DNA of 64,000 nucleotides from an uncultured Alphaproteobacteria bacterium (GTDB lineage: Bacteria > Pseudomonadota > Alphaproteobacteria > Rs-D84). The translations under genes were made by a program, and so were the position numbers. Location of the stretch: assembly GCA_944392535.1 (NCBI GenBank), contig CALXWY010000001.1, forward strand, positions 310,001-374,000. The letters run 5' to 3'. Position 1 is the stretch's first letter; each line of letters begins with the position of its first letter. Of the stretch, positions 1-64,000 are shown piece by piece. The notes under the pieces are model-generated. The model saw nothing but the letters and a program-made list of their open reading frames with translations, ran no database searches and was not told the DNA's origin.

Positions 1-53
1 CACGCAAAGGTAAACGCGTCGTTGTCGCGGGTTCCGCAGTAAAGGGTAAGTAA
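1..53 (+). CDS. rpsM: 30S ribosomal protein S13, 3' end only
   Basis: Reading from base 3, the last 16 codons give a basic tail (RKGKRVVVAGSAVKGK) ending in TAA at 51-53. This is the usual lysine/arginine-rich C-terminus of S13, which contacts 16S rRNA and the P-site tRNA in the small-subunit head. The rest of the gene lies to the left of the window. Its place 65 bp before rpsK on the same strand is the standard alpha-operon order and supports the call. Too little is present to judge anything else. Confidence 0.85.
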   Translation, partial: RKGKRVVVAGSAVKGK

Positions 54-118
54 ATATATCCAATGGGTAGAGATTAACACCATAGTTAATTGAAGACATC
101 TGATAAAGGGATAAAATA

Positions 119-502
119 ATGGCAGTAACAAAAGCAAAAAAGAAAGTTGTTAAAAAAGTATCGCATGGCATCGCGCATGTTGTTGCGACAAATAATAATA
201 CACGTATCACCATCACTGATCAATCAGGGGCAGTGTTGACATGGGCAACCGCTGGGGCAAATAATTTCAAGGGCGCAAAGAAATCTACGCCGTATGCCGC
301 AACAGTTGTCGCAGATGCAGTTGGTAAGAAAGTCGCAGAAATGGGCATGAAAACAGTTGATGTGTTAATGCGTGGTATTGGCCAGGGGCGTGAATCTGCG
401 GTGCGCGGTTTGGCAAATGCCGGATTGATTGTTCAATCTATTACGGATACAACCCGTATTCCACACAATGGTTGCCGTCCGAAAAAAGTACGTCGTGTAT
501 AA
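119..502 (+). CDS. rpsK: 30S ribosomal protein S11
   Basis: This 127-residue protein has the typical S11 length. It shows the hallmark stretches: an early N-N-N-T-R-I-T-I-T-D segment, the GAKKSTPYAA region, and a C-terminal DTTRIPHNGCRPKK-type tail that binds 16S rRNA in the platform beside S18 and S6. A weak purine-rich ribosome site (GGGATAAAAT) precedes the ATG. It follows rpsM as in most bacteria, but rpoA does not come next. A terminator and a restriction-modification pair lie between them, so the alpha operon is split here. Confidence 0.98.
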   Translation: MAVTKAKKKVVKKVSHGIAHVVATNNNTRITITDQSGAVLTWATAGANNFKGAKKSTPYAATVVADAVGKKVAEMGMKTVDVLMRGIGQGRESAVRGLANAGLIVQSITDTTRIPHNGCRPKKVRRV

Positions 503-630
503 AATATAATAATATATCTACTCGCGGTGGTGGGCGTGTATGTTCTGGTGATACATTTCGCAACCCCCACTGTGTGTATCTGTATCGTTTTGTTTAATTT
601 TCAAATCGGTAATAATCTTGATGTTAAAAT

Positions 631-658
631 AAAAAAATCCGCGGATGCGGATTTTTTT
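631..658 (+). terminator. Intrinsic terminator after rpsK
   Basis: An A-run leads into the hairpin AATCCGC-ggat-GCGGATT followed by seven T. It should end the rpsM-rpsK transcript before the restriction-modification genes. It is the physical break in the alpha operon. Confidence 0.85.
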
Positions 659-671
659 AAATTTAAGTAGA

Positions 672-700
672 TTGGATAAGGTAATTTGTGCTATCATAAT
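672..700 (+). promoter_or_regulatory. Sigma-70-type promoter for the DNA methyltransferase
   Basis: TTGGAT (672-677) and CATAAT (695-700) are separated by 17 bp. A start about seven bases further on falls at or next to the ATG at 708, so the methyltransferase mRNA would be leaderless or nearly so. No Shine-Dalgarno sequence is visible before 708. Inferred from sequence only. Confidence 0.5.
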
Positions 701-707
701 GTTCAGT

Positions 708-1601
708 ATGAATAAATTTGAAAACAAAATTTTTAATCAAGATTGTATCATTGGTATGAAACAATTGCCAAACGATTATGCAGATATTATAATTGCAGAT
801 CCGCCGTATAATATTGGTAAAGATTTTGGTAATAACTCTGACAAACAGAAAAAAAATGATTATATAGAATGGGTAAAGTTGTGGTTATTAGAATGCCAAC
901 GAATATTAAAACCCCATGGCACAATGTTTATATATGGTTTTGACGAGATATTAGCGCATATATCTGTGTTATTGCCAATGGAAAGACAAAGATGGCTTAT
1001 ATGGTATTACACAAATAAAAATGTACCGTCTTTAAATTTTTGGCAACGAAGTCATGAATCTATTTTGTGTTATTGGAGAGAGAAACCCTTGTTTAATAGG
1101 GATGATGTTCGTGAGCCGTACACAGATGGTTTTTTAAAGGGCAGCGCAGGTCGCATTAGACCAAAATCTCAAACCGCTAGATTTGGAGGAAAGACCGAGA
1201 CTGTGTATAAAGCAAATGAAAACGGTGCGTTGCCTCGGGATGTTATTTGTGAGTCTACATTGGCCGGGGGGGCAGCTGTAAAAGAACGAATTATATATTG
1301 TAAGACATGTAAAAAAATTATAGCGCCGTCTGACAGAAAATCACATATTGGGCATAATTTGATTATTCACCCGACACAAAAACCTTTAGCGGTCACAGAT
1401 AGGTTGATAAAGTCATGTTGCCCGAAAAAAGAAGATTTTATTGTGATTATACCTTTTTGTGGTAGTGGCAGTGAATGTATATCCGTTTTAAACAATGGCG
1501 GAAAATACATTGCATATGAAATAAATCCAGACTATGTGTTGCTGGCTCAGAAAAATATAGAGAAATTCATCAGGGCAAGTTTGTTTACAACAGGCCAATA
1601 A
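708..1601 (+). CDS. Type II DNA methyltransferase (DPPY, beta-class order)
   Basis: A SAM-dependent DNA methyltransferase of about 297 residues. The catalytic motif DPPYNIG lies near residue 33, and the SAM-binding motif PFCGSGSE near residue 253. This order (catalytic before FxGxG) is that of beta-class N6-adenine or N4-cytosine enzymes. A CxxC...C/H-like patch (residues about 206-220) could bind a metal. The ATG at 708 is chosen because upstream in-frame ATGs overlap the promoter or terminator. The last 17 bp overlap the convergent endonuclease gene, and the pair forms a type II restriction-modification system. AT-rich codon use (many AGA, ATA, TTA) unlike the ribosomal neighbours suggests horizontal acquisition. 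The recognition sequence cannot be read from the protein. Confidence 0.88.
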   Translation: MNKFENKIFNQDCIIGMKQLPNDYADIIIADPPYNIGKDFGNNSDKQKKNDYIEWVKLWLLECQRILKPHGTMFIYGFDEILAHISVLLPMERQRWLIWYYTNKNVPSLNFWQRSHESILCYWREKPLFNRDDVREPYTDGFLKGSAGRIRPKSQTARFGGKTETVYKANENGALPRDVICESTLAGGAAVKERIIYCKTCKKIIAPSDRKSHIGHNLIIHPTQKPLAVTDRLIKSCCPKKEDFIVIIPFCGSGSECISVLNNGGKYIAYEINPDYVLLAQKNIEKFIRASLFTTGQ

Positions 1602-2310
1602 ATGCATTTTTGGTAAATATGACAAAGCCATTTTTTAATCTTGTAAGTGTTCCGTTTGGGTTGCCGAATTCCAGGAATTCTTTCAAAGAATTTCGTAGTT
1701 CACCGCGGCGTGCAGGGATTATGTAAAATGGGTTTTCGTAATCAGATGCCTTGGGTACTATGTAGTAAATATCTACAACGCCATTGTCGCTTATTACATT
1801 CTTTTGCATTCTTGCTATTTCTGGGCGATGAGTTTCTTTTTTTATTTGTATTTTTAGCTTTTCTGAATTATCCATAGGGTTAACGATGAGAATGTCAACA
1901 TTTTTATGGTCTAGTTCTGTTCCCATTCTGACAGAGCCTTTGCCGAATACAGATTCTGCGACATAGCCTGCATGAATTTGTGTTATTAAGGATGCCCAAG
2001 TGCGGTAAATGCGGGCTTCAAGGCCCTTCTGAAAACAGTCACAATTTCGTCCAAAGCCCGTTTTATTCCAAAAATCCGTAATGTCTTTTTCATGCGTATG
2101 CCAGTAAACGTCGTAATACTTATCAAAAGCTAGTGGTTCGTTTAGGGCGTCTTTGTTTTGCCAATATTGTTCATATATAGTTTTTAGGGCTTGTATATTG
2201 CGTGGTAAATCCATCTCAACCGTTTTTATTTGAGAAAAACGTTTACGATATTGTTCTAAATCTACAGATTCCAGGAATGCGGTGAATTGTTGTAATGTAA
2301 ATTTTGCCAC
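1585..2310 (-). CDS. Restriction endonuclease, TaqI-like family (probable)
   Basis: This 241-residue protein starts at GTG (2310) behind a GGGGGAG ribosome site. Its N-terminus (L-E-Q-Y-R...IKTVEMDLPR...Y-E-Q-Y-W) resembles what I recall of the TaqI/TthHB8I endonuclease family. A later ELDHKNVDILI segment followed about 13 residues on by KIQIKKE fits a PD-(D/E)XK nuclease core with Gln in the variable position. It converges on and overlaps the methyltransferase gene by 17 bp, which strongly supports a cognate pair. The TaqI assignment is from memory and the target site (TCGA in TaqI) is not established here. A beta-class partner methyltransferase differs from M.TaqI. Confidence 0.7.
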   Translation of the reverse strand: MAKFTLQQFTAFLESVDLEQYRKRFSQIKTVEMDLPRNIQALKTIYEQYWQNKDALNEPLAFDKYYDVYWHTHEKDITDFWNKTGFGRNCDCFQKGLEARIYRTWASLITQIHAGYVAESVFGKGSVRMGTELDHKNVDILIVNPMDNSEKLKIQIKKETHRPEIARMQKNVISDNGVVDIYYIVPKASDYENPFYIIPARRGELRNSLKEFLEFGNPNGTLTRLKNGFVIFTKNAFIGLL

Positions 2311-2356
2311 GTTACTCCCCCTCTCTTTCGGCTTTCTTACTTTTTGTTACTTTGTA

Positions 2357-2749
2357 TCATCGTTTGCATGTGCCGCAGCGCGGATTAGGTGACGGGACAT
2401 AGCGACGGGTTGTATATGTTCCGGCCGGTTTGTATGTGATGACCGGTTCGTACACTTGGTAATGGTCAATTACTTCGGTATATGTTTTTACGCGAATAGG
2501 TGCCGGCTTGGCAGGTGTGTGCTTTTTACAGCCGCACCGGCGGCCAACGTCCATAGAAGATGCCGCACGGCATGGGTTTGTATTACGACAAGTTTGCGGA
2601 ACATATGCATCGTCATAAACACGCACGGTGTCCACAGTTATACGTTCGCGAATGGTCACAGTTTCTGTTTCGGCAATGCCGTCAGCATATGCACCACCAA
2701 ACGCGATAAATATGCATGATAGTGCAAAAATCAATATGTTATGTTTCAT
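2357..2749 (-). CDS. Small secreted cysteine-containing protein, unknown function
   Basis: The ATG at 2749 has an AAGGAT ribosome site and begins a 130-residue protein with a clear signal peptide (hydrophobic core then GGAYA-D cleavage context). The mature part has several Cys (RCGCKK near the middle, RCGTCKR at the end) and YxVYEPVITYKP-like Tyr/Pro/Thr-rich stretches. I do not recognise a family. It lies 46 bp upstream of the endonuclease on the same strand and may be co-transcribed with it, but it looks like an envelope protein rather than part of the restriction system. A longer in-frame start at 2803 would destroy the signal peptide. Confidence 0.7.
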   Translation of the reverse strand: MKHNILIFALSCIFIAFGGAYADGIAETETVTIRERITVDTVRVYDDAYVPQTCRNTNPCRAASSMDVGRRCGCKKHTPAKPAPIRVKTYTEVIDHYQVYEPVITYKPAGTYTTRRYVPSPNPRCGTCKR

Positions 2750-2849
2750 AATTATCCTTTTGTTTCGTATATTCAGCCTAGGACAATATTTCTGTGTTGT
2801 CAATTATTTTGTGTCATTATTACAAATGGTCGGCATTATGAATAATTGT

Positions 2850-2878
2850 TTGACTTTTGCGGATTTGTGGTATAAAAT
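2850..2878 (+). promoter_or_regulatory. Promoter for rpoA
   Basis: TTGACT (2850-2855), a 17-bp spacer and TAAAAT (2873-2878; the overlapping TATAAA is 2871-2876). It gives rpoA its own transcription start, needed because the upstream alpha-operon genes are terminated at 631-658. Confidence 0.7.
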
Positions 2879-2953
2879 TCGCGGGCGTGTATGGGAATTC
2901 TGTGCACCAGCCGATTGGCGAAAATGATAAACTAAGCCGAATGGAGGATTTAT

Positions 2954-3982
2954 ATGATTGAAAAAAACTGGGTCACGTTGATTAAGCCCAAAAAACTGAA
3001 AATAACAGTTGATGAAAACAACCCTAATCAAGCGAAATTGGTTGCCGAACCGTTGGAAAAAGGTTTCGGATTAACACTGGGGACGGCGCTGCGTCGGGTA
3101 TTGCTGTCGTCGTTACAGGGGTGTGCGCCGATTTATATTAAAATTGATGGGGTCCAGCATGAATTTTCCAGTCTGTCTGGTGTTCGTGAAGATGTGACGG
3201 ATATTGTATTGAACTTAAAAGGTGTGTATTTCAAGGCTTTGACCGAAGGTCAACACAAGGCAACATTAAAGGTCAAGGGTCCCGCCGTTGTTACCGCTGG
3301 CATGATTGAAACGTCGGGTGGCGTGGAAGTTATGAATAAAGATGCAGAAATTTGCACATTGGATGATGGGGCAAATTTAGATATGGAAATCACATTGAGC
3401 ACAGGTCGCGGATATGTGCCGGCGTCTGCACATGCAGAAGATTTGCCGTTGGGCGTTATCCCAGTTGATTCAATTTTTTCACCAATTTTGAATGTGGCAA
3501 CCGAAGTGTCGGAAACGCGTGTTGGACAGAGTACTGATTATGATAAATTGGAAATGACAGTCAAAACAAATGGTTCTGTATCGCCCGAAGATGCAATTGC
3601 GTTGGCGGCCCGTATTTTGACAGACCAATTGGTTGTCTTTATTAACTTTGAAGATCCAGCGCAAATTAATGCACCGACCGAAGAAGAAAAGGCCAAGGAT
3701 GCATTGCCATTTGATCCAAAATTGTTAAAGCATGTTGATGAACTGGAATTGTCGGTTCGTGCAAATAATTGCTTAAAGAACGACAAGATTAACTGGTTGG
3801 GCGAACTGGTTCAAAAGACCGAAGCGGATATGTTAAAAACACCGAACTTTGGTCGTAAATCTTTGAACGAAATAAAAGTTCAACTGGAAGCAATGGGGTT
3901 AAGTTTGGGAATGGATGTCCCAGGTTGGCCACCGGAAAATATTGCGGAATTGGCCAAAAAGTACGAAGACCCGTACAAGTAA
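2954..3982 (+). CDS. rpoA: DNA-directed RNA polymerase subunit alpha
   Basis: A full-length alpha subunit of 342 residues. The N-terminal dimerisation domain includes the [13 protein letters not shown] signature near residues 43-55, which nucleates RNA polymerase assembly. The alpha-CTD (about residues 270-325, with [14 protein letters not shown] and GRKSLNEIK) contacts UP elements and activators. A GGAGG ribosome site (2943-2947) precedes the ATG. It is read from its own promoter after the restriction-modification genes. The rplQ gene follows 200 bp later, also with its own promoter. No unusual substitutions were noticed. Confidence 0.98.
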
Positions 3983-4063
3983 TTTAGGTTCATTTTGGGG
4001 CGCCGTCGTTCACCGTTAATACAATGGTGAACGGTGGTTGCTGCCCAGGTGTGATTTAATTGC

Positions 4064-4091
4064 TTTACAAATGCCATGATTGTGTTAGAAT
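4064..4091 (+). promoter_or_regulatory. Promoter for rplQ
   Basis: TTTACA (4064-4069), 16 bp, TAGAAT (4086-4091), giving a leader of about 85 nt before rplQ. An imperfect hairpin (GTTCACC...GGTGAAC, about 4007-4033) lies between rpoA and this promoter. It has no T-run, so it is not a convincing terminator. Confidence 0.6.
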
Positions 4092-4182
4092 CATGGCGAA
4101 AAAAATCCGTATAACTGAAAGAAATTCCAGGATGCGGTGCGTAAATTAATCCCCGCGCGGGGCAGAAACAAAGGATGATAGA

Positions 4183-4722
4183 ATGAGACATATGAAATCA
4201 GGTCGCACTTTTAATCGCGATACTAATGCACGCAAGGCCATGTTTATTGGGCTGGCGAAGAATTTGATTGAAAAAGAACAAATTAAAACGACTTTGCCAA
4301 AGGCCAAAGATTTGCGTGGTGTTGTTGAAAAATTAATTACCCGCGCAAAGACAGATACGGTTGCAAATCGTCGTTTGGTTGCCAGTGAATTGGGCAACAG
4401 TTCGGCGGAAACTGTGAAAAAATTGTTTACAGTATTGGGACCGCGCTATGCAAAACGGCCGGGTGGTTATACCCGTGTGTTAAAGGCTGGATTCCGATAT
4501 GGTGATGCGGCGCCAATGGCAATTATTGAATTGGTTGACCGTGATGAAAATGCGAAAAAAGTTGTAAAACCAGCGGCAGAAAAACAGGAAAAGGCAACTG
4601 AAAAAGTTGCAGACACAGCCGAGAAAAAAGAAAAGGCGCCACGCGCGAAGAAAGCGGCCGCGGCAGATGCAGAAACAACAGAAAAAAAGCCGGCAAAACG
4701 TCGCACAGCAGCCAAAAAATAA
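4183..4722 (+). CDS. rplQ: 50S ribosomal protein L17 with basic/acidic C-terminal tail
   Basis: The first 120 or so residues are standard L17: [13 protein letters not shown] at the start, a REALxxxL-like NLI segment, and the conserved [16 protein letters not shown] stretch. L17 sits near the exit tunnel of the large subunit. The protein continues to 179 residues with a Lys/Ala/Glu-rich, low-complexity tail (about residues 125-179), whereas most bacterial L17 proteins stop at 115-145. Alphaproteobacterial L17 proteins often have a short extension, and this one is long. rplQ ends the split alpha operon and is followed directly by a terminator. Confidence 0.97.
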
Positions 4723-4745
4723 TTGGTGCATTAATGTAAAAGAAA

Positions 4746-4771
4746 AGCACCCCGCACAGGGGTGTTTTTTA
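4746..4771 (+). terminator. Intrinsic terminator after rplQ
   Basis: GCACCCC-gcaca-GGGGTGT hairpin followed by six T. It ends the rplQ transcript. Confidence 0.85.
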
Positions 4772-4800
4772 TTGCGCGGTATATGATTTGATATTATTGC

Positions 4801-4978
4801 GTGGGATGCAAAGTGTTCTGGCATTGGGATTTAAGAACCAATTGAGTGCGTATGGATTTTTATGCTAAAAAATTCCAACCGATTCGGTTGGAGTATGGCG
4901 AATATGTTGAATAAACCATGCAATTCACTTCAATTGTTATTAAACTGCAACCACCTGTTTTGGGTGGTGTTTGTTTTT
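4801..4978 (+). ncRNA. Orphan copy of a three-copy structured RNA element
   Basis: This gene-free stretch holds the most diverged copy of the element found before the Cys-repeat genes at 49714 and 59414. Helices in order: TCCAACC/GGTTGGA (4874-4880 with 4886-4892); GTATGG/CCATGC (4893-4898 with 4916-4921), which closes the conserved loop CGAATATGTTGAATAAA; a short AATT/AATT hairpin (4922-4925 with 4932-4935); and a terminator-like ACCACC/GGTGGT hairpin (4950-4968) followed by a T-rich run. No open reading frame follows on this strand, because the next gene (5106-5963) is convergent. It could be a remnant that lost its gene, or a free small RNA. The bases to 5105 show nothing else. Confidence 0.5.
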
Positions 4979-5105
4979 GCACAAGGTGCTGAATAATAAG
5001 AAAATTTATCGTTAATTTATATTGTCCGCAAAAAATGTAAAAAGAAATATAAATTGGGACAGGTGCAATACGTGGGATTATAAAAATTCTGTACAATAAA
5101 TAAAC

Positions 5106-5963
5106 TTATCGGGTGCGCTGTAAAACAACAACTGATTCACTGTTTGGGTTTTTGCGGTCTTGGTCCACACGCATTATTTTTGCCCAATTTTGAAATCTGG
5201 ATGCCAAATATTGGTACACTTTGTCCTGTTTTTGTATCCCCATGCGACCAGCCTGGGCGATAATGTACCCATTTGGACGCACGTATGGACGCAAATTCAG
5301 TAATATATCGTGCATTTGGGCACTGCGTAAATATTCAAATATATTTGACAGATTTATCACGTCGTATTCGCGCGTCAGATGTGTGTGCAGTGATTCAATG
5401 TCGGTCCATATGAAATTGAACGGTTGTGATATTTTTTTACGCATCCCATCATATTCTGATTCTGTGGGAATGTTTTCTTGGTAATATATTGGTTCTATGC
5501 CTTGGCTGAATATCGCGCATTTTGGCATGTTTTGAACAAATTGACGGCTGGCATCTGGTACAGATGGTAATATCTGGGCCAGGCCGGTGTCGTATGTGCA
5601 ATTGTGCATATCGTTCAACAGGGTTATATAATCTGGACGTGATAATTTATGCAAGGCTGTGGATTTTATATCCATCGCCACTTTGGCACAAAAAGACACA
5701 TCAAATGTATCAATATGCTTTGCACCACGCAGTGCGTAAAACATTGGTTGGTCCCCACTGGCCGCGACCGTCAATACATTATCGCATATCCCAGATGTTA
5801 ATCCAGAAATCCAACGAATGTTTTCGTTCGTTAAAACGTATGACGGCGAATATTTGGCAAACATAGGATTGCTTACATTACTGTATATGCCAACGCCGTC
5901 ACCGTGCCGGATATAGCACTGTTTCGCATCGTAAATATTAAAAGTTCGTTCTGGTCGTTTCAT
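5106..5963 (-). CDS. SAM-dependent transferase, DUF3419/BtaA-like (putative)
   Basis: This 285-residue soluble protein has a Rossmann-type SAM-binding motif (VLTVAASGDQPMFYALRGA, residues about 64-82), followed by an acidic strand end (DTFDVS). A later NLSNIFEYL stretch resembles the post-motif region of DUF3419 proteins, such as the 3-amino-3-carboxypropyl transferase BtaA of betaine-lipid synthesis. The mid-protein Cys residues are not arranged as a metal site. The ATG has an AAGGGA ribosome site. The gene stands alone between the orphan RNA element and the divergent Cys-rich gene, so context gives no substrate. A plain methyltransferase is the main alternative. Confidence 0.55.
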   Translation of the reverse strand: MKRPERTFNIYDAKQCYIRHGDGVGIYSNVSNPMFAKYSPSYVLTNENIRWISGLTSGICDNVLTVAASGDQPMFYALRGAKHIDTFDVSFCAKVAMDIKSTALHKLSRPDYITLLNDMHNCTYDTGLAQILPSVPDASRQFVQNMPKCAIFSQGIEPIYYQENIPTESEYDGMRKKISQPFNFIWTDIESLHTHLTREYDVINLSNIFEYLRSAQMHDILLNLRPYVRPNGYIIAQAGRMGIQKQDKVYQYLASRFQNWAKIMRVDQDRKNPNSESVVVLQRTR

Positions 5964-5979
5964 CTTTATGTCCCTTAAA

Positions 5980-6007
5980 TATATAGTACTGGAATAAAAA
6001 ATGTCAA
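5980..6007 (-). promoter_or_regulatory. Promoter for the DUF3419-like gene
   Basis: On the minus strand TTGACA (6007-6002), 16 bp and TATATA (5985-5980) precede the ribosome site AAGGGA. It lies in the divergent region shared with the 6088 gene. Confidence 0.7.
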
Positions 6008-6087
6008 GTTGTTAATTTTTTATAAAAAATGTTTTCAATAACTTTGTAAAATGTGATAAAATTAAATAAATTGTTGAGGGGTTTTTC

Positions 6088-8964
6088 ATGAAAAAATTAC
6101 TGACCAGTATGATAATTTGCCTGGGCTTTATTGCCGGTGCGGATGCGGCGGTACGCAGCCAGTCGGCAACAACGGTTAATCGTGGGGCGGCGGCAACAAA
6201 TACGTCAACGCGTGCAACGGCAACGGCGCGTGCGGCAACCACGGCGCGCAGTGCAACGCAACCACGGGCCACAACGGCGCGCGCCGCCACAACAGGGCGC
6301 ACCACGGTCAGTCGTACCAGCGCCGCAACATCATCAACACCAACAGTCGCGGCGCGTGCCGCCACAACACAAAAAGTGTTGAATGCCGGTACCAGTGTCC
6401 AGGCGGCAAATGAAAATATTGTTGTCAGTGCAGATTGTCGCCAAAAGTATTATGGATGCATGGATTCGTTCTGTATGCTGGATAATGACAGTGGTGGGCG
6501 CTGTATTTGCAGTGACAGAAATGCTGAACTGGACGCCATTTTAGACAAAATTCAACAACTGGACCAGCAAAGTTATCAAATGGCAACGTACGGTGTTGAA
6601 CGTATAGAAATGGGGGCTGATGCGGATGCGGCAATCGCAAATGCAAATGCTGTGGCACAGTCTATTATTGATTCTGTCCCAGAAGAAGAACCAGCCAAGC
6701 GAGAGTTTAAGTTGGATTTATCATTATGGGATACGTCCAGTTTATATTCAGATAATGTATTTGATGAAACTGTTATGGTTGACCCGATTGAAGGTAAAGA
6801 AGGTGACGCGTTGTACCAGGCATCACACGCCATTTGTGCACAACAAATACCAGAATGTGCCGCGGATATGAACATGCTGCAATTAATGTATGCACAACAA
6901 ATTCGTTCAGATTGCAGCGCGTATGAAAACAGCCTGAAACAGCAACAAAACGCCAGTGCACAAAAATTGGCCGCCGCAGAACAGGCGTTGCGCAGCGCGG
7001 CACTGGAACAATATCGCAGCGCAAACAAGTATGATCTGGGGCAATGTACGGTTGAATTCAAAAATTGTATGATAACAACCGGTGGGTGTGGCGATGACTT
7101 TGCCGGCTGTGCAACAGTTGCGGCGTTTGATGCAACAAATACACGCGGTCGGGCCAGTGATGCAGAAAAATATTCAATCAAAGGCGCTGTTACAGAAATA
7201 GAAATTAATGCGTCAACGTACGATATTTTGTTGTCTAAAAAGCCGTTGTGCGAAAGCGTGACCCAGCAATGTGTTAATGTTGCCGATCAAGTTTGGGATA
7301 CTTTTTTACGTGATATTGCGCCCCAGGTAAAGTCAGCAGAATTAATTGCCGAAGACAATGCGCGCCAAAATTGCATTGGTAACATATCGTCATGTTTTCA
7401 ACAGGCGTGTCGTGATACCATGGATCCAAACGATCCAGATGGTTCGTATGATATGTGTCTGACACGGCCAGAAACAATGCTGAACTTATGTACAGTGCCG
7501 TTGAATGCATGTGGAATTTCTACGACGTCGGCGGCCGAAGCAGAGGCATCGCAAATATGGGAATTTGTGGTTGCGCGTTTGCAATCAATGCGTGTGAATT
7601 CGTGTACAACCCAGGTTAAAGAATGTCTGCAATCCGAAGACAGATGTGGTTCGGATTATACGCAGTGCATCGGTATGGATTCGTATACGATTATTCGGAT
7701 GTGTCCACAAGAATTGCTGATTGGATGCCAAGGATATGATGGCGGCACCACCAGGGGGGTAAGTTCAGACAGCCAGGATGCGTTCTATTCCAGTTTGGAA
7801 AATATGATTCAAGGTATATTCTTGAATATTGATAACAACATGTTGGCCGAATGCCAGAATGCCGCGAACGAAGCAATGATAAGTGTTTGTGGGGATACGG
7901 AAAATTGTGACAGTTTGGCGGTTGATGATTCTGTGGGGGCAAATACGTTGGAATACAAGATATGCCAAATAAAATCGGGCTCTGGTACAGATATTGATTA
8001 TAACAATTGTGTGACTGATTTGTCCCAGATATCTGATGCGGCGTTGGGACGTGGCGGCGGCAAGGCAGCAAATTATGCAATTGTAATTGATGGTGAAATT
8101 GATTGGGGCGAAATATCGTTTGATGACGAAGGACGCGTTGTGTTGGGCGATGTTCCAGATACCACAACCACATCAGACACGACCGCCACGGCAAATGCAA
8201 ACGCCAGTGTGGCAACTGTTGCAAACGAACCGTTGACAGCGGCGACAACATTGCAACCGGTTATCGCATTAAACAGAACGCCGGTGGTTACAACAACGGC
8301 CCCAGAATTGGCGGCGTCGGAACAAGAACTGAATGCAGAATTGGTGTTGTTACAGAATAATATTAATAATGCGATTAACACAATTGAATCAAATGCCCAG
8401 GTTAATTTCTGTATGACGGGGCGCGAAGTTCAAGGTATCCGCAATGTCGTTGACAGAACGCAAGAAGGGGGCCGGTTCCCAAGTCTGACCAAGCAAATGC
8501 GTATGCTGATTGCGTCGTCGGCAATCAAGGCGGCAATGGATAACTATTATGAAAGATATGAAGAACTGACGCAAAGAAAGATGCAAGACTATGTCACGAT
8601 GAATGAACGTATTGCGGAAATAAATAATCAAAATACGTTGGATGCACGTCGTGAAGCAGCACGTATCGCGTGTGTTGAATTGGCCGAAAGTGATGGCGCA
8701 TCTGGTGATGATACAGAAAATTCAACCCAGCAAAGCACAACGGTTGCATCATTAAACGGCCAACCGGGTGGACCGTTGGCGGGTGCCAGAGAGACCGCAA
8801 ACGATTGGAATTATAAAGAAACAATAACATCAACGTTTGATTGGGAAACATTGGCCTGTACCAGATGCACACGTAAACAAAATTGTTTAGATCCCAAGGG
8901 TGGCAGAAGGTTCTGTAAAGAATGGGAAGATCCAGTTGAAACATGCACAACGGTTGAATTCTGA
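6088..8964 (+). CDS. Giant cysteine-rich secreted protein, paralogue A
   Basis: 958 residues, ATG preceded by GAGGGG (6076-6081). A signal peptide (cleavage after GADA) is followed by about 75 residues of low-complexity Arg/Ala/Thr/Ser linker. Then comes the family motif C-x6-CMDSFC ending in GGRCICSD (about residues 112-142). Helical cysteine units recur: ANKYDLGQC...CGDDFAGC (about 315-342) and NSCTTQVKEC...CGSDYTQC (about 505-528). There are long Ala/Gln/Glu helices, and the C-terminus has CTRC...C...C and ends TTVEF. I do not recognise a described family. Known facts stop at export. A disulfide-bonded envelope role is inferred. The next gene, 14 bp downstream, is a close paralogue. Confidence 0.85.
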   Translation: MKKLLTSMIICLGFIAGADAAVRSQSATTVNRGAAATNTSTRATATARAATTARSATQPRATTARAATTGRTTVSRTSAATSSTPTVAARAATTQKVLNAGTSVQAANENIVVSADCRQKYYGCMDSFCMLDNDSGGRCICSDRNAELDAILDKIQQLDQQSYQMATYGVERIEMGADADAAIANANAVAQSIIDSVPEEEPAKREFKLDLSLWDTSSLYSDNVFDETVMVDPIEGKEGDALYQASHAICAQQIPECAADMNMLQLMYAQQIRSDCSAYENSLKQQQNASAQKLAAAEQALRSAALEQYRSANKYDLGQCTVEFKNCMITTGGCGDDFAGCATVAAFDATNTRGRASDAEKYSIKGAVTEIEINASTYDILLSKKPLCESVTQQCVNVADQVWDTFLRDIAPQVKSAELIAEDNARQNCIGNISSCFQQACRDTMDPNDPDGSYDMCLTRPETMLNLCTVPLNACGISTTSAAEAEASQIWEFVVARLQSMRVNSCTTQVKECLQSEDRCGSDYTQCIGMDSYTIIRMCPQELLIGCQGYDGGTTRGVSSDSQDAFYSSLENMIQGIFLNIDNNMLAECQNAANEAMISVCGDTENCDSLAVDDSVGANTLEYKICQIKSGSGTDIDYNNCVTDLSQISDAALGRGGGKAANYAIVIDGEIDWGEISFDDEGRVVLGDVPDTTTTSDTTATANANASVATVANEPLTAATTLQPVIALNRTPVVTTTAPELAASEQELNAELVLLQNNINNAINTIESNAQVNFCMTGREVQGIRNVVDRTQEGGRFPSLTKQMRMLIASSAIKAAMDNYYERYEELTQRKMQDYVTMNERIAEINNQNTLDARREAARIACVELAESDGASGDDTENSTQQSTTVASLNGQPGGPLAGARETANDWNYKETITSTFDWETLACTRCTRKQNCLDPKGGRRFCKEWEDPVETCTTVEF

Positions 8965-8978
8965 TTGGGGCGGGATAA

Positions 8979-11852
8979 ATGAAAAGACTGGTTGCGATTT
9001 TATTAATGTTGCTGGTTATTCCTGGGGCGGATGCGGCAACACGCGGACAGAGTGCAACGGTGTCGCGTGGAAATGGTGCGTCGTCGTCCACTGCAACGCG
9101 GGCGACCGCGGCACGTGCCGCAACCACAGCACGTAGCGCGGCGGTGCCACAAACGTCGGCACGTGCCGCCACATCGGGGCGCGCCACGGTCAGTCGTACC
9201 AGCGCCGAAACATCATCAACACCAACAGTCGCGGCGCGCGCCGCCACAACACAAAAAGTGTTGAATGCCGGTACCAGTGTCCAGGCGGCAAATGAAAATA
9301 CTGTTATCCAAAATCAGTGCCTTGAAAAATATTATGGTTGTATGGATTCGTTCTGTATGCTGGATAATGAAAATGGCGGTCGCTGTATTTGCAGTGATAA
9401 GAATGCAGAATATGATCAAATCTTGGCGGATATAGAACGTTTGGACCAGCAGAGTTATCAAATGGCGACTGTTGGGGTGGAAAGTATTGAATCAGGATTT
9501 GATGCAACAGCGGCGATAAGTTCGGTGGCGAAAGATGACAGTGGTGTTGATTTGTCACTGTGGGACGCATACACCGTGATGGATGATTTGGATTCGGGTT
9601 CTGCAAATCCGTTAAGTGGCAAAGAAGGGGATGCGCTGTTTAATGCATCGCACCAACTATGTGCCCAGCAAATGCCCGAATGTAATGAACAGTTAAGTAT
9701 GCTGTCACTGATGTATCGCCAGCAAATTCGTTCCGATTGCACGGCGTATGAAAACAGTTTGAATCAACAAAAACAAGCCAGCCAACAAAAATTAGCCGCG
9801 GCCCAAACGGCGTTACGCCAGGCGTCATATGAACAACTGCAAGCGGCGAATAAGTACGACTTGGGTCAATGTACGGTTGAATTCAAAAACTGTATGATAA
9901 CAACCGGTGGGTGTGGCGATGACTTTGCCGGCTGTGCAACAGTTGCGGCGTTTGATGCGACAAATACGCGCGGACGTGGTGTTGGGGCACGGCCATATGT
10001 TATCAAGGGTGATAAAACAGATATTGAAATATCGGCGTCAACATATGACATTTTGTATTCTAAAAAGCCATTGTGTGATGGCATAACCCAACAGTGTGTT
10101 GCCGTTGCCGACCAGGTTTGGGATACGTTTCTGCGCGAAGCGGCGCCCCAGATAAAAAATGCGGAATTAATTGCCGAAGATAATGCACGGCAAGATTGCA
10201 TTGGTAATATATCGTCATGTTTTCAACAGGCGTGTCGTGATACCATGGATCCAAATGATCCAGATGGTTCGTATGATATGTGTCTGACACGGCCAGAAAC
10301 AATGCTGAACTTATGTACAGTGCCGTTGAATGCATGTGGAATTTCTACGACGTCGGCGGCCGAAGCAGAGGTGTCGCCAATATGGGAATTTGTGGTTGCG
10401 CGTTTGGCATCAATGCGTGTGAATTCGTGTACAACGCAATTCAAAGAATGTTTGCAATCCGAAGACAGATGTGGTTCTGATTATACACAGTGCGTTGGAC
10501 TGGATACAGATACAATCGTGCGGATGTGCCCGTATGACGCGTTGCCCGGATGCCAGCAGGTTTATGGCAGTAATGAAATTCGCGATGATGCCGTGTATGA
10601 CGAATTATATGAATTCGCCCAGGGAATATTCTTGGGCATAGACAACAATATGTTGGAATATTGCCAGTCTGCGTTGGATGAAGCGGTCATAGAAGTTTGC
10701 GGTTCAACAGATTCCTGTGACCAGTACATGTTAAATCAAGATGTTGGTACGCGTTCATTGGATTACAAAATCTGTGATATCCAGGTTATTGATGGTACGG
10801 ATATTGCGTATTCAAATTGTCGGACAACGGCATCGCAAATAACAGATGTTGAATTGGGACGCAATGCAACCGGACAAATTTCACCGTTGGGTGGCGTTAT
10901 TACAGGTACAATTTATTGGGACAGTGTTGATGTTGACAGCAATGGCAACATTACCCCGGTTGATGAATATTTCGTAAATGCAGATTTGACAGATGCATCA
11001 GATTCAGAAAAAGAAATGGTGGCGTTGGAATTGGGGGCGTTACAGACCAATATAGATATGGTGTTTGGTATGATTGAATCTGACCCGACCGTACAATTCT
11101 GTATGAGTGGCCGTGAAGTTCAGGGTATTAAACCGTATTCTGGGGAAACAAAACCACGGTTCCCAGAATTAACCAAACAGGTACGTATGCAGATTGCAAC
11201 ATCGGCACTGAATGCCGCGCGGGATAATTATTACCAGCGATATGATGAATTAAATGAACAAATGAGCAAGGATAATATTGAAATCGCCGAACGTATTGCC
11301 GCGGTCAGTGGTGAAAATGCAAAAGATGTTCGTCGTGAAGCCGCACGCCAGGCATGTGTGAACTTGGCAGATATGTCTGGTATGCCAAAGTCAGAGACAC
11401 CAAAATCACTGGTTGGGACAATTATTGCCGCCGCGGTTATCGCGACATCGGCGGTTCTGATTACAGTGTTCAGTGCAGGGATTGGTGGGTTGGTCGGGCT
11501 GGCAGCAACCGTTACAGCCAAAAGCGCCATTGTCGCGGCGGCACCAATAGTATATGTGGCCGCCGGGTCAGCCGGACTGGGGGCGGTCAGTGGATGGATC
11601 CAAGGGGCCGCAACGGCGGATTATTCTGGTGCCCAGGTTACAAACGAAGTCAAGGATTTAACAGGGTATTTTGAAAATAAGCAATGGAATTACGAAGAAA
11701 CAATTACAACAGAATTCAATATGGATACTCTGGTTTGTCACAAGTGTGTAAAATCACGTCAATGTGCGAAAATAAAAACGCCATTGTTTGGCAGCAAGTC
11801 TTGCAAGCAATGGGAAGAACCAATTGAGGTTTGTTCAGATATTGAGTTTTAA
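8979..11852 (+). CDS. Giant cysteine-rich secreted protein, paralogue B
   Basis: 957 residues, tandem duplicate of the preceding gene and probably in the same operon (14-bp gap; GGGCGGGAT ribosome site). Same order of parts: signal peptide (GADA), R/A/T linker, C-x6-CMDSFC motif, two CG-x2-aromatic Cys units and C-terminal CHKC...C...C ending in DIEF. Some blocks are near-identical in DNA to paralogue A (for example 10190-10440 against 7370-7620), which implies recent duplication or conversion. Unlike A, it carries a hydrophobic Gly/Ala/Val segment of about 60 residues near residue 810-870 (LVGTIIAAAVIATSAVLI onward), likely membrane-inserted. Function unknown. Confidence 0.85.
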   Translation: MKRLVAILLMLLVIPGADAATRGQSATVSRGNGASSSTATRATAARAATTARSAAVPQTSARAATSGRATVSRTSAETSSTPTVAARAATTQKVLNAGTSVQAANENTVIQNQCLEKYYGCMDSFCMLDNENGGRCICSDKNAEYDQILADIERLDQQSYQMATVGVESIESGFDATAAISSVAKDDSGVDLSLWDAYTVMDDLDSGSANPLSGKEGDALFNASHQLCAQQMPECNEQLSMLSLMYRQQIRSDCTAYENSLNQQKQASQQKLAAAQTALRQASYEQLQAANKYDLGQCTVEFKNCMITTGGCGDDFAGCATVAAFDATNTRGRGVGARPYVIKGDKTDIEISASTYDILYSKKPLCDGITQQCVAVADQVWDTFLREAAPQIKNAELIAEDNARQDCIGNISSCFQQACRDTMDPNDPDGSYDMCLTRPETMLNLCTVPLNACGISTTSAAEAEVSPIWEFVVARLASMRVNSCTTQFKECLQSEDRCGSDYTQCVGLDTDTIVRMCPYDALPGCQQVYGSNEIRDDAVYDELYEFAQGIFLGIDNNMLEYCQSALDEAVIEVCGSTDSCDQYMLNQDVGTRSLDYKICDIQVIDGTDIAYSNCRTTASQITDVELGRNATGQISPLGGVITGTIYWDSVDVDSNGNITPVDEYFVNADLTDASDSEKEMVALELGALQTNIDMVFGMIESDPTVQFCMSGREVQGIKPYSGETKPRFPELTKQVRMQIATSALNAARDNYYQRYDELNEQMSKDNIEIAERIAAVSGENAKDVRREAARQACVNLADMSGMPKSETPKSLVGTIIAAAVIATSAVLITVFSAGIGGLVGLAATVTAKSAIVAAAPIVYVAAGSAGLGAVSGWIQGAATADYSGAQVTNEVKDLTGYFENKQWNYEETITTEFNMDTLVCHKCVKSRQCAKIKTPLFGSKSCKQWEEPIEVCSDIEF

Positions 11853-11858
11853 TAAATA

Positions 11859-11886
11859 AAAAATCCCGCCAATGTCGGGATTTTTA
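11859..11886. terminator. Bidirectional terminator
   Basis: A-run, AATCCCG/CGGGATT hairpin and T-run between the convergent genes ending at 11852 and 11919. It can serve both strands. Confidence 0.8.
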
Positions 11887-11918
11887 TTGTTCCGACGTAA
11901 TACCACGGGCGTGACTAT

Positions 11919-12896
11919 TTATTTTATTTCATCAATTGATGTTATGACGCGTATGCCAGATTTTTCCCATTCTTGGCGGTGTGTTTCAAAATCCATTATA
12001 TTCGTTTGACCCATGTATAATATTGGTTGCACGTTGTTTGTCGCGGCAACTGTGACCAGTGTTTTAATTGGTGATGGGCGTTGACCACCGGTTGTGAACC
12101 ATGTTTCTTCATCGGCAACCCAGAAGTTTGCATCGTCGTGTACGGCAATGGCGTTTTTATCGGTTAATATTATGTCGTCTTGGGTTGTGTATGCAATGCC
12201 TTGTTCGGTCAGATATTTTGTTACACTGTTTCCATTGTTATTGTCATTTATGCTGGGGATTGGGGTGTCATCAAAATTTATTTCCGAGAATACTGGGTTA
12301 AATTCCGGCATCATTGTATCAAAGTCGCTGTCTGATTCCATTGGAATATCAAAATCGTTTGGCAATGGTATTTGCCCCACAGGCTGTAATTCGGGTGCCG
12401 TGGGTTGCGCCAGGGGTGCGGATGTAATGTTACTGATATCAAATCCAGAACGGGGCAAGGTCGCAAGGTTGTTTTTTGCACGCGTATACATTGTGCGCAT
12501 TTCGTGTGGCATGTTTGGTGGAAATTCTGGCGCATGATTTTGTTCTGGAATTTTTTCCGTCGGCGCCGGTGTATCATTGTTTTTGTCTGTTTGTGGCGCG
12601 TCACATGGAACAGGTTCCATAAACTTTGGTATTTTTATCATAAACAGTGGTGCGTTACGGCGCGCAATTATTACAGTTGTTGCAACATATAATGGCAGTG
12701 CTGATAATATTAACAAACCAAATACAAATCCAGGAAATCCATGCAGTTCTGAACGCGCCAAGTGAATCCAGTATTCGGTGGAAAACATATTGAAATTAAA
12801 CATCCAATATAAAATTGCCCACATTGTGAAAATATAAAATACTGTCCATATTAATGGATGCTTGATGCGTTTGAAAAAATTCAGTACTTTATTCAT
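11919..12896 (-). CDS. Inner-membrane protein of unknown function
   Basis: 325 residues from the ATG at 12896. Two transmembrane helices lie near residues 13-35 and 55-77. They are followed by a long Pro/Asn/Asp-rich, probably disordered linker (about 100-215) and a compact C-terminal domain (about 220-325) with a GIAYTTQDDIILTDKNAIAVHDD stretch and a final strand-rich region. That last domain resembles nuclease-related or restriction-like folds only vaguely, and I make no assignment. The gene stands alone with its own strong promoter and no visible ribosome site, so its mRNA may be leaderless. Confidence 0.7.
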   Translation of the reverse strand: MNKVLNFFKRIKHPLIWTVFYIFTMWAILYWMFNFNMFSTEYWIHLARSELHGFPGFVFGLLILSALPLYVATTVIIARRNAPLFMIKIPKFMEPVPCDAPQTDKNNDTPAPTEKIPEQNHAPEFPPNMPHEMRTMYTRAKNNLATLPRSGFDISNITSAPLAQPTAPELQPVGQIPLPNDFDIPMESDSDFDTMMPEFNPVFSEINFDDTPIPSINDNNNGNSVTKYLTEQGIAYTTQDDIILTDKNAIAVHDDANFWVADEETWFTTGGQRPSPIKTLVTVAATNNVQPILYMGQTNIMDFETHRQEWEKSGIRVITSIDEIK

Positions 12897-12906
12897 ATGT
12901 ATATAA

Positions 12907-12934
12907 AGTATAGACAATAATATAGATTTGTCAA
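12907..12934 (-). promoter_or_regulatory. Strong promoter giving a near-leaderless mRNA
   Basis: Minus strand TTGACA (12934-12929), 16 bp, TATACT (12912-12907). The ATG at 12896 begins 10 bases after the -10 box, so the transcript should have at most a few bases before its start codon. Confidence 0.75.
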
Positions 12935-13043
12935 TGCTTGTATGATTTTATGTTGTTGGGTTTTGAAAAAGTGCTTTTTTTTGGCGCGTTTTTAGGATAT
13001 AATCTGTTAATAAGAGTGTCTTATAACAAGGGGGAGTTTTCCT

Positions 13044-15065
13044 ATGCAAAATTTGCTGAAAATATTTGGCGTATCCGTTGTTGGTTTGGGAATCTGTGCG
13101 TTCGTTGGGGGCGCGTATGCGGTGGATACCAGTGCTGGGCGTGCGGCATATAATACGGTGCAATCTGCGCGGGCCGGTGCCACATCCCAGGCGCGTATGC
13201 CGACAATGCCGTCTTTGCCAATTAATGCGGTTGGAAATTTGTCCCCGAATGTGTCGGTGGATAATGGGAATAATAATGATGATGGCGGTGGAAATGATGG
13301 TAACCCGGATATTCCCCCAGAACCAGAATGCCCAGATGGCGGGGTTAAAAATTCTGAATATACAGTGGATGATTGTATGAATGATATTCTGGCATGCATA
13401 AACAATGGGGCATTGCCGGGTGGGTTGAACGACATGTTTAACGAAGATCTGCGTAACGCGATTGTTAATGGAATGGGACTGTGTGCAACCCAGGTTGACA
13501 GATGTATTACAGATGTGCGGCGCGATTGTGAAAATGTATATCGTTCGTCGGCAGATGTCTGGATTGATTTTAATTCGCGCAAGGTGCAACCGGAATACTA
13601 TAACTTTGTATTGCGCAAAACGGGCTTGACCCCGAACCAGGCGGAAAATACATGCGAATTGTTGGACAGAAATGTTTATGGTTCTTCGTTTAATGCGGTG
13701 TCAAATTCGGGTACTGTTACCGCAGAATATAATAACCGGGTTGGCGCGTATAACAGCCAAAATGGAAATGTGTTGGTTAAAACAACACCCCAAGGCGTCC
13801 AGGTTAACAGTAATGACAATTCTGTAGATGGCCAACGTGGGCACTATGCACGATGGGATCCGACAACTGCAGAATGCTGGTTGCGGGTGGCGGCCTATAA
13901 CAAGGATACACATATTAAAAACAGTTGGCTGTTCGGTGCCGCTGGGAATGACCAGCCCGCCGAAGTGTGGCGTCTGGCCGGGGATACGTTTACGTGCAAT
14001 CGCGATCTGTTCGGATTTTCTTTGATGAATCAAACAAATACCGCGGCCGTTGTTGGTATCGGTGGTGGTACACTGTTGGGTGTCGGGGTTGGTGCAATTG
14101 CCGGACATGGTGAACGTGCGTTTAACTGTGATATCAAAAATCATCGCGATATGTTGATGTCGGCGTTAAAGCAAAATGATTCTGTGGGCAAGGTGAATAA
14201 ATATCTGGGGGCCGGTGTTCAATTGTCTGTGATTGATGACACTATGACACGCGAACAATGTGCGGCGGTTGTTACCCTGTATGATAACGCGGTCAGTAAT
14301 TCGTTGTTGGTGACAACGGATATATCTGGGACAATGACGTTGGATATCCAGGCGGTTTGTGCCGCTGGCCAGGCAGAGGCTGATTGCATCAACGCCAATG
14401 CACGTGGGTGTGCCGATGCGGGTATAACCACAATTGCGGCGTGCCAAGATTTCTTGTCAGGGCAATCTTGTGTCAATATGTCGCCGGATGAATGTATTGA
14501 TTACTTGGTGAATGATTTGGGTGTGAACAGAAATGCGATTACGGTTGAAAGCGTGTCGGAAACAACGACGGTCACAACCCAAGAAGCCAGCGATATTCGT
14601 GAAATATTTACCAGCGATGTAATTGATTTAATGCAAAATGGCGATGATTCTAATATGGGCAAGGCAATTGGTATTGGCGCCGCGGCCGGTGCCGGTGCCG
14701 GTGGATTGGCCACAGCGATAACGGCATTTGTTGAACGCAGTAATATTAATTGCCGCGTTGGTGATGGTCTGGCCCAGGTCGGATATGGTAAATCGTATGC
14801 GATTGAATCGTTAAAAGATTTCTATGTTAAGTGGAATTTGAATTTACCGGATACTGTATCGCCGACGGCCACGGTTGTGGACTGTGATTCATGGCGGCGT
14901 GCATGTGGCACAATCAAAGATTTGAATCAATGTCCACATGTTCAGATTAATTATCGGCCGGCCGGGGCGGTGACAACAACACTGATACCATCGGCATGTG
15001 CCGTATCGGGCAGTGAATGTATTGAAAACTATCCGGTGGCAAAATCGTTTGGTGCATGTAAGTAA
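13044..15065 (+). CDS. Secreted protein with glycine-zipper segments
   Basis: 673 residues. GGGGGAG ribosome site (13030-13036) and a TATAAT box at 12998-13003. A signal peptide ends at GGAYA. An Asn/Asp/Gly linker is followed by a Cys-containing region (VDDCMNDILACINN, CATQVDRCITDVRRDC). Two glycine-zipper hydrophobic stretches (about residues 330-353, GIGGGTLLGVGVGAIAG, and about 535-555, GIGAAAGAGAGG) are each followed by a similar -ER-x-N-C context, so the protein looks like two repeats of one module. No family recognised. It is related in style, but not clearly in sequence, to the giant Cys-rich proteins around it. Confidence 0.8.
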   Translation: MQNLLKIFGVSVVGLGICAFVGGAYAVDTSAGRAAYNTVQSARAGATSQARMPTMPSLPINAVGNLSPNVSVDNGNNNDDGGGNDGNPDIPPEPECPDGGVKNSEYTVDDCMNDILACINNGALPGGLNDMFNEDLRNAIVNGMGLCATQVDRCITDVRRDCENVYRSSADVWIDFNSRKVQPEYYNFVLRKTGLTPNQAENTCELLDRNVYGSSFNAVSNSGTVTAEYNNRVGAYNSQNGNVLVKTTPQGVQVNSNDNSVDGQRGHYARWDPTTAECWLRVAAYNKDTHIKNSWLFGAAGNDQPAEVWRLAGDTFTCNRDLFGFSLMNQTNTAAVVGIGGGTLLGVGVGAIAGHGERAFNCDIKNHRDMLMSALKQNDSVGKVNKYLGAGVQLSVIDDTMTREQCAAVVTLYDNAVSNSLLVTTDISGTMTLDIQAVCAAGQAEADCINANARGCADAGITTIAACQDFLSGQSCVNMSPDECIDYLVNDLGVNRNAITVESVSETTTVTTQEASDIREIFTSDVIDLMQNGDDSNMGKAIGIGAAAGAGAGGLATAITAFVERSNINCRVGDGLAQVGYGKSYAIESLKDFYVKWNLNLPDTVSPTATVVDCDSWRRACGTIKDLNQCPHVQINYRPAGAVTTTLIPSACAVSGSECIENYPVAKSFGACK

Positions 15066-15092
15066 AAAAATCCGCCGCATGGCGGATTTTTT
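15066..15092 (+). terminator. Intrinsic terminator
   Basis: A-run, AATCCGCC-gcat-GGCGGATT hairpin, six T, directly after the stop codon at 15065. Confidence 0.85.
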
Positions 15093-15511
15093 CATCTGTA
15101 AATATGGGTGTCATCCGTGGGGCGACGGGGCGCGGAAAGCGGGACGTATAAATAAATATCAATTCATGTAATACGTCGTTTTGGCGTTTGTTTCGTTATT
15201 TGGACAGATTGTTTGATTTGCTGGAATAGTATTTGTGCAACAGAGTGTATCGCCACTGGTGCGTTTCCATTGATGGGCAATGTTTATATCTGATACTTGT
15301 GTGATGGTGAATGGTTGGTGCGGTTGTGGATAATATGGCATTAAACAGATATGCGTTATTCTGTTAATTTTTGTTTATAGGTATGTGTTTATAAGCCAAT
15401 TGTTATTGCAAACCACAAACCGCGGTACAGATTTGGTAAATACAGGGAATAAACAAATACAGAAATTGCCACTATACCCGGGTGTAAAAGTCGGTGTGCT
15501 TATTGATTTTT
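15093..15511. other. Gene-free interval
   Basis: About 420 bp between convergent genes with no convincing gene. A 60-codon minus-strand frame (15159-15341) has no ribosome site or coding bias and reads as random. Apart from the 3' untranslated parts of the neighbours I see nothing here. Confidence 0.5.
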
Positions 15512-18364
15512 TTATACTTGGCAAACTGTGTTACTGTATTGTATTTCAATATTGCGGCAATCTGGTTGGTCACCGATGTCGGGGCATGCCGACGAACCCG
15601 CGCCAATTGATGTGATATTATTTGGATTTAATCCGGATTCTATCAGTACGTCACGCACAGCATCGGCGCGTTGTTGGGACAGGGGTGTATTAATCGCATC
15701 GTTACCTGTTTTGTCTGTATTTCCAATAACGCTGATGCAATAATTTGCATTTGTGCCGGACGTTTGTTTTACATCTGTGGCGAAATCTTTTATTATTTTT
15801 TCTGCATCGGTGGTCAAGCGACTTTCGTTCACAGCAAACAACTGTGGTGCCGGTATTTGCAGTCTGTCAATTGGTAACGTGGGATTTTTAACGCACTGTC
15901 CGGCCAGATTTATTATATGATTCGGACTGGGGCATGCACATGCCGTTATGTATTCTGGGTTATCTGGTGAATATTGCGGTATAAAACCATTGTCGCATGT
16001 ACATGAACAATCGGTTGTATCAAAGCGAATGTTTTCCGCCGTGATATCACATTCGTATTCTTGGCATGTTGCAATTGGCGCAATACACACGTCGTTATCC
16101 ATTTCTGTGGTTCCAGCAGGACATTGGCATGTGTTGTTTACAGAAATCTTGTCGCCTGGACATATGTCACATGTATTCGTATTTTTGTTATATGCAGATT
16201 TTGTGTCAGAACATACACAATTTGGATATGTTCCGGTTGCATTGGATGGACATTGTGCATCGGCGTCTTGGTCGGGCAAGATTGCAACCGCGTTTTCCAG
16301 TGATTTTAATGGTTCATACTTTGCGATGATGTCATCAGTTAAATTCTGGGGTGATTTTTTGTTTTCATTTATCGCAATATTGCCAATTATGCTGGCCAAT
16401 GTACCAACCCCAGCCGTTATTAAACCTGTTTGTAATTGTTCCGATGTCGCAGATTGTTGCGCCGCCCATGCCGCCGCCGCAGGTCCAGTCGGATCAGATA
16501 ACGCCGCCGCCAATGATACATACACACCATCACCGCGACCCAACGATACATTGTCGTATAACCCAGATGTCGCACTGTCTTGTATTATCTCGGATTCTAT
16601 GCCAGGACTTAATCCCAATGCTTCTTTACGTGTCTTTAAGTCTGATGCCAGTGTTATATATTCTGTATACAGTGGTAATAACTGGTTCCCCCCAGGTAAC
16701 GTTATGCCCGTTTCACCACCACTGATGTTACGACCAGAACCATAGTCACACCGGAATGTTGCCAGGTATGCCGTCATATCGCGTGTCGCATCATTTGATG
16801 CATTCTGTTGCGCCAACGCAGATGCTGTTTGCATTAACCCAATACCTGTCGCACCAATGCCGGCGGCCCCCAGTATCTTGTTCGCTGTTGATTGTTCTTT
16901 GTCACGCATCGCGTCCGCATTCGCCTGTAATTCCGAAATCTGGGCCAACGAATCTTCTTGCGAAAGAATAGGGGTTATGCATGATTTTTTATCCGGGCTG
17001 GGGCTGTATCCATCGGCACAGGTATCAATTATGCATACTTCGGTTCCAGTTGCGGTGTCCCATTCACGGTGTGCCGCAATGGCGTTTTCTGGCATTGGGT
17101 GACAGTCACCCGCAATTGGAACGCATTTACCGTCACTGACATCAAAACCGGCGTTGCATTCTGTGGCATGGCACACACCGTTTTTCAATTCGCCATTTGT
17201 GGCGTTTTCAATGGCGAAAATTTGTTCTGGGGTACATGAACCTTCGCTGGGGATGCATGCAGTATCGTTGTCATCAGGCAAGAATCCCTTGGCGCATCGT
17301 ACAATGCATAATAATTTACCGTTACGTAATTCGTATTTTCCGGAACGGGCGTTCGTTGGTAATGTCAGGCAATTATCCCCATCACCCAAACACTTGTTAT
17401 TTTGTTCATCCGCGATGTATGGCGATTTACACTTGGTCACACGGCATGAAATACCGCCGTTGGCATTTGTGCGGTATGTGCCGGATTCTGCATGTGGGAT
17501 TTTTGCAATATCGCTGTCGCTGCACGGGTCGCCCGGCTGGACAGACTGTACGACAACGGCATCCAGCATCATATCATCGTCCATGGTCAAAGTTATGGTT
17601 CCCACATCTGGTGACGATGATGATACAGATACAAACTGTTGATTATACCCCAGGCCACTGATTAATATTTCATCGGTTATACTTGTAACTTCCAGACTGA
17701 AATGTCCATTTGCATCAGTTGTTGCATAGTTTGCCAGTCCTGGGACAGATATATCGGCACCAACCACCGGACCAATGTTATCAACAACCGTACCGGTTAC
17801 AAACATTGTTGTCGCATTTGATTCCGGCGCAGACGTGGATTCAGACGGCGTTTGTGGAATGTCCATTAAATCAGCATGTAAATCTGTATCGGGGGGGGTG
17901 AATTCCATGTCTGGAACCTGGATATCATCGTATGAAACGTCAATGTCGTTTGATATTTCTGGGGCGTCTGGTGTTGTAACTGTTCTGGTGTTCCCGTTAC
18001 ATTCGGCATCAATCATTTCATTTATGAATTGTTCTTCGGCAATAAATTCCAATTGGCCATTTTGACATTGTTGCGGTTGGCATTGGCGTAATGTTTGTCC
18101 CGCCTGGCACGTGTATGGATATGACTGCATACCCAAAGTGCACATATCATCCAGATTTTGTGTCAGCGGTGTATCAAGTTGTTTGTTGAATTCTGAATTT
18201 GGATCATTTTTTATTTGATTATATATTTGTTGGTATCGTGGGTTGTTGGCCGGTGCGTCAAAAGCATATTTTTGCCGAACCCGAATGGCACAATCGTCAA
18301 TACTGGCCGCGAATGCGGGCAATGTAAACAATGCCACAAAAATTCCGGTCAATATCTTGTTCAT
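15512..18364 (-). CDS. OmpA-like, cysteine-rich outer-envelope protein
   Basis: 950 residues, last gene of a three-gene minus-strand operon (7 bp after its neighbour; AGAAAGG ribosome site). After the signal peptide comes a Cys/Gln region. A carboxypeptidase-regulatory-like beta-sandwich (about residues 190-260, with NYATTDANGHFSLEV) follows. Next is a run of Cys-rich EGF-like units (about 280-460), then a helical and beta module (about 465-683) shared almost identically with the gene at 55058. A second Cys-rich stretch precedes a C-terminal OmpA peptidoglycan-binding domain (about 830-945: VIGNTDKTGN, LSQQRADAVRDVL). The OmpA domain anchors the protein to the cell wall. The Cys-rich part probably faces outward or spans the periplasm. 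Confidence 0.85.
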   Translation of the reverse strand: MNKILTGIFVALFTLPAFAASIDDCAIRVRQKYAFDAPANNPRYQQIYNQIKNDPNSEFNKQLDTPLTQNLDDMCTLGMQSYPYTCQAGQTLRQCQPQQCQNGQLEFIAEEQFINEMIDAECNGNTRTVTTPDAPEISNDIDVSYDDIQVPDMEFTPPDTDLHADLMDIPQTPSESTSAPESNATTMFVTGTVVDNIGPVVGADISVPGLANYATTDANGHFSLEVTSITDEILISGLGYNQQFVSVSSSSPDVGTITLTMDDDMMLDAVVVQSVQPGDPCSDSDIAKIPHAESGTYRTNANGGISCRVTKCKSPYIADEQNNKCLGDGDNCLTLPTNARSGKYELRNGKLLCIVRCAKGFLPDDNDTACIPSEGSCTPEQIFAIENATNGELKNGVCHATECNAGFDVSDGKCVPIAGDCHPMPENAIAAHREWDTATGTEVCIIDTCADGYSPSPDKKSCITPILSQEDSLAQISELQANADAMRDKEQSTANKILGAAGIGATGIGLMQTASALAQQNASNDATRDMTAYLATFRCDYGSGRNISGGETGITLPGGNQLLPLYTEYITLASDLKTRKEALGLSPGIESEIIQDSATSGLYDNVSLGRGDGVYVSLAAALSDPTGPAAAAWAAQQSATSEQLQTGLITAGVGTLASIIGNIAINENKKSPQNLTDDIIAKYEPLKSLENAVAILPDQDADAQCPSNATGTYPNCVCSDTKSAYNKNTNTCDICPGDKISVNNTCQCPAGTTEMDNDVCIAPIATCQEYECDITAENIRFDTTDCSCTCDNGFIPQYSPDNPEYITACACPSPNHIINLAGQCVKNPTLPIDRLQIPAPQLFAVNESRLTTDAEKIIKDFATDVKQTSGTNANYCISVIGNTDKTGNDAINTPLSQQRADAVRDVLIESGLNPNNITSIGAGSSACPDIGDQPDCRNIEIQYSNTVCQV
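16314..16969 (-). repeat. 656-bp inverted repeat, copy 1 (inside the OmpA-like gene)
   Basis: Near-identical, in opposite orientation, to 55349-56004. It starts and ends inside coding sequence, is in frame in both genes, and encodes the same 218 or so residues. In the stretches I compared base by base only an isolated synonymous difference was seen (CAG against CAA). Confidence 0.9.
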
Positions 18365-18370
18365 GCCTTT

Positions 18371-19738
18371 CTATCTCTGTGCGACGCCACGCTGGGTGTT
18401 TGATTGGATATTTGATGTATCGTTGTCTGGCGCGCTGGATGGGGCGACCGCGTCGTTTGATGTTGTCGGTGGTAATTCGCCATAGTTTTGTTCGTATTCA
18501 TCCTGGGCATCTTTCAGGGCGGATTCTGCCTGGTGACGATCAACCGCACGGTCAATTGCCCCAGATGTTATCGCACCAACGCCAATCCCAAGACCAGAAC
18601 CCATAATCGCCGCCGTCGCAGATGTTTGTGCACTGGTTAACCGATACGCATTTTCCATAAATGTTGTAATATCAATGCCAAACCAATCAGGTGTGCAATC
18701 AAATGTTGAACCGGCATACGCCTTTTTAGATGCATATAATGTTCCATCTTCGCCCGCATAGAATTCAACCGTGTATACGCAATCCATTGTGCGTTCGTCC
18801 AATGTTGCCCCCAGTGCCATGCAAGTTTCGCGCATTTCGTCGCGTAATTCATATAAACGTTGTTCGTCACGTTGAACCTGGACTTCGGCATCTTGGCGTA
18901 AAATGGCAAAAACATTCATTGCACGGGCGGCCAGACCGCTGTCTTGCTGAATACAATTGTCAGCGATTGTTTTACATGCCGCAATTGCCGCATCGCCGTC
19001 TGATTTGCCCAGACATCCACCAAATGTTGTTCCGCACTGGGTCACAATACAATCATTATATGCGTTGCCACAGTCCAGTACGTCATTATATGACGCCAAG
19101 CGTGCATTCATATCACGGTCGGCCTTGATTTCGGTGGAAAATAATTTGTATTCTTCGCCAGTGCATTCGGCATCCATGCGGCACAAATCCATTTTGTTGC
19201 CCCATGCGGTATCAGTATCGCCACGACATTGTGTGAAATCTTCGCCACATTTTTCTTGCATGCAACGACGCAATGATACATCACATGCATTTTGCCCGGT
19301 GGCCAATGCGTTTTGCATATTCTGGGTCGCCGTGTTTGTGGCGTCGGCCGCATCCAGGGCGGCACGTTGACGTTGAATCATGTCGGCCAATGCCAATGCA
19401 GATGTGTCGGTTGTTGATGCCGATGTTGATGACGCGCCCAGTACAGAATCAAACTGGCTTGATTTATTTTCAATTATTTCTGTGGGTTCGGTTTCAGATA
19501 CTGGTTCGGCCGTTTCTGGTTCTGTGGCGTTTTCTGTTGTTTGTGTTGTCGTATTGGTAACCGGGGTACGAACACCCGATGCAACACGACCGGATACCGA
19601 CGGACGGGCCGTGGTTGTGCGTTGGGCAACGGTGGCGGCATCAGCGTATTGTATCATGCCGATTATTGTCGCCAGCGCAAATACAGCCCCCATTGGGTGC
19701 AGTATTTTATGGCAAAGATTTTCAAATGGTTGTTTCAT
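18371..19738 (-). CDS. Cysteine-rich secreted protein of the C-x6-C family
   Basis: 455 residues, middle gene of the operon. Signal peptide ending near QYADA, then an Arg/Thr/Val-rich low-complexity linker. Two compact family units follow, each C-x6-C-x4-CG-x2-F-x2-C (ACDVSLRRC...CGEDFTQC and VLDCGNAYNDC...CGTTFGGC, about residues 158-178 and 214-235). A long charged helix, a glycine-rich hydrophobic segment (AAIMGSGLGIGVGAITSGA, about 378-396) and an acidic, disordered tail come after. It overlaps neither neighbour but gaps are 9 and 6 bp, so translation is probably coupled. Function unknown; envelope role inferred. Confidence 0.8.
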   Translation of the reverse strand: MKQPFENLCHKILHPMGAVFALATIIGMIQYADAATVAQRTTTARPSVSGRVASGVRTPVTNTTTQTTENATEPETAEPVSETEPTEIIENKSSQFDSVLGASSTSASTTDTSALALADMIQRQRAALDAADATNTATQNMQNALATGQNACDVSLRRCMQEKCGEDFTQCRGDTDTAWGNKMDLCRMDAECTGEEYKLFSTEIKADRDMNARLASYNDVLDCGNAYNDCIVTQCGTTFGGCLGKSDGDAAIAACKTIADNCIQQDSGLAARAMNVFAILRQDAEVQVQRDEQRLYELRDEMRETCMALGATLDERTMDCVYTVEFYAGEDGTLYASKKAYAGSTFDCTPDWFGIDITTFMENAYRLTSAQTSATAAIMGSGLGIGVGAITSGAIDRAVDRHQAESALKDAQDEYEQNYGELPPTTSNDAVAPSSAPDNDTSNIQSNTQRGVAQR

Positions 19739-19747
19739 TTATGTTCT

Positions 19748-20614
19748 TTAATCCAATAATTCACATGCCGTGTCATAAAATTCACACAGTTGTGTTGCCG
19801 CCGTGCGTTCGGATTCATATCCGTCACCACAGTGGTTGGGCATATTTTGTGCGCACACGGTTTCAATACATATATTTTTTGCGTTGGCATCTTTGCATCC
19901 ATTTTGTGCCGATGCCAGGCGTTGTTCGCGTGCATTCTGGTACGCGGTAACAATGTTGTTTAACAATGTATCGGCGTTTTCAATGGCAAAGTCGCGGTCA
20001 GATGTTAAATCTGCGCGTATGTCGGCCAGATATTCATCACATCCCGCAGAAACAACCCCGCATTCAGAAAAGAATTTATTAAAATCTGAATCTGTTTCGC
20101 ATGCCGCCCAGTCTGGACCGCAACGATTCGCATTCACCATGCATGCACGAATATCGGTGGAACATGATGTCGCACTGGTGGTCTGGGCATTACGCGCCAG
20201 TGATGCCGCGTATTGTGCACTGACCCCCGCGGCACGACATGATTGTTCAATTAATTTATCGTATACATCAGATACGTCGTCCGCCGTGCAACCGTCAACC
20301 TTGGAAATACACTGGCGGGCCGCCCATATATAACGCTGGCCCGGGTCGGTTGGTGCGTCAGCCAGTTCGTCTTCGGTTAATGTGTATCGTGCAGACTGGC
20401 CCAAAGACAGACTGCGCATGCCGCCGGTTGTTGGCGGGGTGCCGGCACTGGATGTGCCACAATATTGACACCGTGCCGCCGGATTAGATGACACATTTAT
20501 TGCACATACAGAATCCAGGCAACGCGTTAAGTTCATCTGGGAACACGTGGCACCAAGCGCAAATGACGGGCACAATAACACCCCGACGAAAAAAAATGTA
20601 ATACGTGTGTTCAT
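19748..20614 (-). CDS. Cysteine-rich secreted protein, first gene of operon
   Basis: 288 residues, ATG after an AAGAGAGA-type ribosome site. Signal peptide (cleavage after ALG or GATC context), then an N-terminal Cys cluster (RCLDSVCAIN...RCQYCG). A family unit TSCSTDIRACMVNANRCGPD followed by WAAC lies about residues 146-169, and more Cys pairs occur to the end. It is the smallest clear member of the family in the window. It starts the operon that continues with the 455-residue protein and the OmpA-like protein, so the three are likely made together. A TATAAT box lies about 15 bp upstream of the ATG. Confidence 0.8.
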   Translation of the reverse strand: MNTRITFFFVGVLLCPSFALGATCSQMNLTRCLDSVCAINVSSNPAARCQYCGTSSAGTPPTTGGMRSLSLGQSARYTLTEDELADAPTDPGQRYIWAARQCISKVDGCTADDVSDVYDKLIEQSCRAAGVSAQYAASLARNAQTTSATSCSTDIRACMVNANRCGPDWAACETDSDFNKFFSECGVVSAGCDEYLADIRADLTSDRDFAIENADTLLNNIVTAYQNAREQRLASAQNGCKDANAKNICIETVCAQNMPNHCGDGYESERTAATQLCEFYDTACELLD

Positions 20615-20700
20615 TTCTCTCTTTACGCAAAATTATATCAAAAAACATTATAACTTGAAAGTAAAAATACATGGGTTAATATAAAAATTGAACTGTATAC

Positions 20701-20729
20701 TTGACAAAATAGTATAATTTGTCTATATT
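20701..20729 (+). promoter_or_regulatory. Consensus promoter for the 20762 gene
   Basis: TTGACA (20701-20706), 17 bp, TATATT (20724-20729), then AAGGAA before the ATG at 20762. It is divergent from the operon starting at 20614. Confidence 0.8.
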
Positions 20730-20761
20730 GCTAATACAAGCAAGTTAAAAAAGGAAATGAA

Positions 20762-21460
20762 ATGGCGAATGTTAAAAGAATTTTAGTCAGAACAAGTGCG
20801 GGGATTGCCGGTGCTGCGTTACTGGTGTTTGGTATCACGCAATGCAATGGCAAGCGCGATGAACGTGCGGCCAAAGAATCTGCGCTGCGCAGTGCAAATG
20901 AAACGCAAGAACAATATATCAAGGCAGTGCATACGTTACAAGATGCCGCCGTCGCAATTGACAGTTTGTTAAAAGATAATGGTGTCCAGGCGGATTCTAT
21001 TATTGTTCTGAATGATTCAATCCAAGTGTTAAACGATTCGTTGGATTTGACCCAGCGTCAATTGATTGATTGCAGAAATTCAAAAAAGAAACCAGTGCGC
21101 AGATCACAACCTGGCCAGAAACAGCCAAAACCACAACCGCGCGTTGTTGATACAGTTATGGCGCCGTCTGGGGTTAATAACGAAACAATAATTGAACTGC
21201 GTGACAGTGTGAAAAACGATGGTGATATTGTTGTCGCAAATGGCGATACACGTGGCAATAATAAAACGCAAATTACACTGGGCAATGGTGCTGAAAATAA
21301 TGGTACAATTGTCGTTAACAATGGTGGTAATGTCACAATATATGGTAAAAATGCCACTGAAAACACGGCGGATACGTTGAAAAACAAGGCACATGCAGAT
21401 ACACTGCGTGCAAAAGTTATATGTGTTTGGACAAAACGTGAACGTTCGTGGACGCGTTAA
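20762..21460 (+). CDS. Membrane-anchored coiled-coil protein with Asn/Gly strand repeats
   Basis: 232 residues. An N-terminal hydrophobic helix (about residues 12-27) is followed by Cys28 in the context FGITQC, which could be a lipobox (lipid-modified Cys), although Gln before the Cys is not ideal. A coiled coil (about 35-100, with DSI-x-VLNDS repeats) and a basic Pro/Gln linker follow. Then short repeats of the form N-x-G/D-x-I-V-V-x-N-G (about 150-195) suggest a small beta-solenoid. No family recognised. It has its own consensus promoter and terminator, so it is a single-gene unit. Confidence 0.7.
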   Translation: MANVKRILVRTSAGIAGAALLVFGITQCNGKRDERAAKESALRSANETQEQYIKAVHTLQDAAVAIDSLLKDNGVQADSIIVLNDSIQVLNDSLDLTQRQLIDCRNSKKKPVRRSQPGQKQPKPQPRVVDTVMAPSGVNNETIIELRDSVKNDGDIVVANGDTRGNNKTQITLGNGAENNGTIVVNNGGNVTIYGKNATENTADTLKNKAHADTLRAKVICVWTKRERSWTR

Positions 21461-21485
21461 TAAATAAGTGTAATGTGTAATAATT

Positions 21486-21516
21486 TGCCCCGGGGGTTGC
21501 CTGGGGCATTTTTTTT
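21486..21516 (+). terminator. Intrinsic terminator
   Basis: TGCCCC...GGGGCA hairpin followed by eight T, downstream of the gene ending at 21460. Confidence 0.85.
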
Positions 21517-21531
21517 GGTATGAATTTTTGC

Positions 21532-21561
21532 TAGACATATCTTTCATAAGTATGTTAAGAT
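21532..21561 (+). promoter_or_regulatory. Promoter for the 21587 autotransporter
   Basis: TAGACA (21532-21537), 18 bp, TAAGAT (21556-21561), with AGAGAGA before the ATG at 21587. Confidence 0.55.
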
Positions 21562-21586
21562 GTTTTTTGTACAGAGAGAATAGTTA

Positions 21587-24500
21587 ATGAAATATATCAG
21601 AATTTTTCTGTTTGCTTTGTTTTTTGCACCAATGGCGGCGTTTGCGGCAACGCCCAGTAATGAATTCATGGTTGCGGCACAGTTGCTGTCTGCGGCCAAG
21701 AATGCCGATATTCAACAGGTGCAAAATCTTATCAACAGTGGCGCAAATGTTAATTATGTGGACAGTACGGGATTGTCACTGGTGTGTACCGCGTTGATGA
21801 ATAATGATGTACGCGCAGCACAGATATTACAAATGTATGGTGCAGATGCATCACAGTGTGACCGGCAAATCAAACAATACGAATCGCGAAATGTGCCCGA
21901 GAGCAGCGGGGGACTGTTCAGCGGACTATCTTCCGCCCAGAGTATTTCATTAGCGGCGGCCGGGGCCGCCGTTGTCGTAGGTGGGCTGTTTTTATTAACA
22001 GACTGGCTGGACCCGGGAAATGAAAATAATAATGGTGGAATATCTGGCGGTGGTGACCGTCCTGGCCAGGGTGACGGCAGTGGTGGTAATGGTAATAAAA
22101 CAGAATGGCAGGTTGGGGCAATTCCATATGGCCCGGCAATGCCAGATGCCGAAGCAGAGACAAAAAATTATACTGCAAATTTGAATCTGTACAGCCCAGA
22201 TACAGAAGGAATTTTGCAAGATAATTTTGAACTGATGACAGATACTTACGGACAAAACTATTTGTTAATGATGCATGGTTATTCGCCTTTGGCGCGTGGT
22301 TATATGGGGCAAAGAACACTTAGATATACAGATAGAACACCTGTTCCAGGAAGCGTTTTGGGCGATTATTCTGTTGGTGGTTTAATAGTTGGTGGTGGAA
22401 TGCCTGTGACGGTTGCTTTAATTACAACAAACGGTATAAATGCTGCTAATAAACCAGCAGGCGAGGCCACAGCACAAGTGAATTCTTTGGATGATAAATT
22501 GCTTGCCTGGTCGATGATGAATGGTACCACCGTTGCGGATGCGCAGGTAAGTATGTTATCAAGCAAATATTATAATAATACGATACAATTAGGCACTACT
22601 ACTGATACCCAGGTAGATAATGCAACAACTTCAGAAGACGGAACTCTTGTTAATAATTTTGATTTGTCTGGTTTTGGTACGGCGGTAAATAATACATCGG
22701 CAACGGCATCGGATAATTTGTTGGCAAAAGTTATTGGTGGAAACGATTCGGGATATAGCAGTGCAGATTTTATGGGTTTTATGCCGAACGGACAGATGCT
22801 GATTTATAGAACAGGTGGCGGAAAAGGGCTTGTCGCGGTAAGCGGTCAATCTGCAACAGGTACTTATACTATGGCGGGCGAAAGCCTTGCAACTGGTGAT
22901 ACCATCAATCTTTTTGATAAAACTTTAACAATAACAAGAACAGGAAATACAATTGTGGCGTCTGATTCTGATTCTACGTATACGGGATATATTGGGGCGG
23001 ACGGTTTGTTGTATTTGCCAAATACGTCTGGTGGCAGCGTAAATCAGGCTTATCAGATGTCTGATAATAATTTAACATTGGTAAAACAAGAAAATACCAG
23101 TTTAGATTATTACAATTATAAGGCGTTGAAAGATGCGGCGGTTCGTTATTTGGCACAGGATTTAGCAGGTGGTCGTTCTACTCCTTTTATATTGGCAAAT
23201 GCTTCGGTGATATCACCATTACATAAAGCAGATTCTGCAACAATTGATGATGTTTTGTCATATGGGGAATCTAATATGCAATCTGGATTTAACCTTTTGG
23301 TTAATCAGTATTATGATGTTGATAAAGACGGAAGTGTGGCTTCTGATGCAACCAACTTTTTTACTGGTTTGGGGGCCACATATTTGCCGCTGGTTATTTT
23401 CTCTACTGGTGCTGCCGAGACAAACAGTTCTTATACTGGTAAGACATTGACGGCTTCTTTTGAAAATTCTGCACCGCTTGTTTTTGATAATCTGGAACAT
23501 CTTTTTATGTCTGTTGTTCCTGTTATTCAAAATGGTGATGGAACTGCTGGAAACAAAAGTGTAAGTGGGTATACGCCTGATAATAAGTATGTTATTTCAC
23601 AATGGCAGAATACAAATAATACGCCAAATACAACCGAAGATGATACTTATTATAAAGGGCGTGTATGTGGTATTGCTGGGACCGGGGCAAATGGAATAGA
23701 CCCGTGGTGTTTTGCCGCCGCTGGCGTGACAGATGAATTGGCGGTTGCGTCGGCCGCAGGGGCCGCAGGTTCATTAAAGTCCGCGTTTAGTTATATGAGC
23801 AGCGAGCAGTTATTTACGTTGATGGCGTTGACCGCCGATGGGGCATACTTGGGCACGGATACGTCGGGCAACCCGTTTTCAACAGAAGAAAGTTTGATTT
23901 CTTATTTACAAGGTATTTATCAAATGCCGAACGAATATGAATATCGCTGGAAAGAAGGTGGTGAAAACTATCTGGACGTATTTAAGGAAGTTTTTGGATA
24001 TGGTGTAATTAACCTGGAACGCGCAACAAAGCCGGGAACAAATATATATTTTTATAATGGTACAGATATTGTGTCGGATAATGGCAATGCGTATTGGCGT
24101 GCGGCAACAAACACCGTGTTTCGGCCGTCGTCGGTGTTTGGGGCGCGGGCCGCAACAATCAGTGCGCCATTCTTTGATGTTCTGGAAAGTTTTGATGGTT
24201 CAATGACTTTGCCACGCGTGTGGAAGAATGAATTCTCGTTGGCGGGGGCGTCAGAACGGGGGTTGTACATGGGTGACGTGTTGGGCGATTTCAAAACACG
24301 TGATTCAGATGCGCCGCGGGTTCAGTTCGGTAATTTTGGATTTTCTATGGCATTTTCTGAAAAGCCGTATGTTGATAATTTGAATGGATTGGACGAATTA
24401 ACTATGGATTATTCATTGGGTAATTGGAATTTTGCCGCCGGTTATCAACGGCACTTTACAGATGGTAATTCACGGTATAACGGAATGTCTAATCCGATTT

Positions 24501-25267
24501 TGGGATTGGCGTCAAATGTGGTTGCGTCTGATGTTGCGTATGGAATTGGACGCTGGTCGTTTGGGGCACGTGCGTATTCGGGGAATATTACAGATGAAAC
24601 AATGCTGGATAATGATCCGACCATTTCGTCACAGTATTTGCCGGCCCGTTTAGGGATGATGCATGGGGTGCAGTCGGATGTTGCATGGAATGGCGATAAG
24701 TTCGGATTTACAGCAGCGTTCGGTGTGGCGCATGAAACGAATACTCTGTTGGGGGCGTTGTCTGGTGGGTTGTTGAATATGGGTAATGGCGATACGTCAT
24801 ATATTGATACAGAATTACGTTGGGCGCCGATGGATAAACTGAATTTCACACTGCGTTCAACATTTGCGCGGACATCGTCGGATGCCAGTGGCGAATTTAT
24901 ATTGGGAATGTCTGATGTTGATTCACGGGCCTTTGCATTCGGAATGGATATTGGTAACTTTAAGTTCAGTGTATCGCAACCATTGGTTGTTACGAATGGA
25001 TATTTGATGTATCCGTATGCAGACTATGATATCACCGAAAGTGCCGATGGAAAATATGACTTGGCCATAACAAATACGCATGTTGAACATATGGATTTAA
25101 GTGCCCAGCATCGTGAAGTACGATTTGTTGGTGAATATCGTCATAACTTTGGCGAATTTACAGATGGGGCCGTTGGATTTATATATCGGGTTAATCCAAA
25201 TAATACAGATATGTTCGGAAACGAAGCGATACTGATGATGAAAATGACACATCGTTTGGGAATATAA
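21587..25267 (+). CDS. Autotransporter with ankyrin repeats and degenerate subtilase passenger
   Basis: 1226 residues. Signal peptide (AAFA), two ankyrin-like repeats (about residues 25-95), and a hydrophobic segment (about 122-144, then WLDPGN). A long passenger follows, then a C-terminal beta-barrel (about 930-1226) ending MTHRLGI. The passenger end (FSYMSSEQLFTLMALTAD...FGYGVINLERATKPG) matches the region after the catalytic Ser in S8 subtilase autotransporters. The GTS-x-A-x-P catalytic motif is not present; the corresponding place reads ASAAGAAGSLK. It therefore looks like a pseudoprotease or a much diverged enzyme. Codon use in about 22250-23690 is more AT-rich than either flank, suggesting passenger replacement. 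Confidence 0.75.
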   Translation: MKYIRIFLFALFFAPMAAFAATPSNEFMVAAQLLSAAKNADIQQVQNLINSGANVNYVDSTGLSLVCTALMNNDVRAAQILQMYGADASQCDRQIKQYESRNVPESSGGLFSGLSSAQSISLAAAGAAVVVGGLFLLTDWLDPGNENNNGGISGGGDRPGQGDGSGGNGNKTEWQVGAIPYGPAMPDAEAETKNYTANLNLYSPDTEGILQDNFELMTDTYGQNYLLMMHGYSPLARGYMGQRTLRYTDRTPVPGSVLGDYSVGGLIVGGGMPVTVALITTNGINAANKPAGEATAQVNSLDDKLLAWSMMNGTTVADAQVSMLSSKYYNNTIQLGTTTDTQVDNATTSEDGTLVNNFDLSGFGTAVNNTSATASDNLLAKVIGGNDSGYSSADFMGFMPNGQMLIYRTGGGKGLVAVSGQSATGTYTMAGESLATGDTINLFDKTLTITRTGNTIVASDSDSTYTGYIGADGLLYLPNTSGGSVNQAYQMSDNNLTLVKQENTSLDYYNYKALKDAAVRYLAQDLAGGRSTPFILANASVISPLHKADSATIDDVLSYGESNMQSGFNLLVNQYYDVDKDGSVASDATNFFTGLGATYLPLVIFSTGAAETNSSYTGKTLTASFENSAPLVFDNLEHLFMSVVPVIQNGDGTAGNKSVSGYTPDNKYVISQWQNTNNTPNTTEDDTYYKGRVCGIAGTGANGIDPWCFAAAGVTDELAVASAAGAAGSLKSAFSYMSSEQLFTLMALTADGAYLGTDTSGNPFSTEESLISYLQGIYQMPNEYEYRWKEGGENYLDVFKEVFGYGVINLERATKPGTNIYFYNGTDIVSDNGNAYWRAATNTVFRPSSVFGARAATISAPFFDVLESFDGSMTLPRVWKNEFSLAGASERGLYMGDVLGDFKTRDSDAPRVQFGNFGFSMAFSEKPYVDNLNGLDELTMDYSLGNWNFAAGYQRHFTDGNSRYNGMSNPILGLASNVVASDVAYGIGRWSFGARAYSGNITDETMLDNDPTISSQYLPARLGMMHGVQSDVAWNGDKFGFTAAFGVAHETNTLLGALSGGLLNMGNGDTSYIDTELRWAPMDKLNFTLRSTFARTSSDASGEFILGMSDVDSRAFAFGMDIGNFKFSVSQPLVVTNGYLMYPYADYDITESADGKYDLAITNTHVEHMDLSAQHREVRFVGEYRHNFGEFTDGAVGFIYRVNPNNTDMFGNEAILMMKMTHRLGI

Positions 25268-25286
25268 CAGATTTTGTCCGGCGGTA

Positions 25287-25313
25287 AGCATCCCAATATG
25301 GGGTGCTTTTTTT
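25287..25313 (+). terminator. Intrinsic terminator
   Basis: AGCATCCC-aatat-GGGGTGCT hairpin followed by seven T. Confidence 0.85.
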
Positions 25314-25391
25314 GATTTTATTCATGACAATATTACTTGATAAAAAATATTTTTATCATATTATAATTTGGCTTGAAAAAAGGTGGTCATA

Positions 25392-25805
25392 ATGAGTTTA
25401 TACAAGGGTATTGAGTATATAAAAAATATTTTTTCACAAAATGTGTCGTATCCCGGCAAAGATTCTGTGCGTGATGCAGAAACATTGTCGTTTATCGGTG
25501 CGGATGCACGTTTTTTACGGGCGCGTAATGGATGTGTATATTTTTACTATTGTCCACTGAATGTCGCCGATTTAGAAGTGGCAAAATTTTTGTTGGCCAG
25601 AAATGGTATTCGGGCATCTGTTCATAACAGTCGTTTTTATTATCGGGTGCGCCCAATTTTACGCGCGCCGCGCTGTCGTATCGCCGGCAATCCAGAACGT
25701 ATGAATTTTGTGAAATCAATTGATGTTACGAATAATAAATCTGTTCCTGATTTTGAATCACGTATGCGCGAAATACAAAATCAGATGCAACAAAGGACAA
25801 AATAA
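25392..25805 (+). CDS. Small soluble protein, unknown function
   Basis: 137 residues from the ATG at 25392, chosen over a GTG at 25383 because the AAGGTGG ribosome site overlaps the GTG. No signal peptide or membrane segment. It is basic, with Tyr/Arg-rich strands in the middle (FYYCPLNVADLEVAKFLL, then RFYYRVRP) and a helical, Gln-rich C-terminus. No family recognised. It is a single-gene unit between two terminators, convergent with the SurA-like chaperone gene. The alternating helix/strand pattern suggests a small alpha/beta fold, but that is only an impression. Confidence 0.65.
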   Translation: MSLYKGIEYIKNIFSQNVSYPGKDSVRDAETLSFIGADARFLRARNGCVYFYYCPLNVADLEVAKFLLARNGIRASVHNSRFYYRVRPILRAPRCRIAGNPERMNFVKSIDVTNNKSVPDFESRMREIQNQMQQRTK

Positions 25806-25830
25806 AAATCGCCCATTTGGGCGATTTTTA
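25804..25830. terminator. Bidirectional terminator
   Basis: AAAAATCGCCC-attt-GGGCGATTTTT between the convergent genes ending at 25805 and 25828. It serves both. Confidence 0.85.
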
Positions 25831-27240
25831 TTTTGCAAAGAATCTGTTATAAACCTTTTCATTTATTTCAACCGGATATTCGCGAATCAAGAATTCGTTG
25901 TAATCGTCAATAATTTCACGATTTGACATTGTTTCCAATTCTTTACGCAATTCGGACATCTTTTTATCGTTATGTGTTGGTGCGATTTCTTGGTCAATAT
26001 GCATGACGTAAAATGCATCAGTGCCCGCCACAATTGAATTTGTTCCGATTTCGTTGTTGAATGCCGCGGTCAGAACATCCAATGGTGCACCAGATGTGCG
26101 TGACACGGTTGCTGTTTTCTTGTTGGTCATATTGCCGTTCTGGTTCAAATCAACCAAAATTTCGTTTGCACGGACATATGCCTGTTTGCGCTGTTCGTTG
26201 CGACGCCAATCAGAAACCAGATTTTGTTTCACAGATTCAAATTCGGCATTATGCGACGGAATTACGGCATCAACACGCACAATGACAAAACCCATATCTG
26301 TTTCAATTAATTCGCTTTCCATGCCTTCGTCCATATCAAATATGCGGGCAATCATGCGGTCGGTTAATAATTTATCCACTGGGCGATTTTCTGCGTCAAA
26401 TGTTCCCAGCGAAACGTATTTCGCATCATGTGATTTGGCCGCAACATCCATCGGATTGCCGGCGATTATATCATCTTCAACCATTATGGCGACATCGTAT
26501 GCCGCATCATAACTGTCTGGTTTGTCCATTTCGGCCGGAATTAAAACATATGATACGGTGCGCTGTTCCGGGATTACATGTGGGTTTTGTTCGTAAAACG
26601 CGCGTAATTCGGAATCAGACGGATTATCCGTGGTAAATTCAGAAAATTTTACCGTTGAATAATCAATCTTGCGTTCGCCATATCGGGCGTCATATGTTGC
26701 CGTAACAGCAAAATCCGCCACCGGCATTGGTACAGATAACGCGCCCAAGACATATTCACGGATAATCTGGTTGCGCAGAACGGCGGCAAATGCAGCCTCG
26801 CTATATCCGGTATTCATCAATATTGTGTCAAACAAATATGTGGAAAATTGACCATTTTCTTGGAATTCTGGGAATTCACGAATTTCACGCGCAATTTCAG
26901 AATCTGATACAACGAATCCCAAATCACGACCACGGTTTTCGGCCATTGCCTGGGTCGTTAATTTTGACAGCACAGATTGATTTAATGCATCGGTTAATGC
27001 CGAATCAGCGTAAACAACCCGCTGTTCTTCGCGGGACATGTCCGCCAACTGGGACGTTTTTTCCAAACTGAATTGTTGTATTGTTATTTCTGTGCCACCA
27101 ACGCGAACCAAGGTGGTGTCACCCGCACTGCCACCGAAAATCCATTCGGCAACACCCCATCCGACAAATGAAAACGCCAATAATGCAATCAAGATTTTTG
27201 CAACAGGTTTGTCCGCCGCATTACGTAAATATTCTAGCAT
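25828..27240 (-). CDS. SurA_N/PpiD-like periplasmic chaperone
   Basis: 470 residues: short cytoplasmic N-terminus (MLEYLRNAADKPVAK), one transmembrane helix (about 14-36), then a SurA_N-type chaperone domain with the VGGTEITIQQF strand-helix entry. A central region (about 235-345) corresponds to the PPIC/rotamase position, but its parvulin signature is weak. PpiD-type proteins are anchored in the inner membrane and help outer-membrane proteins leave the Sec channel. Divergence from tpiA is the arrangement seen in many alphaproteobacteria. With so many autotransporters and exported proteins nearby, a folding role is reasonable. Ribosome site AGGGGA. Confidence 0.85.
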   Translation of the reverse strand: MLEYLRNAADKPVAKILIALLAFSFVGWGVAEWIFGGSAGDTTLVRVGGTEITIQQFSLEKTSQLADMSREEQRVVYADSALTDALNQSVLSKLTTQAMAENRGRDLGFVVSDSEIAREIREFPEFQENGQFSTYLFDTILMNTGYSEAAFAAVLRNQIIREYVLGALSVPMPVADFAVTATYDARYGERKIDYSTVKFSEFTTDNPSDSELRAFYEQNPHVIPEQRTVSYVLIPAEMDKPDSYDAAYDVAIMVEDDIIAGNPMDVAAKSHDAKYVSLGTFDAENRPVDKLLTDRMIARIFDMDEGMESELIETDMGFVIVRVDAVIPSHNAEFESVKQNLVSDWRRNEQRKQAYVRANEILVDLNQNGNMTNKKTATVSRTSGAPLDVLTAAFNNEIGTNSIVAGTDAFYVMHIDQEIAPTHNDKKMSELRKELETMSNREIIDDYNEFLIREYPVEINEKVYNRFFAK

Positions 27241-27308
27241 TTAATCCCCTTTTGCGATACCATAGCAAAACGATATCAGAAAAATCAACGAAAAAAAGGG
27301 AATTTTCA

Positions 27309-28013
27309 ATGAAAATTATTGCAGGTAATTGGAAAATGAATGGGTCGCGCGATGCGCTGGTTAATATGGTGCGGGCGTTGCAGGATATAGATACCAGTAA
27401 TACAGTTATTTTGTGCGTTCCGTATACTATGCTGGGGGTTGATGGCGGAAATGTTTATATCGGCGCCCAGGATGCCAGTGCGCATGATAAAGGTGCATAT
27501 ACCGGTGAAGTTTCTGCCGATATGATTGCCGATACTGGGGCCCGGTATGTTATTGTGGGGCACAGCGAATGTCGCGCATATCACAACGATACAAATGATA
27601 CGGTTCGGCAAAAGGCCGCCGCTGTTATCGCCGCAGGTATGGTGCCAATTATATGTGTCGGTGAAACAATGGACGAAAAACAGGCCGGAAAAACAATGGA
27701 AGTCATTGAATCAGGGGTACGGGAATCTGTGCCGTCGGATCCAGATGGTGATGTTATTATTGCATATGAACCACGGTGGGCAATTGGGGCAGGGCTGACC
27801 CCGACAAACGCGGAAATTGCCACAGCACATAAATTGATTGCAGATACGCTGGATTCCATGGGATTAAGTAATACGCCGATTTTATATGGGGCCAGTGTCA
27901 AGGCATCTAATGCGGCGGATATCATGTCAGTGCCAAATGTCGGGGGTGTTTTGGTTGGCGGGGCGTCCTTGAAACCTGATGACCTCATACCTATAATAAC
28001 CAGTATCAAATAA
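27309..28013 (+). CDS. tpiA: Triosephosphate isomerase
   Basis: 234 residues from the ATG at 27309 (AAGGGAA ribosome site); slightly short for the family (about 250). All catalytic parts are present: N/K of GNWKMN near residue 7-9, the His of VGHSE (GHSECR rather than the common GHSERR), and the Glu of AYEPRWAIG followed by the flexible phosphate loop (GAGLTPTNAEI). A C-terminal GGASLKPDD matches the GGASL phosphate-binding signature. It interconverts glyceraldehyde-3-phosphate and dihydroxyacetone phosphate in glycolysis. grpE follows 35 bp later. Confidence 0.97.
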   Translation: MKIIAGNWKMNGSRDALVNMVRALQDIDTSNTVILCVPYTMLGVDGGNVYIGAQDASAHDKGAYTGEVSADMIADTGARYVIVGHSECRAYHNDTNDTVRQKAAAVIAAGMVPIICVGETMDEKQAGKTMEVIESGVRESVPSDPDGDVIIAYEPRWAIGAGLTPTNAEIATAHKLIADTLDSMGLSNTPILYGASVKASNAADIMSVPNVGGVLVGGASLKPDDLIPIITSIK

Positions 28014-28048
28014 GTATAGGATTATTACAGGTGATGTAAGGATATAAA

Positions 28049-28624
28049 ATGTCAGACAAAGAAATAAAAATAGATACTGTATCAGTTAATGATTTAGATT
28101 CGGCGCCCACAGCGGGTAAGGCCGCGTGCACGGATTCTGAAAATATACCTGGGGACAAGGGGGGCGAACCAATTGATATGGCCGAACAAATTGAAAAACT
28201 TAGTGCCCAGGTAACAGAATTAACGGATAAATATTTACGTGTGGCGGCGGAATTAGAAAATACACGTCGGCGTGCGGCATTGGATATTGAATCGGCGGCA
28301 CGTAATCGGGCCATGGTCATAGCCAAGAAATTCTTGCCGGTGATGGATGCAATTGAATCTGCGCAAAAGCACAGCCCAGATGACGAAGGTATAAAATCGT
28401 TGGCAATGGCAATGGATGGCGCATTTGCGCAAATTGGTATTGTCAAAATAGAATCTGTGGGCCAGGTTATGAATCCGCAATTTCATAACGCAATCCAAGT
28501 AATAGATGCACCATCCGCAGATGGAAAAAGTGTCCCGCATAATATGATTGTTGAAGAAATGCAGTCTGGGTATATGTTTGGCGACAGTGTTTTGCGTCCG
28601 GCAATGGTTGTTGTATCTAAATAA
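28049..28624 (+). CDS. grpE: Nucleotide exchange factor GrpE
   Basis: 191 residues. An acidic, disordered N-terminus leads into a long dimerising helix (AEQIEKLSAQVTELTDKYLR, about 48-67, then AELENTRRR). The C-terminal beta domain carries the family pattern NPQFHNAIQ...VVEEMQSGY-like text, here NMIVEEMQSGYMFGDSVLRPAMVVV. GrpE releases ADP from DnaK and acts as a thermosensor in the Hsp70 cycle. It follows tpiA on the same strand with its own AAGGAT ribosome site and is closed by a terminator. dnaK is not in the window. Confidence 0.95.
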   Translation: MSDKEIKIDTVSVNDLDSAPTAGKAACTDSENIPGDKGGEPIDMAEQIEKLSAQVTELTDKYLRVAAELENTRRRAALDIESAARNRAMVIAKKFLPVMDAIESAQKHSPDDEGIKSLAMAMDGAFAQIGIVKIESVGQVMNPQFHNAIQVIDAPSADGKSVPHNMIVEEMQSGYMFGDSVLRPAMVVVSK

Positions 28625-28654
28625 AAAATCCCGTTTTGTAACGGGATTTTTTTT
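28624..28654. terminator. Terminator after grpE
   Basis: AAAAAATCCCGTT/AACGGGATTTTTTTT hairpin between convergent genes. The symmetric A/T runs allow use by both strands. Confidence 0.85.
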
Positions 28655-29891
28655 ATGACAGTTTGTGAATTACCAATCCACTGCGTAATTTTGGTTCAAA
28701 CCACGTTGTCTTTGGTGGCATGATGTTGCCAGTGTCGGCAATATCAATAATTTGACGCATTGTCACAGGATACAGTGCAAATGCCACCGCCATTTCCCCA
28801 GAATCAACGCGTTTCTGCAATTCACCCAGTCCGCGAATTCCGCCAACGAAATCAATACGTTTGCTGGTGCGCAAATCACCCAGATTTAATATTTTATCAA
28901 ATACCAGATTTGACAGCACCGTTACATCCAGTACCCCAATCGGGTCGTTGTCATTGTATGTACCCGGTTTGGCGGTCAACGAATACCATTTGCCATTCAA
29001 ATACATTCCAAAGTTATGTAATTTGTTCGGTTTATAGATATCTGGACCGATTTCAGTGACGTCAAACGATTCGCGCAGTTTATCCAGAAATTCGTCCGGG
29101 GTCAGCCCATTCAAATCACGTACAACGCGGTTATAGTCAATAACGTGCAATTGACTTTCCGGGAATATTACCGCCAAGAAATAATTATATTCTTCGTTGC
29201 CGGTGTGATTCGGATTTGCGTTACGTTTTTCTTCGCCAACCAACGCCGCCGCCGCTGTTCTGTGGTGACCATCGGCAACATATAATGCCGGGATATCACG
29301 GAATATTTCGGTTATGCGTGCATTAATTGCGTCATCGTCAATTTTCCAGAATGTATGGCCAAAGCCGTCTGGGGCCACAAAGTCGTATTCAGGCGCATGT
29401 GACGCGACGTAATCTGAAACAATTTTGTTCATTTCATCAACGTCTGGGTATGCAAAGAATACTGGTTCAATGTTCGCGTTTTGGATACGAACGTGAATCA
29501 TACGATCTTCTTCTTTGTCTTTGCGGGTTAATTCATGCTTTTTGATTTTGCCGGTCATATAGTCTTCAACACTGGCGGCGGCAACCAGGCCGTATTGTGT
29601 ACGTCCATCCATTGTTTGGGCATAGATGTAATACATTTCTTTATCATCTTGGACCAACCAACCGCGTTCTTGCCACAGTTTGAAATTTTCAACCGCTTTG
29701 TCATACACCGCCGGCGAATGTTCATCCGCAATTGGATTAAAATCTATTTCTGGTTTTATAATATGTAACAGTGATTTTTCACCGGCTTCGGCCTGGGCTT
29801 CGGCAGAATTCAGAACGTCATATGGACGCGATGCAACATCAGCGGCAAATTCTTTGGGCGGACGTACGCCGGCAAATGGCTTTATTTTCAT
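28653..29891 (-). CDS. DUF1015 family protein
   Basis: 412 residues from the ATG at 29891 with AAGGAG ribosome site. An upstream in-frame start is unsupported. It shows the DUF1015 opening (IKPFAGVRPPKEFAADVASRPYDV) and the conserved YVADGHHRTAAA block near residue 205-216, followed by FLAVIFPESQLHVIDYNRVV. The family is widespread and soluble, and the DGHHR motif is reminiscent of ParB/SbnI-type nucleotide-handling folds. I do not know of an established activity for it. It is a single-gene unit, separated by about 90 bp from the hydrolase gene upstream. Confidence 0.85.
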   Translation of the reverse strand: MKIKPFAGVRPPKEFAADVASRPYDVLNSAEAQAEAGEKSLLHIIKPEIDFNPIADEHSPAVYDKAVENFKLWQERGWLVQDDKEMYYIYAQTMDGRTQYGLVAAASVEDYMTGKIKKHELTRKDKEEDRMIHVRIQNANIEPVFFAYPDVDEMNKIVSDYVASHAPEYDFVAPDGFGHTFWKIDDDAINARITEIFRDIPALYVADGHHRTAAAALVGEEKRNANPNHTGNEEYNYFLAVIFPESQLHVIDYNRVVRDLNGLTPDEFLDKLRESFDVTEIGPDIYKPNKLHNFGMYLNGKWYSLTAKPGTYNDNDPIGVLDVTVLSNLVFDKILNLGDLRTSKRIDFVGGIRGLGELQKRVDSGEMAVAFALYPVTMRQIIDIADTGNIMPPKTTWFEPKLRSGLVIHKLS

Positions 29892-29983
29892 ACTTGATAC
29901 TCCTTTGCTGTTTGAATTTATGTTGGAACATATTAAATTATACCCCCATAAATCCAAAAGGCAAACGTCCGCTGTGAAAATTT

Positions 29984-31081
29984 TTATTGCGCGTTTTGTG
30001 TAACAGTTATTGGAATGATTGTTTCTGAACGCGTGTCATCCAATGGGTGTGACTGGAACGATACAGTTGCAAAGTCAATCTTGTCCAGTTCAATTGCGCG
30101 CAATGTTCGGTTGTACATTGTATGGTAATATACCACGCGATCATGCATGTCGGTTGCAATTGTCCATTGGGTCGCAGATGGCATATTTACCGGCGCGCGG
30201 CCAACAGGGTATTCTGTACCCAATGGCACATCAAAATTGTTCAAGATATGAAACGCCTGCATCGCAGAATCATATGATGTGTCTTGCTGGATAGAATATG
30301 TCTGTAAAAATGCTGCGCGAACGAATCGCGATGGTGGGGTAAAGTCCCCCGGCAATCCCAAAAATCCAGAACCGGCACCAAACGCGTTTAACGATATCGG
30401 ACCCATCTTTATCGGACCGGCCGTGCCCGGAATCAGGTTCACGTAATTATTCAAATTCTTTAATTGCCACGGATAGTCGGGTGAATTTGTCAGTACGCCC
30501 AGTTGACTGTCATAAACGTTGGGGCGCCCGTCAACGAATTCAATGATTATTTGTTTCCCAGATGGTTCGGTGACGCGCCAGTGCGCGGTTGATGCACGTG
30601 GGTCAATGCTGGTTACGCGTATGTCTTGGATTGCATCGCGCACTTGGTCAACGGTGGAAAATCGTGACAATATCCATGATACTAATTGAAAATCAGAAAT
30701 TGTTTTTGCTTTTTCATCGGGGTCATATTCAGGGTATTCCCCGTATCCAGGAAAGTAAAATAATCCTGCGGACAGACCGGCTTCGTTCATGCCGTCTACG
30801 ACCCAGCCAGGTTCCACCACCGCCAAGCCGACATATCCGTACATCGCAGAAAATGCCATTCCGCCCGTTTCGCCATTTGGCAACATTGATTGTTGAATAT
30901 ATCCGCGTGGTACAATTGTGTACATGTTGTCCATTTCTGAGGCGCCCCATTCAATGGTGCGCGCAGTAACCACGCCGTTATCTTTGGATTTCAGGGTGAT
31001 ACCTGTACAGGCATCGGCCCCGTTTGCACTGATTAAGCCGATTGTCGCGGCCAGTGCGAAAAATAATTCTCTCTTTGCCAT
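29984..31081 (-). CDS. Choloylglycine hydrolase family (bile salt hydrolase/penicillin V acylase-like)
   Basis: 365 residues with a signal peptide ending at GADA, so that the mature enzyme starts at Cys25 (CTGITLKS). This is the autocatalytic N-terminal nucleophile of the Ntn-hydrolase fold. Other family residues are visible: R near TARTIEW, the D/N of GWVVDGMNEAGLSAGLFY, the N of TNSPDYPWQL, and a late R in YNRTLRAIELDK. The family cleaves linear amides such as conjugated bile salts or penicillin V. Substrate cannot be decided from sequence, and the periplasmic location fits Gram-negative members. A weak ribosome site precedes the ATG. Confidence 0.88.
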   Translation of the reverse strand: MAKRELFFALAATIGLISANGADACTGITLKSKDNGVVTARTIEWGASEMDNMYTIVPRGYIQQSMLPNGETGGMAFSAMYGYVGLAVVEPGWVVDGMNEAGLSAGLFYFPGYGEYPEYDPDEKAKTISDFQLVSWILSRFSTVDQVRDAIQDIRVTSIDPRASTAHWRVTEPSGKQIIIEFVDGRPNVYDSQLGVLTNSPDYPWQLKNLNNYVNLIPGTAGPIKMGPISLNAFGAGSGFLGLPGDFTPPSRFVRAAFLQTYSIQQDTSYDSAMQAFHILNNFDVPLGTEYPVGRAPVNMPSATQWTIATDMHDRVVYYHTMYNRTLRAIELDKIDFATVSFQSHPLDDTRSETIIPITVTQNAQ

Positions 31082-31160
31082 GTTGTCATTATTGCGCGTT
31101 TGAATTTTTTTTCCACAGGAAAGATTGCCACAAAATATGGTGGGGCAGGGTAAAAAAATA

Positions 31161-31187
31161 AAAATCCCTCAATCGAGGGATTTTTTA
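31161..31187 (-). terminator. Terminator of the minus-strand Pmp-like autotransporter
   Basis: AAAATCCCTC-aatc-GAGGGATTTTTT, near-symmetric. On the minus strand it lies 15 bp after the stop at 31202 and ends that transcript before the hydrolase gene. Confidence 0.8.
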
Positions 31188-31201
31188 TCGTTCGGATTTT
31201 T

Positions 31202-34200
31202 TTAGAAATCATATCTGAACTTTAACATACCGGTCTGGGAAGTGTAATCTTCGTGCAGATCCAGGTCATAGTTCAACGATACTTCCAGTCCACGATACTG
31301 GGCGGCCAATCCGATACCGAATTCACCACCAAAGCGTGACAGGCGATCCGCGTCAATCACATACGATACGTTGCCCGGCGCGTTTACTGTGGCCACAGCT
31401 GCATCAGACATAAAGTCATATGTCGCCGCTGCACGCAGTTCTGGACGGAATTTCAGTTCAGACGCCGATTCGATTTCGAACGCATACTTTACGCCCGCGA
31501 CACCGGTCAGATAGTCTGTATCCAACGCGTCAACTTCGCCCAACCAGCTCTGATATGCATCCTGGCTGATATGCAGGTAACGCATACCAACTTCTGGTGT
31601 GAAACCGGATGCAAAGTCATAACCCGTCATGATTTGACCACCGAACGAATCGACATCATATTCTGTCTTGCGTTTGAATCCATATGGATCCGCAGATTCG
31701 TCATAGTTAGCCATTGTATAATTCAATGCTGCATTGACATACCATTCGTTTGGCTTGTACTGGCCATACAGGAACAAGCTGTTCGATTCGATACCTGTAT
31801 CACGCGAATTCGAATCGACATCAGTGTCATTGTATGCATAACCGATACCCAGAGTATATTTACCGTCAATCAGTGTATCTGCACCGACAGAAATACCCCA
31901 TGTATCGCCGCTGAACTTGCCATTATATTTCGAATGGTTGTACAGACCCTGGACCCACAGGCCATAATCCGCAGATGTTAAATCACCACCACTGCGGCCG
32001 ACCGATGCACCGGACATACGACCCGCAGCCAGCGACATCACCTGGTTCTGGACAGACGATGCGACCGATTGTGCGACCGGCTTGTCATCTGGGTTCAGTT
32101 TTGCCAGTTCTTTTTCAGCATTGCCAGTCTTGCCCGCGACCAGGTCTTGTTGCGCCATCAGCGAAATCGTATTCAACACATCGTCATTTGTGTTGGCTAT
32201 GATGCTGACCGCGTTTGCCGCACCTATCGACAGGTTTGTACCCTGGGCAATTTCTTCCACTGATTTGATTGCAACAGTGATTTCACCTGTTTCACCGAAT
32301 GTGGCGTCATAGATTGCATTGTTATACACAATCTTATCTTCTGGTACTGTCACACCAAAGTTATATGTACCCACAGATCCGAACATCAGGTTCAACAGTC
32401 CGTTATCGCCAACGGTGATATTACCTGTTTCGACACGACCATACGAACCCTGGTTCAAGATTTGTGCAGTCAGTGTACCATCCAGTGTAACCTCAGACTG
32501 TTTTACGGTTGTTGTACCGATATTCAGTGTTGCACCATCCTCAATGGTCAGTGTACCGTCACCGGTAATACCGCCACCCAGCGTAGTTGTGCCGGATGCG
32601 ACCGTCACTGTGCCATTATTGTAGATGTCATTTGCAACACCTGCTGCTGTGTTATTTGCAAATGTATTTGTACCAGACAACGTTATATTTCCAGTACTAC
32701 CGCCAGACTCAACATTCGCAATCGCACCACCTCGACCAGCAGCACTATTACCAGTAAACGTGGCATTGGTGATTTCTAACACACCTGCATTAGTAATCGC
32801 CCCACCTTGACCCATTCCTGTTTTGCCAGTCATTAAGTCCGTTGTCAGGGTTGCTGTATTATCAGAAAATTCGGCACCATCTATTTTGACTTTACCCCAA
32901 GCACCATTATGTATTGCGCCACCATTTGTTGATGTGTTCGCGCTGAATAATGTGTTGTTTATGGTAGCGATATTTGCTTCACCTTGGTTTCTGATGGCGC
33001 CACCGTTCCAGCCACGATTATTTGTAAAGATTGAATCAGTAATAGTTAATACACCACCACTGTCCGATTGTAAACGAGCATTATTAATTGCGCCACCATA
33101 TTGCGCAGAATTTCCATCAAATGTAGAAGACTTTATGATTGCGTTCCCTGATTCTGCATTATAAATGGCACCGCCCGCATAATCTGCTTTGTTGCCGCTG
33201 AATGTCAGATTTTCTGCCAGTTTTAATATGCCGTTATTATAAATTGCGCCACCGTTAGAACCTTTGCTATTTAACTGTGAGCTGGCATAATTATTTATAA
33301 AATCACCATTAACAGTTAAATCACCTTCGTTATAAATGGCGCCGCCATTTGCAACTGTTTGATTCGTTGTGACAGAATTTCCAATGAAATCGCCATTGAT
33401 TGCAACTGTTGCATCATGACCTGATTCTTTGATGGAAATTGCACCACCAGTGGATGTTTTCGTAATGTCTGTATTATCGGTTGTTGCGATAACTTTATTA
33501 TTTACGAAATTACCAGTGATGTTATCAATTGATACATCTGTATTTGTGCCAGCCTTGATATAAATGGCACCACCATTTGCATATGCGTCACCGGTTGCGC
33601 TGTTGTTTTCAAAGTTTCCGTTAATGGCACCAATCTTTGTTACATCACCGGTTGCCCATTTGCCTTCGATATGAATTGCACCGCCACCTGCAGATACTAA
33701 TTTATCGCCAGATACCATTTCATCAGAATAATCTTTGTCTTCACCGACAATTTCTGCAATTGCTGCGTTACCAACAAAATTACCTGTGATACTTTCTATT
33801 GTACTTTGATACAAAGCCAGCGCACCACCATTTGCAGTTGCTTTACTTGCAGTTTCTGACTTTGTATGTGCAGAATTGTTAATAAAATCGCCATTTATTG
33901 CACCAATTGATCCACGATTATAAATCGCGCCACCCTGGGCATAGACGTCTGTTGTTAATTCTGCTGCTGCATCTTTGTGATTTTCGGCTTTATTGCCTTG
34001 GAACAGTGTGTTTGAAATTTCTGTTATAACACCTTCGGATGCATTAAAGATTGCCCCACCAGTATTTGAAGCAGAATTTTCAACAAACTGTGTATCACCA
34101 GTTAAGGATATTTTACCTTCATTATAGATAGCACCGCCATTATTAGCAGAGTTATTTTCAAACGACGCGCTTCCATTAAATGTCATACTTGAAGAACCTT

Positions 34201-35095
34201 CAAATACACCATTCCAGATTGCACCACCAGCACCAGTTGCAGAGTTATTTGCAAAAGCAGCCCCTTCGTTGAAAACGAATTCACTATCTGTTGCAGAAAT
34301 AGCTCCACCACCTTTTACGTTTCCCTCAGAAGGTGCTAACGCTGTATTGCCTGTAAACAAAGCATCACCGTTAAATGTTGCTTGTGAGCCATATAAAGAA
34401 ATTGCGCCACCCTGTCTATCTGCAACATTATCTTCAAAAATAGATTTACCCTTGAAAGTCAAAATTGCATTACCATTATCTGGCCCTAATTTATTCGGGT
34501 CTTCTTGTACATCCGCCTTAGTTGAAGCGATTGCACCACCATAACCATCACCAGTTGCAGAAGAACCAGAAAAAGAATCTTCTGGCAAATTCCATGTCCC
34601 CTTATTCCCAGAGAACTTAACATTGTCACCAAAATTAACTACATTACCACCATACAAGAAAATAGCACCCCCAGCAGAGGCGATATTTCCATTAAATTCT
34701 ACATTATTTCCAATTTCTGTTGTTGCATATTCAGAGCTATTACCTTGGGCATATATAGCACCGCCCATTTCTGCGCCGTCACTTTCAGAAAGATTGGCAT
34801 CTTGTTCTTCCGTTCTTATATAAGAAGCATTATTTGAAAAGATTGTTCCATCTTCAACAACGACACTGCCAAGATGATTCTGAACGACACCTCCCGCAAC
34901 AGCATGGTACCAATCGCTATAAACGCCATCTACAGAATTAACATCACTTTTTCCAAGTGTTAACGTACTACCATTACTTACAAAATAATGATACCCATTA
35001 AAATTTTCAGTTGGTTCGGTAACGGTGTCCGCCAACGCAGGTGTAATAAGCAATGCAGGTAAAACCGAACATGCTTTTAGCCATTTATTAGACAT
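31202..35095 (-). CDS. Pmp-like autotransporter adhesin (GGAI repeats)
   Basis: 1297 residues, AAGGAGA ribosome site. Signal peptide (ends PALAD) then a passenger (about residues 30-960) built from many repeats of the GGAI/GGAIYN and F-x-x-N/N-x-A kind. These are the hallmark of chlamydial polymorphic outer membrane proteins and related beta-helical adhesins. A C-terminal autotransporter barrel (about 1015-1297: DYGLWVQGLYNHSKYNG...) ends LKFRYDF with the terminal Phe needed for BAM-mediated insertion. It is divergent from a related autotransporter at 35942, and the two barrels are clear homologues. The 5' third of the passenger looks more AT-rich than the barrel, hinting at passenger exchange. 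Confidence 0.88.
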   Translation of the reverse strand: MSNKWLKACSVLPALLITPALADTVTEPTENFNGYHYFVSNGSTLTLGKSDVNSVDGVYSDWYHAVAGGVVQNHLGSVVVEDGTIFSNNASYIRTEEQDANLSESDGAEMGGAIYAQGNSSEYATTEIGNNVEFNGNIASAGGAIFLYGGNVVNFGDNVKFSGNKGTWNLPEDSFSGSSATGDGYGGAIASTKADVQEDPNKLGPDNGNAILTFKGKSIFEDNVADRQGGAISLYGSQATFNGDALFTGNTALAPSEGNVKGGGAISATDSEFVFNEGAAFANNSATGAGGAIWNGVFEGSSSMTFNGSASFENNSANNGGAIYNEGKISLTGDTQFVENSASNTGGAIFNASEGVITEISNTLFQGNKAENHKDAAAELTTDVYAQGGAIYNRGSIGAINGDFINNSAHTKSETASKATANGGALALYQSTIESITGNFVGNAAIAEIVGEDKDYSDEMVSGDKLVSAGGGAIHIEGKWATGDVTKIGAINGNFENNSATGDAYANGGAIYIKAGTNTDVSIDNITGNFVNNKVIATTDNTDITKTSTGGAISIKESGHDATVAINGDFIGNSVTTNQTVANGGAIYNEGDLTVNGDFINNYASSQLNSKGSNGGAIYNNGILKLAENLTFSGNKADYAGGAIYNAESGNAIIKSSTFDGNSAQYGGAINNARLQSDSGGVLTITDSIFTNNRGWNGGAIRNQGEANIATINNTLFSANTSTNGGAIHNGAWGKVKIDGAEFSDNTATLTTDLMTGKTGMGQGGAITNAGVLEITNATFTGNSAAGRGGAIANVESGGSTGNITLSGTNTFANNTAAGVANDIYNNGTVTVASGTTTLGGGITGDGTLTIEDGATLNIGTTTVKQSEVTLDGTLTAQILNQGSYGRVETGNITVGDNGLLNLMFGSVGTYNFGVTVPEDKIVYNNAIYDATFGETGEITVAIKSVEEIAQGTNLSIGAANAVSIIANTNDDVLNTISLMAQQDLVAGKTGNAEKELAKLNPDDKPVAQSVASSVQNQVMSLAAGRMSGASVGRSGGDLTSADYGLWVQGLYNHSKYNGKFSGDTWGISVGADTLIDGKYTLGIGYAYNDTDVDSNSRDTGIESNSLFLYGQYKPNEWYVNAALNYTMANYDESADPYGFKRKTEYDVDSFGGQIMTGYDFASGFTPEVGMRYLHISQDAYQSWLGEVDALDTDYLTGVAGVKYAFEIESASELKFRPELRAAATYDFMSDAAVATVNAPGNVSYVIDADRLSRFGGEFGIGLAAQYRGLEVSLNYDLDLHEDYTSQTGMLKFRYDF

Positions 35096-35203
35096 ACTTT
35101 CTCCTTTTGCTGTTTGTGAAATTTGATACCCTTCTGTTCTTTCAGCGTATCATGCCCAGAGAAACTGTCAACATAAATTATTATGAATTTTTCCCCAAAA
35201 ACA

Positions 35204-35473
35204 TAAAAACGCCGCCAATCCAATTGGATTTGGCGGTCGGGGAGTTAAGAAAATCAACCAAATTTGACCCCGCCAGCCTTTGGGAAACCTGAATCAGGTC
35301 CGCTTGCGTCCCTGTTGTATAACTGACGGCCCCCCGACCTGTGCGGGGTGGTGGATAATAAAAGGCGCCCATCGCGCCGCATATCATCCCCGTGCGGATT
35401 GCGACATAACGTAAGTTTATGCCGATTTGGTATGGGTTTTCTTATGACCCCGAATCCAAATCCCTTTGGATTC
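35204..35473 (-). ncRNA. Putative structured RNA of about 270 nt (6S-like or novel)
   Basis: Between the two autotransporters the minus strand has a promoter (35509-35481), a 5' hairpin GAATCCAAA/TTTGGATTC (35473-35452), and GC-rich internal hairpins: CCCCG/CGGGG about 35347-35331, ACCTG/CAGGT about 35300-35288, and CGGGG/CCCCG about 35272-35239. It ends with a strong intrinsic terminator (CCGCCAA...TTGGCGG at 35236-35212, then TTTTT). A segment CGCAAGCGGACC resembles part of the 5' arm of E. coli 6S RNA, but overall pairing is not resolved. A 73-codon GTG frame (35475-35254) runs through it, so a leaderless small protein is the alternative. No RNase P, tmRNA or SRP signatures seen. Confidence 0.45.
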
Positions 35474-35480
35474 ACGAAAT

Positions 35481-35509
35481 ATTATACGCACCCATCTGTC
35501 AAAACGCAA
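35481..35509 (-). promoter_or_regulatory. Promoter for the putative structured RNA
   Basis: Minus strand TTGCGT (35509-35504), 17 bp, TATAAT (35486-35481), placing the start at about 35474 just before the 5' hairpin. Confidence 0.6.
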
Positions 35510-35522
35510 ATAAAAAAATAGA

Positions 35523-35551
35523 TTGCAAACACGCATAATACAATATATAAT
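35523..35551 (+). promoter_or_regulatory. Promoter for tRNA-Gln
   Basis: TTGCAA (35523-35528), 17 bp, TATAAT (35546-35551), about 13 bp before the tRNA. It is back to back with the promoter of the minus-strand RNA. Confidence 0.75.
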
Positions 35552-35563
35552 AGCCCAACACAT

Positions 35564-35637
35564 TGGGGCATAGTTTAACGGTAGAACTCCGGACTCTGAC
35601 TCCGTCAGTGTTGGTTCGAATCCAGCTGCCCCAACCA
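35564..35637 (+). tRNA. tRNA-Gln (anticodon CTG), CCA encoded
   Basis: Cloverleaf by eye: acceptor TGGGGCA/TGCCCCA (7 bp), D arm GTTT...GAAC, anticodon loop CTCTGAC with CTG in the centre, and T arm GTTGG-TTCGAAT-CCAGC. Discriminator A and an encoded CCA (35635-35637) follow. The U1-A72 end pair is the known glutamine identity feature. The first anticodon-stem pair is a C/T mismatch. Confidence 0.93.
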
Positions 35638-35643
35638 TTCTTC

Positions 35644-35731
35644 GCGTCTGTGGCGTTGCGCCGGCAAGCCGAAGCGGAACAGTTCTTGCGAAGGTGTGTC
35701 ACACGAAGTTTTAACGAAGTGTGGCAGACGC
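35644..35731. repeat. 88-bp palindromic, multi-hairpin element
   Basis: Outer arms GCGTCTG (35644-35650) and CAGACGC (35725-35731) enclose small perfect hairpins (GGCG-ttg-CGCC, GGC-aa-GCC) and CACAC...GTGTG. It begins seven bases after the tRNA and lacks a T-loop and CCA, so it is not a second tRNA. It may be a palindromic repeat (REP/RPE-like) or the tRNA processing/termination region. From here to 35873 no gene is evident. Confidence 0.45.
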
Positions 35732-35873
35732 ACTTAATATTTACTCTGCTGTTCGGCGGGGTTATTTTTTTGGAATGCGCAGATACTTAATTAATTGTAC
35801 AAATTAATCATACAAAATACACAAATGGACTGGTTGGTACAGTTGCTATGAATATGTTCTTGTGTTTTTGTGG

Positions 35874-35901
35874 TTGCAAGTTGGATATATTGTGCTAGGC
35901 T
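35874..35901 (+). promoter_or_regulatory. Promoter for the plus-strand Pmp-like autotransporter
   Basis: TTGCAA (35874-35879), 16 bp, TAGGCT (35896-35901), then AAGGAG ahead of the ATG at 35942. Confidence 0.5.
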
Positions 35902-35941
35902 TTTTGGTGAGAAGGGTTTTCGCAATTACAAAGGAGAAAAT

Positions 35942-38900
35942 ATGTCTGCACACAAACATTTGATTGATTTGTTAAAGGTTTGTTCGGTATTGCCGGCGTT
36001 GGTTATTATGCCTGCGTTTGCAACGGATGCCGATGCTGATGTTAATGATGATGCCGCACAACCAGTGGTGCATCAACCGGCCACAAATCCATTCGCAGTT
36101 AAGAGTTGGAGTGGACTGAAATACACCGCACCTGCAAATACGTCGGTGCTTGGCGGGGTTCTGAAAATTTCGGGCAATGGTTATGAACATGCGGATATTA
36201 ATGTTGGTATCGCAGAAAACAACCATATATATCTGTCAAAAGATACGGAAGATACGGATGATGTCGCAGGGCAGGGGGCGGTTCTGTATGCCAATGGTGC
36301 GATAAATTCTGTCAACGGGTTATTCAGAAATAATACAATTACAAATGAATCCGCGTACGCGACCAAGGCGTCGGTAAACGGCGGGGTGTTTGCATTGTAC
36401 AGGGGGACAGATATTGGTTCAATTAATGGTGATTTTGAAAATAACGTTGTTACATCAAAGTATGTTGGGACAGATGAGACAACAGAATACACGTCGGGTG
36501 ATCAGATTTCCGCTGGGGGTGGTGCGATTCATATAGAGGGTCAATATGGCAATGGTTCTGCAACCGAAGCGCATATTGGCACAATCACCGGTAATTTCAA
36601 AAACAATGCGGCAATTGGTGATGGATATGCCAGTGGTGGTGCGATTTATATCAAGGGTGGTGCCGACCGCGAAGGACAAACAGGGGCCGACACGTCAATC
36701 GGACTGATTAAGGGTGATTTTACCGGCAACTATGTCAAAGCCACAACAAATACCACGAATAATAAAAAGATATCTTCGGGTGGTGCCATATCTGTTAAGC
36801 GTGCAGATAGTGCGCCAAATGGGGCCAGTGTTAACATAGAAGGTAATTTTGATGGAAACTATGTTGAAACAAATGGAACAGATGCTTTTGGTGGCGCGAT
36901 TTATAATGAAGGCGCCGTGCGTGTCACAGGGAACTTTAACAATAACTATGTTAGTTCGGAAAGTGCGAATGGTTGGGGTGGCGCTGTGTATAATGCCGTT
37001 GGTGCAACGTTTGTCATAGACCAGGGATCCGAATTCATGTATAACGCGGCGGCATCTGGGGGGGCAATTTGGAATGAAGGTACATTGACGTTTAACAATG
37101 GTAATACGCAATTAAACTTTGGGCACAATACAGCAGGTAATATTGCTGGGGCGATTTATAACAAGGGTGATATTGATAAAATATCATTCGCGTCGTTCCA
37201 AGATAATAATGCGGTCATGGGCGGTGCCATTAACAATGCCAAGATATCCAAAGATGGCACGTTCGGTACAATTGGTGAAATATCGCGTTCTGTATTTGCC
37301 GATAATCACGCAAAAACGTCGGGCGGTGGCGCGATTCGTAACGAAGGGGTTATTGAAAAAATCAGCCGTGTGACATTTATGGAAAACGATGCCGGTAATG
37401 GGGGCGCAATCTGGAACGGTTCGTGGGGGCTGATTGGTACGGATGGCGCGGCGGGAATTGCCAGTATTGAAGATTCAACATTCTTGAATAATGATGCGTT
37501 GGCTGCATCTAACCCTGAGCAACAGGGGGGCGCCATTACAAATGCCGGCAAAATTAACCTGATTGCAAGAACAGAATTTACCGGTAACCGGGCAGGAATC
37601 AAGGGTGGCGCAATCGCCAATGTTGGTTCCCAGGCTGGCGCAGTGCCGACAATTAACCTGCAAGACGTTACATTTACAAATAACAGTGCCGGTGAAATGG
37701 GTGGCGCGATTTATAATGAAAGCGAAACTCTGATAACTCTGGCCGGTAGTAATGTATTTACAGGCAACATCGCCGCGAACAAGGCAAATGATATTTATAA
37801 CGCGGGTACGATAAATATCACTGGTGGCGAAACAAAACTGGGCGGCGGTGTGACCGGAACGGGAACGTTGTCAGTTGCCAAAGATGCAACATTAAATATT
37901 GGCGCAACAACATTACAGCAAGGAACATTTACACTGAATGGAACATTGGTCGCATCGTTTGTCAACACCAATGCATATGCCAAGTTAGATGTTGACAGTT
38001 TCAGTGGCGATGGGGATATCGTGCTGACATTTGGTTCGGTGGGCGTGTATGATATCGGAACAGATATCAGTGGCGTTGACCTTACGTACAGTGACAAGTT
38101 GTACAATGTTGATGTCACAGGTCAGAAAATTGTTGTCAAGACAAAGTCCATGGATGAAGTTATGAATAATTCCAATGTTTCTGCGATGGTGGCAGGGACT
38201 ATGATTGGGCTGTCTAACAGTAATGATTATGCATTGAACATTGCGTCGTTAAATGCGCAATCGGCACTGGAACGTGGTGATACAGAATATCTGGAAACAG
38301 AATCCAAGAAATTGGGACCGGGCGCGCAATCAGTGACCCAGTCGGTATCGTCATCGGTACAAAACCAGGTTATATCGTTGGCGGCGAATCGTATGACGGG
38401 TGGTATCGGACGCAGTGGTGGCGACGAAGATAATCTGGATTATGGCGTATGGGCCCAGGGCTTAATCAATCATTCCAGATTAAATGGCCAATTTACTGGT
38501 GATACACTGGGGATTGCGGTTGGTGTTGATACGATGATAGACAATACATATACACTGGGTATCGGATATGCGTATAACAATACAGACGTTGATTCTGGTG
38601 AAATGGGAACAACCAATATTGACAGCAGCAGCATATTCGTATATGGCCAATACAAGCCGAATGAATGGTTCGTAAATGCGATGTTGAATTATACAATGTC
38701 TGATTATGACCAAAGTGTTACGGCATTTGGTGCGACGTTTGATGACACCACATATGGGGTGACGTCGTTTGGTGGCCAGGTGATGGGTGGATATGAATTT
38801 GCATCTGGAATCACGCCAGAGGTTGGATTGCGTTATTTGCATGTGGCCCAGGATAATTATACTAATGGCCTGAACGATATATCTGTTCAAGATACAGATT

Positions 38901-39211
38901 ATCTGACCGGTATTGCCGGAATGCAATATGCGTTCGCAATTGAATCTGACAGTGAATTAAAGTTCAGTCCGAATTTACGCGCAGCGTTAACATATGATTT
39001 CTTGTCTGATGCGGCGGTGGCGACAGTGACAATCCCTGGGGCGGCGTCATATGTTGTATCGGGTGAATCTTTGTCCCGTCTGGGCGGGGAATTCGGTATC
39101 GGATTATCCGCAACGTACAAGGGGTGGGAAATTTCAGCAAATTATGATTTGGATTTGCATGAACACTATACATCTCATACAGGTATGTTAAAGTTCAAGT
39201 ACGATTTTTAA
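35942..39211 (+). CDS. Pmp-like autotransporter adhesin (GGAI repeats), second copy
   Basis: 1089 residues from the ATG at 35942 (AAAGGAG ribosome site; an upstream in-frame start is unsupported). Signal peptide (MPAFA-T). The passenger has repeated GGAIYN/GGAISV, NNYV and FTGN motifs forming a predicted beta-helix (about residues 80-800). The barrel (about 815-1089: DYGVWAQGLINHSRLNG...) ends LKFKYDF. The SVSSSVQNQVISLAANRM segment before the barrel matches its divergent neighbour almost residue for residue. Surface adhesion or immune-variable display is the known role of similar proteins. Closed by a strong terminator. Confidence 0.88.
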   Translation: MSAHKHLIDLLKVCSVLPALVIMPAFATDADADVNDDAAQPVVHQPATNPFAVKSWSGLKYTAPANTSVLGGVLKISGNGYEHADINVGIAENNHIYLSKDTEDTDDVAGQGAVLYANGAINSVNGLFRNNTITNESAYATKASVNGGVFALYRGTDIGSINGDFENNVVTSKYVGTDETTEYTSGDQISAGGGAIHIEGQYGNGSATEAHIGTITGNFKNNAAIGDGYASGGAIYIKGGADREGQTGADTSIGLIKGDFTGNYVKATTNTTNNKKISSGGAISVKRADSAPNGASVNIEGNFDGNYVETNGTDAFGGAIYNEGAVRVTGNFNNNYVSSESANGWGGAVYNAVGATFVIDQGSEFMYNAAASGGAIWNEGTLTFNNGNTQLNFGHNTAGNIAGAIYNKGDIDKISFASFQDNNAVMGGAINNAKISKDGTFGTIGEISRSVFADNHAKTSGGGAIRNEGVIEKISRVTFMENDAGNGGAIWNGSWGLIGTDGAAGIASIEDSTFLNNDALAASNPEQQGGAITNAGKINLIARTEFTGNRAGIKGGAIANVGSQAGAVPTINLQDVTFTNNSAGEMGGAIYNESETLITLAGSNVFTGNIAANKANDIYNAGTINITGGETKLGGGVTGTGTLSVAKDATLNIGATTLQQGTFTLNGTLVASFVNTNAYAKLDVDSFSGDGDIVLTFGSVGVYDIGTDISGVDLTYSDKLYNVDVTGQKIVVKTKSMDEVMNNSNVSAMVAGTMIGLSNSNDYALNIASLNAQSALERGDTEYLETESKKLGPGAQSVTQSVSSSVQNQVISLAANRMTGGIGRSGGDEDNLDYGVWAQGLINHSRLNGQFTGDTLGIAVGVDTMIDNTYTLGIGYAYNNTDVDSGEMGTTNIDSSSIFVYGQYKPNEWFVNAMLNYTMSDYDQSVTAFGATFDDTTYGVTSFGGQVMGGYEFASGITPEVGLRYLHVAQDNYTNGLNDISVQDTDYLTGIAGMQYAFAIESDSELKFSPNLRAALTYDFLSDAAVATVTIPGAASYVVSGESLSRLGGEFGIGLSATYKGWEISANYDLDLHEHYTSHTGMLKFKYDF

Positions 39212-39233
39212 CAATATCTGGTCGTCAAAATAC

Positions 39234-39269
39234 TTTCCGCAGAAAATGCCCGTTTCTGCGGAATTTTTG
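39234..39269 (+). terminator. Intrinsic terminator
   Basis: TTCCGCAGAAA/TTTCTGCGGAA 11-bp stem followed by TTTTT. Confidence 0.9.
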
Positions 39270-39347
39270 TATAAGTTTCCTAAAAATATATTGAAATGAC
39301 GGGGCGGGTTATGTAGAGTGATAGGGTAATAAAAGGATGAATGAGTT

Positions 39348-40325
39348 ATGTTTGGGTTGTGGGGCAGAAAATCTGATAAAGTCGCGATTTTGAATTATGG
39401 CAACTTTGAACGTGAAAATTATGGCGCGATTTTAACGGCATATGCTTTAAGCAAGTTGTTGCGGATGAATGGGTATGATGTTAAAAACATAAATTATCGT
39501 CCGAATTTTTATCAACCATTCGCAAAAAATGATACGTTTGTGCATTTTCGCAGAAAATTTCTGCCGATGACAAAAACAATAAAAACACAGCGGGATTTCA
39601 AAAAGTTAAATAAAAAATATTCTGTTTTTGTCGTTGGCAGCGACCAGGTTTTTAATCACGATTTTGTGCGCAAAGAAAATGATGTTTATTACCTGGGGTT
39701 TGTTGATGATAACAGGCGCAAGGTTGCCTGTGCGGCATCATTTGGAACGAATCGCTTTATGGGGGATGACGCCGAAAAACAACATGTGCATGATTTACTG
39801 GCGCGGTTTGACGCAATTTCAGTACGCGAACCGTCCGGGGTTGATATATTGCATGATATGGGACTGGATGGGGTATATATCTTGGATCCTGTGTTCTTGA
39901 TAGATTGGGACGATATGATTGGAAATTACCATCCAAATGGTACGTTTTATTATTCTATATGGCCCCAGATACAAAATATTGCCGCAGATAAAAATACGTT
40001 CGCCAGTGGCATGAGTGCCCAAGATTGGTTGGCGGGAATAAAAAATGCGGATTTATTGGTGACAGATTCTTTTCATGGAATTTGTTTCGCGATAATGTTC
40101 GGCACGCCGTTCGTGCCGTTGGCACTGAAAACAGATGCACGTATAGAACGCTTGTATGCACTGTTTGATGCGGTGGGAATTTCACGGGACCAGATTTTGT
40201 ATTCTGATTCTGATACGGATTGGGAAAATTTGCAGCAATATGCGATTACACCAAATGTTGGTGACAATTTAGACAAATTGCGCCGTTTTTCGGTTCAATG
40301 GATATTGGATGCATTAAAGGGATAA
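39348..40325 (+). CDS. Polysaccharide pyruvyl transferase family protein
   Basis: 325 residues, cytoplasmic. The family signatures are in order: N-terminal NYGNFERENYGAILTAYAL, VVGSDQVFNHDF (about 96-107), CAASFG (about 128), SVREPSG (about 156), ILDPVFL (about 178), and TDSFHGICFAIMFGTPFVPL (about 239-258), the conserved catalytic/GT-B C-terminal block. Members add pyruvate ketals to exopolysaccharide or cell-wall sugars. Related proteins act in LPS or capsule loci, but no glycosyltransferase neighbours are present, so the acceptor is unknown. AAGGAT ribosome site. It lies alone between the autotransporter and a convergent secreted protein. Confidence 0.88.
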   Translation: MFGLWGRKSDKVAILNYGNFERENYGAILTAYALSKLLRMNGYDVKNINYRPNFYQPFAKNDTFVHFRRKFLPMTKTIKTQRDFKKLNKKYSVFVVGSDQVFNHDFVRKENDVYYLGFVDDNRRKVACAASFGTNRFMGDDAEKQHVHDLLARFDAISVREPSGVDILHDMGLDGVYILDPVFLIDWDDMIGNYHPNGTFYYSIWPQIQNIAADKNTFASGMSAQDWLAGIKNADLLVTDSFHGICFAIMFGTPFVPLALKTDARIERLYALFDAVGISRDQILYSDSDTDWENLQQYAITPNVGDNLDKLRRFSVQWILDALKG

Positions 40326-40372
40326 ATCTGACAGCCAGCCGCGTGGGTACGTTTATAATGTCTGGGATATTG

Positions 40373-40401
40373 TAAAAAATACCGCCATGTCTGGGCGGTA
40401 T
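40373..40401 (-). terminator. Terminator of the 40404-41114 gene
   Basis: ATACCGCC-cagaca-GGCGGTAT followed by six T on the minus strand. On the plus strand the T-run is interrupted. Confidence 0.75.
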
Positions 40402-40403
40402 CT

Positions 40404-41114
40404 TTAATTGTTTGTAAAATATTTGCCACGTTGACGTTCGGATACAGATTCCATTTCATCAAATATATCGTCCGCGGCGTTTGTATCCATTGCGTTGGCG
40501 TTCGTACCAGTTATATATTCGGCACCGTTCAGTATGATTATGCGACTGGGTAACATTTCGCCATCGTTGTTACATTCAATATAATACTGGTTATAATCAT
40601 ATTCTTTGCCGTAACAGCCGTCTTCTTCAATTGCGATAAATCCCCAATCAGCCAAATCGCGGCATGACGGAATCGGATCAGCAATTAATCCATTCGGAAC
40701 ATCAGCCACCCAATCAACAGGAACGTTTTCACACCATACGGGTACCATTTCTTCATCCCAATATGCCATGGAACCGTTCGCAGATGTTCGGCGTACACCA
40801 AAGCAATCACCGTTCAAGACATCTGTATCAAAATCAGGATTAATACCGTTGTTTTTTTTGATGTCATTCATTGTTTTTGCCACGGGAATAAATGCGTTTG
40901 GGTCATCCAATGCTTCGGGACAAATTAATTTTTGCCCCCAGCATTTTGCGTCATTGTCCCATATTTGCGATTCATATCCGATACCCATTTTGGTATAGCA
41001 TTCTGTGGGATCACGCCGGCACACGGTTGATGTGGCCAATGTCCAATTACTGGCCGCGTTGGCACCAGATGCCAACAGTATGCCCAGTAAAGATATCGCG
41101 AACGTTTTTCCCAT
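40404..41114 (-). CDS. Secreted protein of unknown function
   Basis: 236 residues from the ATG at 41114, where an AAGAGA ribosome site and a clean signal peptide (SGANA-AS) agree; an earlier ATG at 41135 does not. The mature part has paired Cys (VCRRDPTECYTK, KCWGQKLICPE, SCRDLADWGF, GCYGKEY) and a central segment with Trp-rich turns (YWDEEMVPVWCENVPVDW). No family recognised. Cys spacing does not match the giant C-x6-C family. The C-terminal 50 residues look disordered. Single-gene unit with its own terminator. Confidence 0.75.
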   Translation of the reverse strand: MGKTFAISLLGILLASGANAASNWTLATSTVCRRDPTECYTKMGIGYESQIWDNDAKCWGQKLICPEALDDPNAFIPVAKTMNDIKKNNGINPDFDTDVLNGDCFGVRRTSANGSMAYWDEEMVPVWCENVPVDWVADVPNGLIADPIPSCRDLADWGFIAIEEDGCYGKEYDYNQYYIECNNDGEMLPSRIIILNGAEYITGTNANAMDTNAADDIFDEMESVSERQRGKYFTNN

Positions 41115-41206
41115 TTTTATTCTCTTGTCGTGCATATTTTATCAAATTTTTGTACACAAATCAATATGACAGCATATGCATTTTTATCATTTGTTATACT
41201 GGTTTC

Positions 41207-43720
41207 TTATGGTGTGTCAGACAGGCTTTCTATGCTGGATGTGTCTGCGCAATAACCCCACTTTGAATTTGCCCCCGTTTCATCATAGAAATATTTTAAC
41301 TGGGTATGTCCTGTTTTATCATGAACGCCGTCGGCGGTGTCATTTGCATTGTCAACCCATTGTGTATCAACCCATGTTCCACCCAGTCGTTCGCATTCCG
41401 CAGATAATTGGGTCGCCATATCACGCCGTACAGAATCCATTACGATGTTAATATCCTGTAATACCGCGATTGGTACAGTTGCTGTTGAATCTGTTGCGTT
41501 TAATTCTTCATAGAACGACGGACGCAGGCATGTTTCCAATGCATACTGGGTCATTTTTTGATACAGACTGCCGACGTAATCGTCGCCACAATCCAGGCTT
41601 GTGCCACCGACCGTCCCAGCGACTGGTGCAGCTGTGTCACCGTTACATGTGTAACCTGTCGGACATGGCAGACAACGGTTGTTGACCGATTCCGCGGTTG
41701 TTGGTACCCAATTGCCATCATTTTGTGTCGCCAAGAAAAATCCTGGTGCACAGCTGTAAAATACAATCTGTGTCAGACACATATATCCATTATCCGGCAG
41801 ATTCACCCCAATATCAACCACCACAGAACTGTCCGCGGGAACAGATACACCTTCGGCACGGTTACACGCCATGTCAGATGCGTATATATGGTCACCTGGG
41901 GAATACACACGGCATCCATATGGGTATGTGTGTAATGTATCGTTACTGGGGACGGTACAGGTTTCTTGGGCAAATGTGGTCAGCAAGTCACGGCAATTTG
42001 ACAATATTTTTTGATCAGTTAAATCGGCCATTGCATCAACCAATAATTGCAACCCTTCGCCATCAGGATCACCGTACAGGCGGCTGCATGTGTTTAATTT
42101 TTCGCGACACAGTTCTTCGGACAATTCCAAACGCGACCCCAGTAATAATTCTTCTTTGATATTACTAAAATCTTTCAATGATTCTGATTGTTGGTCATAA
42201 CATGCGTTAACAACATCCATACATTCGTTCTTTACCGTGCGAACGCGTGACTGTTGACCTTGGTATATTTCGGTCAGTGCCTGGCGTACGAATTCGTCCC
42301 ATACTTCGTCTGAAATGTCGCGGCATGTGTCCAGACTGCCTTCGGCATACATGCGCATGCGATTTAATTCTGCAACAATCAATCGGTTCGTTGCGTTATT
42401 CAGCACATCGCCGTCCAGTGATATTTGGTATTCCAGTTGATAAAATTCTTCGCTGTAAATTGGTTCGCCGGTATCACGATTCAGATAGCGACCGGTAATA
42501 TCCAGACAATGAACGTAATTCGGACCACATGCGGTTTCTGCGGTAATGTCGGCACGAACATTCGCAATACAGTCGTTGATAGATGTTGAATTGTGGGCGT
42601 TGTAGTTATCAAGACGGGCAACATTCATTTCGCGTTCTGTGCTGCGTATAGAACTGTTTGCCTGGATTAACTGGTTATCCAGTGCATTTGATAAATTTGT
42701 ACAATCGTTTTCAATATACATACCGTACGCAGAAACAACCATTGATAATGTTGATTTATTGGTGCAACTGTCGGCAACAATGTCAACACATTGGGCATGA
42801 ACAGCGTTATACAATGCTTCACCAGTCAAATTGGCAATGTTTTCACCAGATGCCAAATCTGTTGTTGCCCATATTTGATTTATGTCCCCGGCAATGTCCA
42901 GTTTGCCCAGCGTTGACAGAGACTGGGTTTTTGATGTTGATAAAACTTCACTGATTCCGGCCAAATATTGCGCAGATTCAGATGAATCGTTTTTGATTGC
43001 TTGTTCGCCTTCGCTGGCATGTAACATGGCATTGACTTCGCCCGCTGTTTTATCAATCACGTCAATGTTCAAGTTGTGAAAGTCTTGTAATTGGTCCGAC
43101 GCCTGGGCCAATGCGCGTTCGCGTTCTTGGATATCAGTCAGGCGTGAAGAACATATACACCGACGATATGAATCGTTGGCGGTTGCACAAAATTGGTCCA
43201 TGCATGTAAAATATGCGTCGCGGCACTGGTTATATCCAGTACCAAATGTACTGGTCGTCGCAGGTGAACCAATTGTTGTCGCACGTGCCGTTGTACGTGC
43301 CGCGCGCGCCGGTGATGATGTTGCGCTGCGTACCGTGGTGGCCGCGCGATTTACGGTGTTGGTTGTCGCACTGCGTGGCGATGCGGTGGCAACGGTTGTT
43401 GATGCGCTGCGTGCAACGCGTGATGTCGGGGTTGTTGCACTGCGTGTTATGGTTTGTTGCGATGCCGAACGTGATGTTACGGACGAATTGCGTGAAATTG
43501 TATTCTGGTGCGATGCGCGTGATGATACCGTATTGGATTGACGCCCCGATTGAACAGAACCGGTGCCTGTGCGCGAATTTGTTGTCGCACGCGCAATAAC
43601 AGATGTTTCGGTGTCAGATGAATTATTCGTCCGATTTATGGATTTTGAATCACGAACAGCAGCGTCAGCATGCACGATGCAAACGCAACACATCATGATA
43701 AAAATCCACAGTTTTCTCAT
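41207..43720 (-). CDS. Giant cysteine-rich secreted protein (family member, minus strand)
   Basis: 837 residues. Signal peptide with two internal Cys (MMCCVCIVHADA), then about 140 residues of Arg/Ser/Thr/Ala linker. The family motif C-x3-Y-x2-CMDQFC...RCICSS (about 164-190) opens the folded part. Later units include CIANVRAD...CGPNYVHC (about 378-400, one Cys of the usual four missing). The last 200 residues differ from the plus-strand relatives: they carry a TNFR/EGF-like CLPCPTGYTCNGD segment and lack the terminal DIEF-type signature. The ribosome site GAAGGA sits almost against the ATG, unusually close. Function unknown. Confidence 0.82.
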   Translation of the reverse strand: MRKLWIFIMMCCVCIVHADAAVRDSKSINRTNNSSDTETSVIARATTNSRTGTGSVQSGRQSNTVSSRASHQNTISRNSSVTSRSASQQTITRSATTPTSRVARSASTTVATASPRSATTNTVNRAATTVRSATSSPARAARTTARATTIGSPATTSTFGTGYNQCRDAYFTCMDQFCATANDSYRRCICSSRLTDIQERERALAQASDQLQDFHNLNIDVIDKTAGEVNAMLHASEGEQAIKNDSSESAQYLAGISEVLSTSKTQSLSTLGKLDIAGDINQIWATTDLASGENIANLTGEALYNAVHAQCVDIVADSCTNKSTLSMVVSAYGMYIENDCTNLSNALDNQLIQANSSIRSTEREMNVARLDNYNAHNSTSINDCIANVRADITAETACGPNYVHCLDITGRYLNRDTGEPIYSEEFYQLEYQISLDGDVLNNATNRLIVAELNRMRMYAEGSLDTCRDISDEVWDEFVRQALTEIYQGQQSRVRTVKNECMDVVNACYDQQSESLKDFSNIKEELLLGSRLELSEELCREKLNTCSRLYGDPDGEGLQLLVDAMADLTDQKILSNCRDLLTTFAQETCTVPSNDTLHTYPYGCRVYSPGDHIYASDMACNRAEGVSVPADSSVVVDIGVNLPDNGYMCLTQIVFYSCAPGFFLATQNDGNWVPTTAESVNNRCLPCPTGYTCNGDTAAPVAGTVGGTSLDCGDDYVGSLYQKMTQYALETCLRPSFYEELNATDSTATVPIAVLQDINIVMDSVRRDMATQLSAECERLGGTWVDTQWVDNANDTADGVHDKTGHTQLKYFYDETGANSKWGYCADTSSIESLSDTP

Positions 43721-43807
43721 TCCTTCAAATCATATATTATAGTAATGATAACAAAAATATATTTTTATGAAAAGTAATTTTATTTGCAGTTTGTTGTAAT
43801 TTTTATC

Positions 43808-43833
43808 AAAAAAAATCCACCAAACGGTGGATT
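43808..43833 (-). terminator. Terminator of infA
   Basis: AATCCACC-gttt-GGTGGATTTTTTTT on the minus strand. It overlaps the infA stop codon by two bases. Confidence 0.8.
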
Positions 43834-44089
43834 ATGCATTTGATTGTGATGGCGCGTCCCCAGGTGCACGGTTGCGTTCAACAAATGTTATACGACCCTT
43901 GTCCAGATCATACGGTGTCATTTCAACACGAACATTTTCGCCGACGTTCACCCAGATGCGTGCCTTGCGCATTTTGCCACATACGGTTGCCAATATTTCG
44001 TGGCCATTGTCCAAGCGAACACGGAACATTGTGTTTGGTAATTTATCAACCACAGTGCCACTGAAAACAATTACATCATCTTTTGCCAT
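43832..44089 (-). CDS. infA: Translation initiation factor IF-1
   Basis: 85 residues with an S1-like OB fold: [35 protein letters not shown] is the IF-1 core. [18 protein letters not shown] follows and ends the usual 72-residue domain. About a dozen extra polar residues ([13 protein letters not shown]) follow, more than in E. coli. IF-1 binds the A site of the 30S subunit during initiation. AAGGAT ribosome site. It is a single gene flanked by two giant Cys-rich genes that diverge from this region, with no usual partner (such as a Maf-like gene) adjacent. Confidence 0.95.
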
Positions 44090-44231
44090 TTATAATCCTT
44101 GGTATTTACTGTAAAATCATGGCGGTAATTGTATTATTGCGAATAAAAAAAAGCAAGATGTTTTTATGTGCTTGCACGGGATGGATTGTTTTGATAAAAT
44201 TCTATGTAAAGTAATATGTAGGGTGGATTCT

Positions 44232-46400
44232 ATGAAACTTGGATTTTTTTTAGCCACATTATTTTTAATCCCTGGAATTGTTAACGCCGCAGATCGCACG
44301 TCGGCCAGTTCGGTGCGTGTTGGTGCCAATCGGGCGTCCCAGGTTGGCGCGCGAATGCCGACAATGACGGCCAATGTCGGTGGCGGTACAGTTGAACAGT
44401 CGGCTGTGTTGACGGTGAATCCACTGACCCCCAGTCCAAGTGTTGTGGAATCTGAATCTGATGATGGGGCGGATGATTCGTCGTCGGGGGGCGCGGATAC
44501 AGAAATCGTTGCAAACAGCCAGTCGTGTCGTGATGCATATCGGGCGTGTATGGATGAATTTTGTTTGCTGGATGAATCCGAGGGGAATCGTTGTGCGTGT
44601 TCTGCAAATATAAACCAGGCAAAACCACTTATCCAAGAAATACAAGAAATTCAAGAAGAAGCAGATTTGCTGTATACCGAAGGGGTTGAACGTGAACAAC
44701 TGGGGGCCCAGGCGCGGTTGGTATTTGGTGAAAGCGAAGCGGCACAAAAAAGTTCGCGCGTGTCGGGTATCAGCTTTGCAGATTGGATAAATATGGGGAC
44801 AGAACAAGAAGATGCCAGTTTGGGCGCAGATTATGATATTGGTGAAGGGCTGTATATGATGGCGGCAGAATTCTGTGCAGACAAATTGGCGGCCTGTGGT
44901 GATGATGCCCAGATGGAAGAAATATTGTATTCACGTTTAATTGTTCAAGATTGTAAAAATTATGAATCTTATTTGAATGACCAAAAATCTATTGCGGAAT
45001 CAAATAAACGCACAGCCGAAGCGGCCGTGCGCCAGGCGCGTTTAGATATGCTGGATACAACAAACAAGTATAATCGCGGCGAATGTTTATTGGCGTATCG
45101 TTCTTGTATCGCGGACAAGGGTGGCTGCGGCGTTAATTTTGAAAACTGTTTGGATGCAGATTTGCTGCAACGCCGTGCAAATGCGTGTGAAAATGTTTTG
45201 GATCAATGCATGGCTGTGCGTGAATACGTCTTGCAGGACTGGGAAGCCGAAGCGGTTTCCATACTGGCGGATGCGGAAAAATATGCTGATCGGTATGCAC
45301 GTCAAACGTGCTTGTCACGGATACAGTTGTGTTTGGAAGACGGCTGTTCAACCAGTACGAATTCAACATGTTTAACAGATGTTAATGTTGCCGCCGGTGT
45401 TTGCCCGGTTATTGATGAATGTGAAGCGATGATACCTGGTATCAAGGCGGTTGTTAATGACAAGTTGGGTTATCTGCGTACGCAATTCTGTCAAAATGAT
45501 GTTGACCAATGTTTGCGTGACCGCTGTGGCGAAAACTTTACTGCGCCGGAATGTGTCGGAAAAAGTGCGCGTGAAATTGCCGAACTGTGTCCCCAGGATA
45601 TGTTCCCGTCATGTAATAATGAAACGCAATTTGATATCATTGTGAATGCGGCATTGTTACAAATGGATTACCAGATGTTACAAGGCTGTTTGAATTATTT
45701 CAGTCAACAGTTGGGTGCGGTTTGCGGGACAGATATGTCGTGTCTGCCGACAGATACGTTGGTGACGTCGTTGACAGAAATTCCAGATAACCAGGAAGAT
45801 TTGGCCGCATTGCGTGAAACGTTGCGTGAAAATACAGAATTGTCGGTGGACGAATTCTTTGAACAGTTTGAACAGGATAAAACCGTGGCGGCGTGTCAAA
45901 GCAGTCAACGTCCGGCCGGTGAAAAAAGCTTGGGGGACAGTGTATTTACCAGTGCGAAGATGATTGCCCAAATTGGTGCAGAAAATCGCGCAATGCGTGC
46001 GCTGGAATCCAAGATCGCGGAACTGTCGCGCGAACAGGATTTGGCCGCGGCCGAAGAAAATTGTTATAATACTTACCAGGTTGAAAGCCCGGATGAATCC
46101 AGCAAAAATTACAGTTATATTCGCAGTGTGACATTTGAACCGGCGTTGCGTAATTGTCATGTCTGTCGCGTTCAACAGGTTTGTGAAACCGGTGGCCAGA
46201 ATGAATGGACTGGCGCAATGCAGGGGTTGGCCGGTGGATTGGCCGGTGGGGCATCAATGGGAACAATGGTGTCGCCTGGTTGGGGAACGTTGATTGGCGG
46301 TGTCGTTGGCGCGGTTGGTGGCGGACTGGTCGGCGGACTGGGCAGTGGCCAAGAAGAATTCTGTCAAGAAATTGAAACGTGTGAAGATATTAATATGTAA
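44232..46400 (+). CDS. Giant cysteine-rich secreted protein, paralogue C
   Basis: 722 residues from the ATG at 44232 (AGGGTGG ribosome site). Signal peptide (IVNA-AD) and a short Arg/Ala/Val linker. Motif C-x3-Y-x2-CMDEFC...RCACSA at about residues 98-122. Family units CLLAYRSC...CGVNFENC (about 285-308) and FCQNDVDQC...CGENF (about 420-438). A C-terminal CHVC...C is followed by a Gly-zipper hydrophobic segment (GLAGGLAGGASMGTMV onward, about 665-705), and the protein ends CEDINM. It forms a tandem pair with the next gene (51-bp gap), so co-expression is likely. Function unknown; export and multiple disulfides are the supported facts. Confidence 0.84.
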   Translation: MKLGFFLATLFLIPGIVNAADRTSASSVRVGANRASQVGARMPTMTANVGGGTVEQSAVLTVNPLTPSPSVVESESDDGADDSSSGGADTEIVANSQSCRDAYRACMDEFCLLDESEGNRCACSANINQAKPLIQEIQEIQEEADLLYTEGVEREQLGAQARLVFGESEAAQKSSRVSGISFADWINMGTEQEDASLGADYDIGEGLYMMAAEFCADKLAACGDDAQMEEILYSRLIVQDCKNYESYLNDQKSIAESNKRTAEAAVRQARLDMLDTTNKYNRGECLLAYRSCIADKGGCGVNFENCLDADLLQRRANACENVLDQCMAVREYVLQDWEAEAVSILADAEKYADRYARQTCLSRIQLCLEDGCSTSTNSTCLTDVNVAAGVCPVIDECEAMIPGIKAVVNDKLGYLRTQFCQNDVDQCLRDRCGENFTAPECVGKSAREIAELCPQDMFPSCNNETQFDIIVNAALLQMDYQMLQGCLNYFSQQLGAVCGTDMSCLPTDTLVTSLTEIPDNQEDLAALRETLRENTELSVDEFFEQFEQDKTVAACQSSQRPAGEKSLGDSVFTSAKMIAQIGAENRAMRALESKIAELSREQDLAAAEENCYNTYQVESPDESSKNYSYIRSVTFEPALRNCHVCRVQQVCETGGQNEWTGAMQGLAGGLAGGASMGTMVSPGWGTLIGGVVGAVGGGLVGGLGSGQEEFCQEIETCEDINM

Positions 46401-46451
46401 TTTGGGCGTTTGTCCAAATTACATGTTTTCTTGTTGTCGGAGAGAGTATAA

Positions 46452-48956
46452 ATGTTAATAAAAAAATTTGTTCTGTCTGTAATGGGGATTTTTGCATTCG
46501 TTGGAACGCAAAATGCGTTTGCTGTGGCGCGAACAACAACGCAATCTGCAATCCAACAAGGAACAACGGTTCGTACAAAAATAGAAGCCGTCGGTTTATA
46601 TGACCAGGCCTGTTATGATGCGTATTTTGGATGTATGGACCAGTTTTGTATCATTGATAATGCAAATGGTGGCGCGTGCGGGTGCAGTGATGACAGTATT
46701 GAATATGAACAGGAATTTGCCGCGATTCAAGAAATTCTGGATGAAGCCACACGTTTGCGCACCGAAGAGGTTGAACGTGTTCAGGCCGGCGCAAATGCAG
46801 ATATTATATTTTCTGGGGAACGCAGATATGACGCAGACGGAAATATTATTGATGACGATGAATTAAGTGCCGAAGAACAAAAGGCCCAAGAACGCGCAGA
46901 ATTGTTGGCGCTGTTTAATACCAGCATTTATGACGAACCAGAAGAAGATACAACAACCAGCATTGCGGATATGGTTGGTGACGAACTGTATCGCACGGCC
47001 GATGAATTGTGCGTGGCCCAGGTGCCGGATTCTTGTGCCGGGGATATTGATTTCTTGCGTCAATTATATTCGCGGCAAATTACGTCGGACTGTTTGGGGT
47101 ACAAGAATTCATTAACGGCGAAGCGGGCCGAAGCAGAACTGGATTTGGCAGATGCAGAAGCAGCAGTACGTGCGGCATTACAGGAAAGTTTTGAAAGTGC
47201 AAATAAATATGATTTGGGACAGTGTATGGTTGAATTCAAAAAGTGTATGCAGACCGAAGACGCATGTGGTGAAAACTGGGAAAACTGTGTCGCAACCATT
47301 GCCGCAGAAAATATGCAAAATAATGCCGCGGTCAGTACAGCTGGAACAGTTGCGGAATCTGTGGATACGTACAATATTACCGAATCAACAATGGACATAT
47401 TGAATACTAAACGTCCAATTTGTGAAAATGTTTTGGCCCAGTGTGTGGCTGTGCGTGATATGGTGTGGCCAAATTTCTTGAAAGAGGCCGCGCCCACAAT
47501 TCGGGTGGCGGAATTACAGGCAGAATCAAAATTCCGTCAGTCTTGTTTAACAACAATTTCTGAATGTATTACAACCGCGTGTCGCGATGATATTGCCGGC
47601 AAAGGCGTTGCCACCATGGATGCATGTTTGTCACGTCCGGAAATGGCGCGCAGTTTCTGCAAGGTTGAAATTGATCCGTGTGAACGTATGGAACCGCTGA
47701 TTTGGGGATATGTAGAAGACAAATTGGCGGCAATGCGTGTTGATGCATGTACACAAGAAGTCAAAGATTGCTTTACCGCCGACACGCGCTGTGGGGCGAA
47801 TTTTGAAAACTGTATTGGTATGGATTATGACTATATCCATGAAATGTGCCCAATTGACAGTCTGGTCGTGTGCAAGGCAAATAATCCGAATTTTTCCATG
47901 GACGATTTGGATTCTATGTTGATGGGATTGTATCTGAATATTGATAATGCAATGCTGGACCAGTGTCAAAACTTGGTTGACCAGAAAATGGCGGAAATTT
48001 GCGGCAGTACAACTGATTGTAACCGGTTTGCTGCGGATGATACAATTGGTACTGGTTCACTGCGGTCGCAGAAAGATGGCGATGTGTATCGGGTAACCGG
48101 GATGATTTCGTTCGGCAGTATTAAGATGGGTGACGCGTCCGGCCAAATGACAACATTAAATGCGGATGGTGATACCGTTAAACTGGGGCCTGGTGAAATT
48201 GGTGTTGGTGAATATATCGCAAAAATACGTGAACAAAATGCCGATGTTCCAAATGCTGATGCAATTATAAATACAATTGAAGAAGAATTGAATAATATCG
48301 CGGGGACAATTAATCGCACAATCGCGATGATAGAAGAAGACCCGGAAATTCAATATTGTGTCAGTGGGCGCGACCTGTCGCAGATAACTGGTGATGATGG
48401 TGCCACGACCGAAGCGCGCTTTCCGAACCTGTTGAACCAGGTGAAAATGCAAATCGCGGTTTCTGCGTTGCGCCAGGCACAAGACAATTATAATAACAAA
48501 TTGAATACGGCGATTGCGGATGCAACCAAAAATGCATCTGCCGACATCGCGCAATACATGTGCCAGAAAATTGCAGAAAATGGCGGAAATATGCTTGCCA
48601 GTGATGCAATTGCACAGTCAACGTCGTTAAATGTTCCATATGCAATCAGTTATGATGTTGGTACAGGGTTGACCGCCGAAGACTTAACACGTGGTGGTGC
48701 CGGCGTTGTCCAGGCGGGTGGCATGACATTCAAAAATGAGGCATATTTAGGTGGCGGATCTGGACTGGAAGGCGATGGTATGACCAAAGAGGTGACAGCT
48801 GTCTTTAATCGTGATACGCGTACATGTCATATCTGTACCACTATAACGACACAAAATTGTGAAACAACCGGCAGCGTCAGTTGGTTCCACAATAACCGTA
48901 ATGTTAATTGTACAACGGAAACGTCTGGACCGGTTTGTGAAGATATTGTGATGTAG
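46452..48956 (+). CDS. Giant cysteine-rich secreted protein, paralogue D
   Basis: 834 residues (GGAGAGA ribosome site). Signal peptide (NAFA-V), a very short linker compared with paralogues A and B, then C-x3-Y-x2-CMDQFC...ACGCSD (about residues 55-80). Units DLGQCMVEFKKC...CGENWENC (about 256-280) and DACTQEVKDC...CGANFENC (about 435-458) follow. A helical C-terminal half and the C-terminal signature CHIC...C...C...CEDIVM close it. It shares the ANKYDLGQC-x6-C block with A and B, so these form one subfamily. A terminator follows eight bases after the stop. Function unknown. Confidence 0.84.
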   Translation: MLIKKFVLSVMGIFAFVGTQNAFAVARTTTQSAIQQGTTVRTKIEAVGLYDQACYDAYFGCMDQFCIIDNANGGACGCSDDSIEYEQEFAAIQEILDEATRLRTEEVERVQAGANADIIFSGERRYDADGNIIDDDELSAEEQKAQERAELLALFNTSIYDEPEEDTTTSIADMVGDELYRTADELCVAQVPDSCAGDIDFLRQLYSRQITSDCLGYKNSLTAKRAEAELDLADAEAAVRAALQESFESANKYDLGQCMVEFKKCMQTEDACGENWENCVATIAAENMQNNAAVSTAGTVAESVDTYNITESTMDILNTKRPICENVLAQCVAVRDMVWPNFLKEAAPTIRVAELQAESKFRQSCLTTISECITTACRDDIAGKGVATMDACLSRPEMARSFCKVEIDPCERMEPLIWGYVEDKLAAMRVDACTQEVKDCFTADTRCGANFENCIGMDYDYIHEMCPIDSLVVCKANNPNFSMDDLDSMLMGLYLNIDNAMLDQCQNLVDQKMAEICGSTTDCNRFAADDTIGTGSLRSQKDGDVYRVTGMISFGSIKMGDASGQMTTLNADGDTVKLGPGEIGVGEYIAKIREQNADVPNADAIINTIEEELNNIAGTINRTIAMIEEDPEIQYCVSGRDLSQITGDDGATTEARFPNLLNQVKMQIAVSALRQAQDNYNNKLNTAIADATKNASADIAQYMCQKIAENGGNMLASDAIAQSTSLNVPYAISYDVGTGLTAEDLTRGGAGVVQAGGMTFKNEAYLGGGSGLEGDGMTKEVTAVFNRDTRTCHICTTITTQNCETTGSVSWFHNNRNVNCTTETSGPVCEDIVM

Positions 48957-48963
48957 TGTATTT

Positions 48964-48988
48964 GACCCGCCAACGGCGGGTCTTTTAT
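48964..48988 (+). terminator. Intrinsic terminator
   Basis: GACCCGCC-aac-GGCGGGTC followed by TTTT. It closes the 44232-48956 pair. Confidence 0.85.
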
Positions 48989-49067
48989 TTGAATACAAAA
49001 TTCCTAGACATTTTTGAAAATAAATGTGATATTATATATGCAGGTAAACGAACAAAAGGGGTTATTT

Positions 49068-49439
49068 ATGAAAAAAATTTCTGTGATTGCGGCCTTGGGC
49101 ACAATTGCCAGCGGGGCGGCATTTGCTGATTTCCAGCCGAATAATCCGGCGCCGGTTGGTGGCGGTTTTGTTGGCGGTAATGAAATAGTTGTCACGGTAA
49201 ATCAAGTCAAAGAAATGCGCGATGATACACCGGTGATTATCCAGGGACGTATCGTTCAACGTATGGGCGATGAAAAATATTTGTTTGAAGATTCAACAGG
49301 TTCGGTAACAGTTGAAATTGACCGCAAGGATTGGCGTGGCCAGACAGTAACACCGTCTGATACAGTTAAACTGTATGGCGAAGTTGATTCGGGCATGTTC
49401 AAAACCGAAGTTGATGTTGATTATGTCCAGAAATTGTAA
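49068..49439 (+). CDS. YgiW/YdeI-type BOF (OB-fold) periplasmic protein
   Basis: 123 residues from the ATG at 49068 (AAGGGG ribosome site). Signal peptide (GAAFA-D) then one BOF domain. VNQVKEMRDDTPVIIQGRIV, the central RMGDEKYLFEDSTGSVTVEID and VKLYGEVD-x-G-x-F-K-T-E-V-DVDYVQKL are the typical strands of the YgiW/YdeI stress-tolerance family. These proteins bind small ligands or metals through an OB fold and are often induced by oxidative or cationic-peptide stress. No two-component genes are adjacent. Its terminator immediately precedes the promoter of the leader RNA element. Confidence 0.88.
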   Translation: MKKISVIAALGTIASGAAFADFQPNNPAPVGGGFVGGNEIVVTVNQVKEMRDDTPVIIQGRIVQRMGDEKYLFEDSTGSVTVEIDRKDWRGQTVTPSDTVKLYGEVDSGMFKTEVDVDYVQKL

Positions 49440-49440
49440 T

Positions 49441-49471
49441 AAAAAAATCGCCCAGTTGGGCGATTTTTTTT
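49441..49471 (+). terminator. Intrinsic terminator
   Basis: AAAAAATCGCCCA/TGGGCGATTTTTTT hairpin directly after the BOF-protein stop codon. Confidence 0.85.
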
Positions 49472-49475
49472 ATGG

Positions 49476-49505
49476 TTTGCATTTATACTGAATAAATTGT
49501 ATAAT
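49476..49505 (+). promoter_or_regulatory. Promoter of leader RNA element copy 2
   Basis: TTTGCA (49476-49481), 18 bp, TATAAT (49500-49505). Start expected near 49512, giving a leader of about 200 nt before the ATG at 49714. Confidence 0.65.
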
Positions 49506-49511
49506 TCATAT

Positions 49512-49713
49512 GGCAACAATGTGTTATTGTTGTGTGGCTTCACATCCACTGCAAAGCATCGCGATATGCGATGAAAAATTCTCCAACCAATCCGGGTTGG
49601 AGGGGTCTTGAATATATATTGAATAAAGACCGCAATTCTTTGCAGTTGTTGTGAACCTCCAACCACTTGAAATTATTTCCGGTGGTTTTTTGTTGCAAAA
49701 ATGGGGGTCAAAG
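49512..49713 (+). promoter_or_regulatory. Structured 5' leader (copy 2), candidate attenuator or riboswitch
   Basis: Hairpins in order: CAACAAT/ATTGTTG (49514-49520, 49526-49532); CATCGC/GCGATG (49557-49562, 49568-49573); CTCCAACC/GGTTGGAG (49581-49588, 49595-49602). Then GGTCTT/AAGACC (49604-49609, 49626-49631) closes the conserved GAATATATATTGAATA loop; CAATT/AGTTG (49633-49637, 49644-49648). An intrinsic terminator AACCAC/GTGGTT plus six T (49661-49691) ends it. The 8-mer CTCCAACC recurs at 49657-49664 overlapping the terminator's 5' arm. GGTTGGAG could therefore pair with either copy and choose between termination and read-through. The inferred controlled gene starts 22 bp after the T-run. 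Confidence 0.6.
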
Positions 49714-50466
49714 ATGAAAAAGATATTTGTCGCCATTGTCGCGTGTATGATATGCAATGTTGGTTGGGGTCTTCCAGTGGTATGCCGGGGTGACAAGTGT
49801 ATTCCAGGTGAGTGGTCCCCAACATATTCTGCCAATGACTGTCAGGTTTGTCCAGCCAACACATATCAAGATGGCTGTATTAATCCTAGTAAAGAGTGTA
49901 CCCCGTGTCCCGCGGGGACCGTCACGATTGGCGATACGTGGGCCGATCATGACAGTATTGATGATTGTATTCCGATGGAAACAGAAGAAATATCTTGTAA
50001 TCCGGGATATTATTTACCCGCAAACAGTCAACAATGCACACAATGTCCACGTAATCATTATTGTCCCGGTGGGACGTTTACAGAAACGACATCTGATTCT
50101 GGGATAACACAATGTCCAGATAACACAACATCACAGCCGGGTTCAGACAGCGCAGATGACTGTGTTCTGAATATACCGTGTAATCCGGGATATTATTTAC
50201 CCGCAAACAGTCAACAATGCACACAATGTCCACGTAATCATTATTGTCCCGGTGGGACGTTTACAGAAACGACATCTGATTCTGGGATAACACAATGTCC
50301 AGATAATATGTATTCACCACTGGGGTCAGATAGTGCGGATGATTGTGGGCGCGTGTTACATATTGGCGAATATATTTTATATCTGCGTACGGCAAAACTG
50401 ACCGTGCCATCACTGAATGTCCAGATTGGCAACACGATATATTATGGTGATATGTTCCCCGCGTAA
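49714..50466 (+). CDS. Secreted cysteine-repeat protein (TNFR/GCC2-GCC3-like), two repeats
   Basis: 250 residues; ATG at 49714 after GGGGGTCAAAG. Signal peptide (CNVGWG). The mature protein has Cys-rich units of the form C-x2-C-P-A-G-T...C and NPGYYLPANSQQCTQCPRNH (Ephrin-receptor/GCC2_GCC3-like spacing). The main unit is duplicated in tandem (61-residue period). The last 40 residues contain no Cys and form a strand-rich tail (YILYLRTAKLTVPSLNVQIG) shared exactly with the inverted paralogue at 58839-59414. Probably a surface or periplasmic disulfide-rich protein. It is preceded by the structured leader, the only clue to regulation. Confidence 0.8.
   Translation: MKKIFVAIVACMICNVGWGLPVVCRGDKCIPGEWSPTYSANDCQVCPANTYQDGCINPSKECTPCPAGTVTIGDTWADHDSIDDCIPMETEEISCNPGYYLPANSQQCTQCPRNHYCPGGTFTETTSDSGITQCPDNTTSQPGSDSADDCVLNIPCNPGYYLPANSQQCTQCPRNHYCPGGTFTETTSDSGITQCPDNMYSPLGSDSADDCGRVLHIGEYILYLRTAKLTVPSLNVQIGNTIYYGDMFPA
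49996..50123 (+). repeat. Intragenic direct repeat, unit A
   Basis: This 128-bp unit recurs 183 bp downstream (50179-50306) with no difference seen, encoding the same Cys-rich block twice in frame. Confidence 0.9.
50179..50306 (+). repeat. Intragenic direct repeat, unit B
   Basis: Second copy of the 128-bp unit at 49996-50123. The inverted paralogue at 58839-59414 has only one copy. Confidence 0.9.
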
Positions 50467-50813
50467 TAATTAATATCACCGCCATGGGGCCCGGGGTAAA
50501 TAAAAAATCGCCTAATTGGGCGATTGACTTGGGTATTGTTTGAATGTGCCGGTTGCAAATGGCGCGGTGACTTGAATTGATATGCGCCGGTGCAAAGACG
50601 TGTAAGCGAAAAAAATTGTATGCAGCCTGGGGCGTGTCCAGAAAACTGGAAACGCATCCCGGATGTGGTCAATATATCGGATGGAATGTTTTTTTGGGGG
50701 GCGATGATAGTGGTGCATGGACGTAATTCAGACAGATGCCAATATTAATCTCTGGTGTTTTTATGTTTTTTTCAATAAACATATGAATGGAATATGTTTA
50801 TAATTGCAATAAC
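50467..50813 (+). other. Gene-free interval, possible coding remnant
   Basis: After the Cys-repeat gene there is a hairpin AATCGCC/GGGCGATT (about 50508-50525) without a T-run on this strand. Between about 50550 and 50730 two plus-strand frames read protein-like in pieces (MQPGACPENWKRIPDVV; GQYIGWNVFLGGDDSGAWT) but are interrupted. This may be a decayed gene end. The last 15 bases hold a TATAAT box (50799-50804) ten bases before recO. Confidence 0.4.
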
Positions 50814-51458
50814 ATGAAATTGGAATCGTCGGGAATTTTGATATCGTTGCGACCGTTTGGGGAACGCGATTGTGTGGCACACATATTTACGTCTGGGTAT
50901 GGGGTTATGTGTGGTATGATGCGTGGTGCAATGGTTGCGAAAAAAAACAGGCCTTTGGTTGGGCAAGTGGGTGTGGCATCATGGAATGCACGATTGGATT
51001 CGCAATTGGGCACATTTCATTGGGAACCAGAAAAGAATTTGGCGGCAGGTGTTATGTTGTCGCGCGGCGGATTGGGATTTTTGAACAGTGCGTTCGGACT
51101 GATTTTATCTTTGTTGCCGGAACGCGAACAGTACAAGAATTTGTATGACCAGACGTTGAATATGCTGGATAATTTATGTTCGGATGCGGCAACCGAATTG
51201 TACCAGAATTGGGAAATTGCCTTGTTGCGCGAAATGGGGTATGCATTGGATTTGCGATCGTGTTCAGGGTGCGGGACGCATGACGATTTACAGTATTTAT
51301 CGCCACGGACTGGGCGGGCGGTTTGTGCAAAATGTGCCGCACCATATGTGGATAAACTGTATCATTTGCCACTGGATTTGAATGTGCTGCGGCACTTTAT
51401 TAATCGTGCATGTGATGCCCAGGGTGTGGAATTGCCACTGGCGCGAAAAATTTTGTAA
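50814..51458 (+). CDS. recO: DNA repair protein RecO
   Basis: 214 residues from the ATG at 50814. An N-terminal OB fold (ESSGILISLRPFGERDCVAHIFT, then GYGVMCGMMRGAM) is followed by a helical domain. A four-Cys zinc site (RSCSGCG...CAKCA, about residues 148-178) matches RecO. RecO loads RecA on SSB-coated DNA in the RecFOR pathway. It is shorter than most alphaproteobacterial RecO proteins (about 240). The TATAAT box sits ten bases before the ATG with no ribosome site, so the message may be leaderless. A second, truncated recO-like start lies at 59707. Confidence 0.9.
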   Translation: MKLESSGILISLRPFGERDCVAHIFTSGYGVMCGMMRGAMVAKKNRPLVGQVGVASWNARLDSQLGTFHWEPEKNLAAGVMLSRGGLGFLNSAFGLILSLLPEREQYKNLYDQTLNMLDNLCSDAATELYQNWEIALLREMGYALDLRSCSGCGTHDDLQYLSPRTGRAVCAKCAAPYVDKLYHLPLDLNVLRHFINRACDAQGVELPLARKIL

Positions 51459-51466
51459 AGTTACTA

Positions 51467-51494
51467 ATTATTCCTTGCACTGGGAATAATTTTT
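51467..51494 (+). terminator. Intrinsic terminator after recO
   Basis: ATTATTCC-ttgcact-GGGAATAAT followed by TTTTT; an AT-rich but complete stem. Confidence 0.65.
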
Positions 51495-51534
51495 ATGTAT
51501 TGTAACTATCGTTCAACAGACAAAGGAGAAAATG

Positions 51535-52362
51535 ATGACTTGGACAATTTTAATCCTGGTGATTGGTATTCTGTTGTTCTTGTTCGGTGGTATGTTGCTG
51601 GGCAAGGGTGACGACAAAAAACCATCTGCGGGAAAAATCGTTGCAAACAAATCTGTCACATTAATTGCGATTATTTTAATTGCAGGCAGCATGTGCCGTC
51701 TGTATACACCGTATTATCTGACCGCGGTTAACCCGGCAATTGTACAGGAAATGATTACAGGTATGCAGGAACAGCAACAGGCGGAAAAGAACAAGCAAAT
51801 TCGCAAGTATGTTCGCGAAGAAGGTGACAGAATGATGCGTGATGCGCCGGTTCTGGGTAATCGCGATGCGAAAAAGACAATCTATGTCTGGACAGACTTT
51901 TCTTGCCCATTCTGCCGTCGGGTTCATGGTGAACTGGATCGCGTGATGGCGAATCGTGATGATTTCCGCGTTGTTGTAAAGAACTTCTCTATCCATGGGG
52001 CTTTGTCTGATGCGCCGGCCAAGGCAGTTATTGCAGCAAACCTGCAAGATCCAGAAAAGGCCGCGGAACTGACAGACATGCTGATGACGCGTGAATATTA
52101 TACGCAAGCAGATTTGGAAGACCAAGCCAACGTGGCAGACAAGGTTGAAGCAAATGTTATGAAATTTGCCAAAGAAGTTGGATTGGATACAGAAAAATTG
52201 AAAGAAGATATGAACGGCGAAGTTGTTGCACGCGAATTGAGAAATGTACGTGATTTGGCACAACGCTTTGAAATCAATGGTACACCGTTCTTGATTATCG
52301 GTGAACAGGCGTTCCCGGGTGCAATCCCAGCGGATCAAATTGAAGCCGCATTGAATGAATAA
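51535..52362 (+). CDS. Membrane-anchored DsbA-family thiol:disulfide oxidoreductase
   Basis: 275 residues (AAGGAG ribosome site; ATG at 51535 has better spacing than 51532). Two hydrophobic helices near the N-terminus (about residues 3-24 and 42-60) anchor it in the inner membrane. A helical spacer and a periplasmic DsbA-like domain follow with the active site FSCPFCRRVH (CPFC, about residue 123-126) and the cis-Pro loop INGTPFLIIG (about 246). It likely oxidises or isomerises cysteines of exported proteins. Given seven giant Cys-rich exported proteins in this window, these are plausible substrates (inference). DsbB is not present here. Confidence 0.9.
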   Translation: MTWTILILVIGILLFLFGGMLLGKGDDKKPSAGKIVANKSVTLIAIILIAGSMCRLYTPYYLTAVNPAIVQEMITGMQEQQQAEKNKQIRKYVREEGDRMMRDAPVLGNRDAKKTIYVWTDFSCPFCRRVHGELDRVMANRDDFRVVVKNFSIHGALSDAPAKAVIAANLQDPEKAAELTDMLMTREYYTQADLEDQANVADKVEANVMKFAKEVGLDTEKLKEDMNGEVVARELRNVRDLAQRFEINGTPFLIIGEQAFPGAIPADQIEAALNE

Positions 52363-52380
52363 ATCACTTGTTTGCATGTT

Positions 52381-52410
52381 AAAAAAAATCGTCCAATTGG
52401 GCGATTTTTT
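52381..52410 (+). terminator. Intrinsic terminator
   Basis: AAATCGTCCAATTGGGCGATTT-type hairpin (one G-T pair) followed by seven T, after the DsbA-like gene. Confidence 0.8.
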
Positions 52411-52590
52411 TGTGGGATGTTTTTTATATTCGGGGCATGGGTGGAAACAATTGTCGGCCATGTGTGTTGCAGGGTATTGGGTGATAATTTGCCCCCCGGA
52501 CTGTGTTTTACAACGGCATAAAGGGGCGCGGGATTACCGTCTGGCGTATGTATCCGTAACTGGGGCGTATATTATTATACCTTATTGAAT

Positions 52591-52616
52591 AAAAAAATCC
52601 GCCAATCGGCGGATTT
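52591..52616 (-). terminator. Terminator of the rpsF-rpsR-rplI operon
   Basis: On the minus strand ATCCGCC-gatt-GGCGGAT followed by seven T, about 20 bp after the rplI stop. Confidence 0.8.
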
Positions 52617-52636
52617 TACGTAAAACACGTGCTGAA

Positions 52637-53260
52637 TTATTCAGCATCTGTACCGTTTTCTGGCGCTGGTTCTGATGGTTGTTCAACCGGTGCTGTAACG
52701 GGTTGTTCATCTGTTTCTGCTGTACCAGACGCATTTTCTGATTCGTCGTTTTCATCAGTCTTTTTTGTTCCGAATGTCAAAATTTTGCCGGCAACCAAGG
52801 CTTCTATTTCGTCTTGGGATTGTGCGACATATATTTTAACTGGAACAATAACGTCTGGGTGCAGGGCGATTTGTGTATCAAACGCCCCCACAGATTTAAT
52901 CGGTGCGCCTAACATAACCTGGGCTGATTCAATATTGATACCGGTTAATTCTTTTAATGTGCGGGCAATATCACGTGTTGAAACCGAACCGTATAATTGG
53001 CCGGTATCACCCGCCTGGCGAATCATGTATAATTTTGCATTTTTGATTGCGTCAACATTGCCTTCGGCGGATTTGCGTGCCGCATCTTGACGTGCCTGTA
53101 ATTCAGCCTTTTGTGCTTCAAACAGCGCAACGTTTTCGCGCGACCAACGCATGGCTTTGCCCAAAGGCAACAAATAATTACGCGCGAATCCAGTCTTTAC
53201 TTCAACCGTGTCGCCGATGTTGCCCAGTTTTGTAATTTTTTCTGTTAAAATAACTTTCAT
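52637..53260 (-). CDS. rplI: 50S ribosomal protein L9 with acidic tail
   Basis: 207 residues from the ATG at 53260 (AAGGA ribosome site). The N-terminal domain is standard: MKVILTEKITKLGNIGDTVEVKTGFARNYLLP, the rRNA-binding L9 signature. A connecting helix (about 42-80) and C-terminal domain (LYGSVSTRDIARTL) follow. From about residue 150 an acidic Glu/Asp/Thr/Pro tail extends the protein beyond the usual 148. L9 bridges neighbouring ribosomes at the L1 stalk base and affects frame maintenance. Last gene of the rpsF-rpsR-rplI operon, the normal order. Confidence 0.96.
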   Translation of the reverse strand: MKVILTEKITKLGNIGDTVEVKTGFARNYLLPLGKAMRWSRENVALFEAQKAELQARQDAARKSAEGNVDAIKNAKLYMIRQAGDTGQLYGSVSTRDIARTLKELTGINIESAQVMLGAPIKSVGAFDTQIALHPDVIVPVKIYVAQSQDEIEALVAGKILTFGTKKTDENDESENASGTAETDEQPVTAPVEQPSEPAPENGTDAE

Positions 53261-53311
53261 TGTATCTGTCCTTTGTTTCAAGTTAGGGATGTTTCCCAGA
53301 TAATGTTTTGT

Positions 53312-53539
53312 TTATCCCAAGTTATTGCGAACAAACGGCATCAGTCCCAAATGACGCGCACGCTTAATCGCCTTGGCCAATTCGCGTTGATCTTTCTGTG
53401 AAACGCCACTGATACGTGACGGCACGATTTTACCGCGTTCGGTTATATAATGTGATAAAGTCTTGATGTCTTTATAGTCAATCACTTTGCCCTTTAATGG
53501 GTTAGACTTTTTACGATAAATTGCTGCACGAACTGCCAT
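53312..53539 (-). CDS. rpsR: 30S ribosomal protein S18
   Basis: 75 residues with the S18 signature: [26 protein letters not shown] and the basic [12 protein letters not shown] end. It binds S6 on the platform of the small subunit. The start codon overlaps the rpsF stop by one base (53539), consistent with translational coupling. The zinc-binding Cys residues of some S18 proteins are absent. rplI follows after 51 bp. Confidence 0.98.
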
Positions 53540-53877
53540 TATTCCACCTCTTCATTATTTTTTTTCATCATCACAGACGGTGTGGTCGCTAATTCTTTGA
53601 CACGCACGTTCAAGAAACGAATTACGTCTTCGTCAATGCGTGCGCGACGTTCATATTCTGCAACTTTATCGCCCGGCAATTCAATGTTCAACATGACATA
53701 GTGTGCCTTGCGATTCTTGCGGATTATATAGGCCAAATTCTTCAAGCCCCAAAATTCTGTGGATTTAACATCACCGCCCAGTTCGCGAATAATGTCAGTG
53801 TATTTTGCCGCTTTTTCTTTGACCTGCGGTTCGGTCAAGTCCTGGCGAAAAACCAAGACGCTTTCATAGTAAGCCAT
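53539..53877 (-). CDS. rpsF: 30S ribosomal protein S6
   Basis: 112 residues, ferredoxin-like fold: [21 protein letters not shown] at the start, [23 protein letters not shown] in the middle and VIRFLNVRV near the end. The tail ends in a short run of Lys, Asn and Glu, where E. coli S6 receives glutamates. First gene of the operon with rpsR and rplI. AAGGAAA ribosome site. In many bacteria the S6:S18 complex represses this operon through its leader, but the 100 bp upstream show no clear matching structure. Confidence 0.97.
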
Positions 53878-54041
53878 CTATATTTTCCTTTGGTTTACAC
53901 AGCCGGCAACCCCATGTCGCCAGCAGGAATCCCACCAATTATGACGAAAAATTTAATAAAATCAAGTGTTTTGTAAATTTGATTAATCTGGCATGGATTT
54001 TTATGTGTATTTGTGTCATAATTATTCGTAACGGGCAGAGA

Positions 54042-55061
54042 ATGAAGTTCTTATACGGTGTTTTTATTGGGGTAATGGCTGTTTTGCCGAATCTTGCTCA
54101 TGGGGCGGGTTTTGTTACGCATACTGTTATGTGGGATGTTGAAGATACGCCTGATATAGGTGGCCAGGATGCATATGATGAATATATGAAGGGCCTGTTT
54201 TGCAAAGATGGTGCCGGTGCGATAACTGTTGGTGAAAATGGTATAGAAGTATTATGTGAATCATGGAAAAGTACAGAACCGGCAGATGCGGATATTAAAA
54301 GTGCCCATGGAATTGCGCTGTGTCGTGCACAGTGTGCCGAAAATGGTGAAATATACGTGTCTGGCACGGGTGGTGATGATTGCCGATGTCGGCCGGCCCC
54401 ATCCCAGGACCCAGAAATAATTGAACTTGAAGCATCTGTAAACCGCCAGGTGGCCAGCCGTACAAATCGCCAGATTAGCAGGGATGTAAACAGTTTGGTT
54501 AATGAAGCGGACCAGGGGCTGGTGGACAGCGTTGAAAACGAGATACGTGGGCAAAAATTGAATGCACGTACTGTCGCATCGGTTGAAAAAAGCACAGATA
54601 AAAGCATTGCCGCGTCAGAGAATGATTTTAGCAGTCAAATTCGTGATGAATTGCGTAATCAAAAGTCTGATTTACGGGCGGGTGCGAAAGAATCTGATGC
54701 CGCAATGTCAGAACTGACGGCGGCGGTAAATCGCGACGTTCTGGAAAGCGAAATGAGAAATCCGGACATTGACCAGATTGATAGTGATGTCGCGAAAATG
54801 AATGAAGATCTAGATAAACAGCTGGACAAGCAACTGGAATGCGAAAGTCGTAATCCGCCAATGGGGGTAAAGAAAAACGCGCTGGGGTTGTGGGTTTGCA
54901 CAGAAACAGAAGACACGATTGCGGCACGCGAGCAGAAAAAGGCAAATAACAAAGCGTTAAAGGCATTCTGGGACGATATTGATGATATTGAACGTGCGTT
55001 TAATCGTCGCGTTCGTCAATTGCGTCGTGTGGCGAATGCAGATAATGGGGGCGACCAATGA
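54042..55061 (+). CDS. Secreted coiled-coil protein, unknown function
   Basis: 339 residues from the ATG at 54042 (GGGCAGAGA before it). Signal peptide (NLAHG-A). The N-terminal domain has Cys residues in the pattern GLFCKDG...EVLCESW...ALCRAQCAENG...DCRCRPA (about 50-130). Then about 170 residues of polar coiled coil rich in Asn/Arg/Glu/Ser repeats follow, and a basic, helical C-terminus. Its stop overlaps the start of the OmpA-like gene (ATGA at 55058-55061), so the two are made together. It probably partners that protein in the envelope. No family recognised. Confidence 0.75.
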   Translation: MKFLYGVFIGVMAVLPNLAHGAGFVTHTVMWDVEDTPDIGGQDAYDEYMKGLFCKDGAGAITVGENGIEVLCESWKSTEPADADIKSAHGIALCRAQCAENGEIYVSGTGGDDCRCRPAPSQDPEIIELEASVNRQVASRTNRQISRDVNSLVNEADQGLVDSVENEIRGQKLNARTVASVEKSTDKSIAASENDFSSQIRDELRNQKSDLRAGAKESDAAMSELTAAVNRDVLESEMRNPDIDQIDSDVAKMNEDLDKQLDKQLECESRNPPMGVKKNALGLWVCTETEDTIAAREQKKANNKALKAFWDDIDDIERAFNRRVRQLRRVANADNGGDQ

Positions 55062-56728
55062 AACGAAATTTAATCGCCACATTAATGATGTTATTTCCCA
55101 TTGTTGCGTTTGGGGCCCCAGATTTGTCGGCAATTGAATCAGCGCAAACAATGGATGAATTAAAGACGGCATATAAAGACGCGGTGGAAAATGTTATTAC
55201 AGAAAACAAGGATAAAGTTGATTCATTTGAATTGATTTCTGCGCGCACACAGTACCAGGAAAATATAGTCGCGCTGGATGAAGATGCGGCAACGTTAACA
55301 AATAACACGGATGCAAAAAATCAACAAAGTGAAGACGCCCCGGCAAAGATTCTTTCGCAAGAAGATTCGTTGGCCCAGATTTCGGAATTACAGGCGAATG
55401 CGGACGCGATGCGTGACAAAGAACAATCAACAGCGAACAAGATACTGGGGGCCGCCGGCATTGGTGCGACAGGTATTGGGTTAATGCAAACAGCATCTGC
55501 GTTGGCGCAACAGAATGCATCAAATGATGCGACACGCGATATGACGGCATACCTGGCAACATTCCGGTGTGACTATGGTTCTGGTCGTAACATCAGTGGT
55601 GGTGAAACGGGCATAACGTTACCTGGGGGGAACCAGTTATTACCACTGTATACAGAATATATAACACTGGCATCAGACTTAAAGACACGTAAAGAAGCAT
55701 TGGGATTAAGTCCTGGCATAGAATCCGAGATAATACAAGACAGTGCGACATCTGGGTTATACGACAATGTATCGTTGGGTCGCGGTGATGGTGTGTATGT
55801 ATCATTGGCGGCGGCGTTATCTGATCCGACTGGACCTGCGGCGGCGGCATGGGCGGCGCAACAATCTGCGACATCGGAACAATTACAAACAGGTTTAATA
55901 ACGGCTGGGGTTGGTACATTGGCCAGCATAATTGGCAATATTGCGATAAATGAAAACAAAAAATCACCCCAAAATTTAACTGATGACATCATCGCAAAGT
56001 ATGATGCCAAGCGTACGGTTATCAAAGAAGATTTGTCTGGAACCGAAGAAGATTCAAAACAAGATGCAGAAGATGCCGTGCCGGCGCCAGAAGATGGCAA
56101 GGTGCCGTCTGGGGGGCATACGGAATATTTGATTAATGCGCAACAGGCGTGTGAAGCGTTGTCTGGGGAATGGGATGCGGTTGCAGAAATATGTCATTGT
56201 GCGGGTTACCAAATATGGGATAACTATGCATTAACATGTCTGGATGATGATGCACCGTATGATGATGTGGTGCCCCAGCCGGTTAATAAACCAATTGTTA
56301 CACTGTATGCGGAATCATTGTTTGACAGTGGCAAGGTACAGGTTAAATCACCAACAGATAAACTGGATGATGTGATTGATTCAATAAAAAATGAAATTGC
56401 AACCGATACCGGGGTAGAGATATTGTTGGTTGCGCATACAGACAGTGACAAGATAATCCAAAGTGCAAATTTATGTGCGCGTGATAAAATATGCACAAAT
56501 CAATCACTGTCGGTGGCGCGGGCGGAATCTGTACGCGGTTATATTCAAAATAAATGGGCAGATATGCCGGCCGGTATAAGTATAACAATTCGTGGTGTTG
56601 GTGATCAATGTGCCAATCCGAACAGTTCTGATGCGCAAAAAGCACTGGAACGCAAGGTTGATTTCTATGTGTTCTTTAACGGTGAAGACACGGATAATAT
56701 TGATGTATGCAGTGTCGGAACAAATTGA
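55058..56728 (+). CDS. OmpA-like envelope protein sharing a module with 15512-18364
   Basis: 556 residues, translationally coupled to the preceding gene. Signal peptide (IVAFG-AP), short helical region, then a 218-residue module (about 98-315, starting ILSQEDSLAQISELQANADA) almost identical to that of the minus-strand OmpA-like gene 38 kb away. A Cys pair region (QQACEALSGEW...ICHCAG, a fibronectin-II/EGF-like remnant) and an OmpA-type peptidoglycan-binding domain (about 420-550: VAHTDSDKI, SVARAESVRGYI) follow. It lacks the long EGF-like arrays of its relative. Likely cell-wall-anchored outer-envelope component. Confidence 0.85.
   Translation: MKRNLIATLMMLFPIVAFGAPDLSAIESAQTMDELKTAYKDAVENVITENKDKVDSFELISARTQYQENIVALDEDAATLTNNTDAKNQQSEDAPAKILSQEDSLAQISELQANADAMRDKEQSTANKILGAAGIGATGIGLMQTASALAQQNASNDATRDMTAYLATFRCDYGSGRNISGGETGITLPGGNQLLPLYTEYITLASDLKTRKEALGLSPGIESEIIQDSATSGLYDNVSLGRGDGVYVSLAAALSDPTGPAAAAWAAQQSATSEQLQTGLITAGVGTLASIIGNIAINENKKSPQNLTDDIIAKYDAKRTVIKEDLSGTEEDSKQDAEDAVPAPEDGKVPSGGHTEYLINAQQACEALSGEWDAVAEICHCAGYQIWDNYALTCLDDDAPYDDVVPQPVNKPIVTLYAESLFDSGKVQVKSPTDKLDDVIDSIKNEIATDTGVEILLVAHTDSDKIIQSANLCARDKICTNQSLSVARAESVRGYIQNKWADMPAGISITIRGVGDQCANPNSSDAQKALERKVDFYVFFNGEDTDNIDVCSVGTN
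55349..56004 (+). repeat. 656-bp inverted repeat, copy 2 (inside the OmpA-like gene)
   Basis: Matches 16314-16969 in inverse orientation. Junctions fall inside codons shared by both genes, at ATTCTTTCGC on one side and GCAAAGTATGA on the other. Confidence 0.9.
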
Positions 56729-56738
56729 TTAAAGATTG

Positions 56739-56768
56739 TTGACTTGCCTTTATAAAATTTACTATCAT
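56739..56768 (+). promoter_or_regulatory. Promoter for the MotA/MotB-like pair
   Basis: TTGACT (56739-56744), 18 bp, TATCAT (56763-56768), then AGAGAGA before the ATG at 56795. Confidence 0.6.
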
Positions 56769-56794
56769 TTCTGTAAAGACAGAGAGAAACGCAC

Positions 56795-57550
56795 ATGAAT
56801 AATCAATTTCATCATGCACTGAACAGAATGGCTTTCTTTACAGCATTGTTGGTGGCGGGGCTGATTTTGTTTTATCGGCCGTTTCTGGGGATTGCCAGTG
56901 CGAACGTTGTTTTGAACGGCATTATTATTGGAACAATTTTATTCGGAATTGGGTTATGTTTTGTTGAAATGTTCAAATTGTTGCCGGAATATCGCTGGGC
57001 GCGGGCGTATTTTTCGGGACGGCGCAATGTGCCATTACCACCACGATTATTACGTTCTGTCGCGATTTTGTTGCGTTCGCGGCCACGTCGGATTTATGCG
57101 TCAACACTGAATGGAATGCTGGAAATGATTCAATTGCGCTTTGACGATTCGCGTGAATCTGTGCGGTATATAACAAATACGTTGATATTCTTGGGACTGT
57201 TGGGGACATTTTGGGGATTGATAATAACCGTTGGTGGTTTCGCCGATTTAATTGGTGCATTGGATTTTTCAGATGAATCAGTTTTGCAAACGATGCAGGC
57301 GGGATTGACCGGGCCACTGGCGGGAATGGCGACCGCGTTTACCAGTTCGCTGATGGGACTGGCGGGCAGTTTGATCGTCGGATTCTTGGGGTTACAGGTG
57401 CAATCGGCCCAGAATTCTATATTCCGCGATGTTGAAGATTATTTGGCGGCGCATACCAGTACGGCAATTCCGGATAATGAACGCGTTATCGCGGCAATAT
57501 CAGGGGATGATGTTAATAATGAATCAAAGCGCAATGTGGTAAAACGTTAA
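56795..57550 (+). CDS. MotA/TolQ/ExbB-type proton channel protein
   Basis: 251 residues with four likely transmembrane helices (about 13-30, 38-60, 131-153 and 178-202). Between helices 2 and 3 is a basic cytoplasmic loop, and the pore signature GLLGTFWGLIITVGGF is followed by LQTMQAGLTGPLAGMATAFTSSLMGLAGSL. These are the channel-lining helices of the MotA/ExbB superfamily. With the MotB/OmpA-like protein encoded 24 bp downstream it should form a proton-driven motor spanning inner membrane and peptidoglycan. No flagellar genes are present, so a non-flagellar role is likely. Confidence 0.85.
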   Translation: MNNQFHHALNRMAFFTALLVAGLILFYRPFLGIASANVVLNGIIIGTILFGIGLCFVEMFKLLPEYRWARAYFSGRRNVPLPPRLLRSVAILLRSRPRRIYASTLNGMLEMIQLRFDDSRESVRYITNTLIFLGLLGTFWGLIITVGGFADLIGALDFSDESVLQTMQAGLTGPLAGMATAFTSSLMGLAGSLIVGFLGLQVQSAQNSIFRDVEDYLAAHTSTAIPDNERVIAAISGDDVNNESKRNVVKR

Positions 57551-57574
57551 AAGTGTGTGCACAGGGGGGAACAG

Positions 57575-58687
57575 ATGATGAATTTCAGATTTCGTAACCA
57601 GACAAATGCATGGCCGGCATTTGTGGATTTGTTTTCAAATCTGGTGATAATTTTAATATTTTTATTAATTGTGTTCGTGTTTCTGTGGACGACAACCAGT
57701 GTGTTTAATAAAGATTCTGGGGCCAAGGCGGTTGCGGATTTGCGGGCAACGAATGAAGAACAGGCGGCACGTATTGTGCAAATGACCGCGGATGAAGAAG
57801 AGGCCAAGCGTTTGTTAATCTTGGCGCGTAATGAATTGGAAAACTTGGCGGCCAGTAATACAGAACTGACCAATGAACTGCAACAGGTGGATGTCAGTAT
57901 GGATGAACTGATTGCGGATTACGAAGCCAAAGTGGCCGAATTACAATCCCAGGGTACGGATTTACGGGACCAGGTTGCATCATTGACCACGCAATTAAAT
58001 CAGGCCAAACTGGATAAACAAAAAACGGCCGAACTGGAACAAGAACGCCGCGAATTACAGGCACAGATGACGGCCCAGCGTGCGGAATTGGCCGAACAGT
58101 TGAATAAATTAAACGCGGCACTGGATGCGGCAGAGGCAGCCGCCCATGAAAAAGATATTCAATATGTTGAAATGTCTGAACGTCTTAATAAAGCATTGGC
58201 GGACAAGGTGGCGGAGTTAAATGATGTTGCACAGTACCAATCGGAATTCTATCGTGCAATCAAAGATGCGCTGGGGGATGAACGATTCGTTCAGCCAGAT
58301 GGTGATCGTTTCATAATTGCCAGTGACATTTTGTTCAGCAGTGGTTCATATACATTGTCACCCGAAGGTAAAAATCAATTGCGCTTGATCGCAAATGTAA
58401 TCAAGGATTTGGAAAATGTTATCCCAACGAATATCAATTGGATAATTCGGGTGGATGGTCATACGGATCGTCAACAGGTTATGTCTGGGACGCGTGCATT
58501 CAAAAATAATATGGAATTATCATTGTTGCGTGCAAACGCGGTCACAGATGAATTGGTTGCCAATGGGGTGTCGCCACGTCGCTTGGTCCCCAGTGGTTTC
58601 GGCGATTTGCACCCGGTGACATTGGGCACCGATACAGACAGTATGCAGCAAAATCGTCGCATAGAATTGCAATTAACCAACAGGTGA
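57575..58687 (+). CDS. MotB-like OmpA-domain stator protein
   Basis: 370 residues from the ATG at 57575 (AGGGGGG ribosome site, better than the GTG at 57557). One N-terminal transmembrane helix (about 17-42) has the sequence FVDLFSNLVIILIFLLIV, with an Asp near the helix start as in proton-conducting MotB/TolR/ExbD proteins. A long coiled coil (about 50-215) and a C-terminal OmpA domain (about 240-370: RVDGHTDRQQV, SLLRANAVTDELVANG, QNRRIELQL) follow. It pairs with the upstream channel. The long coiled coil could reach a distant peptidoglycan or outer-membrane partner, for example the OmpA-like proteins nearby. Confidence 0.86.
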   Translation: MMNFRFRNQTNAWPAFVDLFSNLVIILIFLLIVFVFLWTTTSVFNKDSGAKAVADLRATNEEQAARIVQMTADEEEAKRLLILARNELENLAASNTELTNELQQVDVSMDELIADYEAKVAELQSQGTDLRDQVASLTTQLNQAKLDKQKTAELEQERRELQAQMTAQRAELAEQLNKLNAALDAAEAAAHEKDIQYVEMSERLNKALADKVAELNDVAQYQSEFYRAIKDALGDERFVQPDGDRFIIASDILFSSGSYTLSPEGKNQLRLIANVIKDLENVIPTNINWIIRVDGHTDRQQVMSGTRAFKNNMELSLLRANAVTDELVANGVSPRRLVPSGFGDLHPVTLGTDTDSMQQNRRIELQLTNR

Positions 58688-58717
58688 TATTTTAACTGTT
58701 GTGATAAATATTATTAT

Positions 58718-58759
58718 GCCTGTCATTTCCCATATATGCTGGAATGACAGGCTTTATTT
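58718..58759 (+). terminator. Intrinsic terminator
   Basis: GCCTGTCATTTCC/GGAATGACAGGC, 12 pairs with one bulge, followed by TTTATTT, downstream of the MotB-like gene. Confidence 0.75.
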
Positions 58760-58838
58760 ATGCACAACAGTTTGACTGATATTATTTATCAGGCCCGCAG
58801 TATGACGCGCGGCGTGCGTTGTAAGTTTGGAATGTATT

Positions 58839-59220
58839 TTACGCGGGGAACATATCACCGTAATATATCGTGTTGCCAATCTGGACATTCAGTGATGGCA
58901 CGGTCAGTTTTGCCGTACGCAGATATAAAATATATTCGCCAATATGTAACACGCGCCCACAATCATCCGCACTATCTGACCCCAGTGGTGAATACATATT
59001 ATCTGGACATTGTGTTATCCCAGAATCAGATGTCGTTTCTGTAAACGTCCCACCGGGACAATAATGATTACGTGGACATTGTGTGCATTGTTGACTGTTT
59101 GCGGGTAAATAATATCCCGGATTACAAGATATTTCTTCTGTTTCCATCGGAATACAATCATCAATACTGTCGTGATCGGCCGCCGTATCACCAATTGTGC
59201 CGGTCCCCGCGGGACATGGC
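58839..59220 (-). repeat. Inverted repeat partner of 49905-50466
   Basis: Coding sequence near-identical to the 3' part of the 49714 gene, opposite strand, minus one 183-bp repeat unit. Confidence 0.85.
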
Positions 59221-59414
59221 TTACATGTGGGCAACATTCCTGAATGACATAACCTCTCATCCATATATGTATTAGCAGGACAAACTTCACAAGCTTCCCT
59301 ATCATGGGGTACTGGAAATGTTCCTTCTAAACACGGGTTGCTGCATATTTCTCCTGCACCATACGCGTTGTGGTACAGCATGCAAACAGCGATAATAAAT
59401 ATAAGCTTTCTCAT
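58839..59414 (-). CDS. Secreted cysteine-repeat protein, one repeat (inverted paralogue)
   Basis: 191 residues. Signal peptide (HNAYG-A), then Cys units (ICSNPCLEG, CEVCPANTYMDE, CKPCPAGTGTIG) leading into the same NPGYYLPANSQQCTQCPRNH block and the identical final 70 residues of the gene at 49714. The N-terminal third differs, so only the downstream part has been homogenised. It carries a single copy of the repeat. It is preceded by leader copy 3 and read on the minus strand, convergent with the MotB-like gene. Confidence 0.8.
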   Translation of the reverse strand: MRKLIFIIAVCMLYHNAYGAGEICSNPCLEGTFPVPHDREACEVCPANTYMDERLCHSGMLPTCKPCPAGTGTIGDTAADHDSIDDCIPMETEEISCNPGYYLPANSQQCTQCPRNHYCPGGTFTETTSDSGITQCPDNMYSPLGSDSADDCGRVLHIGEYILYLRTAKLTVPSLNVQIGNTIYYGDMFPA

Positions 59415-59586
59415 AATCCACCCCCCAACAAAAAACCACCGGAAATAATTTCAAGTGGTTGGAGGTTAGCAACTATCAAATACAATAGTGTCGTTTATTC
59501 AATATATTCACGAACCCTCCAACCGCAAGGTTGGAGTATGCGTATTTGCGAGGTTGCTACACCCCGTATCAGAAACTTTCTGATAC
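59415..59586 (-). promoter_or_regulatory. Structured 5' leader (copy 3), candidate attenuator or riboswitch
   Basis: On the minus strand: GTATCAGAA/TTCTGATAC hairpin (59586-59566); GTGTA/TACGC; CTCCAACC-ttgc-GGTTGGAG (59536-59517). TCGT/ACGA (59513-59510 with 59494-59491) closes the loop GAATATATTGAATAA; ACTAT/ATAGT (59489-59485 with 59476-59472). Terminator AACCAC...GTGGTT with T-run (59460-59429). CTCCAACC recurs at 59464-59457, overlapping the terminator stem. The terminator loop is identical to copy 2, whereas the helices ahead of it differ in sequence but keep pairing. The ATG follows the T-run by about 15 bases. Confidence 0.6.
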
Positions 59587-59592
59587 GTTCGT

Positions 59593-59621
59593 ATTATAGA
59601 ATAATATGGATTTTTTTTCCA
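59593..59621 (-). promoter_or_regulatory. Promoter of leader RNA element copy 3
   Basis: Minus strand TGGAAA (59621-59616), 17 bp, TATAAT (59598-59593), with the expected start near 59586 at the first hairpin. Confidence 0.6.
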
Positions 59622-59706
59622 TAACAAAGTTTATAGACTTTGTTTTTCACTGGCCAGGTTGTATCCAGGCTGTATTTACATGCTTATATAACGTTATATT
59701 ATAAAT

Positions 59707-59823
59707 TTGAAATCGCCGGCGGTTTTAATATTCATGCGACCATTCGGCGAAACCGATTGGGTTGCGCGTGTGTTTGCATATGAATACGATGGGCCGTCCG
59801 GTGCATGGCGCGCAGACGTGATT
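59707..59823 (+). pseudogene. Truncated recO-like remnant
   Basis: From a TTG at 59707 the plus strand reads KSPAVLIFMRPFGETDWVAR then VFAYEYDG. This aligns with the RecO start encoded at 50814 (ESSGILISLRPFGERDCVAH then IFTSGYG): MRPFGE-x-D-x-VA-x-x-F is shared. The similarity ends after about 32 codons where the sequence runs into the 3' end of pgk. Nothing of the zinc site or helical domain remains. It is best read as the broken end of a former or duplicated recO, lying just behind the inverted cassette. Confidence 0.6.
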
Positions 59824-60993
59824 TTACGAATCGCACAATACGGCAATGCCGGGCAGGGTTCGGCCTTCTATGAATTCCAAGAATGCGCCGCCGCCGGTGG
59901 ACACGTATGTTATGTCGTCTTTGACGCCACATGCGGTTAATGCCGCAACAGTATCCCCGCCACCGACAATGCTTTCCAATTTTCCGGCGCGTGTTTGTTC
60001 GGCAATCGCATGCGCGATTGCAAATGAACCATACGACCATGTTGGTTGCCATTCTGCCATGCCAACGGTGCCGTTCCATATCACGGTTGCCGCGTTGCGA
60101 ATTTCTGAGACATCGCGTTCTGTCGTTGCGATGCCGGCATCAATAATTATATCGTCGTCAGCAATTTCGGTAAAATCTTTGTTTGTGCGCGGGGCATCGG
60201 GTTTGAATTCTTTGGATACCCCCTTGTCCAAGGGTAATAAAACTTCGCAATTATTTGCACGGGCATATTCTAAAATTTCTAATGCGGTGTTTTTTTGGTC
60301 GGCTTCGTACAAAGAATTACCGACCTTGCCACCGGTTGCATAGTTAAATGTTGTTCCCAATGCGCCGCCAATAATTAATTTATCAGACAGTCGTGCCAAT
60401 GCGCGTAATACACCGATTTTTGTGGAAACTTTGCTGCCGGCGACAATAGATAACAGCGGACGGCGTGGATTTTCCATTACCGCAGACAAGTGTTCTATTT
60501 CCGACGCCAATAATTTTCCGGCATACGATGGTAAAATATTGGCGACACCAACAGTGCTGGCGTGCGCACGATGGGATACCGCGAATGCGTCGTTTACAAA
60601 AATGTCAAATCCAGTGGCCAATTGCTGGGCAAATGCCGGGTCATTTTGTTCTTCGCCTGGGTAAAATCGTACGTTTTCCAGTAATACAACATCACCGTCG
60701 CGCATGGTTTTCATGAATTCTTTGTCCAAACAATCGGGAATCAATGGAATGCCCATGTATTCAGCAACCGGTGCCAGTGTGTATGCCATGTTGCGCGTAC
60801 CCTTTGGCCGGCCCAGATGGGCGCAAATCGCAATTCGGGCACCCGCCGCACGCAGGGCGGATATTGTTGGCATGCTCTGGTCAATTCGGAACGCGTCTGT
60901 AATTACGCCATCAACAATTTGTACGTTAAAATCATCGCGCAGTAAAATATATTTGCCACGTACATCCAGTTTATCAATTGTGCGTAGATTCAT
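59824..60993 (-). CDS. pgk: Phosphoglycerate kinase
   Basis: 389 residues. Substrate-binding N-terminal domain with LRDDFNV (usually RVDFNVP), ICAHLGRPKG, and VLLENVRFYPGEEQND. Hinge and nucleotide domain with SIVAGSKVSTKIGVL, then a C-terminal GTVGMAE and GGGDTVAAL plus STGGGAFLEF, the ATP-binding loops. It makes ATP from 1,3-bisphosphoglycerate in glycolysis. AAGGA ribosome site. The first 20 bases overlap the end of rnhB, so the two are coupled. The D in LRDDFNV replaces the common V, a mild oddity. Confidence 0.97.
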   Translation of the reverse strand: MNLRTIDKLDVRGKYILLRDDFNVQIVDGVITDAFRIDQSMPTISALRAAGARIAICAHLGRPKGTRNMAYTLAPVAEYMGIPLIPDCLDKEFMKTMRDGDVVLLENVRFYPGEEQNDPAFAQQLATGFDIFVNDAFAVSHRAHASTVGVANILPSYAGKLLASEIEHLSAVMENPRRPLLSIVAGSKVSTKIGVLRALARLSDKLIIGGALGTTFNYATGGKVGNSLYEADQKNTALEILEYARANNCEVLLPLDKGVSKEFKPDAPRTNKDFTEIADDDIIIDAGIATTERDVSEIRNAATVIWNGTVGMAEWQPTWSYGSFAIAHAIAEQTRAGKLESIVGGGDTVAALTACGVKDDITYVSTGGGAFLEFIEGRTLPGIAVLCDS

Positions 60994-61615
60994 CTTTTGT
61001 CATCCTTTCTTTCACAGGTTTATAACTTTTACGATAATGTTCGTTTATACCATATTTTTCAATTGCGTGCAAATGTTCCGCGGTGGGATATCCGGCATTT
61101 TTATCCCAACCGTACATCGGGAACTGTGTCGCCAAATCTTGCATGATTTTGTCGCGTGTTTCTTTGGCAATAATGGACGCGGCGGCAATTGATATTGATT
61201 TTGCATCACCCTTGACAATCGGAATACCAATTATATTATGCGGCAATTTGTTCCCGTCAATTAAGCAAAACTGGGGCGTGCAAGTTAATTTTGTAACAGC
61301 ACGCGACATCGCCAACATAGACGCATGTAAAATGTTTAATTCGTCTATCTCGGTCGGGCTGCATTGCGCCACCGCCCATATTGTGTTTTGTGTTATCCAA
61401 TCATACGCCACCGCGCGTGCATGCGCCGTCATTTGCTTGGAATCGCGAATTACAACAGGAATGTCAATATCGCGCCGTGGGAAAATAACCGCCGCCGCAA
61501 CCACAGGCCCACACAGGGGGCCACGACCGACCTCATCCACGCCGGCAACCATGGTAAATCCAGTTTCGTTTTCAATTTCAAATGTGGGCGTTGCTTTCAT
61601 TGCGATTAAATCCAT
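60974..61615 (-). CDS. rnhB: Ribonuclease HII
   Basis: 213 residues from the ATG at 61615 (an ATG at 61600 is also possible; no clear ribosome site). Catalytic set visible: VAGVDEVGRGPLCGPVVAAAV (first D, E), RDSKQM, LIDGNKLP (third Asp) and KGDAKSISIAAASIIAKETRD (fourth Asp). The enzyme removes RNA from RNA-DNA hybrids and single misincorporated ribonucleotides. Its last codons overlap the start of pgk by 20 bp. The 165 bp upstream hold the presumed promoter region but no gene. Confidence 0.96.
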   Translation of the reverse strand: MDLIAMKATPTFEIENETGFTMVAGVDEVGRGPLCGPVVAAAVIFPRRDIDIPVVIRDSKQMTAHARAVAYDWITQNTIWAVAQCSPTEIDELNILHASMLAMSRAVTKLTCTPQFCLIDGNKLPHNIIGIPIVKGDAKSISIAAASIIAKETRDKIMQDLATQFPMYGWDKNAGYPTAEHLHAIEKYGINEHYRKSYKPVKERMTKDESTHN

Positions 61616-61784
61616 CAACTGGTACTTTTGGTTTAAGATATCTGTTTATTGTTCTGTGACACGACATACTCCTGATGCTATTCTAATAAAATAGGTATAA
61701 AAATAAATACAAAAATTTATGAACCAGATATTTTGGCATTAAAGCAATGTACGGTGATTTTATGATTTCTGCTGTATATTAAAA

Positions 61785-63515
61785 TTAAATCGCCATGCGA
61801 TTCGCAATTTGTTGCTGGACATATTCGTCTTCGCTGTTATACAGGGGCCATTCCCCATCAGCCAAATCACGCAGTGCGGTTAATGGTTGATCCAGACGCG
61901 CCCGGTACAGCCACAAATTTGACATGACACGTTTTATATAACTGCGCGTTTCATATACAGGAAAACTTTCTATGTACAACAATGGATCGTGCGTAGAAAA
62001 CATTTTTTCAAAACTGACCAATGTGCCCATGCCGGCATTGTATGCGACCAGCATTTTTATTATGTTGTTGTTGATGTTCGGATGTGCCAATAAATCAACA
62101 ATATACTGTTGCCCCAAGAACATGTTATGTTCCGGATTCAACATGTCTATGTCGGACATATCAACTTTGTTTTCGCGGGCAACACGTTTGGCGGTACTGG
62201 GCATAATTTGCATCAGACCATTTGCGCCCGCCCCAGATTTTGCATTTGTTTTGAATCCGCTTTCTTGTTTTGTGATGGCCAATAATAATGCACGATCAAT
62301 TGACCATCCGCCCATTGGTTCCCAATCTGGCAATGGGTACTGGGCGGAATAAATAATATTGTCGTCAATTTCCAGAATACCACGATCCTGGACCAGGCCA
62401 GATGCCTGGATTGACACGCGTGGCAAACCGTATGCAGTTGCCACAGAGTTTATTGCATGCAATGTGCGGTCGGTAACCTTGGGCGTAATCATGTATTTCA
62501 AATATATTTCGGCGCGATCTTTTTGCCCAACCTGTAACAGTGCCAACGCACGTTTGCCGTATTTTGATTCGCGCAGTACATCAATGTCGTCATCGGTACA
62601 GTCTTGTTCAAAAAATTCGTATCGTGGCGTCCGCCCCAACATCACGGACGACAATGCGCCATAAAACGACATCGGGTGTGCAGATGCAATTTTCCAGTAT
62701 TTTTTTGCTGTACTGCGATTATCATTCATGTCGGCGGCACGGCCCGCCCAGAATGCCGCTTCGGTCTTGCGGGCCGCATTTATTTGTTCCAGTTGCAATA
62801 TTTGGCTGAAATATTTTTCGCTTTCGTCAAATTTTTCTTCTTTGAAATACAACAACCCCATTGACCACAGGCCGTATTCTGACTTTGCGTCAGATGCGAC
62901 AAATCCCCATTTTTTCGCCAGTTCATATTCGCCATTTGTATAATACAAGAATGACAATCGGCCCGCCAAGCGCCCATAATCCGATTCGGTTAATTTTCGT
63001 TTGAATGATGAATCTTCCAGTATTAAACGGGCGCGTTTTGTTTGGCCGCTGCGTATTGCGCGCTTGAACTGTGTGATTTTTGTATTTGTGTCACCGCTGT
63101 ATTTTTTTGCCGTCCATGTTTCAGACTGGGGCGTTTCAATTGATGCGCCCCCAGTGATTGTTCGTGGAATATATGCACTGCGTACAGTGGCCTGTTTGAT
63201 TTTGGCCAGTTTTACCATGCGATCGGCCCCAGGCATGTCGTAATAGTTATTCATCCAAGAAACCAGTTCTTTGCCACGGGTGCGGTATGTTTTGGATATA
63301 AAACGCTGGTATAAAACTTCGTTCATCAGCAACGGGTCATTCAATTGTTCTTGCAGTTTTTGGGCCGCGCTGATTTCTTCTTCGCTTTGTAATAAAAAGA
63401 TTTGTTTATATAAACTGGCGTCAGAATCAGATAATACATCAATCGTCGGCAGGTCGGCCGCCATCGCCGCCACCGGCAAAAAGATTGCTATTAAAAATGT
63501 GAAAATTTTTTTCAT
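61785..63515 (-). CDS. slt: Soluble lytic murein transglycosylase (Slt, family 1)
   Basis: 576 residues. Signal peptide (VAAMA-AD), then an alpha-superhelical U domain (about 30-400, TPR-like: GLLYFKEEKFDESEKYFSQIL) and a C-terminal goose-lysozyme-like domain. The catalytic Glu is in ITKQESGFKTNAKSGAGANG, followed by LMQIMPSTAKRVA and the AYNAGMGTLVS motif. It cleaves the MurNAc-GlcNAc bond to 1,6-anhydro products, recycling or remodelling peptidoglycan in the periplasm. Its ATG follows the nrdR stop by three bases with no ribosome site of its own, so translation is likely coupled. Confidence 0.93.
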   Translation of the reverse strand: MKKIFTFLIAIFLPVAAMAADLPTIDVLSDSDASLYKQIFLLQSEEEISAAQKLQEQLNDPLLMNEVLYQRFISKTYRTRGKELVSWMNNYYDMPGADRMVKLAKIKQATVRSAYIPRTITGGASIETPQSETWTAKKYSGDTNTKITQFKRAIRSGQTKRARLILEDSSFKRKLTESDYGRLAGRLSFLYYTNGEYELAKKWGFVASDAKSEYGLWSMGLLYFKEEKFDESEKYFSQILQLEQINAARKTEAAFWAGRAADMNDNRSTAKKYWKIASAHPMSFYGALSSVMLGRTPRYEFFEQDCTDDDIDVLRESKYGKRALALLQVGQKDRAEIYLKYMITPKVTDRTLHAINSVATAYGLPRVSIQASGLVQDRGILEIDDNIIYSAQYPLPDWEPMGGWSIDRALLLAITKQESGFKTNAKSGAGANGLMQIMPSTAKRVARENKVDMSDIDMLNPEHNMFLGQQYIVDLLAHPNINNNIIKMLVAYNAGMGTLVSFEKMFSTHDPLLYIESFPVYETRSYIKRVMSNLWLYRARLDQPLTALRDLADGEWPLYNSEDEYVQQQIANRMAI

Positions 63516-63518
63516 AAG

Positions 63519-64000
63519 TCAGAATAACGATGTCTTGGGCAGTTCGCATACCACCGCACCATCATCAGCCTCTGGGATTTGTTCAATTATTTTTTTGAAA
63601 TCCGATATACGTGAAAATTTGCGATACACAGATACAAATCGCACAAATGCAATCGGATCCAGATTCAACAATGAATCAGACACCATTTGACCAACCATTG
63701 CGCTGGTTATCGTATCATCGGCGGTTTCTGTTTCAAGACGACGATGGATGGACGTGACCAATTTTTCAATCTGTTCGTCACCAACATCGCGGTTGCGACA
63801 CGCCAATTTTATACTGCGCGTTAATTTTTCGCGGTCAAAAGGTTCCAATTTTCCACTGTTTTTGCGAACCATCAGGTCACGCATCTGGACGCGTTCAACC
63901 GTTGTGAATTTCGCGCCACACTGGTTGCAAACACGCCGACGCCGGATTATAGCGTCTTCGGTATCGGGTCTGGAATCCGTAACCCGACTGTCAGTAGAAT
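63519..64000 (-). CDS. nrdR: Transcriptional repressor NrdR (N-terminus cut by window end)
   Basis: The reading frame continues off the right edge, and about 160 codons are visible. The second half of the zinc ribbon (RRRRVCNQCGAKFTT) and the ATP-cone domain (VRKNSGKLEPFDREKLTRSI, then IAFVRFVSVYRKFSRISDFKKII near the end) are diagnostic of NrdR. It senses ATP/dATP and represses ribonucleotide reductase genes by binding NrdR boxes. Only the first CPxC and a few residues are missing. It heads or joins an operon with slt downstream. Confidence 0.93.
   Translation of the reverse strand, partial: STDSRVTDSRPDTEDAIIRRRRVCNQCGAKFTTVERVQMRDLMVRKNSGKLEPFDREKLTRSIKLACRNRDVGDEQIEKLVTSIHRRLETETADDTITSAMVGQMVSDSLLNLDPIAFVRFVSVYRKFSRISDFKKIIEQIPEADDGAVVCELPKTSLF

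Follow-up and report, generated by a model that had tools for sequence, protein, structure and literature searches.

What governs the gene that starts at 49714 in a stretch of 64,000 nucleotides from an uncultured alphaproteobacterium (hereafter the window, i.e. the whole stretch analysed), and what is the RNA that precedes it? The gene (49714..50466, +) encodes a cysteine-rich repeat protein of 250 aa with a signal-like N-terminus, which matches the Pfam family PF07699 Ephrin_rec_like (E = 1.5e-12). A paralogous cysteine-rich protein of 191 aa, 77 % identical to it in alignment, is encoded on the reverse strand (58839..59414); the N-terminal parts of the two proteins differ and their last ~100 residues are identical, a pattern that recent duplication or gene conversion would produce. 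The first-pass annotation of this DNA had described the leaders of both genes as one structured RNA with a built-in terminator choice. The same order of helices was indeed found in front of 49714 (+) and 59414 (-), with helices that differ in sequence and still pair: P6 is GGTCTT/AAGACC in the first leader and TCGT/ACGA in the second, P7 is CAATT/AGTTG and CTAT/ATAG, respectively, and the GAATA..GAATAA loop is constant in both.

The leader of the first gene (copy 1, 49512..49692, +) is flanked by an upstream terminator (49441-49470) and by the ATG at 49714. It was one of the 11 seed copies of a covariance model, R1 (177 positions, 41 pairs), which it matched at 154 bits (E = 5.5e-33). An initial MAFFT alignment of 20 sequences (A1) misplaced one helix (P3), and an alignment of 11 of the 20 (A2) was used instead. 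The sequence upstream displays a promoter, TTGCAT (49477-49482) and TATAAT (49500-49505) separated by 17 nt; a promoter scan reported TTTGCA/TATAAT at 49476-49505 with 10 of 12 matches, as one of two sites where 0.9 was expected. As this promoter ends at 49505, the RNA is expected to start near the first helix, and in 88 of the 122 copies aligned in this study, a TATAAT box with at most one mismatch precedes the model start by 5-6 nt.

Two pseudoknots are built into the fold. P1 is a hairpin with a GTGTT loop (49514-49520/49526-49532); its seven pairs are all double-changed (i.e. changed on both sides) and 95.3 % of its cells are paired in the alignment. The loop of P2 (49534-49537/49546-49549) carries the 5' arm of PK1, a helix pseudoknotted with P2 that joins TTCACA (49539-49544) to TGTGAA (49650-49655); all six pairs of PK1 are double-changed, and the copies contain 65 distinct PK1 helices of at least 5 bp. 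Support for P2 itself is weaker (10.5 for own arms and 9.0 for swapped arms) because its G and C runs vary little. P3 brings together CTGCAAAG (49549-49556) and CTTTGCAG (49638-49645), again with six of six pairs double-changed and with 98 distinct helices; its 3' arm is the loop of P7, which constitutes the second pseudoknot, and its end bases overlap P2, P4 and P7. P4 (49556..49573) is an optional hairpin, with gaps in 24-26 of the 122 copies. P5 pairs CTCCAACC (49581-49588) with GGTTGGAG (49595-49602), has an energy of -12.3 kcal/mol (z = -4.4), contains the switch strand and is kept in nearly all copies (97.0 % of cells paired). It is followed by P6 (49604..49631), whose five pairs are all double-changed and whose internal loop GAATA..GAATAA is conserved unpaired, as is a C.C motif before P7, and then by P7 itself (49633..49648). 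In a subgroup of three leaders (L010, L011 at 2820-3002, and L017), an extra hairpin TGCG..CGCA sits atop the internal loop of P6.

The 3' end of the leader is a terminator (49661..49691, +) formed by AACCACT (49661-49667) and GGTGGTT (49681-49687), with an inner GAAA/TTTC pairing and a T run. This hairpin (-10.0 kcal/mol, z = -3.1) corresponds to helix 7 of the model; it was absent from the hits of a simple terminator scan, its stem being interrupted. The first-pass annotation had pointed out that the 8-mer CTCCAACC occurs twice, and it does so at 49581-49588 and 49657-49664, so that GGTTGGAG (49595-49602) is able to pair with either. The second of these pairings is the antiterminator helix P8, which joins GGTTGGAGG (49595-49603) to CCTCCAACC (49656-49664) and has AACC in common with the terminator.

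The alignment of 122 copies bears out the compensatory changes that the annotation had asked for, with double-sided changes in all seven modelled helices. Overall, 38 of the 41 modelled pairs are double-changed (1343 such cells), and 95.8 % of the cells in the nested helices are paired; none of 500 shuffles reached any of these measures, in an alignment that was fitted to the structure and with shuffle controls that are inflated by relatedness. Arm swapping and the analyses of P7 and P8 are free of this fit to the structure. Among the 108 copies used for arm swapping (14 of the 122 being unparsed), matched PK1 arms scored 16.8 on average against 9.5 when swapped, with 98 copies above the swapped 95th percentile, and matched P3 arms 18.1 against 10.6, with 94 copies above it. 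P7, which lies outside the model, is paired in 87.5 % of cells, one of its pairs being UA in 61 copies, AU in 49 and CG in 3. For P8, likewise outside the model, 98.1 % of cells are paired and 49 double changes were counted, a result reached by none of 500 shuffles. Its ninth position is G-C in 63 copies, T-A in 27, T-G in 5, A-T in 2 and unpaired in 3 (n = 100), and of the bases that face this position across P5, just 51 of 96 pair. The switch strand and the terminator arm are rewritten together in some copies, i.e. GGCAGGAGG/CCTCCTGCC in L084, GGCGAGAGGT/ACCTCTCGCC in L214, and further pairs GGCAGGAAG/CTTCCTGCC and GACTGGAAG/CTTCCAGTC. The terminator choice proposed from the window is thus backed by covariation of a helix that the model does not hold. 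A later parse recovered 152 of 160 copies (8 lost), with three of 51 P8 arm pairs looking mis-parsed; the 3' arms of PK1 and P8 are 0-1 nt apart in 145 of the 152. The leader copies are far beyond chance. A functionless repeat or mobile element was rejected as their explanation, as the 152 copies contain 142 distinct P3 arm pairs, yet these are paired.

The window holds further copies. Copy 2 (59429..59587, -; 131 bits, E = 1.3e-27), in front of the paralogous gene, is devoid of P4. The third copy that the annotation had counted exists at 4804..4974 (+) and was matched by the covariance model; its switch helix contains a mismatch (ACTGCAACC versus GGTTGGAGT) and no gene lies close behind, so that copy 3 is apparently decayed. 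The leader L010 has a damaged switch helix as well. A fourth, related element, similar to the Rfam family sRNA-Xcc1 (RF02221), lies at about 35473-35205 (-); it was missed by model R1 and matched RF02221 at 35.3 bits, below the cut-off. It has P1, matched arms for PK1 (TAAGAAAA/TTTTCTTA) and P3 (ACCAAAT/ATTTGGT), and P8 (35339-35330 with 35244-35235, -) followed by a hairpin and a T run; behind it, a gene whose product has a signal-like N-terminus starts at 35095. The first-pass annotation overlooked this element, the two pseudoknots, and the breadth of the gene set described below.

The leader, of about 180 letters, is abundant in its group. In the genome that holds the window, model R1 matched 19 places at E <= 8.6e-5 (best E 3.6e-34, a seed copy), the 20th row (E = 0.228) being the opposite strand of copy 2. 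Two genomes of the genus carry leader matches that coincide with those of named records, G059 with Candidatus Enterousia avistercoris (L144) in contig position and score, and G060 with Candidatus Enterousia intestinigallinarum (L101) in score and strand; we therefore take the genus to be Enterousia, of the order Rs-D84 (passages of PMC12306168, where these gut bacteria are described as probable obligate symbionts or parasites). Model R1 matched 44 of 59 genomes, i.e. 34 of 35 of the genus, nine of 18 of the order outside the family of the genus, and one of six more distant ones. The number of matches per genus genome ranged from 1 to at least 44 in genomes of about 1 Mb, the high counts being lower bounds because 46 candidates per genome were scored. 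Larger samples, searched with stricter filters, gave matches in 179 of 201 genomes of the order, in 19 of 385 of the class (15 from nine other families, besides four Enterousia genomes) and in two of 299 of the phylum, both of the own genus. The leader therefore extends beyond its own group into other alphaproteobacterial families, where the 15 genomes gave 29-82 bits; copies were inspected from 12 of these 15, G247, G399 and G565 (29-36 bits) being left out. Among the matches listed for the sequence pattern were uncultured Alphaproteobacteria, many of them from gut by title, Candidatus Enterousia and Rickettsiales-labelled bins. A single distant copy used as blastn query gave no match among plasmid and phage records. 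The leader is also present on three IMG/VR contigs (L242, L243 and L244), where the gene behind it encodes a signal-peptide-like protein or an ABC transporter. Searches of the literature for Enterousia with noncoding RNA, and for RF32 with Alphaproteobacteria and riboswitch, returned nothing, and none of the publications listed was recognisable as describing this leader.

Leaders also occur in tandem. In L155 (3936-5064, -), five full units, all complete with promoter, arms and terminator, follow one another, and a gene lies directly behind the last unit only; the pseudoknot arms of these units differ between units and match within each. Two tandem copies were found in each of L148 and L132, and three in L115.

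Most leaders precede a gene. A start codon lies at most 60 nt past the model end in 101 of the 122 copies, or 97 after dropping four spurious-looking frames, and these 97 downstream frames were used for the protein analyses; no gene start was found within 60 nt in 21 copies, about nine of which are upstream units of tandem arrays. The annotation had seen the leader as a control of disulfide-rich surface proteins, which holds for the two genes of the window and is too narrow for those behind other copies. Of the 97 controlled proteins, 17 match HTH_31 alone, five match Ephrin_rec_like, and the glycosyltransferase, outer-membrane barrel, YadA-anchor and GmrSD families account for one or two proteins each. 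When only products of 100 aa or more are counted, a simple hydrophobicity rule gives signal-like N-termini to 39 of the 54 controlled proteins, versus 112 of 504 neighbours. The own-genome set comprises, by eye, cysteine-rich repeat proteins and four small HTH-like-looking proteins; behind distant copies, lipoprotein-like, pilin-like and HTH-like proteins were seen, also by eye. Many genes behind leaders thus likely encode surface proteins or small regulators. Small HTH-like-looking proteins of 60-80 aa recur behind the leader (L072, L073, L074, L061, L144 and others), three of them nearly identical in the own genome. NF047948 of NCBIfam (Wmk family) matches three of the 97 at E up to 0.01.

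Is the family new? The annotation called it uncharacterised, and copy 1 has indeed no Rfam match at E up to 10; the label is not quite right, however, because sRNA-Xcc1 (RF02221; 87 positions, gathering cut-off 53 bits) appears to be a distant relative of which this family forms a branch. At E up to 1, the majority of the leaders tested had no RF02221 match, and those that did remain below its cut-off. RF02221 matched two leaders of other genomes at 33-35 bits (L023 and L005 being one and the same place) and eight places in the own genome, i.e. three leaders (33.7-37.8 bits) and five further elements (22.8-46.2 bits) not listed by model R1. Neither the matching leaders, at 33-38 bits, nor the best own-genome element, at 46.2, reaches the gathering score. 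Two SgrS matches in leaders (24.1 and 23.5 bits, cut-off 37) were taken as chance. All five further own-genome elements contain P8, and L246, L248 and L249 have clear matched PK1 and P3 arms; L246 is the only one of these five that model R1 matched (29.5 bits, E = 3.7e-5). The leader branch and sRNA-Xcc1 are linked by these elements of mixed kind.

The two share a fold and an order of conserved elements: the switch strand (GGCCGGGGGG in the sRNA-Xcc1 consensus), P6 with an AATA loop (AATACAA in sRNA-Xcc1), P7, the 3' arm of PK1 and the 3' arm of P8 (CCCCCGGCC following P7 in the consensus). In contrast to the leader branch, the Rfam model lacks P1-P5 and the pseudoknots. RF02221 matched 58 of 398 genomes of a phylum sample, 39 over the cut-off, and arms were sought upstream of 30 true members. 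PK1 and P3 arms taken jointly scored 38.1 on average against 28.6 when swapped, and 18 of the 30 loci exceeded the swapped 95th percentile, with several more by eye; an unanchored arm test, which is a weak one, placed seven loci above this percentile for PK1 and five for P3. sRNA-Xcc1 therefore appears to have the same core. Reciprocally, model R1 matched none of the 30 loci at E up to 1. The sRNA-Xcc1 loci also resemble the leaders in having a gene close behind: in 20 of 30, a Shine-Dalgarno motif and a gene follow within 75 nt; five of the seven protein starts tested gave SymE, Bro-N, KilA-N, P22_AR_N and Phage_pRha. They differ in the T run, of which at least four T follow P8 in only four loci and at least five T precede the switch strand in 23; the terminator is thus not placed alike across the wider family, and the upstream T run is perhaps an earlier terminator. 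In the loci L251-L280, this upstream T run often comes after a hairpin with a CCCG loop. The leaders and the sRNA-Xcc1 family thus appear to be related, if distantly, and sRNA-Xcc1 was placed upstream of symE, in the same direction, in integron cassettes (passages of PMC12444791). sRNA-Xcc1 is filed as an sRNA, and it is not called a leader in passages of PMC2996969, PMC12444791, PMC12189769 and PMC11701678 or in a reference entry of PMC8876359.

How would such an RNA act? GGTTGGAG pairs either in P5 or in P8, and AACC (49661-49664) either in P8 or in the terminator, so that P5 together with the terminator excludes P8. When the 3' arm of P8 has just been made and the terminator is incomplete, P8 minus P5 amounts to a median of +0.8 kcal/mol; once the terminator is complete, P5 and terminator are lower in 108 of 112 copies, by a median of 7.1 kcal/mol (copies with the common switch sequence, pseudoknots being ignored). 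By default, P5 and the terminator would form, polymerase would stop at the terminator hairpin and the gene would be off. Folding of the core, aided by a signal, would favour PK1 and P8, whose abutting 3' arms might form a continuous stack of about 16 bp, and read-through would turn the gene on. The leader has the mutually exclusive terminator and antiterminator helices, kept by covariation, that mark an attenuator, and, as in riboswitches, a sensor domain of conserved structure is coupled to an expression platform; its best reading is a candidate transcription attenuator or riboswitch. At a probability of about 70 %, we propose that the family likely switches transcription of downstream genes, the choice between terminator and antiterminator being set, by prediction, by whether a doubly pseudoknotted core folds around a signal, and that it is apparently a distant branch of sRNA-Xcc1.

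The sign of this switch has a close rival, in which the signal-bound core holds P5 so that the terminator forms, P8 winning and the gene being read when the signal is absent. P5 indeed lies inside the P3-enclosed core and is kept in nearly all copies, and P8 crosses PK1 and P3 when the structure is drawn; yet P5 and terminator are favoured without the core in all but a few copies, which leaves little to turn off, and the abutting arms of PK1 and P8 fit joint formation. We would accordingly give the opposite sign a chance distinctly below even. It is also conceivable, although somewhat doubtful, that the ligand of the core is an RNA-binding protein rather than a small molecule, and that this protein decides whether the terminator forms: a global regulator would fit the diversity of the genes and the high copy number per genome, and the conserved unpaired bases (GAATA/GAATAA, and C.C before P7) might be where it binds, but the partner protein is only putative and deeply pseudoknotted cores are more typical of small-molecule sensors. 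The near-equal energies of P5 and P8 at the decision point could instead point to an attenuator that senses nothing, with fixed or random read-through and uneven surface expression between cells, a form of bet-hedging that suits surface genes; fixed attenuation would, however, require neither the covarying pseudoknots nor the conserved internal loop, and we regard this as improbable. Attenuation coupled to a translated leader peptide is hardly credible. A start codon does lie 3-12 nt after GGAG in 53 of 114 copies, but the frames have no common length, and only nine of 122 leaders enclose an ATG frame of at least eight codons preceded by a Shine-Dalgarno motif; this candidate was rejected, as no conserved short translated ORF was found in the 122 leaders.

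A different kind of alternative is that the RNA is a free-standing small regulator acting in trans, as sRNA-Xcc1 reportedly does according to the title of a cited paper, and that the genes behind it are incidental. Each leader has its own promoter and terminator, and in L155 four of the five units have no gene directly behind them. sRNA-Xcc1 itself was found to be 88 nt long by RACE, which is less than the full leader, and ran at about 100 nt on Northern blots (passages of PMC2996969), and five clustered homologues about 380 bases apart were described in Xylella fastidiosa (a passage of PMC12189769). Against this stand the gene starts within 60 nt of most leaders, the Shine-Dalgarno motif and gene behind two thirds of the sRNA-Xcc1 loci, and the enrichment of signal-like products behind leaders; moreover, an attenuated leader also leaves a short stable RNA. 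A purely trans-acting role is thus rather unlikely, and the cis-acting switch described above is retained.

The signal for this switch would probably be a global one, because the genes behind the leaders belong to no single pathway, and none of the gene contexts pointed to a particular ligand. Common second messengers were considered. GGDEF had no match in 13 of 13 genus genomes and was found in seven of eight from other families of the order, and RelA/SpoT had no match in the same 13 and was found in six of those eight; c-di-GMP and (p)ppGpp were therefore rejected as signals in the genus and are unlikely, some of the genomes being incomplete. A diadenylate cyclase domain is present in nine of the 13 genus genomes and was not found in the own genome, where c-di-AMP was rejected as signal; the cyclase was not found in G000, G008, G009 and G012, and G000 and G012 have 18 leader matches each.

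Known leader systems offer partial parallels. T-box leaders are long leaders with a choice between terminator and antiterminator, as here, and the T-box model had no match in copy 1 at E up to 10. c-di-GMP riboswitches, like this leader, occur in many copies per genome and precede surface genes; the leader differs from them in the lack of any Rfam match for copy 1 and in the lack of GGDEF matches in the genus genomes. Fluoride, ZTP and preQ1 riboswitches resemble it in leader position, pseudoknotted core and competing terminator and antiterminator; the leader has another fold and length, two long-range pseudoknot helices, and genes that are not of one pathway.

The leader family is a reason to re-read the sRNA-Xcc1 family as leaders, since it joins a very strongly covarying leader to an Rfam family whose members were studied as trans-acting sRNAs. 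With up to 44 matches in about 1 Mb, it is dense enough in Enterousia for genome-wide control, and as a short RNA with its own promoter and terminator it is directly testable. We suggest tentatively, at somewhat less than even odds, that sRNA-Xcc1, filed as a virulence-linked sRNA acting in trans, is the visible end of a widespread class of cis-acting switches, made of a doubly pseudoknotted sensor and a switch of rival helices. In many proteobacteria, such switches would precede the genes for SymE and for phage antirepressors as well as cassette genes; in the Enterousia group, after the loss of c-di-GMP and (p)ppGpp synthesis, the switch would have been multiplied to as many as 44 copies per Mb and serve as a global controller of the cell surface. 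If this is true, some of the published work on sRNA-Xcc1 would have to be reconsidered, and a single signal would connect the surface of uncultured gut bacteria with SymE, with phage antirepressors and with cassette genes.
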